DNA from: Fibrobacterota bacterium
GTDB taxonomy: Bacteria; Fibrobacterota; Fibrobacteria; UBA11236
Direction of reading: 5' to 3'
Length of the DNA: 64,000 nucleotides
NCBI GenBank assembly: GCA_028287465.1
Contig: JAQBPO010000050.1
Span: forward strand, 1-64,000
Shown here: in pieces, positions 1 through 64,000 of the stretch
Numbering within the stretch: position 1 is the stretch's first letter
Layout of the letters: the number at the start of each line of letters is the position of its first letter
Made by a program: the position numbers and the translations under genes
The notes under the pieces: model-generated
Database searches by the model: none
The model's input: only the letters and a program-made list of their open reading frames with translations
Told to the model about the DNA's origin: nothing

Positions 1-585
1 GCCAAGCTCGCCAAGGCCCAGGCCCGCGCCTCGGCGAACGCCCTGGGCGATTCGACGGCCCTCGATACCCCGCCTTCCCAAGAGCTGACTGCGGAGGAGC
101 TCGCGGCCTTGGGTTATGTCCGCATCACCCCGAAACTGCTGCCCGGCGCCAAGGGCGGCTCCTCCGCCAGCACCCTGAATTACCGTTACCTCGATCGCAC
201 CGCCGCCTTCGGGGCCGCGTACGAATACCTGTTGGAAGCCGTGGACTTCAACGGCAGGCGCGTGCAGTACGGTCCCCGCATGGCCCGGCCTTCCAACCCG
301 CTCACCACGGAACTGATGACCAACTATCCCAATCCGTTCAATCCCATCACCACCCTGCGTTTTTCGCTCAAGGACAAGCTCAAGGTCAGCCTGATCATTT
401 ACGATTCCAAAGGACGCCTGGTGCGGACCCTGGTCCGCCCGGACAAGCCCATGCTGGCCGGCAAATACCGCCTGATCTGGGATGCGCGCAACGACGGCGG
501 CTTCGAAGTGCCCTCGGGACAATACTTCTACCGCTTCACCGCGGGTAGGTACGTGAAGACCCGGAAGATGATCCTCGTCAAATAG
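1..585 (+). CDS. Secreted protein with C-terminal FlgD-like sorting domain (5' end missing)
   Basis: The reading frame is open from the first base of the window, so only the last 194 residues are present and the start is outside. The final ~90 residues begin with the motif 'NYPNPFNPITTLRF' and continue through 'YDSKGRLVRTL', 'GKYRLIWDARND' and 'GQYFYRF'. This is the classic FlgD-Ig-like C-terminal domain that marks secreted proteins in Bacteroidota, Fibrobacterota and relatives (type IX-like sorting in Bacteroidota). The stretch before it ('LDRTAAFGAAYEYLLEAVDFNG') looks like the last strands of a fibronectin type III domain. The catalytic or binding part is not in the window, so the function is unknown. 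The gene converges on the transglycosylase gene, with only 19 bases between the two stops. Confidence 0.85.
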   Translation, partial: AKLAKAQARASANALGDSTALDTPPSQELTAEELAALGYVRITPKLLPGAKGGSSASTLNYRYLDRTAAFGAAYEYLLEAVDFNGRRVQYGPRMARPSNPLTTELMTNYPNPFNPITTLRFSLKDKLKVSLIIYDSKGRLVRTLVRPDKPMLAGKYRLIWDARNDGGFEVPSGQYFYRFTAGRYVKTRKMILVK

Positions 586-604
586 AGGGGACCGCGCTTC
601 AATC

Positions 605-1399
605 TTAGGCGCTGCCCCTCAGGACCTGAGCGCGGGCCAATACGGTCGAAGCATACTCGTCCGCCTTGATGACGCGGCCGTAGGAGTCGCAGGTACCGGG
701 CTTCCAGTTATCGCCGCCATTGTATTTCTGGAGCATGTTGGCCCCGGTGCCGCCTTTATCGGCGAGGATCACGGCCGCCAGGGCGACCTGATCGTCCTTG
801 CTGGCATGGTCGTAGGCATGTCCCATGGCCGCCTGGAACCTGGACGCGTACGCCGCGCGCGTACTCGGCTCCACTTGCATCAGGCCGTCCCCGGCGCTCG
901 GGCTGCCGACCAGGGCTTTACCGTATCGGCTTTCCTTTTCCATTTGCGCCGCAAGGATATAAGGATCGACGCCGGTTTTCTTACCCGAAGCCACGCAGCT
1001 TTCCCACAGGTCGGCAGGCATGGCCGCCGGGGGCTTGCCGACCGCCGGGACATGTCCGGTGGAGGGCGGGTGCTGATTCGGGGGAAGCGGATTCACGCAG
1101 AGGATGGGAGGAGCCCCTGCGGCGGGGCCCTCGGTCTCCGATTCGCCTGGATGTTGGCTGACCTTTTCGCCGAAGGCCAGGCTTACTTGATCGTCCAGGA
1201 CCTTGTTGATGCCCTCAAGGTACTCGGGGGGCAGATCCAGGGCGTCCAATTCCGCGAGGTAGCCGTTGATCCCATCCAGGAAGCCGCGCAATTGGTCCTC
1301 CGGCAGGGTGGCTTCGGGAATATTCCGGTTCAAGAGGTAATCATAGGGTCCGGGAATCTTGGGTACGGTTCCGGATGGGGGGATTCCTTCAACTGACAT
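605..1399 (-). CDS. Lytic transglycosylase-fold (SLT-like) protein
   Basis: 264 residues. The C-terminal half has the lysozyme-like fold of soluble lytic transglycosylases: 'PYILAAQMEKESRYG' carries the candidate catalytic Glu (KES), followed by 'GDGLMQVEPSTRAAY' and 'ALAAVILADKG'. These enzymes cleave peptidoglycan glycan strands. The N-terminal ~120 residues are Pro-rich and helical with no recognised domain. No signal peptide is visible at the chosen start, so cell-wall contact would need another export route (or this is a phage-like or T6SS-like cargo); that is a guess. The start was chosen because AAGGAG lies about 10 bases upstream of the ATG at 1399; the frame stays open further upstream without a better ribosome site. 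Confidence 0.7.
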   Translation of the reverse strand: MSVEGIPPSGTVPKIPGPYDYLLNRNIPEATLPEDQLRGFLDGINGYLAELDALDLPPEYLEGINKVLDDQVSLAFGEKVSQHPGESETEGPAAGAPPILCVNPLPPNQHPPSTGHVPAVGKPPAAMPADLWESCVASGKKTGVDPYILAAQMEKESRYGKALVGSPSAGDGLMQVEPSTRAAYASRFQAAMGHAYDHASKDDQVALAAVILADKGGTGANMLQKYNGGDNWKPGTCDSYGRVIKADEYASTVLARAQVLRGSA

Positions 1400-1632
1400 G
1401 GTAAGAGCGCTCCTTCCGAGGGTCGAGGGTTGCAGGGGCAACCTCCATGCCTGAAAGGATAAGCCCGAGGTGCCCCTGGGAGGGGTCCCCAAGGGCTCGG
1501 GAATAGGCGCTGATTACGAGGAGGCCCGGAAAAGCGGCATCCGGGGGGTAACCCCGCCTTACCGAAGTCCGCACCCTCGGAAACCGGTTACGAGAGTTCG
1601 GAAAGGCGGAACCTCATGCGCGCGCCGACCGA

Positions 1633-2088
1633 TTATCCGGCGTCTTCCATTTCGGAATGCTCGGCTTTATAGGCTTCGATTTCCTCGCCTATGGAATCCG
1701 CTTCTTCTTCATCGAGGATGTCCTCCGCCTTCTCGAAGAGTTCGCCTTCCTCCTCCTCAACGTGGTGCTCCACGTTCTCCTGGAGGACCTTCAGCTTGGC
1801 CGCCCATTCCTTGGTGCCCTTCTGGTTCGCCTCCAATTCCTTGAGGAGCTTTTTCACGACCTTGTGCTCTTCGATGGCTTCCAGGGTATCGTCCTCGGAT
1901 TCCTCGACGTTCTTCAGGGCCGGGTAGAAGAACTTCTCTTCGGCCGCCGCATGCACGGTCAGCTCCTGGTTGAGGGTCTGGAAAAGCCGTTCGCGCTCTT
2001 CCACTTGATCCTCGGTGGTCTCCTCGAGCTTGCCGAAAAGCGCTTTGACGGTTTCGTGATCCTTCTGAAGGATTTCATATACGTTCAT
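1633..2088 (-). CDS. Hemerythrin HHE domain protein
   Basis: 151 residues, almost entirely helical and very acidic. The His and Glu ligands expected of a hemerythrin four-helix bundle are visible: 'ILQKDHETVKALF', 'ELTVHAAAEEKFFYPAL', 'AIEEHKVVKKLL' and 'ENVEHHVEEEEGELF', which together bind a di-iron centre. Family members bind O2 or NO or act in iron and redox homeostasis; which applies here cannot be told. AAAGGGG precedes the ATG. The gene lies alone between the transglycosylase and the large kinase, both on the same strand, with 233 and 174 bases on either side. A small hairpin (GGATGC-GAA-GCATCC, 2118-2132) lies in its upstream region. Confidence 0.88.
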   Translation of the reverse strand: MNVYEILQKDHETVKALFGKLEETTEDQVEERERLFQTLNQELTVHAAAEEKFFYPALKNVEESEDDTLEAIEEHKVVKKLLKELEANQKGTKEWAAKLKVLQENVEHHVEEEEGELFEKAEDILDEEEADSIGEEIEAYKAEHSEMEDAG

Positions 2089-2262
2089 TCTGGTACCCCT
2101 TTTCCGGATTGATTAGAGGATGCGAAGCATCCCCACTATCGAATAAACAATCGGGGTGCCTGGCTGCAAGCCCGGTACCGTACGCCCGGTGGCCGGTTTC
2201 CGATGGAAAAGGCGGATGGGACGGGACCGGTACGCAACCAGCGTAGCGCCGGCCCCGGGGGA

Positions 2263-5200
2263 TCAGCTCGGAACCGCGCCGGTCTCCTGCACCTCCGGAG
2301 CCGGGGTCGAAAGGAACTCCCCGATGCTATTCGCCAGCACCGACGGCGCGAAGGGCTTCGCGATGAAGATGCTCCCGTTCCTCAAGTCATCCCCCAGGAT
2401 ATGATCCTTGGTATACCCGGACATGAACGCCACCTTGATCCCGGGTCGCAGGGCTTGCACACGCTCAGCCAAGTCCCGCCCGTTCATCCCCGGCATCACC
2501 ACATCGGTCAGGAGCAGGGCGATATCCGGTTCGCCTTCAAGCTTGGCCAGGGCTTCCTCTCCGGAGGCGGCTTCCACGATCCGGTAGCCCCTGGCGCTCA
2601 GGGTGTGGGAGACGAGTTTGCGGACGGCGCGCTCGTCTTCGACGACCAGGAGGGTCCCCTTTTCCTTTTTCAGGATGGGGACGGGGCCCGTGCCGGGCCG
2701 GGAATCCGGTTCGCCTATGTCCTTCTGGTAGGGCATGTAGATGCGGAAGGCGGCCCCTTTACCGGGTTCGCTTTCCACCTGGATGAAGCCACCGCTTTGG
2801 CGGATGATGCCGTCCACCATGGATAGGCCCAGGCCCGTGCCCTTGCCTTCTTCCTTGGTGGTGAAGAATGGCTCGAAGATGCGGCTTTGCGTCTGGAGGT
2901 CCATGCCGATGCCGTTGTCCGAGACTTCCAGCATGACGTAATGGCCTTCGGGCGCGGCCTTGCCGCCGGGGAACCGGATGCGTTCGGTACGGAGGGTGAG
3001 CTTGCCGCCGCCTGGCATGGCGTCCCGGGCGTTGATGGCGAGGTTGAGGATGACCTGCTCCAATTGGCCGGGGTCGGCCTTGATGCGGCAGGGGCTCCGT
3101 TCGGGGACGAATTCCAGTTCGATGTTCTCGCCGATGACCTGGCCCAGCATCCGCTGGATGCCTTCCACCACCACGTTCATGTCGATGGTCTTGGGCGCGA
3201 GCATCTGCTTCCGCCCGAAGGCGAGGAGCTGGCGGGTGAGGACGGTGGCCCGTTCCCCGGCCTTGCGGACTTCGGAGATGTAGAGGGCGCGGTCTTCGGC
3301 GTCCTCGGGCAGGGCGGCGAGCAGTTCGGTATAGCCGTTGATGGCGGTCAGGAGGTTGTTGAACTCGTGCGCGATGCCGCCGGCCAGCTTGCCCACCGCG
3401 TCCATCTTCTGGGAATGCTGGAGTTGGGCTTCCGTGAGGCGCAGGGTCTCCTCCGCCAGGTTGCGCTCGATGACGAACCCGGCATTGCGGCGGAGGATAT
3501 CCATGTAACGCAGTTCTTCCGCATCGGGACCGCGGACTTCCCTTTGGTAGATGGCGAAGGTGCCCAGGACCTTGCCCGCGGAGGAGAGGATGGGCCAGGA
3601 CCAGCAGGCCTTGAGGCCGTGCTCGAGGGCGACCTCCCGGTAATCGGCCCAATGCGGATCGGCGGTAAGGTCCGGGGTGATGACTTCCTTGCCCGCGAAG
3701 GCGGCGGCGCCGCAGGAAGCCCCGTTCGGCGACACCGGGACTCCGTCGATGGCCCGCAGAAAGGAGGCGGGAAGGCTGGGGGCCGCGCTGAGGCGGAGGA
3801 CCGCGGCATGGGCGTCCATGAGCATGATGGAGGCGAGGCCGCCATTCATGTGTTCCTCGCAGACCTTGGCCAGGGAGGCCAGGGTGGCGTCCAGGGGCCC
3901 GCCCTTGGCCATGATTTCCAGGACCTGCTTCTGATCGGCCATGCGCTTGGCGGCGTCTTCGGAACGGCGGCGGGCCAGGACCTGGGCGCTCACGTCATAG
4001 GCGAAGACCATGATCCCTTCGATCGCGCCATCCGGGCCGCGGGAAGGCTGATAGGTGAAGGTGAAGCAGATCTCCTCTTCGCCCCGGCCGCGATCGATGC
4101 GCATGGAGTATTCCGCGACCGTGAAGGGGTTGCCGCGGTACACATCGTCCAGGACTTCAAAGATCCCCTGGCCTTCCAACTCGGGAAAGACCTGGCGCAC
4201 GGATTTGCCGACGATATCCTTTCGTCCGACCATCCGCAGGTAATTGGGATTCGTGAATTCGAAGACGTGATCGGGCCCGCGGGTGATGCAGATGGAGGCG
4301 GGCGCTTCCATGAACAAGGCGTGCAGGTGGGCGCGCTCGGCGACGATCCCCTTGTAGACCGCGCGGACGCTGGCTTCCGCCTGCTTGCGGGCCTGGGCGG
4401 TCTTGATCTGGGCGGAGACGCGGGTAAGGAGCTCGCGCGCGGAGAAGGGTTTGATGAGGTAATCGTCGGCGCCGGCCTCCAGGCCTTCGGTGGTGGATTC
4501 CTCGCCGGCCCGGGCCGAAAGGAGGATGACGGGCGTGAACCGGGTTTCCGGATCCTTGCGCAGCTCGCGCAGCAAGGCGAATCCGTCCATGCCCGGCATC
4601 ATCACGTCGCTCAGGATGAGGTCCGGCCGATCCACCTGGACCTTGGCGAGCGCGGTGGGACCGTCCTGGGCCGCGTCCACGTCCCAATGCTTTTCCAGGA
4701 GCCTATGCACGTAGTCCCGCATGTCCGCATTGTCCTCGACTACGAGGATGCGGGCGCGGTCGGCGGCGGCCAGGGGCATGGGGACGGGCCCGAGGCCGGT
4801 ATCCAGGGACCAGCGGCCGGCCTCTTCCACGTAAGCCGTTGCGTCTCCGAGGCGGGGTTCCCGCGACTGAGGGGAGGCGATGCGATCCGCGGGGAGATGG
4901 GCGGATCCTTTGGGGATGCGGATGAAGAAGGCGCTGCCCTTGCCCATGGCGCTTTCCAGGCGGATGGTTCCGCCATGCAGCTTGACCAGCTCCTGGACCA
5001 GGGACAATCCGATGCCGGATCCTTCGTAGGTGCGGCCGCGCGCGGCGCGAACCCGGTGGAAGCGGGCGAAGACCTGCTCCCGTTCCGCTTCGGGGATGCC
5101 GGTACCCGTATCCCGTACGCAGAGTTCGAACGCGCCGGTAGACTCCGTGAGGGAGACGCCGATGCCGCCGGAGAAGGTGAATTTGTAGGCGTTGGAAACC

Positions 5201-6666
5201 AGGTTGAGGACGATCTTCTCCCACAGATCGGGAGCGATGAAGGCGGGTTCGCTTAAGGACGGGATTTCCACGCGCAGGTACAGGCCCGCCTTTTCCGCGA
5301 GGGATCGGAATACGCTCGCGATATCGCGGGTGAGCCGGCCCAGATCGACGGGCTCGAACATCGCGTCCAGGCGTCCGGCCTCGATGCGGGAGAAATCCAG
5401 CAGGGTATTGACCAGCTTAAGGAGCCGTAGGGAATTCCGTTGCACGATGACGGCGCGTTCCCGGTTTTCCGCCGACAGGGAATCCGCGGGGTTGGAGAGC
5501 ATGTCCTCGATGGGGCCGAGCATCAAGGTGAGCGGGGTGCGGAATTCGTGGCTGACATTGCTGAAGAAGGCGGTCTTGGCCTTGTCCAGTTCGGCCAGGG
5601 CGGCGGCGCGTTCCCGGGTTTCCTGGATGGCGCGGGCATTGGATACGGCGGTCGCGGTCTGGCCGGCGACCAGGTCCAGAAAGCTGCGGTAATCCCCGTC
5701 GAGGGGGAGCCTGGGGCTGAGTCCGACCACCAGGATCCCGGCGGGCCGCTCCTGGCCGGGTTTGGAGATGGGAAGCAACAAAGCGTTCTTGGGGCCGTGG
5801 GTGCGTCCGGACGGGGATTCGGCGCCGTCCGCCGGGGATGGATTCGCGCGGGCCGGGTCCGACGGGGCCAGGGGGCATTCCATCGCGCCGGATACGGCCA
5901 CCCGTTCGAGGGGCCAAGGGGTTCCCAGGCTTTCGCCGGCCGGAAAGGCTTCCGCGCATAGGAGAGGGTGGCCTTCGGAAATCCCCATCAGGCAGGCTTC
6001 CGGTTTCTTTTCATCGATCAGGTACAAGGCGGCGAAGGGGAGGTCGGCGCGATTGCCGGCCAGGGCCTCCATGGCGGCGCGGCAGGCCTCCTGCGGGGTG
6101 GCGGCATTCGCGGTGGCGGCAGCGAGGGTCCGCAGGGTCTTGAGCCTCCGTTCCCCCAGGACGCGCTTGGTGGTTTCCGTAACGGTGACGAGGACGCCGC
6201 CCACCCCTCCGCCTTCTTCGCGGATGGGACTGTAGGAGAAGGTGAAATAGCACTCCTCCACGAATCCATGGCGATCCAGGGGCAGCAGGAAATCCTCGTA
6301 CCCGGTGGCGGTGCCCTGCATGACCCCGTCGAACATGGGGCCTATGATATCCCATATTTCCGCGAAGGTTTCCCGGGTGCTGATGCCCAAGGCCTTGGGA
6401 TGTTTGCTCGATCCCAGAATGGGGCGATAGCCGTCATTGTAGAATTGGGTAAAGTCCTTGCCCCAGGCGATATACATGGGGAACTTGGAATCCAGGACGA
6501 TGCTGATGGCCGTGCGCAGGCTTTGGGGCCATTTGGATTCCGGGCCGAGCGGGGAATGGGACCAGTCCAGGGCGCGCATCATGGCGCCCATATTGCCGCC
6601 CCCGCGGAAGAGGGTTTCGGAATCCGGATTCTGGTCCAAGATCAGCCTCGCATTCGTGCCAGCCAA
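2263..6666 (-). CDS. Dual-core hybrid sensor histidine kinase (PAS-GAF-HK-REC-PAS-GAF-HK-REC)
   Basis: 1467 residues, with no transmembrane segment seen, so probably cytoplasmic. Order: N-terminal PAS-like sensor (~30-170, '[19 protein letters not shown]'), GAF (~175-345), kinase core 1 (phospho-His373 in '[10 protein letters not shown]', ATPase to ~590 with 'DTGTGIPE' and 'GSGIGLSLV'), receiver 1 (~639-755, Asp687, Lys739), PAS (~780-895), GAF (~905-1075), kinase core 2 (His1100 in 'GGIAHEFNN', ATPase '[19 protein letters not shown]'), receiver 2 (~1338-1455, Asp1388, Lys1437). Both cores and both receivers keep their key residues, so two complete His-Asp relays sit in one chain. It matches the gene at 52262-56458 most closely. 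No DNA-binding output is present. The most upstream start is TTG at 6666 without a convincing ribosome site; the N-terminus may be a few codons shorter (ATG at 6591 would cut into the conserved sensor domain). Confidence 0.9.
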
Positions 6667-7002
6667 ATGGCGGTTGGAAACCGGATTCCGCCTTGAAAAG
6701 GCCGGAAAAGCGCGGCCCTAAGCCGGAAGGGTCTTGAGCGAAAATAGGTTAATCAGGCACCGGGAAAAGAAAATTGTAAGGGAAGCCTACGCTCCGCGGC
6801 CCCGTCGGGGGGCGGAGTCCCTATCCGAGGGGCGCGATATCCCGGCCATCGGCATTGACCATTTCCAAAGCCCCCTCCGACCCGGAACCGGATAGGAAGA
6901 CTCCTTGGCCCATCGGGGTCTTTCGGCCATGGGTGCGCTTATCCACGGATTTCCATGGGGATCCGATCCCCGTCGCATCCGGGCTGCCGGTCTACTTCGG
7001 CC
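6667..7002. other. Intergenic stretch without a supported gene
   Basis: 336 bases between the kinase and the small exported protein, both on the minus strand. The short frames here have no ribosome site and no recognisable product. An imperfect GC-rich hairpin (CTCCGC to GCGGAG, 6792-6817) lies downstream of the 7003-7383 gene but has no T-tract, so I do not call it a terminator. Otherwise I see nothing in it. Confidence 0.5.
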
Positions 7003-7383
7003 TCAGGGAATAACGAAATTGATGAAAGGGGTGACGCCCGCCGCACTCGGGCTGGTGACCACCGTTCCCGCATTCGATCCCGTAACCTTGATGCTGGCGC
7101 CCATGGACATGCCGGTGAGAATGAGGGACTCCCATTCCTTTTCGCGGCCGGCCGGGGGCGTAATGCTGATTTGGCTGAGGGAGACCGTACCCGTTGTGCC
7201 GCCATTGTAATCGACCGTAACCGTCGTGGTCGAACCCGTCGGGGACTGCAGGACAATGGTCGAATTGTTTCCGGCCAAGGTCATCGAACGGAAATAGGAC
7301 AGGGGAATCGTATACCAGTTTTCCGTGCTGGCGAAAGCGGCGGGGGTCAAAATCAAAGCGGATACTAGAAGCCATTTTTTCAT
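7003..7383 (-). CDS. Small exported protein of unknown function
   Basis: 126 residues. It starts with a clear signal peptide (MKKWLLVSALILTPAAFA) at ATG 7383, preceded by AAAGGA about 8 bases upstream; a longer frame to 7431 has no ribosome site. The mature part is Ser/Thr/Gly-rich and beta-rich ('TIVLQSPTGSTTTVTVDYNGGTTGTVSL'). I do not recognise a family. It ends in 'GVTPFINFVIP', which resembles the hydrophobic tails ending the proteins at 8111-10432 and 11177-13351. Probably periplasmic or secreted. Confidence 0.6.
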   Translation of the reverse strand: MKKWLLVSALILTPAAFASTENWYTIPLSYFRSMTLAGNNSTIVLQSPTGSTTTVTVDYNGGTTGTVSLSQISITPPAGREKEWESLILTGMSMGASIKVTGSNAGTVVTSPSAAGVTPFINFVIP

Positions 7384-7523
7384 TTCATATTCCTTTTTTA
7401 AAAAACCTACGCTACCGAAATGCTCCGCCAATAACCAGCCCTAAAGGGGGAGTGATCCCCATTTATCATTCTCGCGGATGCGGATTTTTAGCTCGGAAGG
7501 TATAAACGAACCTGGAGCCGGCC

Positions 7524-7576
7524 AAGGTCCATTTTTAATGGTGCTTTTCGTTCAATCACCATAAAAAATGGACCTT
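7524..7576. repeat. Long inverted repeat (20-bp arms, 13-base loop)
   Basis: Arms 7524-7543 and 7557-7576 are reverse complements at 19 of 20 positions; each contains AAGGTCCATTTTT or its complement and ends in the ATGGTG/CACCAT core. It lies between two divergent genes (7383 minus, 7611 plus). It could be a cruciform-forming operator, a processed RNA hairpin or a small mobile-repeat remnant. The same CACCAT...ATGGTG core recurs at 8039-8055 and 10491-10507. Confidence 0.7.
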
Positions 7577-7610
7577 GTTCCGCCTGCGGCGGATTGCTAA
7601 TTGGACTGGT

Positions 7611-8012
7611 ATGTTCAACCGGATGTTTTTCCAATCCAAAAGATGCGGAGTGGAATCAGTACGTAACGTGATCGTAACTGCCGGTTGGGCCCTCGCAATT
7701 ATGGCGCCTATCGCCTGTACGACCGCGACCCCGATTCGTATTCCTGATCCGGTTCGTTGGGAGCATGTCTCAGGCCGTATCCATATCGTGACAGACGAAG
7801 GTGAAATAGCGACGGATTCCCTCCTGGTCCGCGACGATACCGCTTATTTCGAAGGCAAGGCCGTTCCGCTCAGCGCCATCCGTAAGATCGAAAAGCGCAC
7901 CGTTAGCGTGCCCCGCACCTTTGGGGTAGCGGCTTTAGGCCTGGCCGGCCTTAGCCTGGCATTAGGAACCATGCTGTATTTAATCACCGTCTTCGGTCGC
8001 GGTTCACGGTAG
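7611..8012 (+). CDS. Putative lipoprotein or membrane-anchored protein, unknown function
   Basis: 133 residues from the ATG at 7611. A hydrophobic stretch ending in '...AIMAPIACTTATP' resembles a lipoprotein signal, although Pro at position -3 is atypical. A short beta-rich middle ('GRIHIVTDEGEIATDSLLVRDDTAYFEGKAVPLSAIRKIE') looks like the strand-rich modules of proteins that describe a surface or RNA-like barrel; I cannot name it. A C-terminal transmembrane helix ('FGVAALGLAGLSLALGTMLYLITVF') follows. The start is uncertain: ATG 7611, ATG 7623 and GTG 7650 are all in frame and none has a strong ribosome site. Confidence 0.5.
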   Translation: MFNRMFFQSKRCGVESVRNVIVTAGWALAIMAPIACTTATPIRIPDPVRWEHVSGRIHIVTDEGEIATDSLLVRDDTAYFEGKAVPLSAIRKIEKRTVSVPRTFGVAALGLAGLSLALGTMLYLITVFGRGSR

Positions 8013-8038
8013 CATCACCATACGCCTAGGATGCGATT

Positions 8039-8055
8039 CACCATTTAGAATGGCG
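8039..8055. repeat. Short palindrome CACCAT-N5-ATGGCG
   Basis: A 6-bp inverted repeat with one mismatch around TTAGA, 56 bases before the glycoside hydrolase start. It has the same core as the palindromes at 7524-7576 and 10491-10507. Confidence 0.45.
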
Positions 8056-8110
8056 CTTAGCCAATGCTTCGGAAACCCGCCTTTTATTCTCATCACAGGG
8101 AGACATGTTC

Positions 8111-10432
8111 ATGCGCATCAGCCTTCTCATATACCCATTCATTGCGGCCATATTCACATCCCAGGCCGGGGCCCAAGCGCTTTCAGATGCCCGTTTCGGC
8201 ACTGATGGCATCAACAGTAATCATTGGCAATGGTATCGCAACTATAATCAGGATTACAACGACATCCAATTCCCGAGGGATCTAAAGCGTCTTTGGACGG
8301 TCGGAAAACTGGATGATGGATTGCGTGACTTGGGGTTCCATGACTGGTGCACGGATGGAGTTCCCTTCACCCCGAGGATACATCCCTTGAATTGCGATCG
8401 CGAGTCGGAACCACCCTTCGCCCAGCAGTCGCGGTATGAAGATATCCTCGCTTGGGACAAGGCCGGCATCCGCAAACTGATCAAGGCCTACAACATCCAA
8501 GTTTCGGGATTGAACACCGAAATGGGCTATAACGGCGCGGAGAAGATCCACATCTCCATCGGCAATGAGCCGAACTGGTACCCGTATGTTAAGCCGAACG
8601 CCTATGCCCGGGTCTTCAAGGAGTACTACGACTTCATTAAAGGCCCTTCACCGAGCGGATTGGCTTGTAAGGCTTGCGTGATCCATAACGGTGGCATCAT
8701 TCTCGCCGACTTCAAACCTCAGGGCTTGGTCCTGGACATCGTTTCGGGCCTGGTTTCGATTGCCGGAGAACCTTTGACCCTCATGAAGCGTTTCTATAAA
8801 ACCGGAACGGCTCAGGATCTGGAAGGCCTGGGATACTTGGGTTGGACCCGCATGTTCTTGACTGAGCTGGCCCATTTGGGCGGAAGCGTCGATATTTTCG
8901 ATGCGCACGCCTATGATATCGATATCGGGCCCAGCGATTTCCTGGGCCATGTCGTCGAGAATCCCACGAGCAACCTCTCCAAATTCATCTCCGTTATCAA
9001 GGGCGGGAAGATCGCTGAAAAATATTATACCGATTACGATCTCGCTTCCGGCTCCTATACCTGCCGGGATGGTTGCGGTAGAAGCGGCAATAAATGGGGC
9101 TTCGCCAGTTCCGCTCTGGGTGCCTGTCTTCAGGATCGCCAAAAGCGAGAGGTTGTCCTGCCGGATGACGCGCCCTGTGCCTTAGGGTCGCGGACCATGG
9201 TCATCGATGGCACTCCGGTGGCCACCAATATGCCTTACAATTATCCCAGTCCCGTGGTATGGATCGACGAGTTCGGAGTGCTCAAGAACGGTACGCCGGA
9301 ATCCGAGGTCAACGCCTCGATGAATAACATGGTGGGGGTTTTCAAGTCGACCCCCCAAGTGGCGAAATGGTTCTGGTTCAAGAATTCGGGAACGAATCTG
9401 GATTTGGAACTGGCCCGTAAAATCACCTTCGGGCTGTTCTCCTCTCCGGCGGTGCAATTGTACTCGGACGCCTCGTTGACCACGCTGACGTCCGTGGGCA
9501 CGAATTACTTGAATCTGCAGAATTCCGCATTCATCAACTCCTCAGTTCCTCGGGTGTCCACCAGCCCTATTACGCCCGGATATGTAAACATCCCGCAGTA
9601 TCCCCAGGCCGCGGCGAACATCGTCCTGTCCTTTGATTTCAACAACAAAACCAGCTCCCCTTTTAAGGGATGGAGCTTCGGATCGACGCCCACCGTTTTC
9701 CCCGACGGGGTCGCTTGGCTCGCCCGCTGCGGCTCAAGCGTGTCCCGGACCTTTACGACCGCGGAGCAGGCGGCCATCGCGGACGCGCGGTACCTTGTTA
9801 TCGAGCGGAACAACGCAAACAACGTTCCCGGGGATTTCTTCCAAATCGATATACGGAATCCCGACGGTTCGGTGAAAACGGTGATCGTGAGCAGTTATTT
9901 CGGCACCGCCGCCAACCTGCTGGAAGAACAGGGTGAAGTCGCAGTGCTGGACCTGGGCCCGTTCCTTGGGGGCGGCAAGACCTTGAATGCCGTGCAATAT
10001 TCCATGGGCGTCAACCTGGGACTCTGTTCGCAAACCGATCCCCAGGTCAACTACGTTATGTCGCGCGCCTATTTCACCCGCTTGGATCCGGTGCCCGCAT
10101 CCGGATACAACGCTTACCCGTTGGCCGCCTGTAACTTCGCCGGAGTGACGACCATCCGGCCCGACATTTACGCAAGCAAGCTCTCGGTGATTCCGGTCGT
10201 TATCTCCAGATGCAATGAAGGCACCTTGTCCCTGGATGCGGCATCGGTTGCCAAGGGCATGACCTTCGACGGAAATGCCATTGTTTGGCGGCCGACGGCT
10301 GCGATGGAGGGAACGCATCAGGGAGTTCTGACCCTGAGTGGATCGAATAAAACCATCGTCAAACCGTTCACCTTCGTAGTTAAGCGTAATCCCCTTCCCC
10401 TCGTGCCGATTCTGGCCTTGCTTTTGAATTAG
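8111..10432 (+). CDS. Secreted glycoside hydrolase-like protein, clan GH-A-like
   Basis: 773 residues. Signal peptide 'MRISLLIYPFIAAIFTSQAGAQA'. ATG 8111 is preferred over 8105 because GGGAGA ends 7 bases before it. The first ~400 residues look like a TIM-barrel glycosidase of the GH-A type: 'ISIGNEPNWYP' supplies a candidate acid/base Glu (about residue 153) after a beta-4-like strand, and 'VVWIDEFGVL' a candidate nucleophile Glu (about 387). The family number and substrate cannot be assigned by eye. From ~485 to 680 there is a beta-sandwich-like region ('NIVLSFDFNNKTSSPFKGWSFGS') resembling a carbohydrate-binding module, then a small C-terminal beta domain. The last residues, 'PLVPILALLLN', form a hydrophobic tail seen again in the protein ending at 13351. 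Confidence 0.6.
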   Translation: MRISLLIYPFIAAIFTSQAGAQALSDARFGTDGINSNHWQWYRNYNQDYNDIQFPRDLKRLWTVGKLDDGLRDLGFHDWCTDGVPFTPRIHPLNCDRESEPPFAQQSRYEDILAWDKAGIRKLIKAYNIQVSGLNTEMGYNGAEKIHISIGNEPNWYPYVKPNAYARVFKEYYDFIKGPSPSGLACKACVIHNGGIILADFKPQGLVLDIVSGLVSIAGEPLTLMKRFYKTGTAQDLEGLGYLGWTRMFLTELAHLGGSVDIFDAHAYDIDIGPSDFLGHVVENPTSNLSKFISVIKGGKIAEKYYTDYDLASGSYTCRDGCGRSGNKWGFASSALGACLQDRQKREVVLPDDAPCALGSRTMVIDGTPVATNMPYNYPSPVVWIDEFGVLKNGTPESEVNASMNNMVGVFKSTPQVAKWFWFKNSGTNLDLELARKITFGLFSSPAVQLYSDASLTTLTSVGTNYLNLQNSAFINSSVPRVSTSPITPGYVNIPQYPQAAANIVLSFDFNNKTSSPFKGWSFGSTPTVFPDGVAWLARCGSSVSRTFTTAEQAAIADARYLVIERNNANNVPGDFFQIDIRNPDGSVKTVIVSSYFGTAANLLEEQGEVAVLDLGPFLGGGKTLNAVQYSMGVNLGLCSQTDPQVNYVMSRAYFTRLDPVPASGYNAYPLAACNFAGVTTIRPDIYASKLSVIPVVISRCNEGTLSLDAASVAKGMTFDGNAIVWRPTAAMEGTHQGVLTLSGSNKTIVKPFTFVVKRNPLPLVPILALLLN

Positions 10433-10477
10433 AAGGGGTAACTGCGTGAAGAGCACCGATCGCTAGCGGGCACGTAT

Positions 10478-10519
10478 CCGGTTCCGCATTCACCATCCAA
10501 AATGGTGTTTCCAAACCGG
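10478..10519. repeat. Imperfect palindrome with CACCAT-N5-ATGGTG core
   Basis: A perfect 6-bp core (10491-10496 and 10502-10507, 5-base loop) is flanked by CCGGTT (10478-10483) and AACCGG (10514-10519). It begins 45 bases after the glycoside hydrolase stop. It could be a terminator-like hairpin (no T-tract) or an operator. Third occurrence of this core within 3 kb. Confidence 0.55.
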
Positions 10520-10673
10520 ATCGGGCTGTCTAAGTTGAAGAAAATGCCGAAATAGACCGCTTTAATGGTCTGAATTGGATGATTTCCGATAAATGATAAG
10601 CATGTGCATTCCGCAGGAAGTCGTAACCCGCAATCAATACCCGAACTTCCCTCCAATCCGATCTGGAAACCGT

Positions 10674-11150
10674 ATGGGCCTGAAAATCATTTGCCGTATG
10701 TCCATGGTTTCATCCTTCCTTTTCCTGGCGGATTGCTCCCGGGTCATTAACGAAAGAAACGCGCAAAAACCGCTTTCATCGACCCGTTATTACGCGAATG
10801 GCATGAAATCCGAGTATGTCGAATTCAAGATATCCGATGGCCCCGGAAAAACGGCTCCTGATACGGTTTATTCGGGCTCCATCATAAAATGGGATACGCT
10901 GGGGAACATGATCTTTCGGAGGCGATACCTGAATGGAAGGCTGGAAGGCGATTCCGAGGAATGGTTTCCCAATGGCGTCCGTCGGGTGCTCCAAACCTTT
11001 CATCAAGATAAATCGGATAGCTCGGTGTATTGGTACGCGAATGGCGTTCTTTCAAAAAGAATCCGCCCGGGTAAAGACCGAGATACCATGTACGTATACG
11101 ATGAATCCGGTCGATTGCAGGGCGTCGAAGTTTTGGAGAACGTGGAATGA
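10674..11150 (+). CDS. MORN-variant repeat lipoprotein (YwqK-like)
   Basis: 158 residues. The N-terminus 'MGLKIICRMSMVSSFLFLADCS' looks like a lipoprotein signal, with an unusual Asp before the Cys. The body contains degenerate MORN-2 repeats: 'RYYANGMKSEYVEF', 'RRYLNGRLEGDSEEWFPNG', 'VYWYANGVLSKRI', 'YDESGRLQG'. Such repeats occur in the so-called YwqK-family antitoxin-like proteins, a label that does not prove an antitoxin role. ATG 10674 has only a weak ribosome site; an internal ATG at 10704 is possible. The stop is 26 bases before the metalloprotease start, suggesting one transcript. Confidence 0.6.
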   Translation: MGLKIICRMSMVSSFLFLADCSRVINERNAQKPLSSTRYYANGMKSEYVEFKISDGPGKTAPDTVYSGSIIKWDTLGNMIFRRRYLNGRLEGDSEEWFPNGVRRVLQTFHQDKSDSSVYWYANGVLSKRIRPGKDRDTMYVYDESGRLQGVEVLENVE

Positions 11151-11176
11151 TCCCCGGCGGAAAAAGGAAAAAGGAT

Positions 11177-13351
11177 ATGAACAGAGTATTCAAATGGGCG
11201 ATTTCGGTACAATTGCTGATGATCGCGTCCCTATCGGCGAATACGGACGGGGTTATTTATAAAAACCTTGCTTGGAAAGCTTCCGACACGAAGACGGGGG
11301 TAAAGGTAAATGGCGAAATCGTTTTAAACGTATGCTGGGACGCCAGTTCCTTCAGCGGGCTGACCATCCCGGGAGGCCTTTCCGTAACGGCATGGCAGAA
11401 AACCGTCAAGGACCATATCTCCCAATGGTGGAACGGGTATGCCGGAATCCGATTCGTCTTCACGGACATCAATTGCGATGTGATTGTCGGTCATGATGAC
11501 AGGGAATTCAAGGTAGGCACGACCGAATTTTGGGCGCCGAACTCCGCGCAAGGATCAAGCGCAATCTCAAAGGTTTCTAAAAGCCCCCCCGAACCATCGA
11601 CCATCCTTTGCTGGACGTACAATAAATACAATCCCACCCTCATACAGACCGGGACCTTTTCAACCAGTACGAACACCACTACCTACGCATATAATGCGGG
11701 CTACCATAAGGTAGCCCTCCTTGCGCAGGCCATTCATGAATTCGGCCACCTCCTCGGGTTGGCTCACGAGCAGAATCACGTCGGGAAGCCGGCGTCATGC
11801 GAATTCAAAGTCGACAATTTGACGAGTGAATCGCTTGGGGAATATGACGAATCGTCCATAATGAATTACTGCAACACCAATTACGCGAGAAGGCAATCCA
11901 CTCCATCCTGCGGTGATATCGCGAGCATCAGAACCATGTACGGGAAAAACCCGAATGAGAACAAGGAGCCCGATTGCATCAATGAATGCGCCTCCGGGTT
12001 GGAACCGATTGGATTGACCAAGACGGGTGAAATCCTTGCCGGCTGTAAGCTTCCCGTGAACAGGATCATGGGGACCATGACGGATTATCCGATCCGTGCG
12101 ATGTTATTCGATAACCCCGAAAGTCAAACGACGGTCATTCCGTCGGGGACGCCAGGAACGGAATATCCCGTGGTGGTCGGTTCCGCGGTCACGGGCGCTA
12201 CGGACGCCTGGAATATAAAGTTCGAAATCGCGAATCCGAATACCGTGATGTTCCCGAACTCCGTCAAGGTTATGGGGGCGTCGTACTTCAATCCCGCTAC
12301 GAACGCGATGACTGATATATTCCGGAATCCGAATTACAATTACGCGCCCTTGTTCCCGAAATCAATTACCCTGCCGAAAGGAACGGGAGCCGCATCCAAA
12401 CCTTCCGGTCTGCACTTTACGGTGACGCAATCGCTTCCGAAGAAAGTCATTCTTTCCTCATACGAATACGTCATAGTGGATTTCGAGTCAATGTGGCCCA
12501 AGTATGGAACGCCCTACTATATATATTTTCCGGATTTTGCCCGGGTAAACCTCACTCCTCGACCCGAATCAATAGACTATTTCAATACGATGAATTCATC
12601 GACCAAGGTTTTCGCCAAGCCGAAATCCCTCGTCCCTGCCAAATATGCCGATGGCCTTACGACGATCAAGCCGTTCTTCATGGACAGTTATGAGGTGACC
12701 CAAAAGGATTACATGGCCATAATGAAGGAATTCCCTTTCTACTGGCCGGGCGAAGCCAGTAGTCCCGCGGAAGGAATGACTTTTTACGATGCCATCCTTT
12801 ATTGCAATAAAAGGAGCGCTTTGGAAGGTCTCGCGCCAGTCTATACCTTTACCTCCACCACATTCAGCACGGATGGCAATTGTACGGGTATGCTCGGCAT
12901 AACCGTTGATGAAAAGAAAAACGGCTATCGCTTGCCCAATCAAGCGGAGTGGATCCACGCCTTCCGCTCGGGCACCACCACGGATTTCTATTGGGGAAAC
13001 CTGAACACCACGAATCCGCTTCCATATGGCTGGTCCCTCGAGAATTCAGGCAAGTCTCCTCATCCGGTCGGGAAAAAACTACCCAATCAGTGGGGTCTGC
13101 ATGACATGTATGGGAATGTCAAGGAATGGACCATGGAGAAAAATTGGGGCCCGAACACGGACCCTTACGATTTCCAGTGCGCGTTAGGGTCCGATTACAG
13201 TTGGGAATCCAAGTACGCAGCGGGAGATCCCATGGGTTCCTATAATTACAGTACTTGCGGAAGTGCGGGATCAAGATGGGCCTTTATCGGTTTCAGGCCC
13301 GTACGTAACGCCGTTTTCATAACTCCCGTATTAAATCTCCTTCTGAATTAA
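11177..13351 (+). CDS. Secreted zinc metalloprotease fused to a SUMF1/FGE-like domain
   Basis: 724 residues from ATG 11177 (AAAAAGGA just upstream). Signal peptide to about residue 22. A metzincin-type peptidase domain spans roughly 25-260, with the zinc motif 'HEFGHLLGLAHEQNH' (187-201; three His ligands and catalytic Glu188) and a Met-turn 'SSIMNY'. A beta-rich middle region (~300-470) is unassigned. From ~495 to 712 is a formylglycine-generating-enzyme/SUMF1-like domain: 'FFMDSYEVTQKDYMAIM', 'YRLPNQAEWIHAFRSG', 'GLHDMYGNVKEW', 'FIGFRPVR'. The usual 'GGSW' segment and active-site Cys pair are not seen, so this part probably binds rather than oxidises Cys. The chain ends in 'ITPVLNLLLN', like the hydrolase upstream. 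Confidence 0.82.
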   Translation: MNRVFKWAISVQLLMIASLSANTDGVIYKNLAWKASDTKTGVKVNGEIVLNVCWDASSFSGLTIPGGLSVTAWQKTVKDHISQWWNGYAGIRFVFTDINCDVIVGHDDREFKVGTTEFWAPNSAQGSSAISKVSKSPPEPSTILCWTYNKYNPTLIQTGTFSTSTNTTTYAYNAGYHKVALLAQAIHEFGHLLGLAHEQNHVGKPASCEFKVDNLTSESLGEYDESSIMNYCNTNYARRQSTPSCGDIASIRTMYGKNPNENKEPDCINECASGLEPIGLTKTGEILAGCKLPVNRIMGTMTDYPIRAMLFDNPESQTTVIPSGTPGTEYPVVVGSAVTGATDAWNIKFEIANPNTVMFPNSVKVMGASYFNPATNAMTDIFRNPNYNYAPLFPKSITLPKGTGAASKPSGLHFTVTQSLPKKVILSSYEYVIVDFESMWPKYGTPYYIYFPDFARVNLTPRPESIDYFNTMNSSTKVFAKPKSLVPAKYADGLTTIKPFFMDSYEVTQKDYMAIMKEFPFYWPGEASSPAEGMTFYDAILYCNKRSALEGLAPVYTFTSTTFSTDGNCTGMLGITVDEKKNGYRLPNQAEWIHAFRSGTTTDFYWGNLNTTNPLPYGWSLENSGKSPHPVGKKLPNQWGLHDMYGNVKEWTMEKNWGPNTDPYDFQCALGSDYSWESKYAAGDPMGSYNYSTCGSAGSRWAFIGFRPVRNAVFITPVLNLLLN

Positions 13352-13461
13352 TCCATCAGGATACGGAGCCGCAATCCACGGGTGTCCCGCAATCAACACA
13401 TACGGAATTCAAAAATTCGAATTCAAAGAACTCGATTAAATCCAAATCAAAAGGAATAGTA

Positions 13462-13866
13462 ATGTCAAAAAATATCTTTCGGGCAATTACCCTTGCAATG
13501 CTTCTAACGGTTTCGAGAAGCTTTTCTGCTGGCTTTGAAGCAGCTTCGGTTGCCGGATATTCCGCGTTTACTTCTGCGGTGGTGTCGATGGTTATTTCAG
13601 ATGAAAACGGTTATATGGGGGTTTTATTAATCAAAAAAAACGACCCAAATGATAAAGTCTGGCTTTGGAACAAAACAGATGCTCGATCTACGGCTGACGG
13701 ATACAAAGGCATGCTAAGTATTGCACTTTCTGCGATGGCTCAAGGTTCATTGGTTAATGCAATTGTGATTACGGCTCCTCAATCTTATTCGTTTATCGAC
13801 TCACAGGCAAAGGGCAACCGCATTGCAACGAATAGAATTTCGCAACTTTGGGTGGAATCCCCCTAG
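13462..13866 (+). CDS. Small AT-rich exported protein, unknown
   Basis: 134 residues. ATG 13462 is preceded by AAAAGGA. The N-terminus 'MSKNIFRAITLAMLLTVSRSFSA' is a signal peptide. The mature protein is Ala/Ser/Ile-rich ('SAVVSMVISDENGYMGVLLIKK', 'MLSIALSAMAQGSLVNAIVITA'); I recognise no family. By my count 13501-13740 is about 44% G+C, well below the kinase and rsmH regions, and codon use is correspondingly AT-rich. The region just upstream is also AT-rich, with repeated GAATTC (13405-13425). Recent acquisition is plausible. Confidence 0.6.
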   Translation: MSKNIFRAITLAMLLTVSRSFSAGFEAASVAGYSAFTSAVVSMVISDENGYMGVLLIKKNDPNDKVWLWNKTDARSTADGYKGMLSIALSAMAQGSLVNAIVITAPQSYSFIDSQAKGNRIATNRISQLWVESP

Positions 13867-13930
13867 TTGGTGCTTAAAAAGAGGGGGCTGTATCCGTAAT
13901 GGATCCGCACTGCTTTCAAAAGGAACGAAG

Positions 13931-14308
13931 ATGGCAAACCTGAATCTCAAAGTCAAAGAAATGATGACCTTCGTTCCCTCCGGAAGCGACTTCCCCTTGG
14001 CGTTGGAATTCTACCGGGACCTGGGATTCGAGGTCGATTGGGAATCCGACGAGCTGGCCCTCGTCCGGATCGAGACCTTCCGGTTCTTCCTGCAGAAGCT
14101 CGAGAACAAGGAGATGCAGGGCAACTTCATGATGAATCTGGAAGTCGAGAACGTGGAAGACTGGTGGACGAAAATCGAGAGCCTGAGGTTGCAGGACAAG
14201 TATAAAGGCATCCGGCTCAAGGCCCCGCAGGTCTATCCCTGGGGCAAAAAGGAAATCCATCTGATCGATCCCGCCGGGGTCCTTTGGCATATCGCTATCC
14301 GGGTATAA
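13931..14308 (+). CDS. VOC superfamily (glyoxalase/bleomycin-resistance-like) protein
   Basis: 125 residues starting at ATG 13931 behind AAAGGAAC; the frame extends upstream without a start site. The pattern is that of a vicinal-oxygen-chelate half-module pair: 'TFVPSGSDFPLALEFYRDLGFEVDWES', 'LALVRIETFRFFLQK', 'MNLEVENVEDWWTKIES' and the C-terminal 'KKEIHLIDPAGVLWHIAI'. Family members bind a metal and act on diverse small molecules or sequester antibiotics; the substrate is unknown here. Cytoplasmic. It converges on the lipoprotein gene, with 27 bases between stops. Confidence 0.8.
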   Translation: MANLNLKVKEMMTFVPSGSDFPLALEFYRDLGFEVDWESDELALVRIETFRFFLQKLENKEMQGNFMMNLEVENVEDWWTKIESLRLQDKYKGIRLKAPQVYPWGKKEIHLIDPAGVLWHIAIRV

Positions 14309-14316
14309 GGCGCACC

Positions 14317-14329
14317 CCCCGAGGCGGGG
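14317..14329. terminator. Weak hairpin between convergent genes
   Basis: CCCCG-AGG-CGGGG followed on the plus strand by ACCATTTT, in the gap between the VOC gene and the convergent lipoprotein. The stem is short and the T-run interrupted, so only a possible terminator. Confidence 0.3.
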
Positions 14330-14335
14330 ACCATT

Positions 14336-14758
14336 TTAGCGTTTCCGGCAGTCCTCCCAGGCCTTGGGCGGGCAAAGGGTATCGCACATCCCCTTCTGCG
14401 CGGCATCGTCCGGATGGGTGCAGAAGGATCCGCATCGGCTGATCAGGGTCACCTTCGCGGAGTCATAATAGAGGCCATGGCCGCCGCCCTTTTCATTGCA
14501 ATCGAAATAGGCGATACCGGCGCAGAACTTAGGGGCATCGCAACCTGCGTATTTGTCGGCCGCCAGGTCCTGGATGCTTGAATGCATGCGTTCCTTGTTG
14601 ATATCCGAGGTGTCCGTTCCGCCCGTGATCCGGGACGCGGAGTCGGGTTCGGCGGAGGGCGCCTTTCCTGCGGCATCCGGGTTGCCTTTCTTGCCGCAGC
14701 CGCCCGCAAGAAGTCCCAAGGTCAAAACCAAAAATGCGAAGGTGAGGTTGCGCTGCAT
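14336..14758 (-). CDS. Small cysteine-rich lipoprotein, unknown function
   Basis: 140 residues. ATG 14758 is preceded by AGGAG. The signal 'MQRNLTFAFLVLTLGLLAGGC' ends in a lipobox-like AGGC, predicting an acylated Cys and membrane anchoring. The mature part has a low-complexity linker, then a domain with regularly spaced Cys ('YAGCDAPKFCAGIAYFDC', 'ISRCGSFCTHPDD', 'GMCDTLCPPKAWEDC'), suggesting a small disulfide-stabilised fold. No family recognised. It is divergent from the next lipoprotein gene (14893). Confidence 0.65.
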   Translation of the reverse strand: MQRNLTFAFLVLTLGLLAGGCGKKGNPDAAGKAPSAEPDSASRITGGTDTSDINKERMHSSIQDLAADKYAGCDAPKFCAGIAYFDCNEKGGGHGLYYDSAKVTLISRCGSFCTHPDDAAQKGMCDTLCPPKAWEDCRKR

Positions 14759-14892
14759 GGGGACTCCTGTTATCGGGCCTAAAGGATAGAAAAGCGGCCG
14801 CTTATGGCCCTCCTTCAAACCTTTGATCACGATAGGTTGGAAATGGAAAAAGGCTTCGATATACCTATTTTCCCTCGCAGGATCGCAATTCC

Positions 14893-15453
14893 GTGAAGAC
14901 CATCGCCACCCGCATCGCTGGAATAAAATCCATCCTGGCCGCAATCCTCATGGTCGGGACGGCAGGGTGCGACCGGAAATCGGAAAAAGCCGCGCAAGTC
15001 CCGGATTCCGGTTTCGACTCCGTATTCTGCTCTTATTACGATGGACGGGCGATTCAGCCGGAGGATTCCCTCCATCCCGTTTTCCGCCTTATCCCGGGGA
15101 ACAAGCGTACCTTCCGGTTCGGGCATCTGTTCCCGCACGTTTCCGAGCCGGGCGCCGAGGTCTATCGTTTCCAGATCGATTCCACCATGAACCGTTTCGC
15201 ATTCGATACCGCTTGGTTTCCGGGTATCGCGTTCGAGCGGGAGGCCCGCCACCTCTACCCTCCGTCGCCCGGTTGGCATCCGGAAGCGCGGCTGGAAGGC
15301 GAACGGACCTCGGATTCGACCTGGCTAATCAGAGAATGGATTTCGGACGATTACCGGGAATGGCGCCGTAGGGAATCCTACCGGAAAGTCCGCCGCGATC
15401 CCGGTCCCCCGGCCGGTTTCCAGAGGGAATGCGTCCGCCGCGATCCGTTCTGA
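14893..15453 (+). CDS. Putative lipoprotein, unknown function
   Basis: 186 residues from a GTG at 14893. The N-terminus 'MKTIATRIAGIKSILAAILMV' followed by GTAGC is a lipoprotein signal with lipobox TAGC. The mature region is rich in Phe, Arg and aromatic residues ('GNKRTFRFGHLFPHVS', 'AFDTAWFPGIAFEREARHLYP') and ends in a very Arg-rich tail. No domain recognised. It diverges from the Cys-rich lipoprotein with 134 bases between starts, so the two may share a regulatory region. Confidence 0.55.
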   Translation: MKTIATRIAGIKSILAAILMVGTAGCDRKSEKAAQVPDSGFDSVFCSYYDGRAIQPEDSLHPVFRLIPGNKRTFRFGHLFPHVSEPGAEVYRFQIDSTMNRFAFDTAWFPGIAFEREARHLYPPSPGWHPEARLEGERTSDSTWLIREWISDDYREWRRRESYRKVRRDPGPPAGFQRECVRRDPF

Positions 15454-15674
15454 TCCTGCTCGACTTATATGTTCGAAATAAACCCGCAACTTCCCCAAAA
15501 AACCCCACGATGAAGGTCCCGATACCGCCGCATTAGGGTAACGCCCTGGGTACGCAAGGGGTAAATCCCGCTTCCGCCCGAAAGTTCCTTTAGCGGGACT
15601 TCGCCGCCGACCCTAGAATTGGGAAGGGCCCGGACTTCCGTGGGGATCTCCGGGTTCGAATCGAGGGGGTTCGA

Positions 15675-16883
15675 ATGTTGAAGTCGCTCATCCGCGGGCT
15701 CGCCCCGGTCGTCGTTTTTTCATCCGTCCTGTTTTCCACCTATGTCCCCGCCCGGGCCTCCACCGCCGAGCAGGCCGACCAGGCGGTCGCGGCCTTCATC
15801 AAGACCTACTGGAACCCCACTTCGAAAACCTTCTACAAGTACGACGATAAAACCGGGACCCTGGATTTCTGGCATACGGCGCATTCCTGGGAAACCATCA
15901 TGGACGCCTATGCCCGCACGGGCAAGGAAGAGTACCGGCTTATGATCCGGGACGTCTACGACGGCTTCGTGAAGATGCACGGCACGGATTGGACCCAGAA
16001 CGATTACAACGACGATATCGCCTGGTGGGTGATCGCCTGCACCCATGCCTATGACCTGACGGGAGATCAGCGTTACCTGACCCAGGCCAAGATCGAATTC
16101 GATTGGGTCTATAGCACCCAGCGCGATCCCGTGAAGGGAGGCGTCTGGTGGAAGAACACGGAGCATCTGGTGAAGAACAGCTGCATCGTGCAGCCGATGA
16201 TCATTTCCGCGGCCAAGCTGGCCCGGTTGCTGAAGGATGACACCTATCGCGTGAAGGCGGAGTCCTTGTACGCCTGGCAGAAGCGGACCCTGGTGGCCCC
16301 GGGGGGCGGGCAGGTCTGGGATAACATCAATACCTCGGGCGTCATTTCGAAATACACCTCCACCTACAATCAGGGCACCTATATCGGTTCGGCGGTGCTG
16401 TTGGGCCATGTGGCCGATGCCAAGGTCTGCGCGGACTGGACCAAGGCCAATATGTGCAATACCGCAGGCATCCTGACCGAGCAGGGGCAGGGCGACGTGG
16501 GAAGCTTCAAATTGATCCTGGCCCGTTATATGGTGGGGCTTTCCTGCCAGCCCGGCTGCGCGACCTATACCCAATGGATGGAGGCCAACGCCGCCAAGGT
16601 CTGGTCCTATCGCAGGACGGATGGTTTGATGGGCCACAATTGGAACGCTCCGGCCCCGACCACGGGCCTGGAGGCCCAATGCGCGGCGGGGGGCGTATGC
16701 CTGTTGAACCTGCTGACCAACCCCACGGTGTCCATCCTTCCCGTTGCGGATGGGATGCGGGCCCGTTCCGGATCGGGAAAGGTTTTGCAGGTCAATGGCG
16801 ATAGAACCGCTTCGATATGGTTGTTCAGCGGCGCGACCTCGGGCTTGCGCCGCCCTGATGGCAGGATCCCGCTTCTCCGTTAA
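15675..16883 (+). CDS. Secreted GH76 family glycoside hydrolase (alpha-1,6-mannanase-like)
   Basis: 402 residues, starting at ATG 15675 with GAGGGGG upstream. Signal peptide to about residue 29 (...PARAS). The GH76 fold, an (alpha/alpha)6 barrel, is indicated by 'FWHTAHSWETIMDAYARTG', 'QNDYNDDIAWWVIACTHAY' with the diagnostic catalytic Asp pair (Asp113-Asp114), 'GGVWWKNTEHLVKNSC' and 'YTSTYNQGTYIGSAVLL'. Characterised members are endo-alpha-1,6-mannanases acting on yeast or bacterial mannan; substrate here is by family analogy. The last ~40 residues, after 'NPTVSILPV', look like the beginning of a C-terminal domain that stops early, so a sorting domain may have been truncated. Confidence 0.85.
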   Translation: MLKSLIRGLAPVVVFSSVLFSTYVPARASTAEQADQAVAAFIKTYWNPTSKTFYKYDDKTGTLDFWHTAHSWETIMDAYARTGKEEYRLMIRDVYDGFVKMHGTDWTQNDYNDDIAWWVIACTHAYDLTGDQRYLTQAKIEFDWVYSTQRDPVKGGVWWKNTEHLVKNSCIVQPMIISAAKLARLLKDDTYRVKAESLYAWQKRTLVAPGGGQVWDNINTSGVISKYTSTYNQGTYIGSAVLLGHVADAKVCADWTKANMCNTAGILTEQGQGDVGSFKLILARYMVGLSCQPGCATYTQWMEANAAKVWSYRRTDGLMGHNWNAPAPTTGLEAQCAAGGVCLLNLLTNPTVSILPVADGMRARSGSGKVLQVNGDRTASIWLFSGATSGLRRPDGRIPLLR

Positions 16884-16943
16884 TCCCCGCCTCCGCTAGC
16901 CATTCCCCCTCCCTGATGCATTCGCTCCCGATTGGGGAGTGAT

Positions 16944-16951
16944 TACCTTTG
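16944..16951 (+). promoter_or_regulatory. TACCTTTG element, candidate -7 box
   Basis: An exact match to TAnnTTTG, the -7 element of Bacteroidota-type promoters, 87 bases before the start of the membrane-protein gene. It lies in a longer match (GTGATTACCTTT at 16939-16950) repeated at 17800-17811 before the next gene. Confidence 0.35.
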
Positions 16952-17037
16952 GGCTTCATTGGAACCGTTCACGGATTTGCCGGATCAAACGTCCAATATC
17001 CAATGTGTTCCATTCCCGGGCCCCGGAGCGATCTTCG

Positions 17038-17772
17038 ATGAATCATGCAAGGACGCTTTTCGCATTTTCCCTGGCAGCCCTGCTTTCGGGCCGCACGGGT
17101 TGGGCGCTTGAAACCTGGAATGGCGCGGGGTTTCCCGATACCGCCCGGGCGGAGGACCTCCGGAGCCTTCGCGTGGATGGCGATCCGATTTATCGGATGG
17201 GACGGAATTGCGTCTGGACGGGCGTCGCCTTGCTCCCGATCAGCCTATTGGCTCTTGTGCCCGTGATGGATGACGGGGCATTCGGCATTACGGCCGCCGA
17301 TCCCGGCATCGGGGTAGCCATCGGATTGGCCGGGATGGGGCTCATCCATATCGGCATTCCCATCATGGGCGCCGGGGTGGACAACATGGAACAGAACGCG
17401 CTCCGTTTGAAGCCCGGGTCCGAGCCTGTCGATACCGGACTGTGGTCGACCTATCGGCAAAGCTGGAAATGGATCGGGTGGGGAGCCGCCGTTACGGCAG
17501 CCTCTTTTCCTTTCCTGGTTGCCGCCGCCTTGGATTGGGACAACGGCATGCCCGCCTTGCATTACGCAGCGGGAGGGATGGCGATTACGGGTTTGGGAAT
17601 GGGCGCGATAGGCGTGCTTGAGCAGGAATACAGCGGTTACCTTTTTTCCCGGCGTCACCAGCAGGCGAAACCCGCGTTGGGAAGGGTGAGGTCCCTTTCC
17701 TTGCAGCCCGTGCTCCGGGTAGGCAGGCAAGGCGCGGACGGTGCGGGCCTGAAGGTCGTTGCCGGGTTCTGA
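17038..17772 (+). CDS. Polytopic membrane protein with signal sequence, unknown function
   Basis: 244 residues from ATG 17038 (GGAG 9 bases upstream); a longer in-frame extension to 16939 is ignored because it lacks a signal and a ribosome site. A signal peptide (to ~23, 'SGRTGWALE') is followed by four hydrophobic segments at about 57-77, 89-112, 143-165 and 173-193, paired as two hairpins. The C-terminal tail is Arg-rich. No family recognised. It sits between GH76 and the Asp-box protein, all on one strand. Confidence 0.6.
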   Translation: MNHARTLFAFSLAALLSGRTGWALETWNGAGFPDTARAEDLRSLRVDGDPIYRMGRNCVWTGVALLPISLLALVPVMDDGAFGITAADPGIGVAIGLAGMGLIHIGIPIMGAGVDNMEQNALRLKPGSEPVDTGLWSTYRQSWKWIGWGAAVTAASFPFLVAAALDWDNGMPALHYAAGGMAITGLGMGAIGVLEQEYSGYLFSRRHQQAKPALGRVRSLSLQPVLRVGRQGADGAGLKVVAGF

Positions 17773-17877
17773 GGGAAACCGGGGACTGCCGGCTACGGTG
17801 TGATTACCTTTTGGACGCGTCCATCATCCGATCCGAGCATGTTCCGCATGCATGCGCCTGTCGTCCAAGGAGTCTTC

Positions 17878-19953
17878 ATGTCGTTACGCATCCTTTCCGC
17901 CTTCCTGACCCTGGCTTTTTCCGCCACCCTGAGCCGGGCCGATTGGGTGGAAACCAAGGGTCCGGAAGGCGGCTATGCGCAGGCCCTCCTCGCGGACGGC
18001 AACCGTATCTACGCAGGCGTCTCGAATGGCGGGGTGTACCGGTCTTCGGACGAGGGCGCCACCTGGACCGGGTCCGATACCGTATTGTCGACCCTTTCGG
18101 TCCAGGCTTTGGCGATAAACGGGCCGGACCTGTACGCCGGTACCGATCGGGATGGCATATTCCGCTCGGGGGATAACGGGGCCACTTGGGAAAGGGCCGA
18201 TGATGGATCGACCGCGCTCGGCAATGTCCTGTCCCTGGCCTTCAGCGGGGGATACCTGTTCGCCGGAACCGCAACCAAAGGCATTTTCCGATCGTCCGAT
18301 GGCGGCGCGACCTGGACGTCGGCCAGTTCCGGGTTGGACCGCCTCGGGATCTACAGGCTGGTCGCAAGCGGGAAAAACCTGTTCGCCGGGACCGAATCGG
18401 GAGTGTTCCGTTCGCGGGACAACGGGCTGAACTGGATCGATGCCAACGATACCGCGACCGACACGCCAGTGTATTCCATGGCCGTCAGCGGGAACAAGGT
18501 CTACGCCGGGACTTATAAGGGACTGTTCCGTTCCGCCGACAGCGGCGCGACCTGGATCAAAATCACCGAGGAACCGATGAACCCCATGACCACGGCCTTG
18601 GCCGCGCGGGGAAACGATCTCTATGCCGGAACCTACAATGGCCTGTTCCGGTCTTCGGACGAGGGGGAATCCTGGTCCGTGGCGGTTTCCGGATCCGTCG
18701 AGTCCTCGGTCCAGGCCTTGGCCATCGGCGTCAACGGCGTTTTCGCATCCGCGTATAACGGCATTCTCCGGGTCCCCCTCGCGGGCGGTTCCTGGAGCAT
18801 GGTCAATACCGGGCTGTTGAGAGCCGTTGTGCGCACCATGGCGGGATCGGGCGGTACCCTCTTCGCCGCGACCTCCGGCAAGATATTCCGTACGACCGAC
18901 AGGGGAGACGCTTGGGCGGAATCCGGAAAGGGGTTGCCGGGTTCCTACATCTTCTCCTTGCTCGAAAAGAATGGCGCCCTCTTCGCGGGTACCGGCGGGG
19001 ATGGCGTCTTCCGATCCCTCGACCAGGGCGCGACCTGGTCCCGGATGAACAAAGGCCTGCGCGACGATGCCTTCATCTGGTCCCTCGCGGCGGGCGGAAG
19101 CGATATCTACGCGGGCACTTCGGGGGAAGGGTTGTTCCGCACTTCCGATCAAGGCGCGTCCTGGTTCCCCGTCGCCGACGGCCTGAAATGGTATGCGGTC
19201 TCGGGCGTATACGCCCACGACGATTTCGTCTACGCCGGGACCACGTCGGGGCCGTACCGGTCTTCCGATAAAGGCGCCACTTGGGCCAGGTTGGAAAGCC
19301 GCGGGTGGGACCCTCCATCGGTCGAAACCTTCCTTGCCCATGGAAAATTCCTATTCGGGGCTTCGGGGAACGGGATCTTCCGCTCCACCGATAATGGGAC
19401 ATCCTGGGTCCGCGTGAAAACCCTGAACTCTTACGGCCAGCCTTCATCCCTGGTCGCGGATGGCTCCATGGTTTATGCCCCCTCTTGGGATGGGGTGTAT
19501 TCCAGTTCCGATGACGGCGGCTCCTGGACCCGGATCAATGAGGGATTGAACCGGTTATCGATCCGATGCATGGCCGTGGTCGGGGACGACTTGTTCGCCG
19601 CGCCGGAAAACAGCGGGGTCTGGAGAAGGCCGGTGGGTGAGACCTTGCGGGCCTTCCCGCGTTCCTCGCCCTTCCCATCCGCTCACGGAGGGACCGGGTT
19701 CGTGGCGGGCGGAGGCGGAGTGTTGCGCCCGGGGCAAGCCATCGGGTTTACGATCTCCACGCTGTCCTGGGTGGATCTGAGCGTGTACGACGCCAAAGGC
19801 GGGAAGAGGGCGACCTTGGCGAAGGGTGTGAAGTCCCCGGGAGCCTATACCGCCATCCTGGAAAAAGGATTGCCGGGCGGGATGTATTTCCTGCGCCTCC
19901 AGACGGATGGAATGATCCGGACCCGCAAGGCGGTATTTGAAGCGGTACCGTAA
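17878..19953 (+). CDS. Secreted Asp-box beta-propeller protein with C-terminal sorting-like domain
   Basis: 691 residues from ATG 17878 with AAGGAG 7 bases upstream. Signal peptide to about residue 20. The body is a run of ~42-residue repeats, each containing an Asp-box: 'YRSSDEGATW', 'FRSGDNGATW', 'FRSSDGGATW', 'FRSRDNGLNW', 'FRSADSGATW', 'FRSSDEGESW', 'FRTTDRGDAW', 'FRSLDQGATW', 'FRTSDQGASW', 'YRSSDKGATW', 'FRSTDNGTSW', 'YSSSDDGGSW', plus one degenerate copy. This pattern builds sialidase- or Vps10-like beta-propellers. None of the sialidase Arg triad can be placed by eye, so a binding or structural role is as likely as catalysis. The last ~65 residues ('VDLSVYDAKGGKRATL...GMYFLRLQTDG') are a FlgD-like domain of the secretion-signal type. 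Confidence 0.85.
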   Translation: MSLRILSAFLTLAFSATLSRADWVETKGPEGGYAQALLADGNRIYAGVSNGGVYRSSDEGATWTGSDTVLSTLSVQALAINGPDLYAGTDRDGIFRSGDNGATWERADDGSTALGNVLSLAFSGGYLFAGTATKGIFRSSDGGATWTSASSGLDRLGIYRLVASGKNLFAGTESGVFRSRDNGLNWIDANDTATDTPVYSMAVSGNKVYAGTYKGLFRSADSGATWIKITEEPMNPMTTALAARGNDLYAGTYNGLFRSSDEGESWSVAVSGSVESSVQALAIGVNGVFASAYNGILRVPLAGGSWSMVNTGLLRAVVRTMAGSGGTLFAATSGKIFRTTDRGDAWAESGKGLPGSYIFSLLEKNGALFAGTGGDGVFRSLDQGATWSRMNKGLRDDAFIWSLAAGGSDIYAGTSGEGLFRTSDQGASWFPVADGLKWYAVSGVYAHDDFVYAGTTSGPYRSSDKGATWARLESRGWDPPSVETFLAHGKFLFGASGNGIFRSTDNGTSWVRVKTLNSYGQPSSLVADGSMVYAPSWDGVYSSSDDGGSWTRINEGLNRLSIRCMAVVGDDLFAAPENSGVWRRPVGETLRAFPRSSPFPSAHGGTGFVAGGGGVLRPGQAIGFTISTLSWVDLSVYDAKGGKRATLAKGVKSPGAYTAILEKGLPGGMYFLRLQTDGMIRTRKAVFEAVP

Positions 19954-20147
19954 CGCCTGGGTTCTGCTTCCGGATTTGAAGCAAACGGAATTTGGGAACA
20001 TTTGGCCCGGAGCCGCAGCATGTGGAGAATCTGGGAAATGATCGCGCCCTAATCCGGATTACGGCCGGCACTTTCTTGTTACCTTCCCCATCCATCGGGG
20101 ATTCCACGGACAAGGGACTCCTCCAAATTCAAACATCAGGAGATCAC

Positions 20148-23100
20148 GTGAATCCCATGAATCGGGCCAGGCGCTTCGCCATGGCCTCCCTTCTCTGCAT
20201 TGCCCCCGCCTTTTCGGCCGAAACCCCGGACGGAAGCACGGTGACCCATATGTCGTTCGACGGTAATGATCAGACCGTCTACACCATGCGGAAATTCAAC
20301 GGCAAGTACACGGCCTTGCAGGTCACCCAGTCCACCTTGGACTCGGTGGGCATCGCGCCGCTCCGCAAGGCGATCGATGAGAACGATATGATCTATGCCG
20401 CCTTCAAGACCTACCTCGGCGCCGAGCCCTCGGGCACCGGCCTCGCGCCCATCTCCATGTACGAGTACGGATGCGATAGGGCCTGCGCCCAGAACATCGG
20501 GACAAAACCCCTCGAGATCCGCACTTCCTTCTTCAATACCTACGTGTATCCGGAGGCCATGGTCCATGAAATGGCCCATGCCTTCGATATGCACGACGCC
20601 GAGATTTTCGTGGCCAACCACGCTTTCCAGCCGGGTTCGACCAACCCCTACCCGCCGGGACATGACTGGACGTCCTTCTGGCAGCATTACATGATGTACA
20701 ACCTGGGGATGACCAAGTACGGGATGAACCCGGCCGACTTCCTAGAATACCAGGTCCAATGGCTCATGGAGCCGTACGAGAGCCTCGCAGGCGCCTCCTG
20801 GCAGACCTGCATCGTGGACCAGACCTGCAAGGTCAACAATCCCGACTATACCGTGAGCGAAGTCGCCCAGGGCGGGGCCATCCTGCGCATCGCGCAGATT
20901 TTCGGCAAGCCCGCCATCCTCAACTGGATCCCCAGTCTCAATGCCATCATCGCGGCGCGCGGCGGCGTGGTTCCCTCGACCGATATCGATCGTTCCGAAC
21001 TGCTGATCGAGTCCCTGAGCCGGGCCACCAATACGGATCTGTCCTGCTTCTTCGACGCCTGGCATTGGCCCGTCAGCAGCGCCTTGCGCGGACGCCTTTC
21101 GGTCTATGCCGCCAACGGCTTTTGCGTGGACAAGGACGGCGACGGTTATTCCGTATTCAAGCACGATTGCAATGACGCGAACGTGAACGTCCATCCCGGC
21201 GCGGCCGAGCCCGTGAACGGCATCGATGACGATTGCAACGGCTTCACCGACGAGGCCAAGGTGGTGGAAAACTCCCCGTTCCCGAGCGACGAGGCCAGCG
21301 CCCTGCCCATCTCCCTCCCCGTCAGCGTCACCGGCAACCCGCCTTCCTTTTCCGGCGATGTCCAGGATTGGTTCCGCTTCAACCTGGCCACGGACCAGTC
21401 CATCCGCTTCACCTTCAAGTCCAAGGGGACCTTCCAGGGATGGATGGGCATCCGCAAGGTGGGCAGTTCCGTCAACGCGGCCGATATGTTCTCCTGGGGC
21501 GGATCCCTGGTGTCCGAGAGATACGATCTCACGGCCGGCGATTACGTTGTCTGGGTGGTCGAGGATCAGGGCGTGAGCCCCGCTCCCCATGGCGGCCAGT
21601 ACACCATGTCCATGCAGAAGACCTACGCCTATCCCATGTCCACCGGTCTGGTTCCCTTGACCTTCACGCCCGCCGTGGCGACCCCGGACCTCGGCAACAA
21701 GTACAACCTCCCGATCCCGGCCGTGCCGTCTTCCGTGGCCGGTCTGGCCAACCTGCTTGCCCATTTCTGGATCTCCGGCTTCGGCGAGGTCGGCTCCATT
21801 CCGGCCACCTCCGCCACTCCCTTCGTCTGGACCGCGCCCGCCGGCACCAATGCCCTGGGCCTCACCTACCGGGTCAAGTACAGCAGCAATGGCGGCCAGG
21901 TGCATCCCTGGAGCCAGTACCAGAACGTCCTCGGCCTCGCGGGATGGCAAACCCTGGATATCGGCGCTTCCGCCCCCGGCGCGGGCGCCCGCTACGGCGA
22001 GCAGAACCTCTCCATCAAATCCACCGGCGCGGATATCTGGAACGCCGCGGACGGCTTCACCTTCTCCTACCTGCCCCTGAACGGCAACGGCGAAGTGGTG
22101 GCCCGCATCCTGACCGTCGGCCTGGGCAGCAATGCCTCGGTCAAGACCGGCGTGATGATCCGCGAGAACCTGACCGCCGGTTCCAAGAACGCCTTCATCG
22201 GCGCGCAAGGCACGACCCAGACCACCTTCCAGGTCCGCACCAACGCGGGCGGAGCAACCACGAACAGCAAGCGCGCGGCCTCCTTGCCCATCTGGGTCAA
22301 GCTGGTCCGCAGCGGCGACGTGTTCACCGCCTATACCTCCCCGGACGCCGTCACCTGGACGGTCCAGGGCGCGCCCACCACCATCCCCATGACGGCCTCC
22401 CTGTTCGCCGGCGTGGCCCTGACCAGCCACAATACGGCCGCCTACTCCATGGCCGGGTTCAGCGATGTCGCGGTCACCGCCACCAACCTGTCCCTCTCCG
22501 GCAAGGTCACCAACTCCTCGGGTATCGCGGTCGCGGGAACCACCTTGTCCCTCTCGGGAAGCAAGACGGCCACCGCCACCTCGGACGCCTCCGGGAACTA
22601 CGTGTTCACGGGCCTGCGCCAGGGCGACTCCTATACGGTCACGCCTTCCCAGGCCGGCCAGACCTTCACGCCCTCCAAGCGGGACTTCGCCGTTCTCAAG
22701 ACCAATGCCACCGGCGCCTTCACGGCCAACCCCCTCCCGGCTCCCTGGGCTTCCCAGGACATCGGATCCGTGGGCGTGGTCGGCAGCGCGGCCAATGTTT
22801 CCGGCACCTATACGGTAAAAGGCTCGGGAGCCGATATCTGGGGCACGTCCGATGCCTTCCGCTACGTGTACTTCCCCGTAACGGGCGATGCCAAGCTGAC
22901 GGTCCAGGTGACCGGGGTCCAGAACACCAATGCCTGGGCCAAGACCGGCATCATGATGCGCGAGAACCTCACGGCCGGTTCCAAGAACGCCTTCATGGCG
23001 GTCTCGGCCGCCAGCGGCCTGACCTTCCAGCGCCGGACCACGGCGGGCGGGACCTCGGTCTCGACCCTGACGGCGGGCGCGGTGCCGAAGTGGCTGCGGT

Positions 23101-23276
23101 TGACGCGCGTGGGGACCTTGTTCTCCGCCTTCTCGAGCAATGACGGGGTGACCTGGAGCCCGATCGGTTCCCAGACCATCACCATGACGGCGGGGATCTA
23201 CGTCGGGATCGCGGTGACTTCGCATAACAATGCGGCGACCTGCACCTCGACCATCACGAATGTGACGACGAACTAG
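20148..23276 (+). CDS. Large secreted metalloprotease-like multidomain protein
   Basis: 1042 residues from GTG 20148, chosen because AGGAG ends 5 bases before it. Signal peptide to ~25 (...APAFSAE). Order: catalytic-type domain with 'VHEMAHAFDMHD' (HExxH at 140-144) and 'NPADFLEYQVQW', giving a possible distal Glu ligand; a MopE-like metal-binding motif at 326-369 ('DKDGDGYSVFKHDCND', 'NGIDDDCNGFTDE'); a prepeptidase-C-like beta domain (~375-490, 'DVQDWFRFNLATDQSIRF'); two copies of a ~185-residue concanavalin-like DUF1349 type domain ('SVKTGVMIRENLTAGSKNAF', then 'WAKTGIMMRENLTAGSKNAF'); and between them a carboxypeptidase-regulatory-like domain ('GNYVFTGLRQGDSYTV'). The double beta-sandwich suggests binding of a glycan or surface. 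Confidence 0.78.
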   Translation: MNPMNRARRFAMASLLCIAPAFSAETPDGSTVTHMSFDGNDQTVYTMRKFNGKYTALQVTQSTLDSVGIAPLRKAIDENDMIYAAFKTYLGAEPSGTGLAPISMYEYGCDRACAQNIGTKPLEIRTSFFNTYVYPEAMVHEMAHAFDMHDAEIFVANHAFQPGSTNPYPPGHDWTSFWQHYMMYNLGMTKYGMNPADFLEYQVQWLMEPYESLAGASWQTCIVDQTCKVNNPDYTVSEVAQGGAILRIAQIFGKPAILNWIPSLNAIIAARGGVVPSTDIDRSELLIESLSRATNTDLSCFFDAWHWPVSSALRGRLSVYAANGFCVDKDGDGYSVFKHDCNDANVNVHPGAAEPVNGIDDDCNGFTDEAKVVENSPFPSDEASALPISLPVSVTGNPPSFSGDVQDWFRFNLATDQSIRFTFKSKGTFQGWMGIRKVGSSVNAADMFSWGGSLVSERYDLTAGDYVVWVVEDQGVSPAPHGGQYTMSMQKTYAYPMSTGLVPLTFTPAVATPDLGNKYNLPIPAVPSSVAGLANLLAHFWISGFGEVGSIPATSATPFVWTAPAGTNALGLTYRVKYSSNGGQVHPWSQYQNVLGLAGWQTLDIGASAPGAGARYGEQNLSIKSTGADIWNAADGFTFSYLPLNGNGEVVARILTVGLGSNASVKTGVMIRENLTAGSKNAFIGAQGTTQTTFQVRTNAGGATTNSKRAASLPIWVKLVRSGDVFTAYTSPDAVTWTVQGAPTTIPMTASLFAGVALTSHNTAAYSMAGFSDVAVTATNLSLSGKVTNSSGIAVAGTTLSLSGSKTATATSDASGNYVFTGLRQGDSYTVTPSQAGQTFTPSKRDFAVLKTNATGAFTANPLPAPWASQDIGSVGVVGSAANVSGTYTVKGSGADIWGTSDAFRYVYFPVTGDAKLTVQVTGVQNTNAWAKTGIMMRENLTAGSKNAFMAVSAASGLTFQRRTTAGGTSVSTLTAGAVPKWLRLTRVGTLFSAFSSNDGVTWSPIGSQTITMTAGIYVGIAVTSHNNAATCTSTITNVTTN

Positions 23277-23325
23277 GACAGCGGACACGGCTTCCGCCCG
23301 AAGCCGGTGCTTTTCGCGATTCACA

Positions 23326-23353
23326 GCCGCTCCCTGAAGGGGGCGGCTTTTTT
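23326..23353 (+). terminator. Rho-independent terminator after the multidomain protease
   Basis: Stem GCCGCTCCC / GGGGGCGGC (one G-T pair) with loop TGAA, followed by TTTTTT, 50 bases past the stop at 23276. Confidence 0.85.
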
Positions 23354-23393
23354 ACGGGTAGGCCTCGCCAATCCCGAAGGTCCCGGGGACGGA

Positions 23394-23418
23394 CGGAAAA
23401 ATCATTTCCGGAAAAATC
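23394..23418. promoter_or_regulatory. Tandem direct repeat CGGAAAAATC, 15-bp period
   Basis: CGGAAAAATC occurs at 23394-23403 and again at 23409-23418, 149 bases before the stand-alone receiver gene. Closely spaced direct repeats are typical of response-regulator or activator binding sites; no protein can be assigned. Confidence 0.4.
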
Positions 23419-23566
23419 GGTACGGTTACGCCCTCTCGTTTGGGACTTTTGGATCCGATGACAAGGTTTGACGAAAATGAAACCGGATTCCGCCCTCGCG
23501 GAACGGACAATCCCGGCCGAAATACTTAATATGAAGGGACTTCACCGGACCAAAAGGCATTCGGAC

Positions 23567-23944
23567 ATGAAAAAGCTCCTCATCGTCGATGACGAACCCC
23601 AGGTTTTGAGTCTTGTCTCGAGCGTGGCCAAGGCCATGGAGTACGAGGTCATCCAGGCCCAGGACGGGTTGGAGGCGCTGCTGGCCCATGGGCAGAATCC
23701 GGATATCAATGCCTTGGTGACCGATATCCGCATGCCCGGCGTGAACGGTTTCCAGCTGGCCCAGGCCCTGCGGGAGAAAATCCCGGACCTGCCCATCCTC
23801 TTCATCAGCGGCTATTACGATAGGACGGATGAAGAGTTCCAGACCCTCGCGGCGACGGGGACCTATTTCCTCGCGAAGCCCTTCACCTTGCAGCAATTGG
23901 GCAGCGGCCTGCTGCTCCTTTTCGCCAACGAACTAGCGGCCTAG
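23567..23944 (+). CDS. Stand-alone response-regulator receiver domain
   Basis: 125 residues from ATG 23567 (AAAAGG about 10 bases upstream). A single CheY-like receiver: acidic pair in 'LLIVDDEPQ', phospho-acceptor Asp53 in 'VTDIRMPGVNG', conserved 'ILFISGYY' and Lys104 in 'FLAKPF'. No output domain, so it would signal by protein-protein contact or act as a phosphate shuttle. Sequence style ('FISGYYDRTDEEF...ATGTYFLAKPFT') matches the C-terminal receivers of the hybrid kinases in this window, so it may be a partner or a detached relative of them. Cytoplasmic. Confidence 0.88.
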   Translation: MKKLLIVDDEPQVLSLVSSVAKAMEYEVIQAQDGLEALLAHGQNPDINALVTDIRMPGVNGFQLAQALREKIPDLPILFISGYYDRTDEEFQTLAATGTYFLAKPFTLQQLGSGLLLLFANELAA

Positions 23945-24078
23945 TCCGCCTCCCGTTTTCGATCCGGTCATAGCCGTCCGGAATGGAACCGTTTCCGTCC
24001 CGAGCATGGATTCGACCGTTTGGATCAAGGCCGATGGGGTGGATTGTCCGGCGAGGAAATGCCAGGTCCCGGATTAAG

Positions 24079-24086
24079 TACCTTTC
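24079..24086 (+). promoter_or_regulatory. TACCTTTC, candidate promoter element next to the start
   Basis: Matches TAnnTTTG in 7 of 8 positions and ends only 6 bases before ATG 24093, which has no ribosome site. If it is a -7/-10 element, the transcript would be essentially leaderless, as suggested also for rsmH and thiS. Confidence 0.3.
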
Positions 24087-24092
24087 CCGGGC

Positions 24093-24971
24093 ATGAACAA
24101 GGACATCCCCGCATGGCTCGCCGTCTGGGACGCCATAGGCGCCCGCTCGAAGGCCTTCCTCAACGGCATCGAGATCGATCTGACCAAGGAGGATTTCTCC
24201 GAGATCCTGCTTCTGCTCAAGCATAGCATCGACTCCTGCATCGCCTCCCAGTCCCTGTTGATCGCCGAGTCGCGGTTCGAAGGCCTGGTCCCGCTCTCCC
24301 GGAAAATCTTCGAGACCTGGGTGCAGCTGAAGTATCTGGTTCGGTACCCTATCGGATTGCGGCACTATGCCCTGTTCGAAAGGCTGAAGACGGCGGAGAA
24401 CCACCGATACCTTTTGCAGGCCAATATGGAACTGGTCGAGTCCGGCGAGGAGCCCATCCTTTCGGAATCCGAGGAAGCCCGGGTGCTCAGCCAGATCAAG
24501 AAGGAAGAGCGCATGGTCGCGTATTTCGCGTCCCTGGGCGTCGCGAGGCGGAAGGTCAAGAACAAGAACGGGAAGGAGACCCAGGCCAAGGCCTGGTTCG
24601 AGAATTACAAAGGCGTTCCCCATCTTGGCGCATTGGCCGAAATCGTGCGGGAAAAGCGGATGTACGTGACCTTCTATCCGGGCTGGTCCGGTTCGCAGCA
24701 CGGCCAGACGGTTTCCATCGACTATGCCCTGCGCGCGGAGGACGGCCGGTTCGAGACCAAGACCAGCGATGAGCTTCGCAACGAATGCTGGAGCCTGTTC
24801 ACCTTGTCCGTCATGATCGGCGCCGCGGCGCACTTGACCCTGGTGATGCGATCCGACCCCGCGGCCTACGACCGGGAATCGGACGCGCTGTTGGAGATTT
24901 CCCGGCCCCTGGGGATGGGAAAGGAGTTCCAGGCCCATTTCGAAAAGGTGAAAGCGTACTTTACGCCGTGA
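24093..24971 (+). CDS. Uncharacterised helical protein, DUF5677-like
   Basis: 292 residues, mostly helical, no signal or membrane segment. Features: 'SRFEGLVPLSRKIFETWVQLKYLVRYP' in the first third, a charged Lys/Glu-rich middle, and 'YPGWSGSQHGQTVSIDYAL' with Ser and His that are probably functional, then a helix-rich C-terminus. The overall layout (Glu in helix, 'S..H' motif) reminds me of the DUF5677 family, whose function is unknown; this is a recollection, not a computed match. It converges on the sigma-factor gene over a strong hairpin. Confidence 0.6.
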   Translation: MNKDIPAWLAVWDAIGARSKAFLNGIEIDLTKEDFSEILLLLKHSIDSCIASQSLLIAESRFEGLVPLSRKIFETWVQLKYLVRYPIGLRHYALFERLKTAENHRYLLQANMELVESGEEPILSESEEARVLSQIKKEERMVAYFASLGVARRKVKNKNGKETQAKAWFENYKGVPHLGALAEIVREKRMYVTFYPGWSGSQHGQTVSIDYALRAEDGRFETKTSDELRNECWSLFTLSVMIGAAAHLTLVMRSDPAAYDRESDALLEISRPLGMGKEFQAHFEKVKAYFTP

Positions 24972-24980
24972 CCGGGGGAC

Positions 24981-25019
24981 CGCCTTCGCGGGCCCGCCGG
25001 AACGGGCTCCGCGAAGGCG
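24981..25019. terminator. Strong bidirectional hairpin between convergent genes
   Basis: Outer stem CGCCTTCGCGG / CCGCGAAGGCG (11 bp perfect) continues into GCCCG / CGGGC around a 6-base loop, one T bulged. It fills the 54-base gap between the 24093-24971 stop and the sigma-factor stop. There is no long T-run, so termination strength is inferred from the stem. Confidence 0.6.
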
Positions 25020-25025
25020 ATTGGT

Positions 25026-25910
25026 TCAGGCGCGGAAAACGGCCAGGCGCTTGGCGCGCGAGGCGTGCTTCAACCGGGTCAACCCCTTTTCCTTGATCTG
25101 ACGGACCCGTTCCCGCGTGAGGTTGAGCCGGGTGCCGATCTCCTCCAGGGTATGCGAGGTCTCCCCGCCGATCCCGAAATACAGCCTGAGGATGGACGCT
25201 TCCCGGGGCCCAAGGGTCTCCAGGACGCCCTTGATCTCCCCGCGCATGGTGCCGCGGAGGACGCCTTCATCCGGCTTTTCCGCGTTCTCATCCTGCAGCT
25301 TGTCCCCGATATTGCCGACCTCGTTCCCTTTCGGGGTGGCGTTCAGCGAGATGGGGTAGGAGTTCAGGTACACGCATTCCTGGACGTCCTCGTCCGTAAG
25401 GGACATGTGCTGGGACAATTCCGAAAGGGTGACCGCCCGCCCCAGGGTCTGTTCCAGCCTGGTGCCGGACTTGCCCATGCGCTGGATGGCGCTCACGCGA
25501 TGAAGCGGGACCTTGATGACGCGGGAGTGCTCCGCAAGGGATTGCAGGATGGCCTGGCGGACCCACCAGACCGCATAGGAGATGAACTTGAAATTCTTGG
25601 TCTCGTCGAATCGCTTGGCCGCGCGGATCAATCCCAGGTTGCCCTCATTGATCAGATCCCCCAGGGACAGGCCCTGGTTCTGGTAGTTGCGGCTGACGGA
25701 AACCACGAACTTGAGGTTCGCCGTAACCAGCTTGTTCATCGCCTGCCGATCCCCGTTACGGATCTGCCGGGTCAACTCGGCCTCTTCGGCCATGGACAGG
25801 TTCCGGGTCTTGCTGATCTCGCGGAAGTATTGGGTCAATCCCGATTCGTTCCCGAGGAACCTGGGCGCGCGCGCCGCATCGGGTTTCAAAGTCAGTTGCG
25901 CCTCTGGCAA
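25026..25910 (-). CDS. RpoD/RpoS-type sigma-70 factor (no region 1.1)
   Basis: 294 residues. Region 1.2 'GLTQYFREISKTRNLSMAEEAELTRQI', region 2 'NLKFVVSVSRNYQNQGLSLGDLINEGNLGLIRAAKRFD' with 'FISYAVWWVRQAILQSLAEHSR', region 3 'IKVPLHRVSAIQRMG', and region 4 helix-turn-helix 'HTLEEIGTRLNLTRERVRQIKEKGLTRL'. It directs core RNA polymerase to -10/-35-type promoters. The chain is about half the size of a typical housekeeping RpoD and has no region 1.1, like a group-2 factor, or like the short primary factors of Bacteroidota; which one is unclear. The start is TTG at 25910 with AAAAGGAG 7 bases upstream; the ATG at 26003 has no ribosome site. Confidence 0.88.
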   Translation of the reverse strand: MPEAQLTLKPDAARAPRFLGNESGLTQYFREISKTRNLSMAEEAELTRQIRNGDRQAMNKLVTANLKFVVSVSRNYQNQGLSLGDLINEGNLGLIRAAKRFDETKNFKFISYAVWWVRQAILQSLAEHSRVIKVPLHRVSAIQRMGKSGTRLEQTLGRAVTLSELSQHMSLTDEDVQECVYLNSYPISLNATPKGNEVGNIGDKLQDENAEKPDEGVLRGTMRGEIKGVLETLGPREASILRLYFGIGGETSHTLEEIGTRLNLTRERVRQIKEKGLTRLKHASRAKRLAVFRA

Positions 25911-26308
25911 GGTGGACTCCTTTTGGAAAGTCGTGGGGCCGGTAACGATTTGCCGGAAATTTTTGGGCTTGATCAAAATGGAATAGTTGTCACGGCATAG
26001 CAAGCGAAAGCGTCCGCGGCAAACGGGGAAATTAGTCGAGAAAAACCTTTACTTACGATTGGGCGCGACAAGATCCGCGATCGCGGGTCCGCATCGCAGG
26101 TCGCATCGTCGGTTGCCGCGAAGACTTGGAATCCTGCATCCGCCCGTTCCTGAAGGGCCAAGGGTGTGGACACGGTTGTCCACACTAATGCTCCCGATAA
26201 TCGGAAAGGACAAAGTATTTCCTGGAATGGACAAGTCCCCTTCCCCTTCCCGCGATAGGTTTGGGTAACGATCCGGTCACCGGATCGGTTTCGGTTGCGG
26301 GGGGGGAC
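25911..26308. other. 398-base divergent intergenic region
   Basis: Separates the sigma-factor gene (minus) from the esterase operon (plus). It contains the palindrome at 26164-26185 and a short one (CCGAT-A-ATCGG, 26195-26205), each a possible operator, and AAAAGGAG for the TTG start. No gene is supported here. Confidence 0.5.
26164..26185. promoter_or_regulatory. Perfect 9-bp palindrome, candidate operator
   Basis: GTGTGGACA (26164-26172) and TGTCCACAC (26177-26185) are exact reverse complements around CGGT, in the divergent region between the sigma factor and the esterase operon. Symmetry and position suggest a dimeric regulator; alternatively an RNA hairpin. Confidence 0.55.
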
Positions 26309-27637
26309 ATGCGCTTTGGGATGCTTCTGATGATCGGATGGATCGCATGCGCGGGTTCCTTGCGCGCCCAGGGATCCGGTGCCTCGCTCTCCGGGACCGT
26401 CAGGGGACCCGACGGCGCCTTGCTCAAGGATGCCAAGGTCATCCTTCTGGGCCGCGATATCACGGTGCGGACGGATGCCCAAGGCCGCTACGTTTTCGCC
26501 GGCCTGTCCACGTCTCTGGCGTCCCCGGCGGGCGGGTCCGCGAGAGGCGCCGAGGCCGTAGGGGCGCGATACCTCCCTCCCGGGGTTTTCGACGGCGGCA
26601 TGCGTTTCACCTTTCGGGATCGGGTTAATGGCGTGCGTGTCTTCCTGGTCACCCTCGCGGGACGCATGACCCTTGAGGTGACGGATCGGGATGCGGCTCC
26701 GTCGGGCGTTTCGCCGGGCCCCGCATCCGCGGCCTTGCGCAAGACGGCATTGGCCGGGGATACGCTTTCGGTGGTGGCCGTAGGGTTCGAGCGGGCGGAA
26801 CGCGTGGTGGAGACCCTTTCCGGCACCCAGGACTTCCGGCTCAACGTGCTCGAATACGTCAACATCCAGTACAAGACGGGCCCCCTGACCGATGCGGAGA
26901 AATCATCCTGCATCCTGGACGTCCATATGCCCAAGGCCGGAACCGCGCCGGCCAAGGGTTGGCCGGTGGTGATCCACTTCCATGGGGGCGGCCTCACGGG
27001 CGGGGACCGCAATGAGGCATTCACCGCCAACAACCGGTTCGGCCAGAAGTTCCTGGACGCCGGAGTCATGGAAATCGCGCCCGGCTACCGGCTCATCCGG
27101 CATGGGGGAACCTGGCCCGATTATATCCGGGACGCGGCCCGGGCTTCCATCTGGGTGCGCAAGAACATCGAGTCCTACGGCGGCGATCCCAACAGCGTGT
27201 TCATCACTGGCTTTTCCGCCGGCGCCTACCTCACCCACATGCTCGCCGTCGATTCCACCTGGTTCGCCGAGGCGAAGTTCGACCCTCGCCGTTTCGCGGG
27301 CTTCGTGTCCCTGAGCGGGCAGACCCGCGTGCATGACAGCCTGCAGATGGATCTCAAGGTCGCAAACATCATGGATGAGAAACCCTATGCCGTGCCCATG
27401 GGTAACATCCGCAAGACGTCCATACCCTGGCATATCTTCGTCGGGAGCCTGGAGGGCCATACGGTTACGGACAACCAGGCCTTGTACGATGCCTGCATCA
27501 AGGCGGGCAGCACCGATCTGGGCATCGACATCATCCCCGGGCTGGGCCATGAGGTGGGGGATATGGGGAACGCCACCAGCGTCAAACGGGACAAGTTCCT
27601 GGCCTTCATCAACAAGTACAAAGGGACCGGCAGATGA
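26309..27637 (+). CDS. Secreted alpha/beta-hydrolase esterase with N-terminal carboxypeptidase-regulatory-like domain
   Basis: 442 residues from ATG 26309 behind a run of Gs. Signal peptide to ~20 ('GWIACAGSLRAQG'). Residues ~25-70 form a CarboxypepD-regulatory-like beta module ('SGTVRGPDGALLKDAKVILLG', 'TDAQGRYVFAGL'). The catalytic part is a BD-FAE/esterase-type hydrolase: oxyanion motif 'IHFHGGGLTGGD' (HGGG 225-228), nucleophile Ser303 in 'ITGFSAGAYL', catalytic His in 'IPGLGHEVGD'; the acidic member is not certain. Such enzymes remove acetyl or feruloyl groups from plant polysaccharide. Its stop overlaps the next start (ATGA at 27634), so the two products are translationally coupled. Confidence 0.82.
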   Translation: MRFGMLLMIGWIACAGSLRAQGSGASLSGTVRGPDGALLKDAKVILLGRDITVRTDAQGRYVFAGLSTSLASPAGGSARGAEAVGARYLPPGVFDGGMRFTFRDRVNGVRVFLVTLAGRMTLEVTDRDAAPSGVSPGPASAALRKTALAGDTLSVVAVGFERAERVVETLSGTQDFRLNVLEYVNIQYKTGPLTDAEKSSCILDVHMPKAGTAPAKGWPVVIHFHGGGLTGGDRNEAFTANNRFGQKFLDAGVMEIAPGYRLIRHGGTWPDYIRDAARASIWVRKNIESYGGDPNSVFITGFSAGAYLTHMLAVDSTWFAEAKFDPRRFAGFVSLSGQTRVHDSLQMDLKVANIMDEKPYAVPMGNIRKTSIPWHIFVGSLEGHTVTDNQALYDACIKAGSTDLGIDIIPGLGHEVGDMGNATSVKRDKFLAFINKYKGTGR

Positions 27638-28491
27638 AAGGATGCATCCTCATCGGCTTCGCTATATGGGGCGCGGGCCCGGCCATGGCCCAGGGTGCGT
27701 TGATAAAAGGGAGCGATCTCCTCCTCATCGGCGATTCCTATATCGCCTTGACCCGGGACATCACCAGGGACCTGGAGCAATTGGCGCGGCAGGACGGGGT
27801 ATTGGCCCAGGGGGATCGCTTCCGCGACAGCTCCGTGAGCGGGACCTGGATGGCGGGAGGCCCCTATCCCAGCATCCCCAGTCAATTCGGGAACGCGATC
27901 GCCAAGGCGCCGGTGAAGTACGTGGTCATGAACGGCGGCGGCAACGATGTGATGGGCGCGGACTGCGGGGCCGTTCCCACGGCGGATTGCCCCGCGATCC
28001 GGAAGGCGGCCGATTCCCTCAAGACCCTTTTGGCCAGGATGGGGGCCAAAGGCGTGCGGAAGGTCCTGTTCTTCATCTATGCCAGCGCGGTCAACAACCC
28101 GGGACTCAACGCCAAGGTGGACGCCGAACGGCCGGTTCTCCGCGGCCTTGTCCTCGCCAACCCGTCCCCGCCCTGTTATTGGGTCGACCTGCGGGCCGCC
28201 TTCTCGGGGCACTATCCGCAATACATGCTTGCCGACGGAATCCATCCCAGCGCGGCGGGCAGCCAGGCCGCCGCCCAAACAATCTGGGACGAGATGCGCA
28301 GGGTCGATTTCTTCGGGACTTCGGGATCAGGGATCGGGGCTCCTTCGCAGTATGGCCTTTCCGCGCAGAACGATCCCGATGCGCCATGGCTTAGGTCCGT
28401 AGACCTTTCCGGACGTGAGTACGGGGAACCCGGGATCGGTGCGGCACGGTTCCGCATACGCGTACGCGCCTCGGAAACCGTTGTTCGGTAG
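27634..28491 (+). CDS. Secreted SGNH-type hydrolase
   Basis: 285 residues, ATG overlapping the previous stop. Signal peptide to about residue 20 ('...GPAMAQG'). The SGNH blocks are present: block I 'LLLIGDSYIALT' (Ser35), block III 'VVMNGGGNDVMG' (Asn104), block V 'LADGIHPSAAGS' (Asp201 and His204). Relatives are carbohydrate esterases and lipases, and the location beside another esterase and a chitinase favours deacetylation of a polysaccharide. The last ~75 residues after the hydrolase fold are Arg-rich and unassigned. Confidence 0.85.
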   Translation: MKGCILIGFAIWGAGPAMAQGALIKGSDLLLIGDSYIALTRDITRDLEQLARQDGVLAQGDRFRDSSVSGTWMAGGPYPSIPSQFGNAIAKAPVKYVVMNGGGNDVMGADCGAVPTADCPAIRKAADSLKTLLARMGAKGVRKVLFFIYASAVNNPGLNAKVDAERPVLRGLVLANPSPPCYWVDLRAAFSGHYPQYMLADGIHPSAAGSQAAAQTIWDEMRRVDFFGTSGSGIGAPSQYGLSAQNDPDAPWLRSVDLSGREYGEPGIGAARFRIRVRASETVVR

Positions 28492-28563
28492 ATTGGTTGT
28501 GGATCGGAAACCATCGGGAATCGGAAACGTTATCGCGGTCGGGATCATCAATAGGGGGATGCA

Positions 28564-29703
28564 ATGGAAGCGGAATCAAGGTCGAAACCGGGAACGAATC
28601 CGAGGTCGAAATCGAGATCGAAATCGAAATGTATGCTCATCGGCCTGGCCGGATTGGGGATGGCCCTCTCCGCCCATGCCGAGTTCAAGGTCGTGGGGTA
28701 TCTGCCGGCCTGGACCAATATCGCCCAGACCCTCCAGTATGCCAAACTGACCCACGTCCTCTGGTCCTTCGCCGCTCCCGGGAACGACGGGTCCCTGGGC
28801 GGTTTCGAAGGGGCGAAGTTGACCCAGCTGGTGGCCGCGGCCCATGCGAAGAAGGTAAAGGTGTTCCTGGCCATCGGCGGGGGAGGCAATCACGACAATG
28901 GCTGGGCGGTATGCACGGCCAGCGATGCGGGGCGGCAGGCCTTCGTGAAATCCTGCATGAACGCGGTGCATGCCTACTCATTGGACGGGATCGATTTCGA
29001 TTGGGAATACCCGGACGGGGCCCAGGTGGCGGGCTTCAACGCGACGGTGAAGCTGTTGGCCGCGGCCTTGCATGCGGAAGGCAAGCAGATCTCCGCCGCG
29101 GTCACCATGAACGATTGGCCCAAGAGCTTTCCCACGCGGGAACTCTACGACGGCCAGGCCCCTGGCTTCGATTTCCTGAACATCATGGTCTACGACAATC
29201 CGCCGCCGCACAGCACGGTGCAACATGCGCAGACCGGGCTCGATACCTGGATCAAGACCAAAGGCCTCCCCAAGGAGAAATGCATCCTGGGCTGCCCGTT
29301 CTACGGCCCCGGCGGCCGCTACAACCAGATCGTCGCGGCGAACCCGGCCGCGGCCTGGGTGGATAAGGACGGGGCGGAGGGGTACAACAGCATCCCCACC
29401 ATGAGGAAGAAGGCGGACATGGCTGTGAAGCAGGCGGGAGGCATCATGTTCTGGGAATTGTCCCAGGACGCGACCGGGGATCTGTCCTTGCTTTCGGCCG
29501 TGCACGAGGTAATCCTCAAGAGCGCGCCCACGGGGATCCTGACCGTGCGTTCCGCCTCCCGGGGACCCGTTCCCGACCCGCTATGGAAAGGCCGGGGGAC
29601 TTTCGGCTACCGCATCCAGGGATCGGAGGCCGATGTGGGGTATTCCATCGATCCCTCTGGAAGGCGCTTCACGGACTCCTTCCTCGGGAGCCTTTTCCCG
29701 TGA
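28564..29703 (+). CDS. Secreted GH18 chitinase-like glycoside hydrolase
   Basis: 379 residues from ATG 28564 with GGGGG upstream. The GH18 catalytic motif DxxDxDxE is intact in 'LDGIDFDWEYPDG' (Glu148 acid/base), with 'FKVVGYLPAW', 'VKVFLAIGGGG' and 'FLNIMVYD' from the barrel strands. Known members hydrolyse chitin or related GlcNAc polymers by substrate-assisted catalysis; substrate here is by analogy. The N-terminus before the signal core ('MLIGLAGLGMALSAHAE', from 28633) is a 23-residue Ser/Lys/Arg-rich extension encoded by a hexanucleotide repeat, so translation may instead begin at ATG 28633. The short C-terminal region after the barrel is unassigned. Confidence 0.88.
   Translation: MEAESRSKPGTNPRSKSRSKSKCMLIGLAGLGMALSAHAEFKVVGYLPAWTNIAQTLQYAKLTHVLWSFAAPGNDGSLGGFEGAKLTQLVAAAHAKKVKVFLAIGGGGNHDNGWAVCTASDAGRQAFVKSCMNAVHAYSLDGIDFDWEYPDGAQVAGFNATVKLLAAALHAEGKQISAAVTMNDWPKSFPTRELYDGQAPGFDFLNIMVYDNPPPHSTVQHAQTGLDTWIKTKGLPKEKCILGCPFYGPGGRYNQIVAANPAAAWVDKDGAEGYNSIPTMRKKADMAVKQAGGIMFWELSQDATGDLSLLSAVHEVILKSAPTGILTVRSASRGPVPDPLWKGRGTFGYRIQGSEADVGYSIDPSGRRFTDSFLGSLFP
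28606..28629 (+). repeat. Hexanucleotide tandem repeat in the chitinase N-terminus
   Basis: Four units TCGAAA, TCGAGA, TCGAAA, TCGAAA, read in frame as Ser-Lys/Arg repeats before the signal sequence. Changes of copy number keep the frame, so only the length of the charged extension would vary. Confidence 0.7.
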
Positions 29704-29831
29704 GCGGAAACCAGGGTTAACCTTTAGGGTAATCCCTTAGGGTTGTCGCCGACTCCATTCCCCATCCGGGCGTAGAACCGACCGGTTGGGGAATTTTGGA
29801 CGGTTCGGAGGGGTCGGGCAAGGCCCGAATT

Positions 29832-29853
29832 TGAAAATCCTGGATTTTCAGGA
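29832..29853. promoter_or_regulatory. Overlapping palindromes before a hybrid kinase
   Basis: TGAAAATCC-T-GGATTTTCA (29832-29850) is a perfect 9-bp inverted repeat, overlapped by TCCTG-N6-CAGGA (29838-29853), 83-101 bases before the kinase ATG. The 13-mer AATCCTGGATTTT inside it recurs before another hybrid kinase (48682-48694). Candidate operator or promoter element. Confidence 0.45.
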
Positions 29854-29932
29854 TAAATTCATACTTGAATCGAGCCTGATTCCCGGCTCATGAGAACCCT
29901 TTTCCGGCTCAAGGGAACGGCAGATCGCGATC

Positions 29933-32392
29933 ATGAAACAATCCGCTTCGAGCACCCACGAATCCCTCCGTCAGGATGTGAACCATCTGCAATTGCTGGT
30001 GGACGCGGTCACGGAGTACGCGATCTATACCCTGGACCGGGACGGCAAGGTCGCCACCTGGAACACGGGAGCCAGGCGCATCAAGGGGTACGAAGCCGAG
30101 GAAATCCTGGGCAAGCCTTTCCATCTTTTCTTCCCTCCGGAAGCGCAGGCCGCCGGGGTCCCGGATGCCCTTTTGGAAAAGGCCGCCAGGCTGGGGGTGG
30201 CCAAGGACGAGGGTTGGCGCGTCCGGAAGGACGGAACCCGATTCGTCGCCGAAGCGGTGATATCCCCCATCTACGACAAGGACCGCACGCTCCAGGGTTA
30301 CGCCAAGGTTACCCGGGACGTTACCGACAGGCATGCGACCAAGGAATTGCAGGCCCTGAACCAACGCTTATCGGAGAGCGAAGCTAGCCTGCGGGCCTTG
30401 ACCGGGGAGCTGGAAGCATCCCGCAACCGCCTGGACGTCATCCTGAAGGGCGTGGACATCTCCATAACGGCCCAGGATCCCTCCGGCAAGCTGGTATTCG
30501 CGAACCCGGCCGGGGCACGCATCCTGGGTTTCCCTTCGCAGGAGGCCCTTCTCAGCACGCCCATGAGCGAAGTCACGGGCAGATTCCGCATCCTGGACGG
30601 GGACGGCCGTCCCTTTCCCGTCGAGCAGATGCCGGGGCGCGTCGCTCTTTCCGGCCGCGACGCCAAACCCGTGATCATCAGGTACCAGGAAACCGCCACC
30701 GGTTCGGAAATATGGACCTTGGTCAAGGCCACGCCGGTCAAGGACCAGAACGGCCACATCACCATGGCCATCAATTTCGCCCAGGACATCACCGAGATCA
30801 AGCGGAAGGAACTGGAGGAGCGGACGGCCAAGGAGCAATTCCAGATCATCCTGGAAGGCATTTCCGACGCCATCTCGGTGCAGGATCCGAAGGGGAAGCT
30901 GCTTTTCCTCAACCAGGCCTGCGCCGCCCTGTTGGGATTCTCCTCCCCCCAGGAGGTGATCGACCTCGCGGCGGATCCGGAGAAGGCCGCTTCGGTGGCG
31001 AAACGCATCACCCTGCTCGATGAAGGCGGGAATCCGTTCCCTCCCACGGAAACGCCCGGCCGGCTGGCCTTGCAGGGCCAATATCCGCCGTCCATGTCCC
31101 TGCGTTTCCGGATGTCGGACGAGGGGAGGGAGCGCTGGGTCATCAGCAGCGCCAAGCCCGTCTTCGACGAAAAAGGGAACCTGAAGCTCGTGGTGAGCAT
31201 CCTGCACGACGTGACCGAGCTGAAGGAAGCGGAGATCATGTTGAGGCAGTCCCAGAAGATGGAAGCCGTGGGCAAGCTGGCGGGCGGCATCGCGCATGAT
31301 TTCAACAACCTGCTCACGGCCATCAACGGTTACAGCGACATGATCCTCAGCCGGCTCTCCGCCTTCGACGGGGATACCTTCGAACAGGTGACGGAAATCC
31401 GCAACGCCGGCGAGAGGGCCGCCTCCCTGACCCAACAGCTGTTGGCCTTCAGCCGCAAGCAGATCCTGGCCCCCAAGGTCATCAACCTCAACGACGTCCT
31501 GAGCGGCATGGACAGCCTGCTGCAACGGTTGATCGGGGAGAACATCGAGCTTCTCACCATCCTCCAGCCCGGGATAGAGAAGATCAAAGCGGATCCCGGG
31601 CAGATCGAACAGGTGATCCTGAACCTGGCGCTCAATTCCCGGGACGCCATGCCGGAGGGCGGCAAGCTCACCATGGAAACGGCGAACGTGGATCTGGACG
31701 ACGCGTACGTGAGCACCCACCTGGAGTCCAAGCGCGGACCGCATGTCGTGCTGGCCATCACCGATACCGGCGTGGGAATGGATGCCCATGTAAAGGCGCG
31801 TCTGTTCGAGCCGTTCTTCACCACCAAGGGACCGGGAAAGGGCACGGGCCTGGGGCTCGCGACCGTGTTCGGCATCGTAAAGCAGAGCGGAGGCAGCCTC
31901 AACGTCTACAGCGAGCCCGGCCGCGGCACCACCTTCAAGGTGTACTTCCCCGCGGTGTCCGGCCCCGCACCGGAGCGGATCGACGGCGTGGCGCGCGCGG
32001 TGCCCGGAGCCGAACCCCATGGCGAGACCATCCTGATCGTGGAGGATGAGGACAGCGTGCGCAAATTGGTGCAACAGACCCTGACCGAGTGCGGGTATGC
32101 CTGCCTTACCGCGGCGGACGCCGAAACGGCCCTGGAGATGGTCCGCGCCCGGAAGGGGGAAATCGATCTCCTGCTGACCGACGTGATCCTGCCGGGAATC
32201 AACGGTAAATTGCTGGCGGAAAGGCTGGTCAAGGACCATCCCGGGATCAAGGTCCTGTACATGTCCGGATATACCGACAATGCCATCGTGCATCATGGGG
32301 TCCTGGACGCCGGAACCGAGTTCATCAACAAGCCGTTCTCCGCCCAGACCCTGAAGCACCGGGTCCGGGAGTCCCTCGCCCAGGGATCTTGA
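29933..32392 (+). CDS. Hybrid sensor histidine kinase (PAS-PAS-PAS-HK-REC)
   Basis: 819 residues, no membrane segment seen. Three PAS domains (~18-135, ~165-290, ~302-433), a kinase core with phospho-His455 ('[17 protein letters not shown]'), an ATPase with '[23 protein letters not shown]', 'DTGVGMDAHV', '[19 protein letters not shown]', and a C-terminal receiver (~700-815, Asp750, Lys800). It probably senses a cytoplasmic or diffusible signal, since nothing suggests an external sensor. There is no DNA-binding output, so phosphate must pass to another protein. The core is closest in sequence to the other kinases here. It follows the chitinase by 229 bases and precedes an esterase by 76, so it may sense products of these enzymes (inference). 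Confidence 0.92.
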   Translation: MKQSASSTHESLRQDVNHLQLLVDAVTEYAIYTLDRDGKVATWNTGARRIKGYEAEEILGKPFHLFFPPEAQAAGVPDALLEKAARLGVAKDEGWRVRKDGTRFVAEAVISPIYDKDRTLQGYAKVTRDVTDRHATKELQALNQRLSESEASLRALTGELEASRNRLDVILKGVDISITAQDPSGKLVFANPAGARILGFPSQEALLSTPMSEVTGRFRILDGDGRPFPVEQMPGRVALSGRDAKPVIIRYQETATGSEIWTLVKATPVKDQNGHITMAINFAQDITEIKRKELEERTAKEQFQIILEGISDAISVQDPKGKLLFLNQACAALLGFSSPQEVIDLAADPEKAASVAKRITLLDEGGNPFPPTETPGRLALQGQYPPSMSLRFRMSDEGRERWVISSAKPVFDEKGNLKLVVSILHDVTELKEAEIMLRQSQKMEAVGKLAGGIAHDFNNLLTAINGYSDMILSRLSAFDGDTFEQVTEIRNAGERAASLTQQLLAFSRKQILAPKVINLNDVLSGMDSLLQRLIGENIELLTILQPGIEKIKADPGQIEQVILNLALNSRDAMPEGGKLTMETANVDLDDAYVSTHLESKRGPHVVLAITDTGVGMDAHVKARLFEPFFTTKGPGKGTGLGLATVFGIVKQSGGSLNVYSEPGRGTTFKVYFPAVSGPAPERIDGVARAVPGAEPHGETILIVEDEDSVRKLVQQTLTECGYACLTAADAETALEMVRARKGEIDLLLTDVILPGINGKLLAERLVKDHPGIKVLYMSGYTDNAIVHHGVLDAGTEFINKPFSAQTLKHRVRESLAQGS

Positions 32393-32468
32393 ACCGGATA
32401 CCGGGAACCGCCGCCCATTCCGCAACCCTTGGCCGCCCCGATTCGGTACTTTGACTGGGGAGGTTCCA

Positions 32469-33563
32469 ATGTCCATCCGATCCGCATTCTTCCCGATACC
32501 GTTGCTGCTCATGCACGCCCTGCACGCCGCGCCCTGGGCCCGGGCTACGGCGCCTGCCGGTTCCGCCGCGGTGCGCTACCAGAATGACCTTTTCTCCAAG
32601 GTCTCCGTTTCCCCGGACATCCAGTACGGCTCGGCGGTCAACAGCGCCGGCGCCGCGGAAAAGCTCCTCCTCGACGTCTACCAGCCGGCGGGGGATACCG
32701 CCAAGGCGCGCCCCTTGCTGATTTTCATCCATGACGGGGGATTTTCCGCGGGAACCAAAACGGACGGCGACATCGTTTTCCTATGCCAGACCTTCGCGAA
32801 GAAAGGCTACGTGACCGCCTCCATCGCCTACCGCCTGCAGACCCCGCTCAATACCATGCAGGCCATGGGAACGGAGGTCCTGCGGGCCGTGCAGGATGCC
32901 AAGGCGGCGGTGAGGTTCCTGCGTTCCCATAGGACGGCCTACGGCATCGACGATTCGCGCATCCTTATGGGGGGCACCTCGGCGGGAGGGGCCCTGTCCC
33001 TGACCTACGCCTATATGGAAGGGGACGAGATCCCGGCCTATGTGGACACCGATGCGGTGGGCGGGATCGAAGGCCGCAGCGGGACTCCCGGGGTCTCTTC
33101 GGCCATCAACGGGATCGTGAACTGCTGGGGCGGGGTGGGGGATTCCACCTGGATGCAGGACGGCAAGCTGCCGGTCATCAGCTTCCACGGCACCGCCGAT
33201 CCGACCGTGCCGTACGATGCCGGCTATGCCCTGGGCAATCCCGCTCTCGTCACCTACGGAAGCGCCTGCGTGCACCGGGTGCTGACCCGGGCCGGGGTCC
33301 ACTCCATCCTTAAGCCTTATCCCGGGATGGGGCACGGCTTCCCTTCCCTGACCGATCCCAGGGTGGACACCATGCTGACCATGACGACGGCGTTCGCTTA
33401 CGAGGCGCTTTTCGGCGGGGCGTCGGGAACCTTGACAAGGGGGAAGGTGGGAAACGCGCCGGTTACTCCCGGGCCCGGGTCCCGCAATCGGTCCTTGGAT
33501 GGCAGGTCCTTCCGTTCCCCCAAGGCGGCCCGGGGACGGCGATTGGAGCGGTCGGGGCTGTGA
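32469..33563 (+). CDS. Secreted alpha/beta-hydrolase esterase
   Basis: 364 residues. ATG 32469 has GGGGAGG 5 bases upstream. Signal peptide to ~26 ('...HAAPWARA'). Catalytic elements: 'LIFIHDGGFSAGT' (oxyanion HDGG), Ser171 in 'MGGTSAGGALS', Asp244 in 'FHGTADPTV', His289 in 'GMGHGFPS'. This is the BD-FAE/carboxylesterase layout, with a sequence 'LLDVYQPAGDTAKARP' typical of that group. The final ~45 residues are strongly basic and Gly/Ser/Arg-rich and do not form a domain I recognise. It lies between two hybrid kinases on one strand. Confidence 0.82.
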   Translation: MSIRSAFFPIPLLLMHALHAAPWARATAPAGSAAVRYQNDLFSKVSVSPDIQYGSAVNSAGAAEKLLLDVYQPAGDTAKARPLLIFIHDGGFSAGTKTDGDIVFLCQTFAKKGYVTASIAYRLQTPLNTMQAMGTEVLRAVQDAKAAVRFLRSHRTAYGIDDSRILMGGTSAGGALSLTYAYMEGDEIPAYVDTDAVGGIEGRSGTPGVSSAINGIVNCWGGVGDSTWMQDGKLPVISFHGTADPTVPYDAGYALGNPALVTYGSACVHRVLTRAGVHSILKPYPGMGHGFPSLTDPRVDTMLTMTTAFAYEALFGGASGTLTRGKVGNAPVTPGPGSRNRSLDGRSFRSPKAARGRRLERSGL

Positions 33564-33612
33564 TTTCCCCTCCGATGGCCGCATTATGTAATTTGGTTCT
33601 TTCGAGCTTGCC

Positions 33613-36600
33613 ATGACCGACGCCGTTACAACCCGCATTCCTCCGGCCCTCCAGGGCGGAGGGGAAATGGGCTCCTTGCTCCGGAGCATGGATTGGGGCA
33701 AGACCCCGATCGGCCCTATTTCCGGATGGCCCTCTTCCCTGGTATCGGCCGCGAGCATCATGCTCAACAGCGGCCTGCCCATGCATATCATGGTGGGCCC
33801 GGAGCGGATCCTGCTGGTCAACGATGCGTCCTTGCCCACCTGGGGCGATAAGCATCCCACGGCCATGGGCCGCAAGGCGGCCGAAGTCTGGCATGAAGTC
33901 TGGCACATCCGCTTGCCCCAGTTGGAAACGGTCAGGCGGACCGGGAAACCCACCTGGTATGAAAACCTCCCGTTCAGCGTCCTCCGCCATGGATTCCTGG
34001 AGGAAACCTATTTCAGCCTGTCCGACAGCCCCATCCTGGACGAAGCCGGCGGATTCACGGGTACCCTCACCTGCGTCACGGAGACGACGCCCCTCGTCAT
34101 CGGGCAAAGGAGGCTGAATTTCTTCCGCAGTTTCACGGAGCGTTCCCCGGTGGGCAAGACCCTGGAAGAGACCGCCCGGGAGATTTCAGGTCGGTTGGAA
34201 GGCGAGCTCCTGGACATTCCCTTTTCCCTGCTCTATCTCCTGGACGAGAGAGGGAACAAGGCCCGGTTGGCGGCCGCCTCCGGGTTGGATCGGGAAGGAT
34301 CCGATCCGATGGCGACGGTCGATTGTCCCGCGTCGGAAGCTTCGGCGGAGGGCTCACCCTTGGCCCGGGCCCTGGGTACGGGCCAACCCGTGCTGGTGGG
34401 GAATCCCGGCGTTCTCTTCCGCTTCCGGCAAGGCTCCAACGCGGCTTGGCCGGAAGCTCCCCGGGAGGCCCTGGTATTCCCCCTCAAGGGATCCCCGGGC
34501 AACCCGTGCTTCGGCCTTCTCGTCCTGGGCGTCAGCCCCCGGCTTCCCTTGGACAGGGCTTTCCGGGAGCATCTGGCGCAGGTGGCCGATCGGATCTCGA
34601 AGGCGCTCGCCGAAACGGTGATCTTCGCCGAAACGGATCAGCAGCGGGCCTGGCTGCATGCGTTGTTCATGCAGGCTCCCGCCCTTATCTGCATCCTCCG
34701 CGGCCCGGAGCATGTCTTCGCCTTCGCCAATCCTCCCTACTATGATCTGGTCAACCGGACGGATTTGATCGGCAAGCCCATCAAGGAAGCCCTTCCTGAA
34801 CTCGATGGGCAACCGATCCTGGAAATCCTCGACGGCGTCTACGGGGGTGTGCCCTTCACCACCCAGGAGGAAAAGGTGATGGTGGACCGCGGCGGCGGCC
34901 TGGAACCCCATTATTTCCGCCTCAACTACCAGCCCATGCGGAACGCCCAAGGCGAGATCGAAGGGATCCTGGTCTTCGGCCTCGACGTGACCATCCAGGT
35001 GTTGGCCCGGCAGAAGGCGGAAGAATCCAGCGCCGACCTCGCGGCGCAAAAGCGGATCCTGGAGGCCATCGCCCGGCGGGAACCCCTGCCCAACGTGCTG
35101 GAGACGGTGACGCGCAACGCCGAAACCATATTCCCGGAGGCGAAGGCGGCGGTGTTCCTGGTGGCCTCCGATGGGCGCAGGCTTCTCACCGGCGCGGCCC
35201 CGCGGCTCCATCCGGATCACCGGCGGGACATCGAAGCCGAAACGATCGGGAAGGATGCGGGCATTTGCGGCACCTCCGCCTTTTCCGGGGCCAGGGTGAT
35301 AGCGCCGGATATCGCGGCGGATCCGAAATGGGACGCGCAGGGCGATCGGACTCTGGCGCATGGGTTCAAAGCCTGCTGGTGCCTCCCCGTCATCTCGCAC
35401 TCGGGGAGGATCGCGGCCGTCTTCGCGCTCTTTTTCCGGGAGCCGCGCGAAGCCGACCCCGGGGAGTTGACCCGGCTGGAGATCCTCAAGCGCACGGCCT
35501 CCCTGGCCATCGAGCGGCGGGTTTCGGAGGAATCCCTGCGCGAGGCGCAGGACCAGCTCCTGCAGGCCCAGAAGATGGAGTCCATCGGCAAGTTGGCGGG
35601 CGGCATCGCCCATGATTTCAACAACCTGCTGACCGCGATAAACGGGTACAGCGAATTATCCCTGGGCATGATCGAGAGGGATTCCCCCCTGCAGGAGTAC
35701 CTGTCCGAAATCAAGAATGCCGGCGCCCGGGCCGCGGACCTGACCCGGCAATTGCTCGCCTATTCGCGCAAGCAGGTGCTTTCCTCCAAGGTGGTGGATC
35801 TGAACGCCTTGATCAAGGATTTGGGGAAGATGCTGAAACGCATCATCGGCGAGCAGATCGAACTCGATCTGGACCTCGATCCGGACCTGCGCACCATCAA
35901 GGTGGATCCGGGGAAGATCGAGCAGGTGGTCCTCAACCTGGCCGTGAACGCCCGCGATGCGATTCCGGCGGGCGGCCGGATAACCATCCGCACGCGCTCC
36001 CTGGCCCTGCCGAGGGACGCGCCCAAGGACTCCAAATCCCTTTCCCCCGGCGCCTATGCCATGCTGGCCGTCCAGGACACGGGTACCGGCATGAGCGCCG
36101 AGGTCAAGGCGCATGCGTTCGAGCCTTTCTTCACCACCAAGGCTTTCGGCAAGGGCTCGGGGCTGGGGTTGTCCACGGTGTACGGGATCATCGCGCAAAG
36201 CGGCGGACGTATCTTCCTGGAAAGCGAAGAAGGGGCGGGCTCCACCTTCTCGATGTATTTCCCCGTGGCCGAAGGAGCGGACCCCGAAGCTCCCGTATCG
36301 GCGGTCCGTCGCGGCCCCTACATGGCCGGAGCGACCATCCTGTTGGTGGAGGACGAAACGGCGGTGAGGCGCCTGGTCAGGCAGGTGCTGGCGGATCAGG
36401 GCTATACCGTCCTCGAAGGGGAGGACGGGGCCGCGGGGTTGGAAATGGGCCGCGATCATCCCGGACCCATCGATCTGGTCATCACCGACGTGGTGATGCC
36501 GCGCATGGACGGCGTCCAGATGATCCGGCATTTGCGCGCCTTGCGCCCGGACATCCGCGTACTGTTCATTTCCGGTTATGCCGAGACTCCGGTGGTGCAG

Positions 36601-36708
36601 GACGGGATAGCCGCCGGGGACAGCCATTTCATCCAGAAGCCCTTCCTGCCCCATGCCATCCTGGACGAGGTGCGGGCGCTTTTGCAAACCGGCCTTCCGA
36701 CCGCCTGA
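33613..36708 (+). CDS. Hybrid sensor histidine kinase (PAS-GAF-PAS-GAF-HK-REC)
   Basis: 1031 residues. N-terminal PAS-like sensor (~20-165) opens with 'GGGEMGSLLRSMDWGKTPIG', the same block as the kinases at 2263 and 52262. GAF (~170-335), PAS (~345-465), GAF (~480-640, 'ICGTSAFSGARVIAPDI'), kinase core with His667 ('GGIAHDFNN') and ATPase ('[19 protein letters not shown]'), receiver ~907-1025 with Asp959 and Lys1009. A single kinase core, unlike its two relatives, which carry a second one. No membrane segment seen. The start is an ATG at 33613 with a weak ribosome site. Confidence 0.91.
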   Translation: MTDAVTTRIPPALQGGGEMGSLLRSMDWGKTPIGPISGWPSSLVSAASIMLNSGLPMHIMVGPERILLVNDASLPTWGDKHPTAMGRKAAEVWHEVWHIRLPQLETVRRTGKPTWYENLPFSVLRHGFLEETYFSLSDSPILDEAGGFTGTLTCVTETTPLVIGQRRLNFFRSFTERSPVGKTLEETAREISGRLEGELLDIPFSLLYLLDERGNKARLAAASGLDREGSDPMATVDCPASEASAEGSPLARALGTGQPVLVGNPGVLFRFRQGSNAAWPEAPREALVFPLKGSPGNPCFGLLVLGVSPRLPLDRAFREHLAQVADRISKALAETVIFAETDQQRAWLHALFMQAPALICILRGPEHVFAFANPPYYDLVNRTDLIGKPIKEALPELDGQPILEILDGVYGGVPFTTQEEKVMVDRGGGLEPHYFRLNYQPMRNAQGEIEGILVFGLDVTIQVLARQKAEESSADLAAQKRILEAIARREPLPNVLETVTRNAETIFPEAKAAVFLVASDGRRLLTGAAPRLHPDHRRDIEAETIGKDAGICGTSAFSGARVIAPDIAADPKWDAQGDRTLAHGFKACWCLPVISHSGRIAAVFALFFREPREADPGELTRLEILKRTASLAIERRVSEESLREAQDQLLQAQKMESIGKLAGGIAHDFNNLLTAINGYSELSLGMIERDSPLQEYLSEIKNAGARAADLTRQLLAYSRKQVLSSKVVDLNALIKDLGKMLKRIIGEQIELDLDLDPDLRTIKVDPGKIEQVVLNLAVNARDAIPAGGRITIRTRSLALPRDAPKDSKSLSPGAYAMLAVQDTGTGMSAEVKAHAFEPFFTTKAFGKGSGLGLSTVYGIIAQSGGRIFLESEEGAGSTFSMYFPVAEGADPEAPVSAVRRGPYMAGATILLVEDETAVRRLVRQVLADQGYTVLEGEDGAAGLEMGRDHPGPIDLVITDVVMPRMDGVQMIRHLRALRPDIRVLFISGYAETPVVQDGIAAGDSHFIQKPFLPHAILDEVRALLQTGLPTA

Positions 36709-36773
36709 GGACCCCGGAAAGCCGGGTGTCCGGAATCCTACGGGCGGATACGCCCCCCGGACCGGAAACTTAA

Positions 36774-36789
36774 TGAACTATCCGGTTCA
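36774..36789. promoter_or_regulatory. TetR operator upstream of the regulator gene
   Basis: TGAAC-TATCCG-GTTCA, the same 5-6-5 palindrome as at 38694 and 38747, ending 18 bases before the tetR start. Predicted autoregulation site. Confidence 0.7.
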
Positions 36790-36807
36790 GAATGGTACAT
36801 TGATCCC

Positions 36808-37359
36808 ATGGGCAGACCCAGGAATTTCAGCCGCGAAGAAGTCCTCGAAAAGGCCATGCCGCTCTTCTGGAAGCGCGGCTTCGCCGATACCGGGCTCCAG
36901 GATCTGGAGAAGGCCACGGGAGTCAACAAATCCGGGCTTTATACGGAATTCAAGAACAAGGAAGACCTGTTCCTGGCCGCCCTGCGGCATTACAACGAGA
37001 CCCGCAAGGGCCGGGACCTCCTGTCCGTTGAGCCCTTGGGATGGGGCAATATTGAGCGTTTCCTGAAATTCAAGCTGGCCCGCAAGGACGGGATGAAGGG
37101 ATGCTTCGCCGTCAATTCCATGCGCGAAACCGAATTGCTGCCGGCGGAGGCCCAGGACATCATGACGGAAAGCCGGGCCAACCTGAAGCGGCTTTTCCTC
37201 AAGAACATCGCCGCCGAAAAGACGAAGACGCCTCCCGAGGCCCTTACCGAAATCCTGTCGACCTTCTTCTCCGGGATCTGCATCGAGCAGAACCTGAACG
37301 CCGAAAAAAACCAGGCCCGCAAGGTCGAGGACTTCGTCCGCTTCCTGCGCGCCCAATAG
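36808..37359 (+). CDS. TetR family transcriptional regulator
   Basis: 183 residues. The N-terminal helix-turn-helix is clear ('GRPRNFSREEVLEKAMPLFWKRGFADTGLQDLEKATGVNKSGLYTEFKNKEDLF'-type layout, residues 2-55) and the C-terminal ~120 residues are a helical ligand-binding domain with 'MKGCFAVNSMRETELLP'. Typically a dimeric repressor released by a small molecule. Three TGAAC-N6-GTTCA palindromes (before this gene, and two in the promoter region of the MFS pump) match a dimeric operator, so it probably represses itself and the transporter. It converges on the transporter gene with a tandem repeat between. Confidence 0.9.
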   Translation: MGRPRNFSREEVLEKAMPLFWKRGFADTGLQDLEKATGVNKSGLYTEFKNKEDLFLAALRHYNETRKGRDLLSVEPLGWGNIERFLKFKLARKDGMKGCFAVNSMRETELLPAEAQDIMTESRANLKRLFLKNIAAEKTKTPPEALTEILSTFFSGICIEQNLNAEKNQARKVEDFVRFLRAQ

Positions 37360-37413
37360 GACCCGCCCCGAAGGGGGCTTCCGATGGACCACGCCCCGAA
37401 TGGGGCTTCCGAT
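37359..37413. repeat. Tandem hairpin repeat between tetR and the MFS gene
   Basis: Two adjacent copies (37359-37385 and 37386-37413) of a 27/28-bp unit share GGACC, the hairpin core GCCCCGAA-GGGGC and CTTCCGAT; one base insertion and one substitution separate them. They sit between convergent genes, so they may act as bidirectional terminators. Confidence 0.7.
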
Positions 37414-37418
37414 CGATT

Positions 37419-38675
37419 TCAGGCGGCCCGGGTGAGAGCGGGGGCGCGGGTGGCGGGCAGGGATGCGGCGATTTCCCTATCGGAATTCCTCCTGCGGGCG
37501 GAAACCGAGTAGGCGAGCGCCCCGAGCCCAAGGGCGAAAAGCCCGATGGACAGGATCAGGTCCGCCACGTAGCCCTGGGCCGCGTAGGCGATCCCGCCCA
37601 GGGCCGAACCGAAAGCCATGCCGGAGAAGAGGAAGGACGAAGACAGGGCCAAGGCGATGCCGCGGAAGGCCGGTTCCAGCTCCACCATCCGGCGTTGTTG
37701 CGAAGGCCATACGATGTCCGACACGAAGGGCCAGGCGACCAGGGCGGCCAGCAAAAAGGCCATGGAGATGGGCAGGACGAGGAGCGCGCTGAAGATGGCG
37801 ATGAGGACGAGCATCGATCCTTTGAGCAGGGTTTCCGAGGATCGTCTGGCGGAAGCGCTCCGCACGAAGAGGTTGCCCACCAGGCCCGAGACGCCGTAGA
37901 GCAGGAGCGCCAGGGAAACGGTGCGGGTGCCGGCGCCATAGGTATCGCGCAGGATGGGCGTGATCATGGTATAGGTCGCGAATATGCCGGCGGTGATGAA
38001 GAAGATGACGGACAGGCCGCTCAGGGTGGACGGCCGGCCCAGCAGCCGCAAGGCCTGGCGGGGGCCGACGCGCTCGCCCCGGGACCGGTCTGGGACCAGG
38101 CGGGCGATGAGGACCGCGGTCGCGACCAGCACGGCGGCCAGGCCGGCATAGAGCAGGCGGGGCCCCAGGTGTTCCCCCAGCCACGCGGACGCGGGCACCC
38201 CGACCACGGTGGCGATGCTGATCCCCATGGAGACGATGGCCAAGGCGCCGCCCTGCCGTTGGGGTTCGACCAGGCTGGACCCGAGCGCCAGGAGCACCGG
38301 GCTCAGGAGGGCCGCGCCCAGGCCCATCACCAGGCGGGCGGAAAACAGGAGCCCATAGCCCGGGGCCAGGGCGAAAACGACGGCGCCGAGCGCCATGACC
38401 AGGAGCCCGGTCAGGATCTGGGTGCGGCGGATCCAATGGCCCACCAGCATCTGCAGGAGCGGGGCGCTCAGGGCGAAGGTCGCGCCGAAGGCCGTGACCA
38501 GCAGGGCGGCGGCGGTGGGGGTGATACGCCATTCCGCCGCTACCGGGCCCAGGATGCCCACGATGGACAGGGCCGAGGTGGTCTGCACGAACATGGCGAA
38601 GCCGAAGAGGATGAGCGACCGGGAGGTCTTCCCGTCGAATCTGCCCTTGCCGGCGGGGATTGCGTTCCGTTCCAT
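37419..38675 (-). CDS. MFS efflux transporter (DHA1-like)
   Basis: 418 residues from ATG 38675 (GAAGG 5 bases upstream). Twelve hydrophobic segments are expected from the pattern, with an MFS loop 'GHWIRRTQILTGLL' and 'ARLVMGLGAALLSPVLL' in the first half, and a typical central break after 'ARLVPDRSRGERVG'. Family members export drugs or metabolites with proton antiport. A promoter and two operators of the adjacent TetR (see the operators) lie directly upstream. Located in the inner membrane. Substrate unknown. Confidence 0.86.
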   Translation of the reverse strand: MERNAIPAGKGRFDGKTSRSLILFGFAMFVQTTSALSIVGILGPVAAEWRITPTAAALLVTAFGATFALSAPLLQMLVGHWIRRTQILTGLLVMALGAVVFALAPGYGLLFSARLVMGLGAALLSPVLLALGSSLVEPQRQGGALAIVSMGISIATVVGVPASAWLGEHLGPRLLYAGLAAVLVATAVLIARLVPDRSRGERVGPRQALRLLGRPSTLSGLSVIFFITAGIFATYTMITPILRDTYGAGTRTVSLALLLYGVSGLVGNLFVRSASARRSSETLLKGSMLVLIAIFSALLVLPISMAFLLAALVAWPFVSDIVWPSQQRRMVELEPAFRGIALALSSSFLFSGMAFGSALGGIAYAAQGYVADLILSIGLFALGLGALAYSVSARRRNSDREIAASLPATRAPALTRAA

Positions 38676-38693
38676 GATTGCCTTCTTTTGTAT

Positions 38694-38709
38694 TGAACCG
38701 ATGAGTTCA
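38694..38709. promoter_or_regulatory. TetR operator overlapping the MFS -10 box
   Basis: TGAAC-CGATGA-GTTCA, extended to TTGAAC...GTTCAA, between the -10 and the ribosome site of the transporter gene. Confidence 0.75.
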
Positions 38710-38738
38710 AAATACACCGCCCCCGGAAGGGTTGTCAA
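38709..38738 (-). promoter_or_regulatory. Sigma-70-type promoter of the MFS gene
   Basis: On the minus strand TTGACA (38738-38733), 18 bases, then TATTTT (38714-38709). It is flanked by operators at 38747-38762 and 38694-38709, the layout expected for repression. Confidence 0.6.
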
Positions 38739-38746
38739 GGCTTTTG

Positions 38747-38762
38747 TGAACCAAACGGTTCA
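38747..38762. promoter_or_regulatory. TetR operator upstream of the MFS promoter
   Basis: TGAACC-AAAC-GGTTCA, a perfect 6-bp palindrome, just upstream of the -35 of the transporter and 43 bases before rsmH on the other strand, so it may influence both. Confidence 0.75.
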
Positions 38763-38788
38763 AATTGGGAACTCCCGGGCTTATATGC

Positions 38789-38796
38789 TATTTTTG
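38789..38796 (+). promoter_or_regulatory. TATTTTTG element before rsmH
   Basis: Exact match to TAnnTTTG ending 8 bases before the rsmH ATG; there is no room for a ribosome site, suggesting a leaderless or very short leader. Confidence 0.35.
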
Positions 38797-38804
38797 GGGC
38801 CGCC

Positions 38805-39935
38805 ATGACCGACGGAGATGTTCCAACGCCCCCTGGGCCGCTTCAGCAGCCCTCGCAGCCCCGACCGCCGCAGGCCCCGCAATCGCCGCAGCCGGCCCAG
38901 CCGACGCATAAGCGGCGCGTCCGCTACCGCGGCACCCATCCCCGGGGTTTCGGCGAGAAATACAAGGAGCTGGACGCCTCCCGCTACGAAGCCGACTTCC
39001 AAAAGGTGATCGAACGCGGGCAGACCCCGGCGGGCACCCATCGCCCCATCTGCGTCGACGAGATCCTCGGGATCCTGTCGCCCAAGCCCGGCGAGATCGG
39101 CCTGGACGCGACCCTGGGTTTCGGCGGGCATGCGCGCGAGTTCCTCCCCAGGATCGCGCCGGGCGGCCGGCTCTTCGGCATCGATGTCGATCCCCTGGAG
39201 CTGCCGCGCACGGAACAGCGCTTACGGGCCATGGGCTTCACCGATGCGGAATTGGTCGTGCACCGCATGAACTTCGCGGGCATGGGCAAGCTGATCGCCG
39301 AAGCGGGCCGGGGCTTCGATTTCGTGCTCGCCGATCTGGGCGTATCCTCCATGCAGATCGACAACCCTTCTCGCGGCTTCACCTTCAAGGCGGACGGCCC
39401 CCTGGATCTGCGCCTGAATCCCACCCATGGACAGCCGGCCGCCGCCCTTCTCAAGACCTGCAGCCAGGGCGACCTGGCCATGCTGCTTTACGCGAACTCC
39501 GATGAGCCCCATGCCGAGGACATCGCCAATGCGGTGGTGGCCCGCCGGGGCAAAATCCATTCGACCCTGGATCTGGCCGAAGCGGTGCGTGCGGCCCTGA
39601 AGTCCCTTCCCAAGGATATCCGCGAACGCGAGACCAAGACCTCGCTGCAACGGACCTTCCAGGCCTTGCGCATCGCCGTCAACGACGAGTTCGGCGCCCT
39701 CGACCGGTTGCTCGCATCCTTGCCCGATTGCCTGGCCCCGGGTGGGCGCGCGGCCATCCTCACCTTCCATTCCGGCGAGGACCGCCGGGTGAAGAAATCC
39801 TTCCAGGCGCTCGCGCGGGAAGGCGTCTACTCGAGCGTCGCGCCCGAACCCATCCGGCCTTCCGCCGAGGAGCGCCGCTCGAATCCGCGCAGCTCGTGCG
39901 CCAAGTTGCGTTGGGCCGTGCGCGCCCCGGCCTGA
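38805..39935 (+). CDS. rsmH: 16S rRNA (cytosine-1402-N4)-methyltransferase
   Basis: 376 residues, longer than the usual ~310. Residues 1-35 are Pro/Gln-rich, followed by a basic segment 'HKRRVRYRGTHPRGFGEKYKEL' ahead of the methyltransferase proper. I recall this N-terminal segment from a subset of RsmH proteins. SAM-binding and active-site motifs: 'DATLGFGGHAREFL', 'GRLFGIDVDPLEL', 'DFVLADLGVSSMQIDNPSRGF', 'FQALRIAVNDE', 'ILTFHSGEDRRVKK'. It methylates C1402 in the 30S decoding centre. Here it is away from the usual division cluster (no ftsL, ftsI or mraZ nearby), so a cluster rearrangement or a paralogue is possible. Cytoplasmic. Confidence 0.9.
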   Translation: MTDGDVPTPPGPLQQPSQPRPPQAPQSPQPAQPTHKRRVRYRGTHPRGFGEKYKELDASRYEADFQKVIERGQTPAGTHRPICVDEILGILSPKPGEIGLDATLGFGGHAREFLPRIAPGGRLFGIDVDPLELPRTEQRLRAMGFTDAELVVHRMNFAGMGKLIAEAGRGFDFVLADLGVSSMQIDNPSRGFTFKADGPLDLRLNPTHGQPAAALLKTCSQGDLAMLLYANSDEPHAEDIANAVVARRGKIHSTLDLAEAVRAALKSLPKDIRERETKTSLQRTFQALRIAVNDEFGALDRLLASLPDCLAPGGRAAILTFHSGEDRRVKKSFQALAREGVYSSVAPEPIRPSAEERRSNPRSSCAKLRWAVRAPA

Positions 39936-39995
39936 GGGAAGACCCGCCGCGCGAAGCCATCCGCCCCGCCAAAGCAAATCCAAAGGAAGGTCACC

Positions 39996-40334
39996 ATGGA
40001 TCCCGCATCCGAAATCGAATCCATCGTCGCGGCCATCAAGGCGTTCCGGGACGCGCGCGACTGGGAGAAGTTCCACGACCCCAAGAACCTGGCCATCTGC
40101 CTGAACGTGGAAGCGGGAGAGCTGTTGGAGGTATTCCTCTGGAAGGACAACCAGGATATCGACAAGGATCGGCTCCAGGCGGAGCTGGCGGATGTTTTCT
40201 ACGCCGCCTTCCTGATGGCGGACCTCTTCAAGTTGGACGTCGGCCATATCGTACGGGAGAAGCTGCGCCATAACGCGGAAAAATACCCGGTGGACAAGGC
40301 CAAGGGCTCGAACCGGAAATACGATGAGTTGTAG
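39996..40334 (+). CDS. MazG-like nucleotide pyrophosphohydrolase (dCTPase type)
   Basis: 112 residues. AAAGGAAGG precedes the ATG by about 6 bases. The MazG-family metal-binding pattern is clear: 'NLAICLNVEAGELLEVFLW' and 'ELADVFYAAFLMADLFKLDV', with ExxE and ExxD residues coordinating Mg2+. Short all-alpha members with 'AIKAFRDARDWEKFHDPKNLA' act like DCTPP1/RS21-C6, hydrolysing non-canonical or excess dCTP. Downstream of rsmH by 60 bases, possibly cotranscribed. House-cleaning role inferred. Confidence 0.82.
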   Translation: MDPASEIESIVAAIKAFRDARDWEKFHDPKNLAICLNVEAGELLEVFLWKDNQDIDKDRLQAELADVFYAAFLMADLFKLDVGHIVREKLRHNAEKYPVDKAKGSNRKYDEL

Positions 40335-40473
40335 CGGCCCCACGGTACCGCCTTCCGGAGTGTAATCCTTTCCGCCGCCCCGTTTTTCCGGGTCCAGGGC
40401 CATTGTCCGGATACGGGGAAATGGGTTTATTCCGGGCCTTTTCCTTTCCCGTCTTAGAAACTTCTTTAAGAAA

Positions 40474-41436
40474 ATGGTCCGCGTCTATTACCATGCCTCC
40501 CATGAACAGTTCCCCCCGGGCCGATTGCTCGAATACGCCCGCTTGGCCGAGCGGGCGGGGTTCAAGGGCGTTTTCTCCTCGGATCATTTCCAGCCCTGGA
40601 GCCTGAAACAGGGCGAGAGCGGTTTTTCCTGGAGCTGGCTTGGAGCGGCCATGCAGGCCACTTCCCTCCCGTTCGGGATGATCTGCGCCCCGGGACAGCG
40701 CTACCATCCCGCCATCGTGGCCCAGGCCGCGGCGACCTTGTCGGAAATGTTCCCGGACCGCTTCTGGATGGCAATCGGATCGGGCCAGGCCCTCAATGAA
40801 GCCATTACGGGCGAACGTTGGCCTTCCAAGGAAGAACGGAACGAGCGGTTGCGGGAATGCGCGGATATCCTGAGGCGTTTGTGGGCCGGGGAAATCGTGA
40901 ACCATCGCGGGCGCGTGATGGTGCAGGAGGCGCGTCTGCATACCCTGCCTTCGGGGCCCTTCCCCTTGGTGGGCGCGGCCGTGACCGCCAGGACCGCGCG
41001 GTGGCTGGGTTCCTGGGCCGACGGACTGTTGACCGTGTCCAGGCCGCCGGAGGAATTGCGGAAGGTGGTGGACGCCTTCAGGGAAGGGGGCGGCGCGGGG
41101 AAGCCCGTCTACCTCAAGGTCCAGCTCTCATATGATCAGGGCGACCGGGCCCTGGAAGGGGCATGGGAGCAGTGGAAGCCGAATATCCTGGAGAATTCCG
41201 TCCTGACGGAACTGCGGCATCCCGAACAATTGGATGACGCGGCCCGGTACGTGCGGCGCGAGGACCTGCACGGCAGCGTGCGGATATCCGGCGAAGTCGA
41301 ACGCCACCTGGATTGGCTGCGCGCGGATATCGCCCTGGGGATCGAACATCTCATCCTGCACAACGTGAACCTGAACCAGCGGCCTTTCATCGAAGCCTTC
41401 GGTGAACGCGTGCTGCCGGGCCTGGCCGGGAACTGA
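40474..41436 (+). CDS. Luciferase-like flavin-dependent oxidoreductase
   Basis: 320 residues. The (beta/alpha)8 LLM pattern is visible: 'VRVYYHASHEQFPPGRLLEYARLAERAGFKGVFSSDHF', 'MICAPGQRYHPAIVAQAAATLSEMFPDRFWMAIGSG', 'IVNHRGRVMV', 'VGAAVTARTARWLGSWADGLLTV'. It resembles the TIGR03885-type group thought to use FMN rather than F420, but I cannot verify cofactor choice. 75 bases before treZ on the same strand. Cytoplasmic; substrate unknown. Confidence 0.78.
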   Translation: MVRVYYHASHEQFPPGRLLEYARLAERAGFKGVFSSDHFQPWSLKQGESGFSWSWLGAAMQATSLPFGMICAPGQRYHPAIVAQAAATLSEMFPDRFWMAIGSGQALNEAITGERWPSKEERNERLRECADILRRLWAGEIVNHRGRVMVQEARLHTLPSGPFPLVGAAVTARTARWLGSWADGLLTVSRPPEELRKVVDAFREGGGAGKPVYLKVQLSYDQGDRALEGAWEQWKPNILENSVLTELRHPEQLDDAARYVRREDLHGSVRISGEVERHLDWLRADIALGIEHLILHNVNLNQRPFIEAFGERVLPGLAGN

Positions 41437-41510
41437 GCGGCTCCGCGGTCCCGGCCGATGGCCGCTCCGCATCCGCATTCCCCTGCCGGGCCCGGAATCT
41501 AGGAGGAAGA

Positions 41511-43454
41511 ATGGCATTGGGCGCGAACTATATCGGCGACGGAAAATGCCGGTTCGAAGTATGGGCTCCGGATTTGGACCGGGTGATCTTGAGGCTGAGG
41601 ACCGGATTGGAAGTGCCGTTGCGGAAGGACGGGGACGGGATCCATTCCGTCCTGATGCAAGGGATATCGCCGGGCACCGATTACGACTTCCTCCTCCCGG
41701 ACGGGACCTCGGCGCCGGATCCCGCCTCCCGATGGCAGCCTGAAGGGGTAACCGGCCCGTCACGGGTGGTGGACCATGAGGCCTTCTTCTGGCGGGATCG
41801 GGATTGGCAGGCGCCGCCCCTCGGGGATTTCCTCTTCTACGAGATCCATACCGGAACGTTCAGCCCGGAAGGGACTTTCGAAGGGATCATCCGGAGGATC
41901 CCTTACCTCAAGGATCTGGGGATCACGGCCTTGGAGATCATGCCGGTGGCGCAATTCCCGGGCGACCGCAATTGGGGCTATGACGGGGTATTCCCCTTCG
42001 CGGTGCAGAACAGCTATGGCGGCCCGGATGGTCTGATGCGGCTGGTGGACGCCTGCCATCGCGCCGGGCTCGCCGTGGCGCTGGACGTGGTCTACAACCA
42101 TTTCGGCCCGGAAGGGAACGTCCATTCCAGGTTCGGCCCGGTGCTGACGGATCGGTACCAAACGGCATGGGGACAGGCCATCAATTTCGACGGTCCGGGA
42201 AGCGACGGCGTGCGCGAACTCTTCCTGGAGAACGCGCTCTATTGGTTCCGGCATTTCCACGTGGACGCCCTGCGCCTGGACGCCGTGCACGCCTACATGG
42301 ATCAGGGTTGCCGGCATATCCTGCAGGAGATGTCCCAACGGGCGGAGGACCTGTCGAAGGAGGTGGGACGGGCCGTCTACCTGATCGGGGAGAGCGACCT
42401 TAACGACGTGAAGCTGATCCAGCCCCGGGATCGCGGAGGCTGGGGATTGGACGCCGTGTGGGGCGACGACTTCCACCATTCCCTGCACGCCCTCCTGACG
42501 GGGGAACGCAGCGGTTACTACGGGGATTTCGGGACCACGGCTTCCCTGGCCAAGGCCTTCCGGGAACCGCACGTATACGATGGGACCTATTCCCCCGTGC
42601 GGGGCAGGCATTTCGGGAATTCCGCGCGCGGCTTCGACGGGAGCCGGTTCGTGGTCTGCGCCCAGAACCACGATCAAGTGGGCAACCGCAAGCTGGGCGA
42701 AAGGCTCGCGACCCTGGCGCCCAAGCCGGCCCTGAAGCTCGCGGCGCTCTCGGTGATCCTCTCGCCCTATCTCCCGCTCCTGTTCATGGGCGAGGAGTTC
42801 GGCGAGACCCACCCCTTCCTGTACTTCGCCAACCATTCGGATCCGCCGCTCCTGGAAGCCGTCCGCGAGGGGCGCAAGGCGGAGTTCAGCCACTTCGGCT
42901 GGACCGAGGCGCCGCCGGATCCCTTCGATATCGAGACCTTCCGGCAATGCCGCCTGGATTGGGGGAAACCCAAAAAGGACGGCCACCGGGAGGTCCTGGC
43001 CTTCTACAAATTCCTGATCCGCCTCCGCAAGGAGCATCCGGCCCTGCAGAACCGGGATCCCCAGGCCGTCGAGGTGCATTTCGACGAAGCGCGGCGCTTC
43101 CTTTCCTGGGAGCGGTCCGGCGGCGGGAGGCGGCTGAAATGCCTGATGAATCTTTCCCCCGAGGTCATCCCTCTCGACGACGAGGACCTGTCGGGGGAAT
43201 GGATGGTGCTGTCGCATTCCCGCTCCGGTTCCCCTGAAAGGGCCGATTCCGGAATGGAGCGCGCCGGCTTCGCGGATCGCGGCCGCGAGGACGGCCGGGC
43301 CAGGGAAGGGTGGAACGGCGATGCGAGCCCTGCCGGCGAATGGCTGTCCGCCTCCCCGGAGATGGACGTGGAGATTGCCGAAATCGACGCCGAGAGCCTG
43401 GAACCCTGGGGGTTCCTGTTGCTGGAGGAGCCCGAAGCGGGCGCCGGATCCTGA
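41511..43454 (+). CDS. treZ: Malto-oligosyltrehalose trehalohydrolase
   Basis: 647 residues, with AGGAGGAAGA directly before the ATG. N-terminal early-set domain ('CRFEVWAPDLDRVIL'), then the GH13 barrel: 'FLFYEIHTGTFSPEGTFEGI', 'NWGYDGVFPFAVQNSYG', nucleophile Asp257 ('DALRLDAVHAY'), acid/base Glu294 ('LIGESD'), third Asp388 ('AQNHDQVGN'). TreZ releases trehalose from maltooligosyltrehalose. An unusual 60-residue low-complexity insert (~565-620) lies within the C-terminal beta domain. TreY, the expected partner, is not within the window. MalQ follows on the opposite strand. Cytoplasmic. Confidence 0.92.
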   Translation: MALGANYIGDGKCRFEVWAPDLDRVILRLRTGLEVPLRKDGDGIHSVLMQGISPGTDYDFLLPDGTSAPDPASRWQPEGVTGPSRVVDHEAFFWRDRDWQAPPLGDFLFYEIHTGTFSPEGTFEGIIRRIPYLKDLGITALEIMPVAQFPGDRNWGYDGVFPFAVQNSYGGPDGLMRLVDACHRAGLAVALDVVYNHFGPEGNVHSRFGPVLTDRYQTAWGQAINFDGPGSDGVRELFLENALYWFRHFHVDALRLDAVHAYMDQGCRHILQEMSQRAEDLSKEVGRAVYLIGESDLNDVKLIQPRDRGGWGLDAVWGDDFHHSLHALLTGERSGYYGDFGTTASLAKAFREPHVYDGTYSPVRGRHFGNSARGFDGSRFVVCAQNHDQVGNRKLGERLATLAPKPALKLAALSVILSPYLPLLFMGEEFGETHPFLYFANHSDPPLLEAVREGRKAEFSHFGWTEAPPDPFDIETFRQCRLDWGKPKKDGHREVLAFYKFLIRLRKEHPALQNRDPQAVEVHFDEARRFLSWERSGGGRRLKCLMNLSPEVIPLDDEDLSGEWMVLSHSRSGSPERADSGMERAGFADRGREDGRAREGWNGDASPAGEWLSASPEMDVEIAEIDAESLEPWGFLLLEEPEAGAGS

Positions 43455-43508
43455 TGCGCGACCGGCCGGAGCGGGCCGGAGCGGCGGTCCAGGGCGCCCG
43501 CGGAACGG

Positions 43509-45113
43509 CTACGGAGAACGGCGGTCCAAGGCCGAGGCAATCTCCAGGACGCGCGGGTCCCGTTCGATGGCCTCGAGGGTGAGGGGCAGGGGGATCCTCC
43601 AGTTTGGCCGCTCCACGACGGTTCCCGGAAGGTTGGGCCGGCGCTCCACCCCCAGGGCATCTTCCAGGGTCGCGGCGACCAGGGCGCAGGGGGATTCCGC
43701 CAGCATCCGGTGGACCCGGTAGACGATCTCCCGGTCCCGGGAATCCTCGCGGAGGCCGGCCCAGGCCAGGATGCGTTCCACGGCATTCCAGCTGCCCTCC
43801 GGATCCACCGGCAGCCCCAAGCCCGCCTGTTCTTCGTCATCCCGGCCGTGCAAACGCCCGGCCAGGGTGGGGAGATCGTGGGTGGCCAACGAAGCCAGGG
43901 CCGCATGGGGAAAGGCGCGAGGCGGATCGGTCTCGAACCAAAGGACCTTGCTGCCCAGGATGCCCCGCTCCGGCATGGTTTCCCGCACCACGGGTTCGAT
44001 GGTGCCCAGATCCTCCGCCACCGCGAAGGCGCCGGCGCGTCCGCATTCCTCCGCCAGCACGTCCAGCATCTCCTGGTGACGGTAACGGACATAGGACCCT
44101 TCCGAGGCTTTCGCGCCCGCGGGGATCCGATAGAGGCGGAAAAGACCCATGAAATGATCGATGCGGATCCCGCCCGCATGGCGGAGCACGGACCGCAGGG
44201 TATCGCGCAGGGGACCGTACCCGGAAGCGCGCAGGCGTCGGGGGATGAATGGCGGGAGGCCCCAATCCTGGCCTTGGGCATTGAAGAGGTCCGGCGGCGC
44301 ACCCACGGAAGCCCCGAAGTCCAGGCAGTCCTGCCAGGCCCAGGCATCGGCCCCGCCGGGGTCGAAACCTATGGGCAGGTCCTTGATCAGGGCGATGGCC
44401 AGCGAGGCTTTTTCCAGTTGGACGTCCAGGAGCCACTGGATCCACCTGTGGAAGTCCATGCGATCCCCGTAACGATCCGCCACGAGGGCCATGGCCCGGG
44501 CGTCCGGGCGTTTCCATTCCTCCGGCCACTTCTTCCAATCCGGCCCGAATTCCTCCGCGAGCGCCGCATGGGCGGCGAATCGATCCAATCCCGGACCGGA
44601 TTCCCGCGCGAACCGTTCGAAGGCGGCCCGGTCTTCGCGATTCCCCCGGCCGACCCTGAACCAGGGCCAGAGGAGTTCGAGGGCCTTCGACTTGAGGCGG
44701 AATACCGCGTCCCGATCGATGAGGGGTTCGCGGTTGAGGGCGCGTCCCTGGGCCGCGAGGGGCCCCAAATCCATGGCCGCGCGCTCCGCCCCGGGCACGT
44801 CCTCGATGCGGAGGTGGAGCAGGGACAGGAACCGGCGGCTGGAAGGATAGTAGGGGCTGGGCTGCAGGGGCGGAACCGGTTGCGGGGCCGACAGGGGGCT
44901 TACCTGCAGGAAGCCCGCCCCTAGCCCGGCGGACCATTCCCCGAGCCTGCGCAGATCGGCCAGGTCCCCGATCCCCCAGCTGCCTTCCGACCGGAGGGCA
45001 TAGAGTTGCACCGACCAGCCCCAGGCCTTTTCGAAAGGCGGAGGAGGGCATTTCCGAGGGGGCGTTTCCGTAAGCGTCGGATTTCCGGTCGGATTTTCCT
45101 TTGGATTTCGCAT
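43509..45113 (-). CDS. malQ: 4-alpha-glucanotransferase (amylomaltase, GH77)
   Basis: 534 residues. ATG 45113 is preceded by GGAGGG at 9 bases; the frame stays open a further 894 bases opposite the kinase gene, which I treat as antisense. GH77 signatures: 'WGIGDLADLRRLGEW', 'PYYPSSRRFLSLLHLRI', nucleophile Asp319 ('GGIRIDHFMGLFRLY'), acid/base Glu367 ('VAEDLGTI') and Asp413 ('ATHDLPTLAG'). It transfers maltooligosyl units and feeds glycogen/maltodextrin metabolism together with TreZ. The first 26 residues are Pro/Asn/Lys-rich. Convergent with treZ, divergent from the kinase at 45267. Confidence 0.93.
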   Translation of the reverse strand: MRNPKENPTGNPTLTETPPRKCPPPPFEKAWGWSVQLYALRSEGSWGIGDLADLRRLGEWSAGLGAGFLQVSPLSAPQPVPPLQPSPYYPSSRRFLSLLHLRIEDVPGAERAAMDLGPLAAQGRALNREPLIDRDAVFRLKSKALELLWPWFRVGRGNREDRAAFERFARESGPGLDRFAAHAALAEEFGPDWKKWPEEWKRPDARAMALVADRYGDRMDFHRWIQWLLDVQLEKASLAIALIKDLPIGFDPGGADAWAWQDCLDFGASVGAPPDLFNAQGQDWGLPPFIPRRLRASGYGPLRDTLRSVLRHAGGIRIDHFMGLFRLYRIPAGAKASEGSYVRYRHQEMLDVLAEECGRAGAFAVAEDLGTIEPVVRETMPERGILGSKVLWFETDPPRAFPHAALASLATHDLPTLAGRLHGRDDEEQAGLGLPVDPEGSWNAVERILAWAGLREDSRDREIVYRVHRMLAESPCALVAATLEDALGVERRPNLPGTVVERPNWRIPLPLTLEAIERDPRVLEIASALDRRSP

Positions 45114-45266
45114 GGCCTGCATCCCTCCATCCCGGGCAATATCCTGAAAATACGTTCGGGCCGGGCGGAAGTCCCGTACCCCCCGCGTTCCCGGAAACCG
45201 ATCGCGGTCTTTGATTCCCTTCCGGCGCGCAAACAGTATCTTGCTAGGGAACATATAAGGGACGGA

Positions 45267-48200
45267 ATGGCAAATCCGGACATATCCCACATATCCCATA
45301 AGGCCCCCATCCTCATCATCGACGACGATGACCGCCGGACCCGGGACCTGATCGCCGCCCTGGATGGGGCCGCCCCGGGCGGAAGCGGACTGGAAATCGT
45401 CACCGCCGCTTCCGGCGAGGACGGGTTGCGGCATCTTGTGCGCCGCCCATTCGCCGCGGTCCTCCTGGACGCGCGGATTCCCGGCCAAGGCGGAATCGAA
45501 ACCGCGCGCCAGATCCGGCGGAGGAGGGATTCGCAAGCCACCCCCATCCTTTTCATCGGCACCTCCGCTCCCTCGGAAGCGGACCTGGCCGAAGGCTGCG
45601 CCCTGGGCGTGGTGGATTACCTGATGGCCCCTATCCTCCCGCAGATCCTGAGGGCCAAGGTCGGCCTGTTCGCGGAGCTGTTCGGGAAGACGCGTTTGAT
45701 CGAGCGCCAGGCCGAGGAATCGGAACGGACCGTTTCCGACCGGACCCGGGCCATGCGGGATACGGAAGAGAAGTTCCGCCTCATCATCGACAATGTCCAG
45801 GAATACGCCATCCTGGTGCTGGACGCGGAAGGCCGCTTCTCGAGTTGGAACGCCGGGGCCCAGAGACTGCTCGGGTATTCCGAAGAAGAGGTGATCGGGA
45901 CCAGCGGTTTCCGCATCTTCACTCCGGAAGACATCCAGGCCGGGGACGCGGCGCGGGAGATCGAGACGGCGAAGGAGACGGGCCAGGCGGTGGACGAGCG
46001 TTGGCACGTGCGCCGGGACGGCACCCGCTTCTGGGGCTCGGGCATGATGACGGCCATGCGGGACGAGCGGGGTAACCTGCGCGGGTTCGTCAAGATCATG
46101 CGCGATTTCACCGAGCGGCGGGAGGCCCGCGACCGGGAGGAAGCGGAGCGGAAGAAGGCCGAGGAGGCCAACCGGCGCCAGCTATGGCACCTGGGGGCCA
46201 TGAATGAGATCTCCCGGGTCCTGGAGGCGAATCTCGATCTGGAATCCATCCTGCAGGCGGCCATGGAAAAGCTCCTGGCCGTCTTCGCCTGCGACCGCGC
46301 CTACCTGGCCCAGCCGGGCCACCCCGGTGAAGGCCAGGTATCCCTGCCGTTCATCGCCACCCGTCCGGAGCATCCCGGCCCTCCCAACGGAACGGCCCTG
46401 CCCATGGACGCATTCAACACCCACGTGTTCCGGGAAATCCTGGGAACCGCGGAGCCGATGGCCTATGGCGAAAAGCGGCCCGTTCCCGGATACGATTTCT
46501 ACCGCGATCATTTCTCCATCCGATCCCTGCTGGTGATCGCCTTGAAGGCCCCCCTCGGCGCGACATGGGTCCTGGGCATCCAGGACTGTACGGAAGCCAG
46601 GGATTGGTCCGATGAGGAGCGATCCTTGTTCAAGGAGGTCGCGTTCAGGATTTCAGGCACCCTTTACAACCTCCTCTTCCACCGCAGGCTGCGCGATTCG
46701 GAGGAGCGCTTCCGGCAGCTCGCGGACAGGCTGCCGCAAATCGTCTGGACGGCCACGCCGGACGGGACCCTGGATTACCTCAACGATCGCTGGTTCGAAT
46801 ATTCAGGGGAGTCCGCGGATGGGAAGGCGGTCCATACCCTGCGCGACCATGTCCATCCCGACGATTTCGGGAAGGCCAGGGAAACCTGGCGCCATCGCAT
46901 AGGATCCGGAGAGGCCTACGAAGAGGAATTCCGCCTGCGGAACGCCCAAGGGGAGTATCGGTGGCACCTGTCCCTGGCCCTGCCCATCCGGGACGCTTCC
47001 GACCGGATTTGGAAATGGGTCGGAAGCCTTACGGACGTGGAGGCCCAGAAACGGACCGAGGCCGAGCTTCGCAAGTCCCGGGCCCAAAGGGACACCATCC
47101 TGGAAGTCATCACCGATAGCATCATCGTCCAGGATCCATCGGGCCGGATCGAATACATGAACCAGGCCGCCGCGGAATTCCTGGGCTTCCGATCGCCCGA
47201 AGCGGTCCTTGAAATCCACGGCACCCCCGAGGGAGAGCGGTTCCGCCAAGGCATGGCCATTTACGATGAGGAAGGCAAGCCTTATCCGCCCGACATGACT
47301 CCCGGGGCCATGGCCCTGCGGGGCCTGGAGTCGCCGCCCAAGCTGCTCCGCTACCGGATGAAGCCGGAATCGCCGGAAAAATGGGTCCATACGCGCTCGC
47401 GCCTCCTCAGGGACGAGAAAGGCGCGGTGCAATTCATCATGACCATCCTGCAGGACGTCACGGAATTCCGCAAGGCCGAGACGGAGCTGCGGCAATCGCA
47501 GAAGATGGACGCCATCGGCCGGCTCGCCGGGGGCATCGCCCATGATTTCAACAACCTCCTCACCGCCATCAACGGGTACAGCGAGCTGGGCCTGGGCATG
47601 GCCGCGGGCGGGGATCCCCTGAAACCCGTTTTCAAGGAGATATTGGACGCGGGGCGCCGCGCCGCCGGGCTCACCAACCAATTGCTGGCCCATTCCCGCA
47701 AGCAGATCATGGCCCCCAAGGTGATCGATCTCAACGACACCATCGGCGCCATGCATTCCATGCTCACGCGCATCATCGGGGAGGATATCGAGCTCGTGAC
47801 CACCCTGCACAAGGACGTCCGCCTGGTCAGGGCCGATCCCGGCCAGATCGAACAGGTGATCCTGAACCTGGCCGTGAACGCCCGGGACGCGATGCCCAAG
47901 GGCGGCAAGGTCACCATCGAGACCCGGGTCGTCTCCGTCGGTAGAGGGCATTACGGCGTGGTCGAGGAGATCCCGGAAGGGGATTATTTCCTGATCGCCT
48001 TCAGCGACAACGGCGAGGGCATGACCACATCGATCAAGGATCATATTTTCGAGCCTTTCTTCACGACCAAATCCTCGGGCAAGGGGACCGGTCTGGGCCT
48101 TTCAACCGTATACGGGATCGTGAAGCAGAGCGGAGGCTATATCACCGTGTACAGCGAACCCCGCTTCGGTTCGACCTTCAAGCTCTTTTTCCCCTTGGTG

Positions 48201-48671
48201 GCGGGGAGCCGGGCGGATCCGGACGGGCAGCCTGCGGACGAAGGGAGCGCGGGCGGCCCCGCGAACGGCGAAACCATCCTCCTTGCGGAGGATGAGGACG
48301 TGGTGCGGAGGCTGGGCAAGGCCGTCCTGGACGGCCTCAATTACCGGGTGCTGGAGGCGGGCAACGGGGAAGACGCCCTAAGGGTCGCCGAAGCGTTCCC
48401 TGAACGGATCGATCTGCTCCTGACCGACGTGGTCATGCACGGCATCGGGGGCCGGGATCTGGCCACCCGGATACGGGAAATCCGTCCGGACATCAAGGTG
48501 ATCTATATGTCGGGATATACCGACGATGCCATCGTCCGCCACGGGATACTGGAAGCCACCGCCGATTTCCTGCAAAAACCGTTTTCCCCCAAGGCGCTCG
48601 CGCGGAAGATCCGCGAGGTGCTTTCCCCCCAGCCGGTCTCCCCATCGGAACCGTTCAAAACGGGCGGATGA
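45267..48671 (+). CDS. Hybrid sensor histidine kinase with degenerate N-terminal receiver (REC-PAS-GAF-PAS-PAS-HK-REC)
   Basis: 1134 residues from ATG 45267, with AAGGGACGGA just before. Domains: receiver-like (~13-130, Asp68 kept, but the usual Lys-Pro is Ala121-Pro), PAS (~165-290), GAF-type (~305-475, 'WVLGIQDCTEARDWSDEER'), PAS (~480-595), PAS (~605-735), kinase core with His759, ATPase '[19 protein letters not shown]', receiver ~1003-1120 with Asp1054 and Lys1104. The acidic pocket residues of the first receiver are present ('LIIDDDD'). It is a tandem paralogue of the next gene: identical '[13 protein letters not shown]' and near-identical C-terminal receivers ('[13 protein letters not shown]'). 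It starts 153 bases from malQ on the other strand. Confidence 0.92.
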   Translation: MANPDISHISHKAPILIIDDDDRRTRDLIAALDGAAPGGSGLEIVTAASGEDGLRHLVRRPFAAVLLDARIPGQGGIETARQIRRRRDSQATPILFIGTSAPSEADLAEGCALGVVDYLMAPILPQILRAKVGLFAELFGKTRLIERQAEESERTVSDRTRAMRDTEEKFRLIIDNVQEYAILVLDAEGRFSSWNAGAQRLLGYSEEEVIGTSGFRIFTPEDIQAGDAAREIETAKETGQAVDERWHVRRDGTRFWGSGMMTAMRDERGNLRGFVKIMRDFTERREARDREEAERKKAEEANRRQLWHLGAMNEISRVLEANLDLESILQAAMEKLLAVFACDRAYLAQPGHPGEGQVSLPFIATRPEHPGPPNGTALPMDAFNTHVFREILGTAEPMAYGEKRPVPGYDFYRDHFSIRSLLVIALKAPLGATWVLGIQDCTEARDWSDEERSLFKEVAFRISGTLYNLLFHRRLRDSEERFRQLADRLPQIVWTATPDGTLDYLNDRWFEYSGESADGKAVHTLRDHVHPDDFGKARETWRHRIGSGEAYEEEFRLRNAQGEYRWHLSLALPIRDASDRIWKWVGSLTDVEAQKRTEAELRKSRAQRDTILEVITDSIIVQDPSGRIEYMNQAAAEFLGFRSPEAVLEIHGTPEGERFRQGMAIYDEEGKPYPPDMTPGAMALRGLESPPKLLRYRMKPESPEKWVHTRSRLLRDEKGAVQFIMTILQDVTEFRKAETELRQSQKMDAIGRLAGGIAHDFNNLLTAINGYSELGLGMAAGGDPLKPVFKEILDAGRRAAGLTNQLLAHSRKQIMAPKVIDLNDTIGAMHSMLTRIIGEDIELVTTLHKDVRLVRADPGQIEQVILNLAVNARDAMPKGGKVTIETRVVSVGRGHYGVVEEIPEGDYFLIAFSDNGEGMTTSIKDHIFEPFFTTKSSGKGTGLGLSTVYGIVKQSGGYITVYSEPRFGSTFKLFFPLVAGSRADPDGQPADEGSAGGPANGETILLAEDEDVVRRLGKAVLDGLNYRVLEAGNGEDALRVAEAFPERIDLLLTDVVMHGIGGRDLATRIREIRPDIKVIYMSGYTDDAIVRHGILEATADFLQKPFSPKALARKIREVLSPQPVSPSEPFKTGG

Positions 48672-48681
48672 GCGGTTCGGC

Positions 48682-48694
48682 AATCCTGGATTTT
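48682..48694 (+). promoter_or_regulatory. AATCCTGGATTTT, shared with another kinase upstream region
   Basis: Identical 13-mer at 29836-29848 before the kinase at 29933, here 57-69 bases before the kinase at 48751. It contains the symmetric core AATCC-T-GGATT. Three TTAATC boxes (48713-48718, 48720-48725, 48735-48740) lie just downstream. Confidence 0.4.
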
Positions 48695-48750
48695 ATCCGG
48701 GAAAACAATATTTTAATCCTTAATCGATATTCCATTAATCGGTTCCGCAT

Positions 48751-51700
48751 ATGGAAAACCCCAAAGCAGCCCCCGCCGCGCCCATCCTGATCCTGCACCG
48801 CGAAGACGGCCGCATCAAGGATTGGAAGGACTCCCTCAATGGAGCCGGCGTCGAAGTCGCCACCGCGTCCTCCCTGGAGGCGGCCTTGAACCAACTGGAT
48901 CTCCGCCCTCACGCGGCCATCCTCATGGAGGTGCGGGAGCCGCGCACGGATGGATTCGCGAACGCGCGCCTGATACGGCGCATAGCGGGTTCGGAACGCA
49001 CCCCCCTCCTCTTCCTATGCGCCCCGGATCTGGGCCCCAAGGACTTCGATATCCCGGAAGCCTGCGGGCTGGGTCCCGTCGATTACCTGTTCTGCCCCTT
49101 CACAACGGAAATCCTGGCGTCCAAGGTGGGCATCTACGCGGATCTGTACCATAAGGCCCGGGAACTCGCCAGCTTGTCCTCGGAGGCGGAACGGCGGGCG
49201 TTCGATCGCGAAAAGGCCCTCCAGGATTCCGAGGACCGTTTCCGCCTGATCACGGACAATGTCGAGGACTACGCCATCGTCATGATGGACCCCGAGGGCA
49301 ATTACACGACCTGGAACTACGGGGCCCAGAGGCTGCTCGGCTACTCTGAGGAGGAGATGATCGGGACCCACAGCTTCCGCATCTTCACCCCGGAGGATCT
49401 GGTCAGCGGAGCGGCGGCCAGGGAAATGGCGCATGCGCGGGACTTCGGCCAGGCCATCGATGAGCGCTGGCACGTGCGGCGGGACGGGACCCGGTTCTGG
49501 GGTTCCGGCATGATGACCTCCATGCGGGACAAGGACGGCCGCCTGCGCGGTTACGTGAAGATCATGCGCGACTTCACCGAGCGCCGCGCGGCCCAGGAGG
49601 CCCAGACCAAGAGCGAAGAGCTTTTCCGCAAGCTGGTCGAGGACGTGCGCGACTACGCCATCTACATGATCGATCCGGACGGCAAGGTCAGCAGCTGGAA
49701 CCGCGGCGCGGAGCGGATCAAGGGATACCAGGCCGAGGAGATCCTGGGCAAGAACTATTCGGCCTTCTATACCCCGGAGGATCTGGAGAACGGGAAGCCC
49801 GAATACGAAAGGAATGAAGCGGCCGAGAAGGGCCGTTTCGAGGATAAGGGCTGGCGGGTGCGCAAGGACGGCCAATGGTTCTGGGCCGACGAGGTGATTT
49901 CGGCCATCCGCGACAAAGAGGGGAACCTGCTCGGGTTCACCAAGGTGACCCGGGACATCACGGAGCGCAAGAAGGCCGACGAGGCGAAACAGCGCCAGTT
50001 CCGGTTCCTGGAGGCCATGAACGAGATTTCCAAGGTGCTGGAGGTGAACCTGGATCTGGAAGCCATCCTCCAGTCCGCCATGGAGAAGATCCGCGCCCTC
50101 TTCAAATGCGATTGCGCCTACATGGCCCAACCGGGATTCCCGGATACGGGCCATGTCTCCCTGCCCTTCATCTCGAGCGATCCCGTTTACCCGGGACCCG
50201 AGAACGGGTCCATCCTGCCCATGAACGAATTCAACCGCATGGCCTATTCCGAAATCCTGGCCACCATGGAACCGGTTTCGTTCGGAGAGCACCGTCCCGC
50301 GCCGGGTTTCGAAGAGTACCGGGAACGGTTCTGCGTCCGGTCCATGATGCTGATCGCCTTGCGCCCGAGGGTCGGGAGCATCTGGGTCCTGGGCGTCAAC
50401 CAATGCTCCGGTCCCCGGGACTGGTCGGAAGAGGACCGCGCCTTGTTCAAGGAGGTGGCGTACCGGATTTCCATGACCCTCAACAATCTGCTCTTCCACC
50501 GCAACCTGCGGGAATCCGAAGAGCGGTTGCGGCGGTCCCGGCAGCAATTGGAGACCATCCTGGAAGGGATCACGGACGCCATCATCGTGCACGATCCCTC
50601 GGGCCGGGTCGAATACCTGAACCGGGCCGCGGCGTCGCTCATCGGTTACCCTTCCCCGCAAGCCCTGATGGAAGCCTCCTCCGGCGAGGATGCCGAGGCG
50701 TGGCGGCACGATATCCGCATTTACGATGAGGACGGGAATGCCATCCCCGCCGGGAAGACCCCCCGGGAACTGGCCGGAAGGGGCCTGGTCGTTCCTCCCA
50801 TGCTGCTCCGTTACCGCAACGGAGCGGAATCCGCGGAGAGGCAGGTCATCAACCGGGCCATGCCCATCAAGGACGCGGAAGGCAAGGTCCAATACATCAT
50901 CGGCATCTCCCAGGACGTGACGGAAATCCGGAAGGCCGAGGCCGAGCTCCGCCAGTCCCAGAAGATGGAGGCCATCGGCAGGCTCGCGGGCGGGATCGCC
51001 CACGATTTCAACAACCTCCTCACGGCCATCAACGGCTACAGCGAGGTGGGCCTGGGCATGGCGGCGGCCGGCGATCCGTTGAAACCGATCCTGGAAGAGA
51101 TCCTCGAAGCGGGCAGGCGCGCCGCTTCCCTGACCAACCAGTTGCTGGCCCATTCCCGCAAGCAGATGCTCAAGCCGAAGATCCTCAACCTGAACGAGAC
51201 CATCGGGACCATGCATGCCATGATGAAGCGCATCATCGGCGAGGATATCGAACTGGTGATCGATCTGGACGGGAACGGGAGCGTGGTCAAGGCGGATCCG
51301 GGCCAGGTGGAGCAGGTGATCCTGAACCTGGCGGTGAACGCGCGCGATGCGATGCCCAAGGGAGGCAAGGTCACCATCAAGACCCGGGAGGCGGACGTAA
51401 GCGAGGGGGAGATCGGTTTCGGCGAGGAGATCCGGCCGGGTCGGTACTTCCTGCTCTCCGTGAGCGATACGGGCCATGGCATGAGCAAGGCGGTGCAGGA
51501 TCACCTGTTCGAGCCGTTCTTCACCACCAAACCCATCGCGAAGGGGACCGGCCTGGGCCTTTCCACGGTCTACGGCATCGTCAAGCAGAGCGGGGGCCAT
51601 ATCAGCGTGGAAAGCGAGCCCGGGCACGGAGCGACCTTCCGGATCTATTTCCCCCTGGTGAGCCAGGAGGCCAACCATCACCTCCAGGAGCATCCCTCTC

Positions 51701-52149
51701 GCCGCCAGGAAATGCCGCTCACCGCGGACGCCGGGCAGACCGTCCTCCTGGTGGAGGATGAGGACGTGGTCCGGAAGCTCGCGAATTCCATCCTGGCCAA
51801 GCTGGGCTACCAGGTCCTGGAGGCCGGCAGCGGGGAGAAGGCCATGGAGGTGGCCGAGAGCCACGACGGCCCCATCCACCTGCTGTTGACCGACGTGGTC
51901 ATGAACGGAATGGGGGGCCAGGAACTGGCGCACCATGTCTGCGCGATCAGGCCGGAAACCGCCATTCTCTACATGTCCGGATACACGGATGACGCCATCG
52001 TCCGACACGGAGTGCTGGAGGCGACCTCGAATTTCATCCAAAAGCCCTTTTCGCCCAAGGATCTCTCCGTGAAGGTCCGCGAGGTCCTGTCCCAGAGGAA
52101 CCGGGAGGCCGGGGCGCTCGAATTCGCGCCCGGAACCGGAAAAGGCTGA
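48751..52149 (+). CDS. Hybrid sensor histidine kinase with pseudoreceiver (psREC-PAS-PAS-GAF-PAS-HK-REC)
   Basis: 1132 residues, ATG 48751. N-terminal domain (~10-130) keeps the receiver outline, but the phospho-acceptor position is Glu60 in '[15 protein letters not shown]', the acidic pair is lost ('LILHREDGR'), and the Lys-Pro is Cys-Pro ('YLFCPFT'). PAS (~165-285), PAS (~290-408), GAF (~420-580), PAS (~595-730), kinase core with His751, ATPase '[19 protein letters not shown]', receiver ~995-1113 with Asp1048 and Lys1098. It follows its paralogue by 79 bases. The extra PAS between PAS and GAF, absent at the same place in its neighbour, shows shuffling. Confidence 0.92.
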
Positions 52150-52261
52150 TACCGCTTCCGACCGGCCCATCAATCTTTTAGATCACCGATAGCCCGGGGC
52201 CGTACGGCCCAGCCGCCGAAGCCCGGGAAAATGCCCATTCGAAGTTTCCCGAAAGGCGCTT

Positions 52262-55200
52262 ATGCCCCCCATTCCGAGCGCGACCCTGCCCCAGGATCCC
52301 ATCCACGACGTCTTCGCGGGCGGCGGGGAAATGGGCGCGCGCATGCGGGCGATGGATTGGGGCCTTACCCCGCTCGGGGAGCCGGGGCTCTGGCCCCAGA
52401 ACCTGAAGACCTGCCTCCGCATCATCCTCACCTCGCGCCAGCCCATGTTCGTCTGGTGGGGCGATCGGCTCATCAACCTCTACAACGACGCCTATAAATC
52501 CATCGTGGGCGGCAAGCATCCCCAGGCCCTGGGCCAGCCCGCGTCCGAGGTGTGGAAGGAAATCTGGGATCAGGTGGGCCCGCGCGCGAAAGCCACCATG
52601 GGCGGCACCGAGGGGACCTATGACGAGGCCCTGCTCCTCATCATGCAGCGCCACGGATACCCGGAGGAGACCTACTACACCTTCTCCTACAGTCCCGTTC
52701 CCGGCGATCTGGGCGGAGCGGGCGGCATCTTCTGCGCCAATTCCGACGAGACCCAGCGCATCATCGGGGCCAGGCGCATGTCCCTGCTGCGCGACCTGGC
52801 GTCCCGCACCACCAGCGCGCGGACCTTGAATGACGTATGCGCGCGGAGCGTGGAGTCCTTCGCGACGGAAACCAGGGATCTGCCGTTCGCCATGGTCTAC
52901 ATGGCGGCCCCGGACGGGGAATCCGCGATCCTGGCGGGCGCATCGGGGATCCGGGACGGGCACCCGGCCGCCCGCGCCGTCGCTTCCCTGACGGTAGGAT
53001 CCTCCTGGCCTTTCGCGCAAGCGCTCCGGGACCGTACCTTCCAACGCTTGGCCGATGCGGGCGCCCGCTTCGGGGCGGAGGCGCTTCCCGGCGGGGCCTG
53101 GGACCGGCCTCCCCAGGAAATGGTGGCCGTGCCCATCGCCCCCGCGGGCCGCACCGGAAGGGCCGGCCTGCTCATCGTAGGGCTCAATCCGTATCGCCCG
53201 TGGGACGAGGATTACCGGAGCTTCCTGGAACTCATCGCCGCGCAGATTTCCTCCAGCATCGCCAGCGCCCAGGCCTACGAGGAGGAACGGAAACGCGCGG
53301 AGGCCCTGGCGGAACTGGATCGCGCCAAGACCGCCTTCTTCAGCAACGTGAGCCACGAGTTCCGCACGCCCCTGACCCTGATGCTCGGCCCCCTCGAGGA
53401 CAGCCTCAACGATCCGATCCATCCCCTGGCGGACGGGCAGCGCGAGAGGCAGGAACTCATCCACCGCAACGGCCTGCGCCTGCTCAAGCTGGTCAACAAC
53501 CTGCTCGAGTTCTCGCGCATCGAGGCCGGGCGCATCGAGACGGCCTTCACCGCCACGGATCTGGCGGCCTATACCGCCGAATTGGCCAGCGTCTTCCGTT
53601 CGGCCATGGGCAAGGGCGGCCTGGAGTTCCGGGTCGATTGCCCTCCGCTTTCGCGGCCCGTGCACGTGGACCGGGACATGTGGGAGAAGATCGTCCTCAA
53701 CCTGCTTTCCAACGCGCTCAAGTTCACCTTCGCGGGCGGGATCTCGGTTTCGCTCCGGGAAAGCGGCGACCAGGTCGAATTGAAGGTGAGCGATACAGGG
53801 GTGGGGATCCCGGAGGAGGAGCTGCCGCGGGTCTTCACGCGATTCCACCGCGTGCAGGGGGCGCAGTCCCGCACCCATGAGGGTTCGGGCATCGGCCTGG
53901 CCCTGGTCCAGGAATTGGCCAAGCTGCACGGCGGTTACGTCCGGGTGGAAAGCGCGGTCGGCCGCGGCACGGCCTTCACCGTGGCCATCCCCATGGGTAT
54001 GCTGCACCTGCCGGCCGATAGGGTGCGCCCCGCCGCGACCCTGCGTTCCCAGGGCTCCGAGGCGACCTCCTTCTTCCAGGAGGCCGCCGGCCTGCTCTCG
54101 GACCGGGACGACCCGGTCCCCGCGGACGCCGTCCGCGCCGAGGTGGCCAAGGATCCCGCCCGCATCCTGCTGGCGGAAGACAACCGGGACATGCGCGATT
54201 ACGTGGCGCGCATCCTGGAGGAGAATTGGAAGGTGGAGCCGGTGGCCAACGGGGCGGAAGCGCTGGCATCCGCCCTGGCATGCCCTCCCGCCCTCATCCT
54301 GAGCGACGTCATGATGCCGGACATGGACGGATTCCGATTGCTGAAGGCGCTCCGGGAGGATGCCCGCACGGCCGGCATCCCCAGCATCCTGCTTTCCGCG
54401 CGCGCGGGCGAGGAGGCCACCGTGGAAGGATTGATTTCCGGCGCGGACGATTACCTGGTGAAGCCGTTCTCGAGCCGGGAGCTGTTGGCCCGCGTGGGCG
54501 CCCGGCTGGAGATAGACGGGCTGAGGCGCCAGAAGGATTCCCAGGCGCGGATGGACGCGGAACGCTTGCGCGCCAGCGAGGCCTTCAACCGCACCATCAT
54601 CGCCAACAGCCCGGATTGCATCAAGGTGATCGATTCCGACGGCCGGCTGTGCTCCATGAACGAAGGCGGGATGGAGCTCCTGGAGATCTGCGATTTCGAG
54701 CCCTTCCGGAACCGCGACTACGTCTCGATGTGGCGGGAACCCTACCGCCGGGAGGCCGTGGCGGCGTTCGCGACCGCGCGCGAGACCGGCACGGGGCGCT
54801 TCCAGGGGGAGTTCCCCACGGTGGTGACCGGCACGCCCAAATGGTTCGACATCATCGTGACCTGCATATCGGATGCCGACGGCAGGCCCGAGCGGTTCCT
54901 GGCGGTCTCCCGAGACATCACCGCGATGCGGGACGCTGAGCGCGAAATCCACAAGTTCCAGTCCCTGGTCGAAGAGAGCTCCGACTTCATCGGCATCGGC
55001 GATCTGCAGGGCGCTCCCATGTACATCAACGCGGCCGGCCGCCGCTTGGTGGGCCTGGACGCCTTCTCCGCGCTGGCGGGATTGAAGGGCGAGGACTTCT
55101 ACTTCCCCGAGGACCTGGCCTCCCTCGCTCCCATCACCGAGGCGGTTTCCCGGGACGGGAACTGGGAGGGGGAGCTGCGGCTCCGGCACTTCCGCTCCGG

Positions 55201-56458
55201 GGCGGCCATACCGGTCTGGCTCAACGTTTTCATCCTGAAGGATCGGCAGTCCGGACAGCCGTTCGCCATGGCCACGGTCACGCGGGATCTCTCCCAGCTC
55301 AAGGAAACGGAGGCGCACCTGCGCCAGGCCCAGAAGATGGAGGCCATCGGCAAGCTGGCCGGCGGCATAGCCCATGACTTCAACAACCTGCTCACGGCCA
55401 TCAACGGCTACGCGGATCTGGCCCTGGGGATGCCCCAGGTAACGGACGAGCTACGGGAGTTCCTCCAGGAGATCCGCAAGTCCGGGGAGCGCGCCGCCCT
55501 GCTGACGAGCCAGCTGCTGGCCTACAGCCGCAAGCAGATCCTGGCGCCCAAGATCATCGACCTGAACGGGGTCCTGTCGGAGATGGACAATATGCTCAGG
55601 AGGCTCATCGGCGAGGACATCGAGCTGGTAAGCCTTCCCGCCCCGGATCTGGGCCGCATCAAGGCGGACCCGGGGCAGATCCAGCAGGTCATCCTCAACC
55701 TCACCCTCAACTCCCGGGACGCGATGCCGGACGGCGGCCGCATTTCCCTGGAGACCGCCAACGTGATCCTGGACGACTCCTACGTGGCCAGCCACCTGGA
55801 GAACCGCCCCGGGCCCTATGTCATGCTGGCGGTGAAGGACACGGGCTCCGGCATGGCCGAGGACGTCATGGCGAGGATATTCGAACCCTTCTTCACCACC
55901 AAATCCGTAGGCAAGGGAACGGGCCTCGGCCTATCCAGCGTTTACGGGATCGTCAAGCAGAGCGGCGGCGCCATCGCCGTGGAGAGCGCACCGGGCGAGG
56001 GTTCCGTCTTCCGCGTCTACCTGCCCATGACGGAGCCGGAAATCCAGGCCCCGGCGGATCAGGCCTCCGCCAAGGCGGACGGCCAAAGGAAGGAGACCCT
56101 CCTGCTGGTCGAGGACGAGGATTCGGTGCGGGGGTTCATCCGCCGCACCCTGGAACTGCGGGGCTACCGGGTCCTGGAGGCCCGGGACGGCGTCGAGGCC
56201 CTCAAGGTGTCGGAGGACTTCGGGGATGAAATCCATCTCCTGCTTACGGACATGGTCATGCCGCGCATGGGCGGAAGCAGGCTTTCGGAGGGGTTCCGCC
56301 GGCTCCGGCCCCGGGCCAAGGTGCTCTACATGTCCGGATATACGGAAAAGGACATCGTGCACCAGGGCGTTCTGGACGAGGATACCGAATACCTGCAGAA
56401 ACCGTTCCGCCCGGAGCAGCTGGGGACCAAAATCAGCGAGATCCTGAAGCGGCCTTGA
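52262..56458 (+). CDS. Dual-core hybrid sensor histidine kinase (PAS-GAF-HK-REC-PAS-PAS-HK-REC)
   Basis: 1398 residues. Sensor PAS (~20-165, '[20 protein letters not shown]'), GAF (~170-340), kinase core 1 with His365 ('[15 protein letters not shown]') and ATPase, receiver 1 (Asp682, Lys734), two PAS (~765-890 and ~895-1015), kinase core 2 with His1038 ('[17 protein letters not shown]'), ATPase, receiver 2 (Asp1330, Lys1380). Same architecture as 2263-6666 except that a PAS replaces the second GAF. Both relays look intact. Soluble. Starts 113 bases after the previous kinase stop with only AAAGGCG before the ATG. Confidence 0.92.
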
Positions 56459-56494
56459 GGGGCCGCTCGTATCGGCCTTGGCCGGCCGCATTTG

Positions 56495-56502
56495 TATCTT
56501 TC
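56495..56502 (+). promoter_or_regulatory. TATCTTTC element before thiS
   Basis: One mismatch to TAnnTTTG; ends 7 bases before ATG 56510, which lacks a ribosome site. Candidate promoter box for a leaderless message. Confidence 0.3.
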
Positions 56503-56509
56503 CCAGCCT

Positions 56510-56710
56510 ATGCAAGTCAAAGTGAACGGCCAGAACGCCGAGTTGGAAACGGGCATGAACCTGGAAAACCTGATCCGGTTCTACCGTCTGAAGATCGATC
56601 AGGTGGTGGTGGAGCATAACCGCAAGGTCCCGCCCAAATCCGCCTACGCGGCCACCCTGCTGCAGGATGGCGACGAGGTGGAAATCGTGAAATTCCTGGG
56701 CGGGGGCTGA
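56510..56710 (+). CDS. thiS: Sulfur carrier protein ThiS
   Basis: 66 residues, beta-grasp ubiquitin-like: 'MQVKVNGQNAELETGMNLENLIRFY' at the N-terminus, 'VVEHNRKVPP' in the middle, and 'LLQDGDEVEIVKFLGGG' at the end with the Gly-Gly that is adenylated and thiocarboxylated. It supplies sulfur to thiazole synthase (ThiG) for thiamine. No other thi gene is visible in the window; ThiF/ThiG would be elsewhere. ATG 56510 is favoured over the TTG at 56492 by homology to the fold. Confidence 0.85.
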   Translation: MQVKVNGQNAELETGMNLENLIRFYRLKIDQVVVEHNRKVPPKSAYAATLLQDGDEVEIVKFLGGG

Positions 56711-56718
56711 ACGGAAGC

Positions 56719-56745
56719 GGGAAGCCCCTGAAAGGGCGGCTTCCC
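56719..56745. terminator. Hairpin between convergent thiS and lipase genes
   Basis: GGGAAGCC / GGCTTCCC 8-bp stem with a CCTGAAAGGGC loop that can pair further. No T-run; bidirectional terminator by position. Confidence 0.5.
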
Positions 56746-56756
56746 CGGACCGGCCA

Positions 56757-59609
56757 TCAATTGATGACGATGCGCTTCTTCTTGTAGGTCGGCATGAACC
56801 GGCCGATGATATTGCCGTAGGTGTTGGGAATCGTCCAGGCGTAATGGGGGCCGAACCCGGTTCCGTTCGCATTGGCGGTCTTCACCCAGAAGGTGTTCTG
56901 GGCCTTGTCGTAGAAGCCGAGATCGCAAATCCCGTCACCGTCATAGTCCGCGGGGAAATAGTTCGGCGTCGAGAAGAACCCATTCGCCGCCGCCCATTGC
57001 TGACTTGCCGCGAAACCGTTTCCCTTGGACGGCAGCACCCAGATGGAATTCGAGGGGTAGGAGAAGATCATGAGATCATCCCGCCCGTCCCCGGTGAAGT
57101 CGCCCACGTATGGCGTTACCGTGGTATTGCCGAAGTTTCCGCCCACGAACCACTGTCCGGAACCCGGCGCGCCGAATCCGGTTCCCGTGGAAAGGGTCAC
57201 GAAGAAGGATTGGTCCGACTCGAAGTAACCCAGGTCGGTTTTCCCGTCGCCATTGTAATCCGCGGGATAGTACCGGCTCTTGAGCGAACCGAAACCGTTG
57301 CTGGGGATCCACATGCCGGATCCCGCGGCTCCGAATCCCGACCCGGTGGACAGATTGACATGGAGGGAGTTCCCGCCGATCTGGAAATAAAGCAGATCGT
57401 CCTTCCCGTCGCCGTTGAAATCCCCGACATAATGCTTCCCGGACCTGTCTCCGAAGCCATTGGCGCCGATCCAGGTGGACATCATCCCGAACATGCCGCC
57501 GTTCGATTTGCCCACCTTGAACGCGTTCGTGGGGTCAAGAAATCCCATATCGGTGAGTCCGTCCCCATCGAAGTCGCCGAGGTAGAGGTAATCCCTGTCC
57601 GTCGATTGGAATGCGTCATAGCTCATTCCCCCGATTTTCTGGAATCCCGTTCCCAAGGACCATGCGCCGGATATGCTGGCGGTAGCGGGATCGAAGAACA
57701 GCAAATCATCGTACTTGTCGTTGTTCAGCGAAACCGATGAGGCCTCGAGCCGATCCAAGGCATTGTTGATATTGGTCATCAGGGCCTTGTCGAAAACCAT
57801 ATGGGTGAACCGCTTGTCTTCGATCGTCGTGCGCTTATTGGCCGCATCGAGCTGTCTGCAGGTGTTGTTCAGGTCGCAGTACCCATTGTAGGTGTTCTTC
57901 ATGTAATACGCGAAGTTGAAGGGGGAATTGGCGGAAAGCGAATAATTGGAGGGCCAGGAGTTCGCGGGAACCGGGGCGGTCAAATCCAGTGCCGATTGGA
58001 TCGGGATGAACGTCCCTTTGAATCTCTCCACCGGATTATCGAAATAAAGGGCCTTGAGGGTGGGGATCGATTTGCCCTTAAAGCAACTCCAATACCAGTC
58101 GGCCGAGGATCCGGGATCGAATTCATGGTTCCTCGCCCAAACATGACGTACCGCGAGGCCTGGGGGGTCTATTTCCAGGACTTGTTTCTGCACATTGTTT
58201 CCGGGATAGGAATTCTGGTAAAAGTTCGAGTAAGCGATCGCGGCCGATGGTATGTCTTTCCGGTAGCCCCCCAATTTCTTGAGGTGGGCGTAGAAAGCGT
58301 CATGGCCTTCGGAGGAGGTGCCGACCGCATAAAAATGGTCATACAACAATTGTTGGGATGCCGGCGCCGACATTTGAGCCCAGGAATCTCGAGCCGAGCT
58401 TCCAAGGCCGGTATAGTCGGCGAAAATGGCGATTGTGGTTCCGCTCAGTTCATACATCGCCCGCTGCAAATCGCTCGATACCGATGCTCCTTGCATGGGC
58501 GCATCGATGGATAAAAAGCCTTTTACCCTTCTCCCGAGATCTTGAGGGGGATTCGCTCCGCTGTTCTGAGGCAGGGAGTAAAGCAGCGCCAGCCTCGATA
58601 TGACTCCGCCCATGCTGATTCCGCTCACGATGATCTTCGATTTCGCCCGCTCGGAAAGCCATTCGATGAATTTCAACTCCAGCTTGGCATTGATATGGAT
58701 ATCTCCCGCTCCCTGGGAAAAGTCCAGGAAATAGACGTCGTACCCTTTTGATCTCGGACCCGCTTTGGATAGGAGGTTCTGGTACTGGACGGAATTCGAA
58801 ATGAGCACGTAATCGGGCACCTTCGCATCGCTCGTCAGGCCCCGGCTGTTGGTGGGATCGAAGGCATCTCCGATCACCAATGGCTTGTTGTAAAAATCCC
58901 CATCCGTGAATCCGGGCAGCAAATGCACGATCGCGAAGTACTTCGGGTCCGGGGAGGTGATTTTGGCGAACCATCTCGAATTGTCGATTTTGGTGTCGTT
59001 GTCCTGCCAGACGCCGGAGACCGATTGAAAGGTCTTCGCGGGGATGACCCTGTTTCCATATGGAAGGGATACCGCATATTCACCGGAAACGTATTTTTCC
59101 GAGGCATTGTTGGATGAGACAACCTCCCCGGTGCTTGACCATTGGACTATGGATCCGGCCTTTGTCGGGAAGGGATATGTCGCGTAAGCGCCCACGGAAG
59201 CCTGCAGGGTCAAATCCGGGCAAGTTTCAACCCCGGGGAAGGTGTTGTAATAAACGACGATTTTCTTATTCACTTCGTCGTAGGTCGGAGGCTTGTCGTC
59301 GCTGATGACTGCCGGCATGCATGGATTGGCTTTGGTGATTTCCACCGGGGTCGGGGTTCCCAGTTGCGAGGAGATTTCGCCGTATTTGCTTTGCCGGGTC
59401 TTGACGGAATACCTGATGCCATCCGGGCAGGCGTAATCATACTGGATCAATAGACCTTCGCCGCTTACGAACCCGAATGGTTTTTCCTTCGCGATGGATG
59501 CGATGGTCACCGTGCAAGGGTTGTCCCCGTATCCATACTTGAAGGAGGCGTGGATTACACCATGACTGCACGCCGCAAAAAGCGAGGTGATTTGAAGGAT
59601 TCGGCGCAT
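56757..59609 (-). CDS. Secreted lipase-like hydrolase with FG-GAP repeats
   Basis: 950 residues. ATG 59609 with AAAGGA 8 bases upstream. Signal peptide to ~21 (Ala21-Ser22). N-terminal ~200 residues: a beta-rich Cys-containing domain. Hydrolase ~225-600 with 'KIIVSGISMGGVISRLALLY' (Ser332, GxSxG); Asp and His not placed with certainty. From ~650 to 930: five FG-GAP/VCBS repeats with calcium-binding motifs such as 'LGDFDGDGLTDMG', 'VGDFNGDGKDDLL', 'PADYNGDGKTDLG', 'VGDFTGDGRDDLM', 'PADYDGDGICDLG'. The propeller probably mediates binding. It ends in a basic tail 'KKKRIVIN', different from the other tails. G+C looks lower than in the kinases. Confidence 0.8.
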   Translation of the reverse strand: MRRILQITSLFAACSHGVIHASFKYGYGDNPCTVTIASIAKEKPFGFVSGEGLLIQYDYACPDGIRYSVKTRQSKYGEISSQLGTPTPVEITKANPCMPAVISDDKPPTYDEVNKKIVVYYNTFPGVETCPDLTLQASVGAYATYPFPTKAGSIVQWSSTGEVVSSNNASEKYVSGEYAVSLPYGNRVIPAKTFQSVSGVWQDNDTKIDNSRWFAKITSPDPKYFAIVHLLPGFTDGDFYNKPLVIGDAFDPTNSRGLTSDAKVPDYVLISNSVQYQNLLSKAGPRSKGYDVYFLDFSQGAGDIHINAKLELKFIEWLSERAKSKIIVSGISMGGVISRLALLYSLPQNSGANPPQDLGRRVKGFLSIDAPMQGASVSSDLQRAMYELSGTTIAIFADYTGLGSSARDSWAQMSAPASQQLLYDHFYAVGTSSEGHDAFYAHLKKLGGYRKDIPSAAIAYSNFYQNSYPGNNVQKQVLEIDPPGLAVRHVWARNHEFDPGSSADWYWSCFKGKSIPTLKALYFDNPVERFKGTFIPIQSALDLTAPVPANSWPSNYSLSANSPFNFAYYMKNTYNGYCDLNNTCRQLDAANKRTTIEDKRFTHMVFDKALMTNINNALDRLEASSVSLNNDKYDDLLFFDPATASISGAWSLGTGFQKIGGMSYDAFQSTDRDYLYLGDFDGDGLTDMGFLDPTNAFKVGKSNGGMFGMMSTWIGANGFGDRSGKHYVGDFNGDGKDDLLYFQIGGNSLHVNLSTGSGFGAAGSGMWIPSNGFGSLKSRYYPADYNGDGKTDLGYFESDQSFFVTLSTGTGFGAPGSGQWFVGGNFGNTTVTPYVGDFTGDGRDDLMIFSYPSNSIWVLPSKGNGFAASQQWAAANGFFSTPNYFPADYDGDGICDLGFYDKAQNTFWVKTANANGTGFGPHYAWTIPNTYGNIIGRFMPTYKKKRIVIN

Positions 59610-59650
59610 TTTCAGGGTCCTTTTTCTCTTTTTTCGATTTCAGGTGCCGG

Positions 59651-59658
59651 CAAACATA
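59651..59658 (-). promoter_or_regulatory. TATGTTTG element upstream of the lipase gene
   Basis: Exact match to TAnnTTTG on the minus strand, 41 bases before ATG 59609. Candidate promoter box. Confidence 0.35.
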
Positions 59659-59902
59659 AGTATTACCGGAGTTGATCACGCTTTCTTGGACGTCATCAGT
59701 ATCCCAATCCTGACGCGCTTTTCACCGGGTTCGGCTTTCACGACCCGGAATACCCAAAAAGGGAGCCGTAATAGGGATCGTTGGAGAGTTTGGGCATAAA
59801 CCCCCGGGTCCCGGTTGGAAATACCCGTCGCCCCATTTGTCGGATTCCCGCTCAAAGGTTAGATATTCACCTTCCCGTTCCTTTCCGAATCAGAAAGCCG
59901 AA

Positions 59903-62260
59903 ATGCCCGCCTCCAAACTCGCCTTCCCGGGCCTTATCGCCTCTTGTTTTGCCCTTGTCTCCTGCCTGAACGAACATGGCCTGGTGGATCCCCACGACGA
60001 TAGGAACAATACCTCCCTGGCCGATTTCCACGGCCGCGCCGCGAATGAACACGACTCCGCCCTGAGCTCCAGGCGATTCCTCCAGCTCAGCAATCCCCAG
60101 GTCTCCCTGGTATGGCAATCCATGGGACCGCATATCTTCGGGCACGCGTTCGACAAGAGCACGGTCGGCGTCGCCGCTCCCTACCGATTCTCCCTGGACA
60201 TGACCCATCCACCCCAGGACGGGATCGCCCTGTCCAAGGATCCCGTCATCGGCGCATTCTGGCTGTATTCCGACGGGAACCACAATGGGGTCCTGGATCG
60301 TCTCATCAATCCGGAGCTGGAGGCGCGGGAGCATGCGGTCGATTCGATGAAAGTGCTTTACACCGCCTTCCTGGATTCCCTCCACGCCTACTCACGCCTT
60401 CTTCCCAACCGGGTTCCCGTCAAGGACACCTATTTCGTGGATGCCATGGGCACCATCGTCTATTCGCACGGTTCGATCCTGGATACCGTCTACCTCGGCC
60501 GAAGCCCTCAGGAGGCCGGCATCTATCCGGACCTCCTCTACTGGCGCTACCGCATCATGCGCAATTACAACGAATGGGAGAACTTTTTCGCATTACGCAA
60601 AAAGGCCCAGGAGGAAATCGTGACCTCATGGCAGGTTCCCGGGCATGCCATCGCCCTGGAATACCAGGATTGGCGCAAACTGGTTCCCATCCCAGGCAAG
60701 GAAGCGCAATACCAGAAGTGGCTTGTCCGGGAGACCCTGGCCTACAGCGCCTATCTGTTCGGTCTGCTGCAAGTGCAGCGCGAGGCGGCCAAGAAGGGTT
60801 GGATGGAATATCCATACCAGGGATTCGACACGCCGGGGGAGGATTGGGTCGCGGGAAAGAGCCGCTGGTATTCCGTCCTGTACTTTCCCGATCAGGCCGG
60901 CATGCAGACGGTGCTGGACGCGGAGAAGTCCGGATCCTTCCGGGTCGACGGGATCGAGAAGCTGAAGCGCGGATACAATTTCATGTACTGCGACGAGCAA
61001 TACGACTGCCGGGTGCTGGGCTCCGCGGATTCCATCATCATCGACCTCGGGGAAACGGAGGCGTATTTCAATCCGCCCAGCGCGCCGCTCGCGCTGCCGG
61101 TCCGGGAATTCAAGCCCGTCTCCCTTCCGGATACGTCGTATGCCCGCCTGACCGGCGGGTACGACTACCGCGCCTTCCATCCCATCACCGTGGTATATCG
61201 TAAGGGCGGTCTGTGGGCGGAGGTCTCCGGAAAAGGCCTGTACCGGCTCTCCGCGACGGATGCCCTTCGATTCTATGCCATGGACGGGGCCATGCAATTC
61301 GAGTTCGTTCCGGAAGCGGGAGGCCGCATCCGGAAACTCCTTTTATACGCGGACGATGATCGATGGGTTTCGCCGAAGGCGGATTCCCTGGCCCGGACGG
61401 ACGCGGTGGCGCGGATGGTGGATTCCCTGGCCGCGTTGGGCGGGGTCCCGATCAGCGGCGCGTTCGCGGACGCATTGCCGCTCCGGCTCCAGTACGGAGG
61501 CGATTCGGCCCTGCTCACCGGATCCGACGGCATCCTTAAGTTGGAACTGCCCGGATCGGCCGAGCGGGAGTTCCGTCCCATCGGCGACTCGGAGGCGGTG
61601 AGCGGGGCTTCGCTCGAGCGCATCATCCTGGCGCGTAACCGCAGCGGTACGGTCATCGGGATCCGGTTCGGGAACGCCGGAGGCGAGTCCTTCCTGCCCG
61701 CTTCGGCCTACCGTCCGCGGAGCCCGCTCGAACTTTTCCCCAGGGACGGCCTGGAGCCGGTTCCTCCGGACTCGGCGGGGAAAATCCTTTCGGCCTCCCA
61801 GGGAAGCGGGCGGGATACCCATGTCGGATTGGGCGGGACCAAGCGGTTCGGATGCGCCGAGGACCAGCTGTACCTCCGGCCCGGGGATGGCGGCCTTCTC
61901 GCCTTCAAGGGGCCGGCTTCGGGCGATTCCATATCGGTTTACCAGGCGGGCGGCGCCATGGTGTTCGCCATCGCGGGAGCGGCCGGCAAACGCGTGAGCC
62001 TGGAGCTGAATCTATGCAAGGAACGGAACGGGAAGCCCGGCAGGCTATGGATGGGAATCCGCGGCGGCGGGAATCCCGAAAATCCCAAGGACCGGATCGC
62101 GGAGTCCCGTTGGGTGACCGCCGTGGATTCCGGAACCGTGGCGCGCTGGGACGACATCCCCGTACCGACGGATCCCTATTACCTCGAGATCGGTTCGGGC
62201 GGGACGCCGGAGGCGCCCTTCTTCTTCTCCATGGACGCGTACGTGATTTCCGCCGACTGA
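59903..62260 (+). CDS. Large lipoprotein, unknown function
   Basis: 785 residues. Starting at ATG 59903, the N-terminus 'MPASKLAFPGLIASCFALVSC' is a lipoprotein signal with lipobox LVSC. A region 'GAFWLYSDGNHNGVLDRLINPEL' contains an EF-hand-like DGNHNGVLD loop. The rest alternates helical ('RIMRNYNEWENFFALRKKAQEEI') and beta-rich stretches, without a recognised domain. It ends 28 bases before the ECF sigma gene, so it may be in the same operon. The exact start is uncertain because no strong ribosome site is seen (the frame opens at 59837). Confidence 0.65.
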   Translation: MPASKLAFPGLIASCFALVSCLNEHGLVDPHDDRNNTSLADFHGRAANEHDSALSSRRFLQLSNPQVSLVWQSMGPHIFGHAFDKSTVGVAAPYRFSLDMTHPPQDGIALSKDPVIGAFWLYSDGNHNGVLDRLINPELEAREHAVDSMKVLYTAFLDSLHAYSRLLPNRVPVKDTYFVDAMGTIVYSHGSILDTVYLGRSPQEAGIYPDLLYWRYRIMRNYNEWENFFALRKKAQEEIVTSWQVPGHAIALEYQDWRKLVPIPGKEAQYQKWLVRETLAYSAYLFGLLQVQREAAKKGWMEYPYQGFDTPGEDWVAGKSRWYSVLYFPDQAGMQTVLDAEKSGSFRVDGIEKLKRGYNFMYCDEQYDCRVLGSADSIIIDLGETEAYFNPPSAPLALPVREFKPVSLPDTSYARLTGGYDYRAFHPITVVYRKGGLWAEVSGKGLYRLSATDALRFYAMDGAMQFEFVPEAGGRIRKLLLYADDDRWVSPKADSLARTDAVARMVDSLAALGGVPISGAFADALPLRLQYGGDSALLTGSDGILKLELPGSAEREFRPIGDSEAVSGASLERIILARNRSGTVIGIRFGNAGGESFLPASAYRPRSPLELFPRDGLEPVPPDSAGKILSASQGSGRDTHVGLGGTKRFGCAEDQLYLRPGDGGLLAFKGPASGDSISVYQAGGAMVFAIAGAAGKRVSLELNLCKERNGKPGRLWMGIRGGGNPENPKDRIAESRWVTAVDSGTVARWDDIPVPTDPYYLEIGSGGTPEAPFFFSMDAYVISAD

Positions 62261-62288
62261 ACCGGGCAGCGCAGACCAACCAGACCCT

Positions 62289-62813
62289 ATGCACGCCGAA
62301 CTCGAACCCCTATTCAGGAAATATTCCCCGATGGTCTTCCGGGTCTGCCGCCGTTATATCCATGACCGCGATGAGGCCGAGGATCTGACCCAGGAAACCT
62401 TCCTGAAAATCGATCGCCACCTGGAGTCCTTCCGGGAGGACGCGCAGATGAGTTCCTGGATCTACCGCATCGCGGTCAATACCTGCCTGGACCACTTGCG
62501 CACCCGGAAAAGGCGCGCATCCCTGGCGGAGGAACATTTCGATCCGGCCGTGGAAGCCAACCTGACGGGAGCCGGAGACCGGGAATTGGCCAAGGTCGAC
62601 CTGGACCGGATCCTGGGGGAAATCAAGCCGGAAATCAGGCAGATCCTTTTCCTGACCCTGGCGGAGGGCCTCACCCACAAGGAGGCCGGCGGAGTGGTGG
62701 GGAAAAGCCAGGAGGCCATCGCCAAGATCCTGTCCCGTTTCAAAAAGGGCATGGCTGTCAGGATGGGCGCATTGCCGACGTCTAAGGGAACGACAACCTC
62801 TCGGGACAACTGA
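62289..62813 (+). CDS. ECF-type RNA polymerase sigma factor
   Basis: 174 residues. Region 2: 'LFRKYSPMVFRVCRRYIHDRDEAEDLTQETFLKI' with 'SSWIYRIAVNTCLDHLRTRKRR'. Region 4 helix-turn-helix: 'ILFLTLAEGLTHKEAGGVVGKSQEAIAKILSRFKKGM'. It lacks regions 1 and 3, as expected for ECF factors that are held by an anti-sigma factor and respond to envelope signals. It is followed after 11 bases by a single-pass membrane protein in the anti-sigma position, and then by a secreted caspase-like protease. Confidence 0.9.
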   Translation: MHAELEPLFRKYSPMVFRVCRRYIHDRDEAEDLTQETFLKIDRHLESFREDAQMSSWIYRIAVNTCLDHLRTRKRRASLAEEHFDPAVEANLTGAGDRELAKVDLDRILGEIKPEIRQILFLTLAEGLTHKEAGGVVGKSQEAIAKILSRFKKGMAVRMGALPTSKGTTTSRDN

Positions 62814-62824
62814 AGTTGGGACAT

Positions 62825-63595
62825 ATGGATAAAGACGCATCATTCTGGGAAATCGAGCGGCTTCTCTTGGGGGAAATCCAGGGAGCCGAAGCGGAAGATC
62901 TGCGCCGACGCATCGCGGCGTCTCCGGAACTTTCCGCCTATATGCAACGGGCCCAGGCCCAAGTCCCCTCCCGTTCTTTCCGGGACCTGGAATCGCTTTC
63001 TATGGCCCGGCGCCATGAAGCGTCTCCGTCCCGAACGGAAAACGGTGCCGCTTCGATTTGGTCCGGGATGGGGGAATGGTTCGCGACCCTGGCATCACCC
63101 CGTGCCCGCCCACTCTATGCCTTGGCGATGACCTTGGTATTGGGGATCGGTCTCCTGCGCTTCCTCCCCGGCCTGGGTTCGACCGGACCAGCCCATCGGG
63201 AAAAAGGCGGAGAGGCTTTCGAGGTCCTGTTGCGGATCGGCTCCCATGATCTGGAACCGGGAGAGACCGGGCTGGCCGCCGATTCGGATACCCTTTCCTT
63301 TTCCTACCGCAGCCCTGGGCCCCGCCACGTCCAGGTCTGGTACCAGGAGGACGAAGCCGACCTGCACCCCTTTCCCGGGCGGGAAGGCCCCTCCCTGGCC
63401 TGGCCGGCCGCTACGCGGTGGACGCAACCCCCCCAGAAAATCCTGCTCAAGGGGAATTGGAAAAAGCAATCGGTCTGGGTCGTCGCCTCCGAAGCGGAAT
63501 TGAGCCCGGCCGAGGCCAAGGCGGCCATCCAGGGGGCAAAAGGGGCCGTGCCCCATGCCACGGTCGTCCAATTCCGCATGAAGCATCCGGAGTGA
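62825..63595 (+). CDS. Single-pass membrane protein, probable anti-sigma factor
   Basis: 256 residues from ATG 62825. The N-terminal ~95 residues are cytoplasmic and helical ('DASFWEIERLLLGEIQGAEAEDLRRRIAASPELSAYM'), typical of anti-sigma domains that grip ECF factors; the zinc-finger Cys residues of the ASD-ZAS type are absent. One transmembrane helix at ~97-115. The periplasmic part ('FSYRSPGPRHVQVWYQEDEADLHPF') resembles the DUF4384-like modules found beside caspase-like proteins (recalled, not computed). Function by position and topology only. Confidence 0.6.
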   Translation: MDKDASFWEIERLLLGEIQGAEAEDLRRRIAASPELSAYMQRAQAQVPSRSFRDLESLSMARRHEASPSRTENGAASIWSGMGEWFATLASPRARPLYALAMTLVLGIGLLRFLPGLGSTGPAHREKGGEAFEVLLRIGSHDLEPGETGLAADSDTLSFSYRSPGPRHVQVWYQEDEADLHPFPGREGPSLAWPAATRWTQPPQKILLKGNWKKQSVWVVASEAELSPAEAKAAIQGAKGAVPHATVVQFRMKHPE

Positions 63596-63602
63596 TTCGG
63601 AT

Positions 63603-64000
63603 TTGAAGCCCGGATTCGCATCGTTCCTCCTTTTCCACATCGCCCTGCTGATGCATTCCGCCGCTTTGGGCGACGTGCAACGCATCGCCCTGATCGTAGG
63701 GGTCAACCACGGATTGGAAGAGGATCGCCCCCTGCGCTATGCCGCCCGGGACGCCAAGGAAATGGCGGCGCTGCTCCGGCAGTCCGGTCTCTTCGATAAG
63801 GATCGCATCTACCTGCTGGAAGACGCCTCCCTGGATCGCATCAAGGGGGCGATGGACGAAGTGGCCGGGCGCGTCAAGGAACTGGAGAAATCAGGTTCCC
63901 AGACCCTGGTGGTCTTCTTCTATTCCGGACACGGCGGAGCCGACGCCTTGCATATCCAGGGCAAGAAGTTCTCCCGGGCGGAGATCACCTCCAAGTTCAA
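63603..64000 (+). CDS. Secreted caspase-like (C14) peptidase, 3' end outside window
   Basis: At least 132 residues from a TTG at 63603 (signal-like 'FASFLLFHIALLMHSAALG'), reading through the window end. 'RIALIVGVNHGLEEDRPLRYAARDAKEMAALL' is the first caspase strand and helix, and 'TLVVFFYSGHGGADAL' contains the catalytic His. The catalytic Cys segment lies beyond 64000. Start codon uncertain: only a weak GGAG lies 11 bases upstream. The signal peptide would export a caspase-type protease, unusual since most are cytoplasmic. The stop of the previous gene is 8 bases upstream. Confidence 0.75.
   Translation, partial: MKPGFASFLLFHIALLMHSAALGDVQRIALIVGVNHGLEEDRPLRYAARDAKEMAALLRQSGLFDKDRIYLLEDASLDRIKGAMDEVAGRVKELEKSGSQTLVVFFYSGHGGADALHIQGKKFSRAEITSKF

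Follow-up and report, generated by a model that had tools for sequence, protein, structure and literature searches.

Introduction

NemR, a TetR-family repressor of Escherichia coli, is a cysteine-based electrophile sensor. Cif is an alpha/beta-hydrolase, and an epoxide hydrolase is expected to carry an aspartate nucleophile. The target of the epoxide-responsive TetR repressor of Pseudomonas aeruginosa, CifR (PDB 6nsn, 6nsm, 6nsr), is an operon in which PMC8244358 places an MFS transporter gene together with cif, the gene for the epoxide hydrolase, and a title cited there states that CifR uses two binding sites. The operator of the acrylate-responsive AcuR of Rhodobacter sphaeroides, TAATAGAC-n6-GTCTATTA, overlaps a promoter from which acuR is transcribed as a leaderless mRNA, as described in PMC3017554.

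Here we describe a tetR-pump locus in a 64,000-nt stretch of DNA (the window) from a Fibrobacterota genome of 5.8 Mb that is 98% complete. A search of open-licence papers returned no match to the operator strings reported below, and nothing on the TetR-pump system beyond PMC8244358.

Arrangement of the locus

36774..36789, no strand: tetR operator TGAACTATCCGGTTCA, which occupies the -35 region with the spacer, immediately before the -10
36796..36801, plus strand: probable tetR -10, TACATT, placed by eye comparison, 6 nt before the ATG
36808..37359, plus strand: tetR, encoding a 183-aa TetR-family repressor with an invariant C99 (PF00440, alignments and structure model)
37419..38678, minus strand: MFS drug:H+ antiporter-like pump gene (PF07690), ATG at 38675
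38694..38709, no strand: inner operator O1, TGAACCGATGAGTTCA on the plus strand; it shares one base with the -10 TATTTT, the last of that hexamer, and spans the start point
38709..38738, minus strand: pump promoter TTGACA-N18-TATTTT
38747..38762, no strand: outer operator O2, upstream of the pump -35 and 53 bp from O1
38782..38789, plus strand: probable -10 region of the second rsmH, TATATGCT, placed by eye, with similar sequence in two congeners (G001, G003)
38805..39935, plus strand: second RsmH (MraW) paralogue (TIGR00006), a neighbour and probably not a dedicated regulon member

A sequence-only reading of the window had reported TGAAC-N6-GTTCA at three positions and a TTGACA-N18-TATTTT promoter before the MFS gene. 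Both claims hold: a pattern scan of the window found the exact palindrome at 36774-36789, 38694-38709 and 38747-38762 only, and the promoter is present on the minus strand at 38738-38709. The window would be expected to contain a mean of 0.02 copies, and three or more copies were seen in 0 of 100 shuffles. The genome scan proposed in that reading covered 100 contigs (5,818,024 bases) and returned four exact places, three of which are the window sites; the fourth (C95:25656-25671) is on another contig within an unrelated 221-aa ORF, and the palindrome is not widespread. When one mismatch was allowed, 17 places were found versus 12 for a reversed-pattern control, a near-equality that leaves information only in near-exact sites, and no obvious further regulon member emerged in the window genome at this level.

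A larger regulon in the window genome was considered and rejected, as relaxed patterns gave counts near the control or a few scattered sites and the fourth exact copy is coding. Among the weaker sites inspected in the window genome (G000) and in G002, G003 and G005 (L067-L069, L074-L077), none formed an additional pair with at most one mismatch.

The tetR and MFS genes are convergent, tail to tail, and not divergent. As in an autoregulated TetR-pump system, the palindromic operator is shared by the regulator and pump promoters, and the 53 bp between O1 and O2 amount to about five helical turns that bracket the pump promoter. The pump protein scores 113 bits against PF07690; its best NCBIfam family is Cmx/CmrA (NF033135), at 148.4 bits against a cutoff of 400, which leaves it outside that family and still an MFS_1 protein.

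The regulator and its relatives

The TetR_N helix-turn-helix domain of the regulator is recognized by PF00440 at 47.9 bits (cutoff 24). An AlphaFold2 model with a mean pLDDT of 81.6, partly of low confidence in the ligand domain, has a mostly helical two-domain fold, and its best structure matches are TetR structures with TM up to 0.65. C99 is invariant in 10 of 10 relatives, and its counterpart in the alignment with CifR is the cysteine at which chains 6nsn and 6nsm differ, for which the PDB entry titles name C107S. The tetR operator is at the same -34 position in both congeners that carry the gene (L032, L033), and both have TATATT where the window tetR has its TACATT -10. Since this -10 ends 6 nt before the ATG, the usual distance from a -10 to a start point, the tetR mRNA is probably leaderless.

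TetR orthologues were located by a genome scan in two Fibrobacterota MAGs, at 74 and 76% identity, and, at 49-54%, in two Bryobacterales MAGs, one Enterobacterales MAG and Pseudomonas sp. NFR16. A site with at most two mismatches to TGAACYNNNNRGTTCA lies within 100 bp upstream of tetR in all seven of these loci (the window plus the six homologues of at least 49% identity, L032-L037); L038, a fragment, and L039-L041, similar in the HTH only, were left out of this footprint. Sites of this quality arose in 0-57 of 4000 shuffles, frequencies that are optimistic because the shuffles were mononucleotide, and the weakest case is L036, whose site is poor with two mismatches. Looser related sites accompany a 55% identical TetR in an NFR16-family genome (G439) and two plasmid homologues (37-38%). 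At the loci of the two plasmid homologues (L091, L092), three palindromes separate tetR from the MFS gene; these have drifted to TAAAC-N6-GTTTA, and the recognition helix of the TetR is changed, with NRSSLY for NKSGLY.

Among 61 genomes, a TetR orthologue (at least 74%) was found only in the window genome and the two congeners, the rest having nothing closer than distant TetRs (no more than 39% over part of the protein, with two at 41-42% over the DNA-binding domain). The exact site was absent from all 27 loci that hold only distant TetRs (L004-L030). Within the family of Pseudomonas NFR16, a search of 298 genomes found two with the TetR at E 1e-25 or better.

Target promoters in other genomes

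Three genomes of the genus (G000, G002, G005) combine the TetR orthologue with an MFS orthologue (at least 65%) and the paired operators; none of the other three (G001, G003, G004) does, and in the genus the pump orthologue is confined to genomes with this TetR. The G002 MFS orthologue is 74% identical and converges on tetR just as the window gene does; one half of its outer site is damaged. The G005 orthologue is on another contig from tetR, with the same promoter hexamers and both operators kept. The slot beside tetR in G005 is occupied by two alpha/beta-hydrolase genes behind two operators, and two further places in that genome have SnoaL-like genes, one with an operator pair and one with a single site. 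These SnoaL-like genes (L065 3127-3561 and L066 4088-4618) are 81% identical, and both lie behind an operator. The description of the regulon as self-contained fits the window genome, whose one exact site outside the locus falls within an ORF; in G005, the operator is also found at two other kinds of gene.

Outside the genus, the operator pair precedes a metallo-hydrolase gene and then an unrelated MFS gene in Pseudomonas NFR16, and on Pantoea and Klebsiella plasmids it stands before an MFS gene followed by a lactonase-family gene. In G439 there is a single site before an ORF that resembles aldehyde dehydrogenase (named by eye from sequence). None of the pumps from Pseudomonas, Pantoea and Klebsiella is an orthologue of the window pump; they gave either no match or 27% identity over part of the protein.

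Counted over Fibrobacterota, Pseudomonas and the Enterobacterales plasmids, an operator pair is present at eight of ten target promoters, and the controlled gene varies. The pair spacings are 53 (window), 52, 54, 53, 49, 50, 53 and 53 bp, and the remaining two promoters (SnoaL2 at L066 and ALDH at L095) have a single operator only. Among 5000 dinucleotide-block shuffles in each case, none or one gave an equally good outer site at 49-54 bp; these frequencies are optimistic, as the consensus and the spacing range were picked after the sites had been seen. A phylum-wide search for paired sites returned 9 of 167 genomes. Three of these carry the window-type TetR and were taken as real, and of the other six (G092, G106, G026, G046, G144, G025) five look like direct repeats, judged from the printed letters.

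Comparison with described regulators

CifR on its operator is the nearest solved structure to the window TetR by both sequence and fold, and it has the cysteine aligned with C99; identity in the fold match is, however, only about 24-27%. NemR is among the next fold matches (4yze), at 21-23% identity. Whereas cifR is divergent from its morB-MFS-cif operon, the window tetR is convergent with the MFS gene, and neither morB nor cif is a neighbor at the window locus. The G005 hydrolases also differ from Cif in having serine nucleophile motifs (GNSMGG, GNSLGG) where an epoxide hydrolase should carry an aspartate.

The AcuR operator, as given in PMC3017554, has the same geometry as the window operator, and the window tetR, like acuR, looks leaderless. 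The half-site differs, however, and no acuI or dddL was seen beside the window tetR, whose product scores 33.1 bits against a cutoff of 247 for the AcuR equivalog (NCBIfam NF051457). Further known systems of this type are the TetR-MFS-lactonase-family cassettes of the Klebsiella and Pantoea plasmids and Pseudomonas sp. NFR16. Their TetRs are homologous to that of the window (37-50%) and their target promoters are bracketed by similar operators 50-53 bp apart, but their pumps are not orthologous, and in the plasmid cassettes the genes are divergent and the operator drifts to TAAAC-N6-GTTTA.

The adjacent rsmH gene

The gene beyond O2 encodes an RsmH by TIGR00006 (212.9 bits, cutoff 154.3), but it does not lie in an mraZ-rsmH-ftsL-ftsI cluster. 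That cluster, with its own rsmH, is on contig C3 of the same genome, where mraZ, ftsL and ftsI were named by eye from order and sequence. The second paralogue is 33% identical to the dcw-cluster copy and is found in five of six genomes of the genus; the window protein carries, behind its first residues, a Pro/Gln-rich insertion absent from the four congeners. A MazG-like gene (39996-40334) directly follows it, and a MazG-like sequence also follows the G001 copy, by eye. An LLM-class oxidoreductase gene is found at 40474-41436 (TIGR03885, 494.6 versus 398.7 bits).

Because O2 lies before rsmH, it had been proposed that rRNA methylation and efflux are co-regulated by this TetR. As a functional unit this is unlikely. 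The site does adjoin rsmH, although the distance to the ATG is 42 bases (38763-38804) and not the 43 that had been given, and a possible rsmH -35, TTCAAA (38759-38764), 17 bp before TATATG, overlaps the last four bases of O2 by eye, so that binding could hinder the promoter. However, pump, hydrolase and SnoaL promoters retain the outer operator where no rsmH adjoins them, which marks the 38747 site as the conserved outer operator of the pump; none of the four congener rsmH orthologues (G001, G003, G004, G005) has a site at three or fewer mismatches within 300 bp upstream; and the gene is the second paralogue, the dcw-cluster copy being elsewhere. The link between rsmH and the operator is therefore weak. 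Since O2 touches the possible -35, repression of rsmH as a side effect is possible in the window genome alone.

Discussion

From the sites, their rarity, conservation and spacing, and their co-occurrence with the regulator, we infer a local autoregulated efflux circuit in which a CifR/NemR-like TetR represses one pump, with a probability of roughly 0.87; binding, repression, cooperativity, inducer and substrate are predicted parts of this circuit. A TetR dimer would bind TGAAC-N6-GTTCA. At its own gene, one dimer would cover the promoter between the -35 and the -10, giving negative autoregulation. At the pump gene, two dimers would flank the promoter with five helical turns between them: the first would sit on the -10 and start point and the second upstream of the -35, and together, perhaps cooperatively, they would keep RNA polymerase off. 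Release of the repressor by a toxic compound may then turn on both the pump and more repressor; the analogy to CifR and NemR suggests that this compound would be a reactive electrophile and that C99 would sense it. The invariant C99 and the cargo genes suggest that this TetR is an electrophile or xenobiotic sensor, which we regard as a lead.

It is very improbable that the palindromes arose by chance or serve a different DNA-binding protein. TetR and other families commonly use simple palindromes as motifs, and the fourth genomic copy falls in a coding sequence; against this, three copies lie within 2 kb versus one elsewhere in 5.8 Mb, and the palindromes track the window-type TetR across genomes and contigs. 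By this comparative evidence the palindromes are real operators of the adjacent TetR. The claim that the consensus lets the regulator's site be read directly is likewise well supported by the rarity of the palindrome, the tetR-upstream sites in other phyla and its retention at the pump promoter in two congeners.

For the two pump-promoter operators, DNA looping or protein-protein cooperativity, as opposed to independent blocks, would fit a spacing near 53 bp (49-54) that is held in eight promoters of Fibrobacterota, Pseudomonas and Enterobacterales despite unlike intervening sequence. Yet this spacing may merely mirror a fixed promoter length between the operators (-35 to -10 plus margins), and a single operator suffices at two promoters, and we consider looping or cooperativity possible but lean against it. 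Within the proposed repressor-pump circuit, simple occlusion strengthened by the second dimer is the most likely mode of action.

By comparative evidence the regulon is real, and it is ordinary in kind, a repressor-pump circuit. The tempting link between efflux and rRNA methylation is removed as unsupported. For a previously uncharacterised TetR clade, the operator, the layout of the promoter and a list of targets can now be read from sequence. At somewhat less than even odds, this cysteine-bearing clade may keep, across phyla, a promoter bracketed by two operators five turns apart while its cargo is freely exchanged, and would thereby serve as a plug-in switch against reactive chemicals; the exchanged cargo comprises two or more unrelated MFS pumps, alpha/beta-hydrolases, SnoaL-like proteins and a metallo-hydrolase, together with an aldehyde dehydrogenase at a single site. 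The part that deserves specialist attention is this case of the same bracketed promoter being retained in distant hosts while its cargo changed.

Follow-up and report, generated by a model that had tools for sequence, protein, structure and literature searches.

The window, by which we mean the whole 64,000-nt stretch of DNA analysed here, ends in four open reading frames on the forward strand with intergenic gaps of 28, 11 and 7 nt, as an earlier sequence-only reading had described. The contig is 300 kb long, and the 64-kb window stops within the caspase gene, the remainder of which lies on the contig. Co-directional genes and short gaps place a sigma factor and a metacaspase in one predicted operon, with the following features:

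59837..59865, + strand: promoter-like element TTGTCG-N17-TAGATA (sigma70-like consensus), 37 nt before the lipoprotein ATG
59903..62260, + strand: lipoprotein, 785 aa, lipobox LVSC (open reading frame, family comparison)
62289..62813, + strand: ECF sigma factor, 174 aa, regions 2 and 4 (Pfam/NCBIfam profiles)
62825..63595, + strand: membrane anti-sigma factor, 256 aa, with extracytoplasmic DUF4384-like beta domain (family profiles, AlphaFold)
63203..63208, + strand: Lys127-Gly128 of the anti-sigma factor, candidate caspase cleavage site (conservation)
63603..65204, + strand: caspase-barrel protein, 533 aa, window part 63603..64000 (L006:8603-10204; open reading frame, Pfam, AlphaFold)
Parts of the caspase-barrel protein (AlphaFold): signal helix 5-21, caspase domain 25-254, beta-sandwich 260-338, 8-stranded barrel 363-532
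63930..63932, + strand: codon of catalytic His110, in SGHGG (sequence motif)
Contig 64041-64043, + strand, beyond the window: codon of catalytic Cys147, in DACESG (contig extension)

The four proteins

The sigma factor is a short protein with regions 2 and 4 only, the composition of an ECF sigma factor. Both regions had been recognised in the sequence-only reading, and profiles agree: region 2 is matched at E=1.1e-21 (Pfam), the ECF family TIGR02937 at E=1.9e-26, and region 4_2 at E=2.2e-4, which is under Pfam's curated cut-off.

Taken alone, the window's anti-sigma factor gives nothing above cut-off in Pfam or NCBIfam, and Foldseek returns nothing at E<=0.001, its weak matches being Ig-like beta-sandwiches; the identity of the protein comes from family profiles and an AlphaFold model. 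The model has four N-terminal helices (cytosolic helices at residues 7-63), a single transmembrane helix (92-113) and a beta domain (133-253), in agreement with the single-pass protein with a cytosolic helical part and an extracytoplasmic beta part that had been proposed from the sequence. The proposed anti-sigma-like identity is likewise upheld by its relatives, of which 8 of 38 carry zf-HC2 and 21 of 38 DUF4384 (E<=0.1), and by matches of the family profile to RslA (E=1.3e-4) and ChrR (E=0.0065). Because the zinc motif HxxxCxxC, present in relatives, is absent from the window protein, we assign it to the anti-sigma family and not to the ZAS subtype. DdvA, a Myxococcus anti-sigma with a weak PDB match, was tried as a characterised member; the literature search gave nothing useful. 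With predicted cytosolic, putatively sigma-binding helices, a transmembrane helix and a gene beside that of the sigma factor, the protein has the make-up of a membrane anti-sigma, and the two almost certainly form an ECF/anti-sigma pair.

For the lipoprotein, Pfam and NCBIfam give nothing above cut-off and a PDB profile search gives no match. Ser-Cys is invariant at the lipobox throughout its family, and the N-terminal domain bears a calcium-loop-like motif, YSDGNHNGVLD. The family is common to other Fibrobacterota and Myxococcaceae operons, the gene lying downstream of the caspase in Myxococcaceae, and in further families it travels with the window's caspase subtype. The part of sensor, which the sequence-only reading had given the lipoprotein, is conjectural.

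The full-length caspase-barrel protein matches Peptidase_C14 at E=1e-16, and His110 lies in the SGHGG motif on which the earlier C14-type assignment was based. A missing catalytic cysteine had been set beforehand as grounds for refutation; extension along the contig instead reveals Cys147 in DACESG. The predicted caspase fold and the His/Cys dyad are those of a C14 metacaspase/orthocaspase. Foldseek matches of the model include caspases and legumain as well as Ail, OmpA, NspA and OmpX, the latter reflecting a C-terminal, 8-stranded barrel of OmpA/Ail type. In all likelihood this barrel anchors the protease in the outer membrane, which would put the protease domain on the periplasmic side. The earlier description as a secreted protease is thus borne out in its export signal helix but not in free secretion, which we reject on the AlphaFold barrel and the Foldseek outer-membrane barrel matches. 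A limited literature search found no description of a fusion between a caspase and an outer-membrane barrel.

The catalytic His and Cys are conserved in 50/50 aligned caspases. So are the S1-pocket residues D50 and D145 (50/50 each), with S108 in 46/50; the three align with Asp95, Asp211 and Ser156, respectively D50, D145 and S108, which are S1 residues of the metacaspase TbMCA2 (PMC4357240). Judged by residues only, this acidic pocket predicts a basic P1 preference.

Gene order and promoters

The order sigma, anti-sigma, caspase on one strand is found in 41 of the 45 Fibrobacterota caspase loci examined and also in Myxococcota, so that the conservation in relatives for which the sequence-only reading had asked is present. 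Over 168 genomes of the phylum, 131 have both the caspase and the anti-sigma family, 5 the caspase only, 7 the anti-sigma only and 25 neither (Fisher p=9e-19, a statistic that ignores relatedness). The system is distributed phylum-wide and is mostly single-copy in Fibrobacter.

L053 and L054, the nearest loci with all four genes, show TTGTCG-N17-TAGATA at identical spacing; the element is consensus-like only, which does not imply use in vivo. A single copy of GGTTAGATAT is present in the genome of 5.8 Mb, a count low enough to be compatible with chance, and the core 10-mer of the sigma70-like element is found once in G000 versus three times for the reversed-pattern control.

Another promoter, GTAACACTTTT-N11-GTGTT (GTAACA/GTGTT), precedes the sigma genes of a three-gene Fibrobacter branch, its -10 part some 9 nt ahead of the sigma start codon. 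In genus g11, where the caspase genes have moved away, 9/9 unlinked copies are preceded by this ECF-type promoter, and we are highly confident that in the Fibrobacter branch the caspase belongs to the regulon of its cognate sigma factor. In the three-gene branch the matching promoter is also found ahead of FMN-reductase, DUF3450 and TonB-receptor-plug genes, a set that resembles an envelope/uptake response. Upstream of the window operon the GTAACA/GTGTT promoter was not found, the score being at background; the direction of control within the window's own operon is one that we infer.

A conserved lysine and the proposed switch

In the AlphaFold model, Lys127-Gly128 sits in a low-confidence linker from the transmembrane helix to the beta domain, which starts five residues past Gly128. 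A lysine just outside the transmembrane helix is present in 92/92 caspase-adjacent anti-sigmas, and the two anti-sigmas with another residue (Arg, Gln; Anaeromyxobacter) are without a neighbouring caspase. In an alignment-free test, KG falls <=45 aa after the transmembrane helix in 94 of 101 anti-sigmas versus 25.8 expected from shuffling. Two orphan anti-sigmas (L180, L199) retain Lys-Gly though no caspase adjoins, and inspection revealed no equivalent Lys-Gly in three DUF4384 proteins (L150, L151, L157). These three adjoin another type of caspase, have no sigma gene and are not attached to a membrane anti-sigma.

The near-invariant lysine could plausibly be the cut site through which the operon's protease turns the switch on, and we put cleavage of the anti-sigma by the caspase at a little under an even chance. 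Lys-Gly could instead be the structural start of the beta domain, and a protease tethered to the outer membrane may be unable to reach a site near the inner membrane.

Our best explanation of the whole, for and against which we are evenly divided, is an envelope-signalling switch in which the caspase cuts the anti-sigma to free the sigma factor. Its computed basis is the gene order, the folds, the catalytic and S1 residues, the conserved lysine and the promoter shared by sigma and caspase in the three-gene Fibrobacter branch. Weighing against it, besides the two orphans that keep Lys-Gly, are the background score for GTAACA/GTGTT at the window operon and the lack of both a zinc motif and a Pfam match in the window's anti-sigma. 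The single-pass anti-sigma would hold the ECF sigma at the inner membrane with its DUF4384 domain in the periplasm, and the exported caspase-barrel protein would be inserted into the outer membrane and anchored there by its barrel, with the lipoprotein as a probable outer-membrane partner. Upon a signal the caspase would cut after Lys127 (Lys127/Gly128), much as a site-1 protease does; further proteolysis would free the sigma factor, and transcription of the regulon, caspase gene included, would provide positive feedback. That a caspase-fold protease is coupled to an ECF/anti-sigma pair in envelope signalling had been suggested from the sequence, and the presence of the cysteine and the conserved order support it. 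It is also conceivable, if unlikely, that the caspase-barrel protein is both sensor and site-1 protease: correct outer-membrane assembly, perhaps through a hold by the lipoprotein, would keep the caspase off the anti-sigma, and failed assembly would let the unanchored caspase get to the inner membrane, cut Lys127/Gly128 and turn the ECF regulon on.

A credible though doubtful alternative is that the caspase is output only and processes other envelope proteins, while DegS/RseP-like proteases or binding inactivate the anti-sigma and Lys-Gly is structural. The motif's persistence in the two orphans and the beta domain beginning so soon after it speak for this, as do the unlinked caspase genes bearing the sigma promoter, which alone show only sigma-to-caspase control; yet both Anaeromyxobacter anti-sigmas without a caspase neighbour have lost the lysine, Lys-Gly was not seen in the three DUF4384 proteins detached from a membrane anti-sigma, and the predicted basic S1 preference fits the motif. 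Quite improbable is non-proteolytic surface signalling, in which barrel and lipoprotein as a pair would sense the outside and contact DUF4384, as TonB-receptor transducers act on FecR-type anti-sigmas, with catalysis secondary. Barrel, lipoprotein and DUF4384 anti-sigma do occur together, DUF4384-caspase fusions elsewhere (including those of PMC8283722) suggest physical contact, and a TonB-receptor plug protein is among the regulon candidates, but the invariance of His and Cys indicates that catalysis is under selection, and neither a FecR nor a TonB-receptor signalling domain is found here. A caspase-executed suicide or abortive-infection module, suggested by the caspase fold and, as suicide, one of two options in the sequence-only reading, is very improbable: the export signal and barrel place the protease outside the cytoplasm, the system is spread phylum-wide and mostly single-copy in Fibrobacter, and the three-gene Fibrobacter promoter serves genes of envelope and redox type; we reject it as the main reading on the predicted export, the anchoring and these promoter partners. 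Chance adjacency of unrelated genes, for which we found no supporting point, is practically negligible against 41/45 loci, two phyla, co-occurrence and a promoter still shared after gene separation.

Known systems and significance

Predicted operons of sigma-70 and metacaspase genes were reported by Asplund-Samuelsson et al. in 2012, Fibrobacter included, in a passage that also names Myxococcus xanthus (4/5 metacaspases), Anaeromyxobacter, Haliangium, Sorangium and Ralstonia (PMC3501461). The likeness is a sigma factor and a metacaspase in one predicted operon, whereas the sequence-only reading knew of no described system of this layout; the 2012 passage mentions no anti-sigma, DUF4384, outer-membrane barrel, lipoprotein, promoter or mechanism. 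Within the limited literature searched, no mechanism for a sigma-metacaspase operon was proposed in 2012 or since. DUF4384 is fused to the caspase domain in 23 cyanobacterial orthocaspases (PMC8283722) and, as we find, in Flagellimonas; the two domains are associated in both settings, in one polypeptide there and with DUF4384 on the anti-sigma here.

Cleavage of the inhibitor of an ECF sigma factor by a caspase-fold protease has a precedent in Csx29/Csx30, and because Csx30 cleavage is independent of any single essential residue, no Lys motif is predicted from it (PMC10028731). The Craspase system of type III-E CRISPR (Csx29-Csx30-CASP-sigma) resembles our proposal in relieving an ECF sigma by cutting its inhibitor. 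It is, however, cytoplasmic, of CHAT type and RNA-activated through Cas7-11, with a soluble inhibitor, whereas the protease here is C14 with a signal helix and barrel, and no cas gene was recognised in the open reading frames read around the locus. Membrane anti-sigmas are subject to regulated proteolysis in RseA/DegS/RseP and RsiW. Common to these and the window's protein are a single pass, a cytosolic part for sigma binding (putative here) and a candidate cut just outside the membrane; the site-1 protease would here be an operon-encoded, outer-membrane-anchored caspase in place of an inner-membrane serine protease. FecI/FecR/FecA cell-surface signalling likewise combines an ECF sigma with an anti-sigma in the membrane and a barrel protein in the outer membrane, but the FecA type uses a 22-stranded TonB-dependent transducer in place of the 8-stranded caspase-barrel, and domain profiles and Foldseek found neither such a transducer nor a FecR domain or FecR-type anti-sigma here.

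The function of bacterial metacaspases is largely open, and this analysis supplies a residue, an architecture and a regulatory link. These are the specific anti-sigma lysine, new in this analysis, the fusion of a caspase to an outer-membrane barrel and the promoter still shared after gene separation. The proposal that a metacaspase serves envelope signalling by cutting an anti-sigma is now directly testable, including in Myxococcus xanthus, which is grown in the laboratory and for which that 2012 passage reports four sigma-metacaspase operons. If the caspase-barrel protein is indeed both sensor and site-1 protease, caspase-type cleavage of anti-sigmas would be an old envelope-sensing pathway common to Fibrobacterota and Myxococcota.

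Operon layout and conservation of gene order

The sequence-only reading had placed four same-strand genes at the window's end, separated by gaps of 28, 11 and 7 nt, and this layout is borne out.

Genes of the operon
59903-62260, + strand: gene 1, lipoprotein (ORF read)
62289-62813, + strand: gene 2, ECF sigma factor (ORF read)
62825-63595, + strand: gene 3, anti-sigma (ORF read)
63603 to contig position 65204, past the window end, + strand: gene 4, caspase (533 aa)

The closest named relatives of the host in the genome collection are Fibrobacteres/Fibrobacteria MAGs, which places it in Fibrobacterota. The window is positions 1-64000 of a 300-kb contig, and extension past 64000, proposed earlier as the way to find the catalytic Cys, takes the caspase gene to 65204 and gives a full-length 533-aa product with both SGHGG and DACESG. 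Adjoining the operon, a divergent gene (56757-59609, - strand) encodes a secreted protein that has FG-GAP repeats at its C-terminus and a motif like that of alpha/beta hydrolases (GISMGG). On the opposite strand 3' of the caspase (10630-12330, - strand, of the window's own locus L006; contig 65630-67330) lies a gene for a lipobox-bearing protein that Pfam identifies as an astacin metalloprotease carrying a tectonin domain; after it comes a 567-aa lipoprotein whose repeats are like bulb-type lectin.

Gene order is conserved in related genomes. We examined 45 caspase loci from 61 genomes of the class, taking the best hits plus a spread and not sampling at random. In 41 of them, sigma and anti-sigma lie just 5' of the caspase on the same strand; one is truncated by a contig end and three have no sigma and anti-sigma. 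The window's genome itself has six such modules (L006, L008, L009, L010, L011 and L072), and the identical three-gene order is also found in Myxococcota. Of 168 Fibrobacterota genomes, 131 encode both caspase and anti-sigma families, 5 the caspase alone, 7 the anti-sigma alone and 25 neither (Fisher p=9e-19, ignoring relatedness and incomplete genomes). One single-contig genome of the Fibrobacter family without the anti-sigma family (G025) retains a caspase remnant with two in-frame stops (C1:513969-514355), which looks like joint decay of the two genes. In the four-gene locus L056 (6878-7590) the sigma gene is broken into two frames, either through an error in the MAG or by a true frameshift. 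A second arrangement in the phylum (loci L150, L151, L157 and L158) lacks sigma and has the caspase gene beside a separate DUF4384 protein.

The lipoprotein lies 5' of sigma in seven loci from six genomes, each time with the window's caspase subtype, and Ser-Cys at its lipobox is invariant. Profile comparison ties its N-terminal domain to two sets of lipoproteins: A8 (probability 97%), encoded 5' of sigma in three further families, and A7 (probability 90%), encoded in Myxococcaceae directly 3' of the caspase. These lipoproteins share a calcium-loop-like motif, YxDxNGNGxLD, which may bind calcium. Four other caspase modules (L010, L059, L071, L079) close with a short lipoprotein from another family, whose gene overlaps or abuts that of the caspase.

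Protease, anti-sigma and conserved lysine

Domain searches confirm gene 2 as an ECF sigma factor and gene 4 as a caspase-type (C14) protease (Peptidase_C14, E=1e-16). In the AlphaFold model of gene 4 (pLDDT 90), a signal helix and a caspase domain ending at residue 254 precede a beta-sandwich, after which residues 363-532 form eight long strands. Foldseek matches the model to legumain and caspases 3, 6, 7 and 9, and its C-terminal part to Ail, OmpA, NspA and OmpX. Phe, the usual C-terminal residue of outer-membrane proteins, ends 40/75 distinct ORFs of the caspase family.

The window's gene 3 protein has no Pfam match by itself; among 38 relatives, zf-HC2 is found in 8 and DUF4384 in 21 (E<=0.1). 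Its family profile matches two anti-sigma factors of solved structure, 3hug (E=1.3e-4) and ChrR (E=0.0065), both over the N-terminal part; 3hug, whose database entry says only conserved membrane protein, we take to be RslA. In its AlphaFold model (mean pLDDT 84, from 60 sequences), residues 7-63 form cytosolic helices and 92-113 a TM helix; a linker of low confidence then leads to a beta domain (133-253), which is predicted well.

Most anti-sigma family members are only 11-31% identical to the window's protein, and Lys127 is invariant across 60 sequences, almost always followed by Gly. It lies in the flexible linker of the model, immediately ahead of the folded domain. This position was compared in 101 distinct proteins from two phyla: it is Lys in all 92 anti-sigmas with an adjoining caspase (two have Lys-Ala-Gly or Lys-Ser-Gly for Lys-Gly) and in 7/9 without one, the others having Arg and Gln; five of those seven belong to the Fibrobacter-branch genus g11 and have a caspase elsewhere in the genome. 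Independently of alignment, 94/101 have a KG that follows the TM helix by no more than 45 residues (median distance 13.5 residues) vs 25.8 expected from shuffling. By inspection, the DUF4384 proteins of L150, L151 and L157, whose domains are confirmed and which lie beside a different caspase type with no sigma gene, have no Lys-Gly at the equivalent place; the fourth such protein, that of L158, is closely related to the one of L157.

In an alignment with metacaspases, caspase residues D50 (50/50 family members), D145 (50/50) and S108 (46/50) fall at the S1 positions Asp95, Asp211 and Ser156 of TbMCA2 (PMC4357240). This correspondence predicts a preference for basic P1 residues, matching a putative cut after Lys127.

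Promoter and regulon

The sigma start codon of the three-gene Fibrobacter branch is immediately preceded by GTAACACTTTT-N11-GTGTT. An exact-pattern scan of 14 genomes gave 24 matches vs 2 with a reversed control. Most caspase genes of g11 are separated from sigma/anti-sigma, and the motif is directly 5' of all nine unlinked ones (G045, G057, G103, G104, G105, G106, G108, G110, G111), as it is in G109, where the caspase is adjacent to the pair. To the extent that a shared promoter can tell, the caspase thus belongs to the sigma regulon in this branch. The motif also precedes genes for TonB-receptor-plug proteins, a DUF3450 protein and FMN reductases. FMN-reductase/flavodoxin-like genes with the same ECF-type promoter occur in four Fibrobacter genomes (L225, L227, L231, L217), seemingly in two kinds of locus. 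In Fibrobacter-branch loci such as L211-L220, about 9 nt separate the -10-like GTGTT from the sigma start codon, a spacing that would give leaderless or nearly leaderless mRNA.

The motif is absent from the window's own four-gene operon, and we therefore claim no autoregulation there; it has instead a TTG-N20-TAGATA element, also present in its two closest relatives, that may be a housekeeping promoter.

A possible envelope switch

Operons of sigma-70 and metacaspase, Fibrobacter among them, were reported in 2012 (PMC3501461). We found no earlier description of the anti-sigma, barrel fusion, lipoprotein, conserved lysine or promoter in the open-licence literature, a scope that leaves out the main ECF classification paper.

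The main rival explanation makes the caspase no more than an output of sigma. For cleavage of the anti-sigma by the caspase, geometry is the main weakness, as a protease tethered to the outer membrane must get to a site near the inner membrane. Caspase domains carry a fused DUF4384 in 23 cyanobacterial orthocaspases (PMC8283722) and, by a weak match (DUF4384 E=0.0028), in Flagellimonas, which suggests that the two domains may touch. The logic of a caspase-fold protease cutting a sigma inhibitor has a precedent in Craspase, where Csx29 cuts Csx30, the inhibitor of CASP-sigma (PMC10028731). The operon is best read as an envelope switch: the outer-membrane-anchored caspase would cleave the anti-sigma between Lys127 and Gly128, and sigma would feed back on the caspase.
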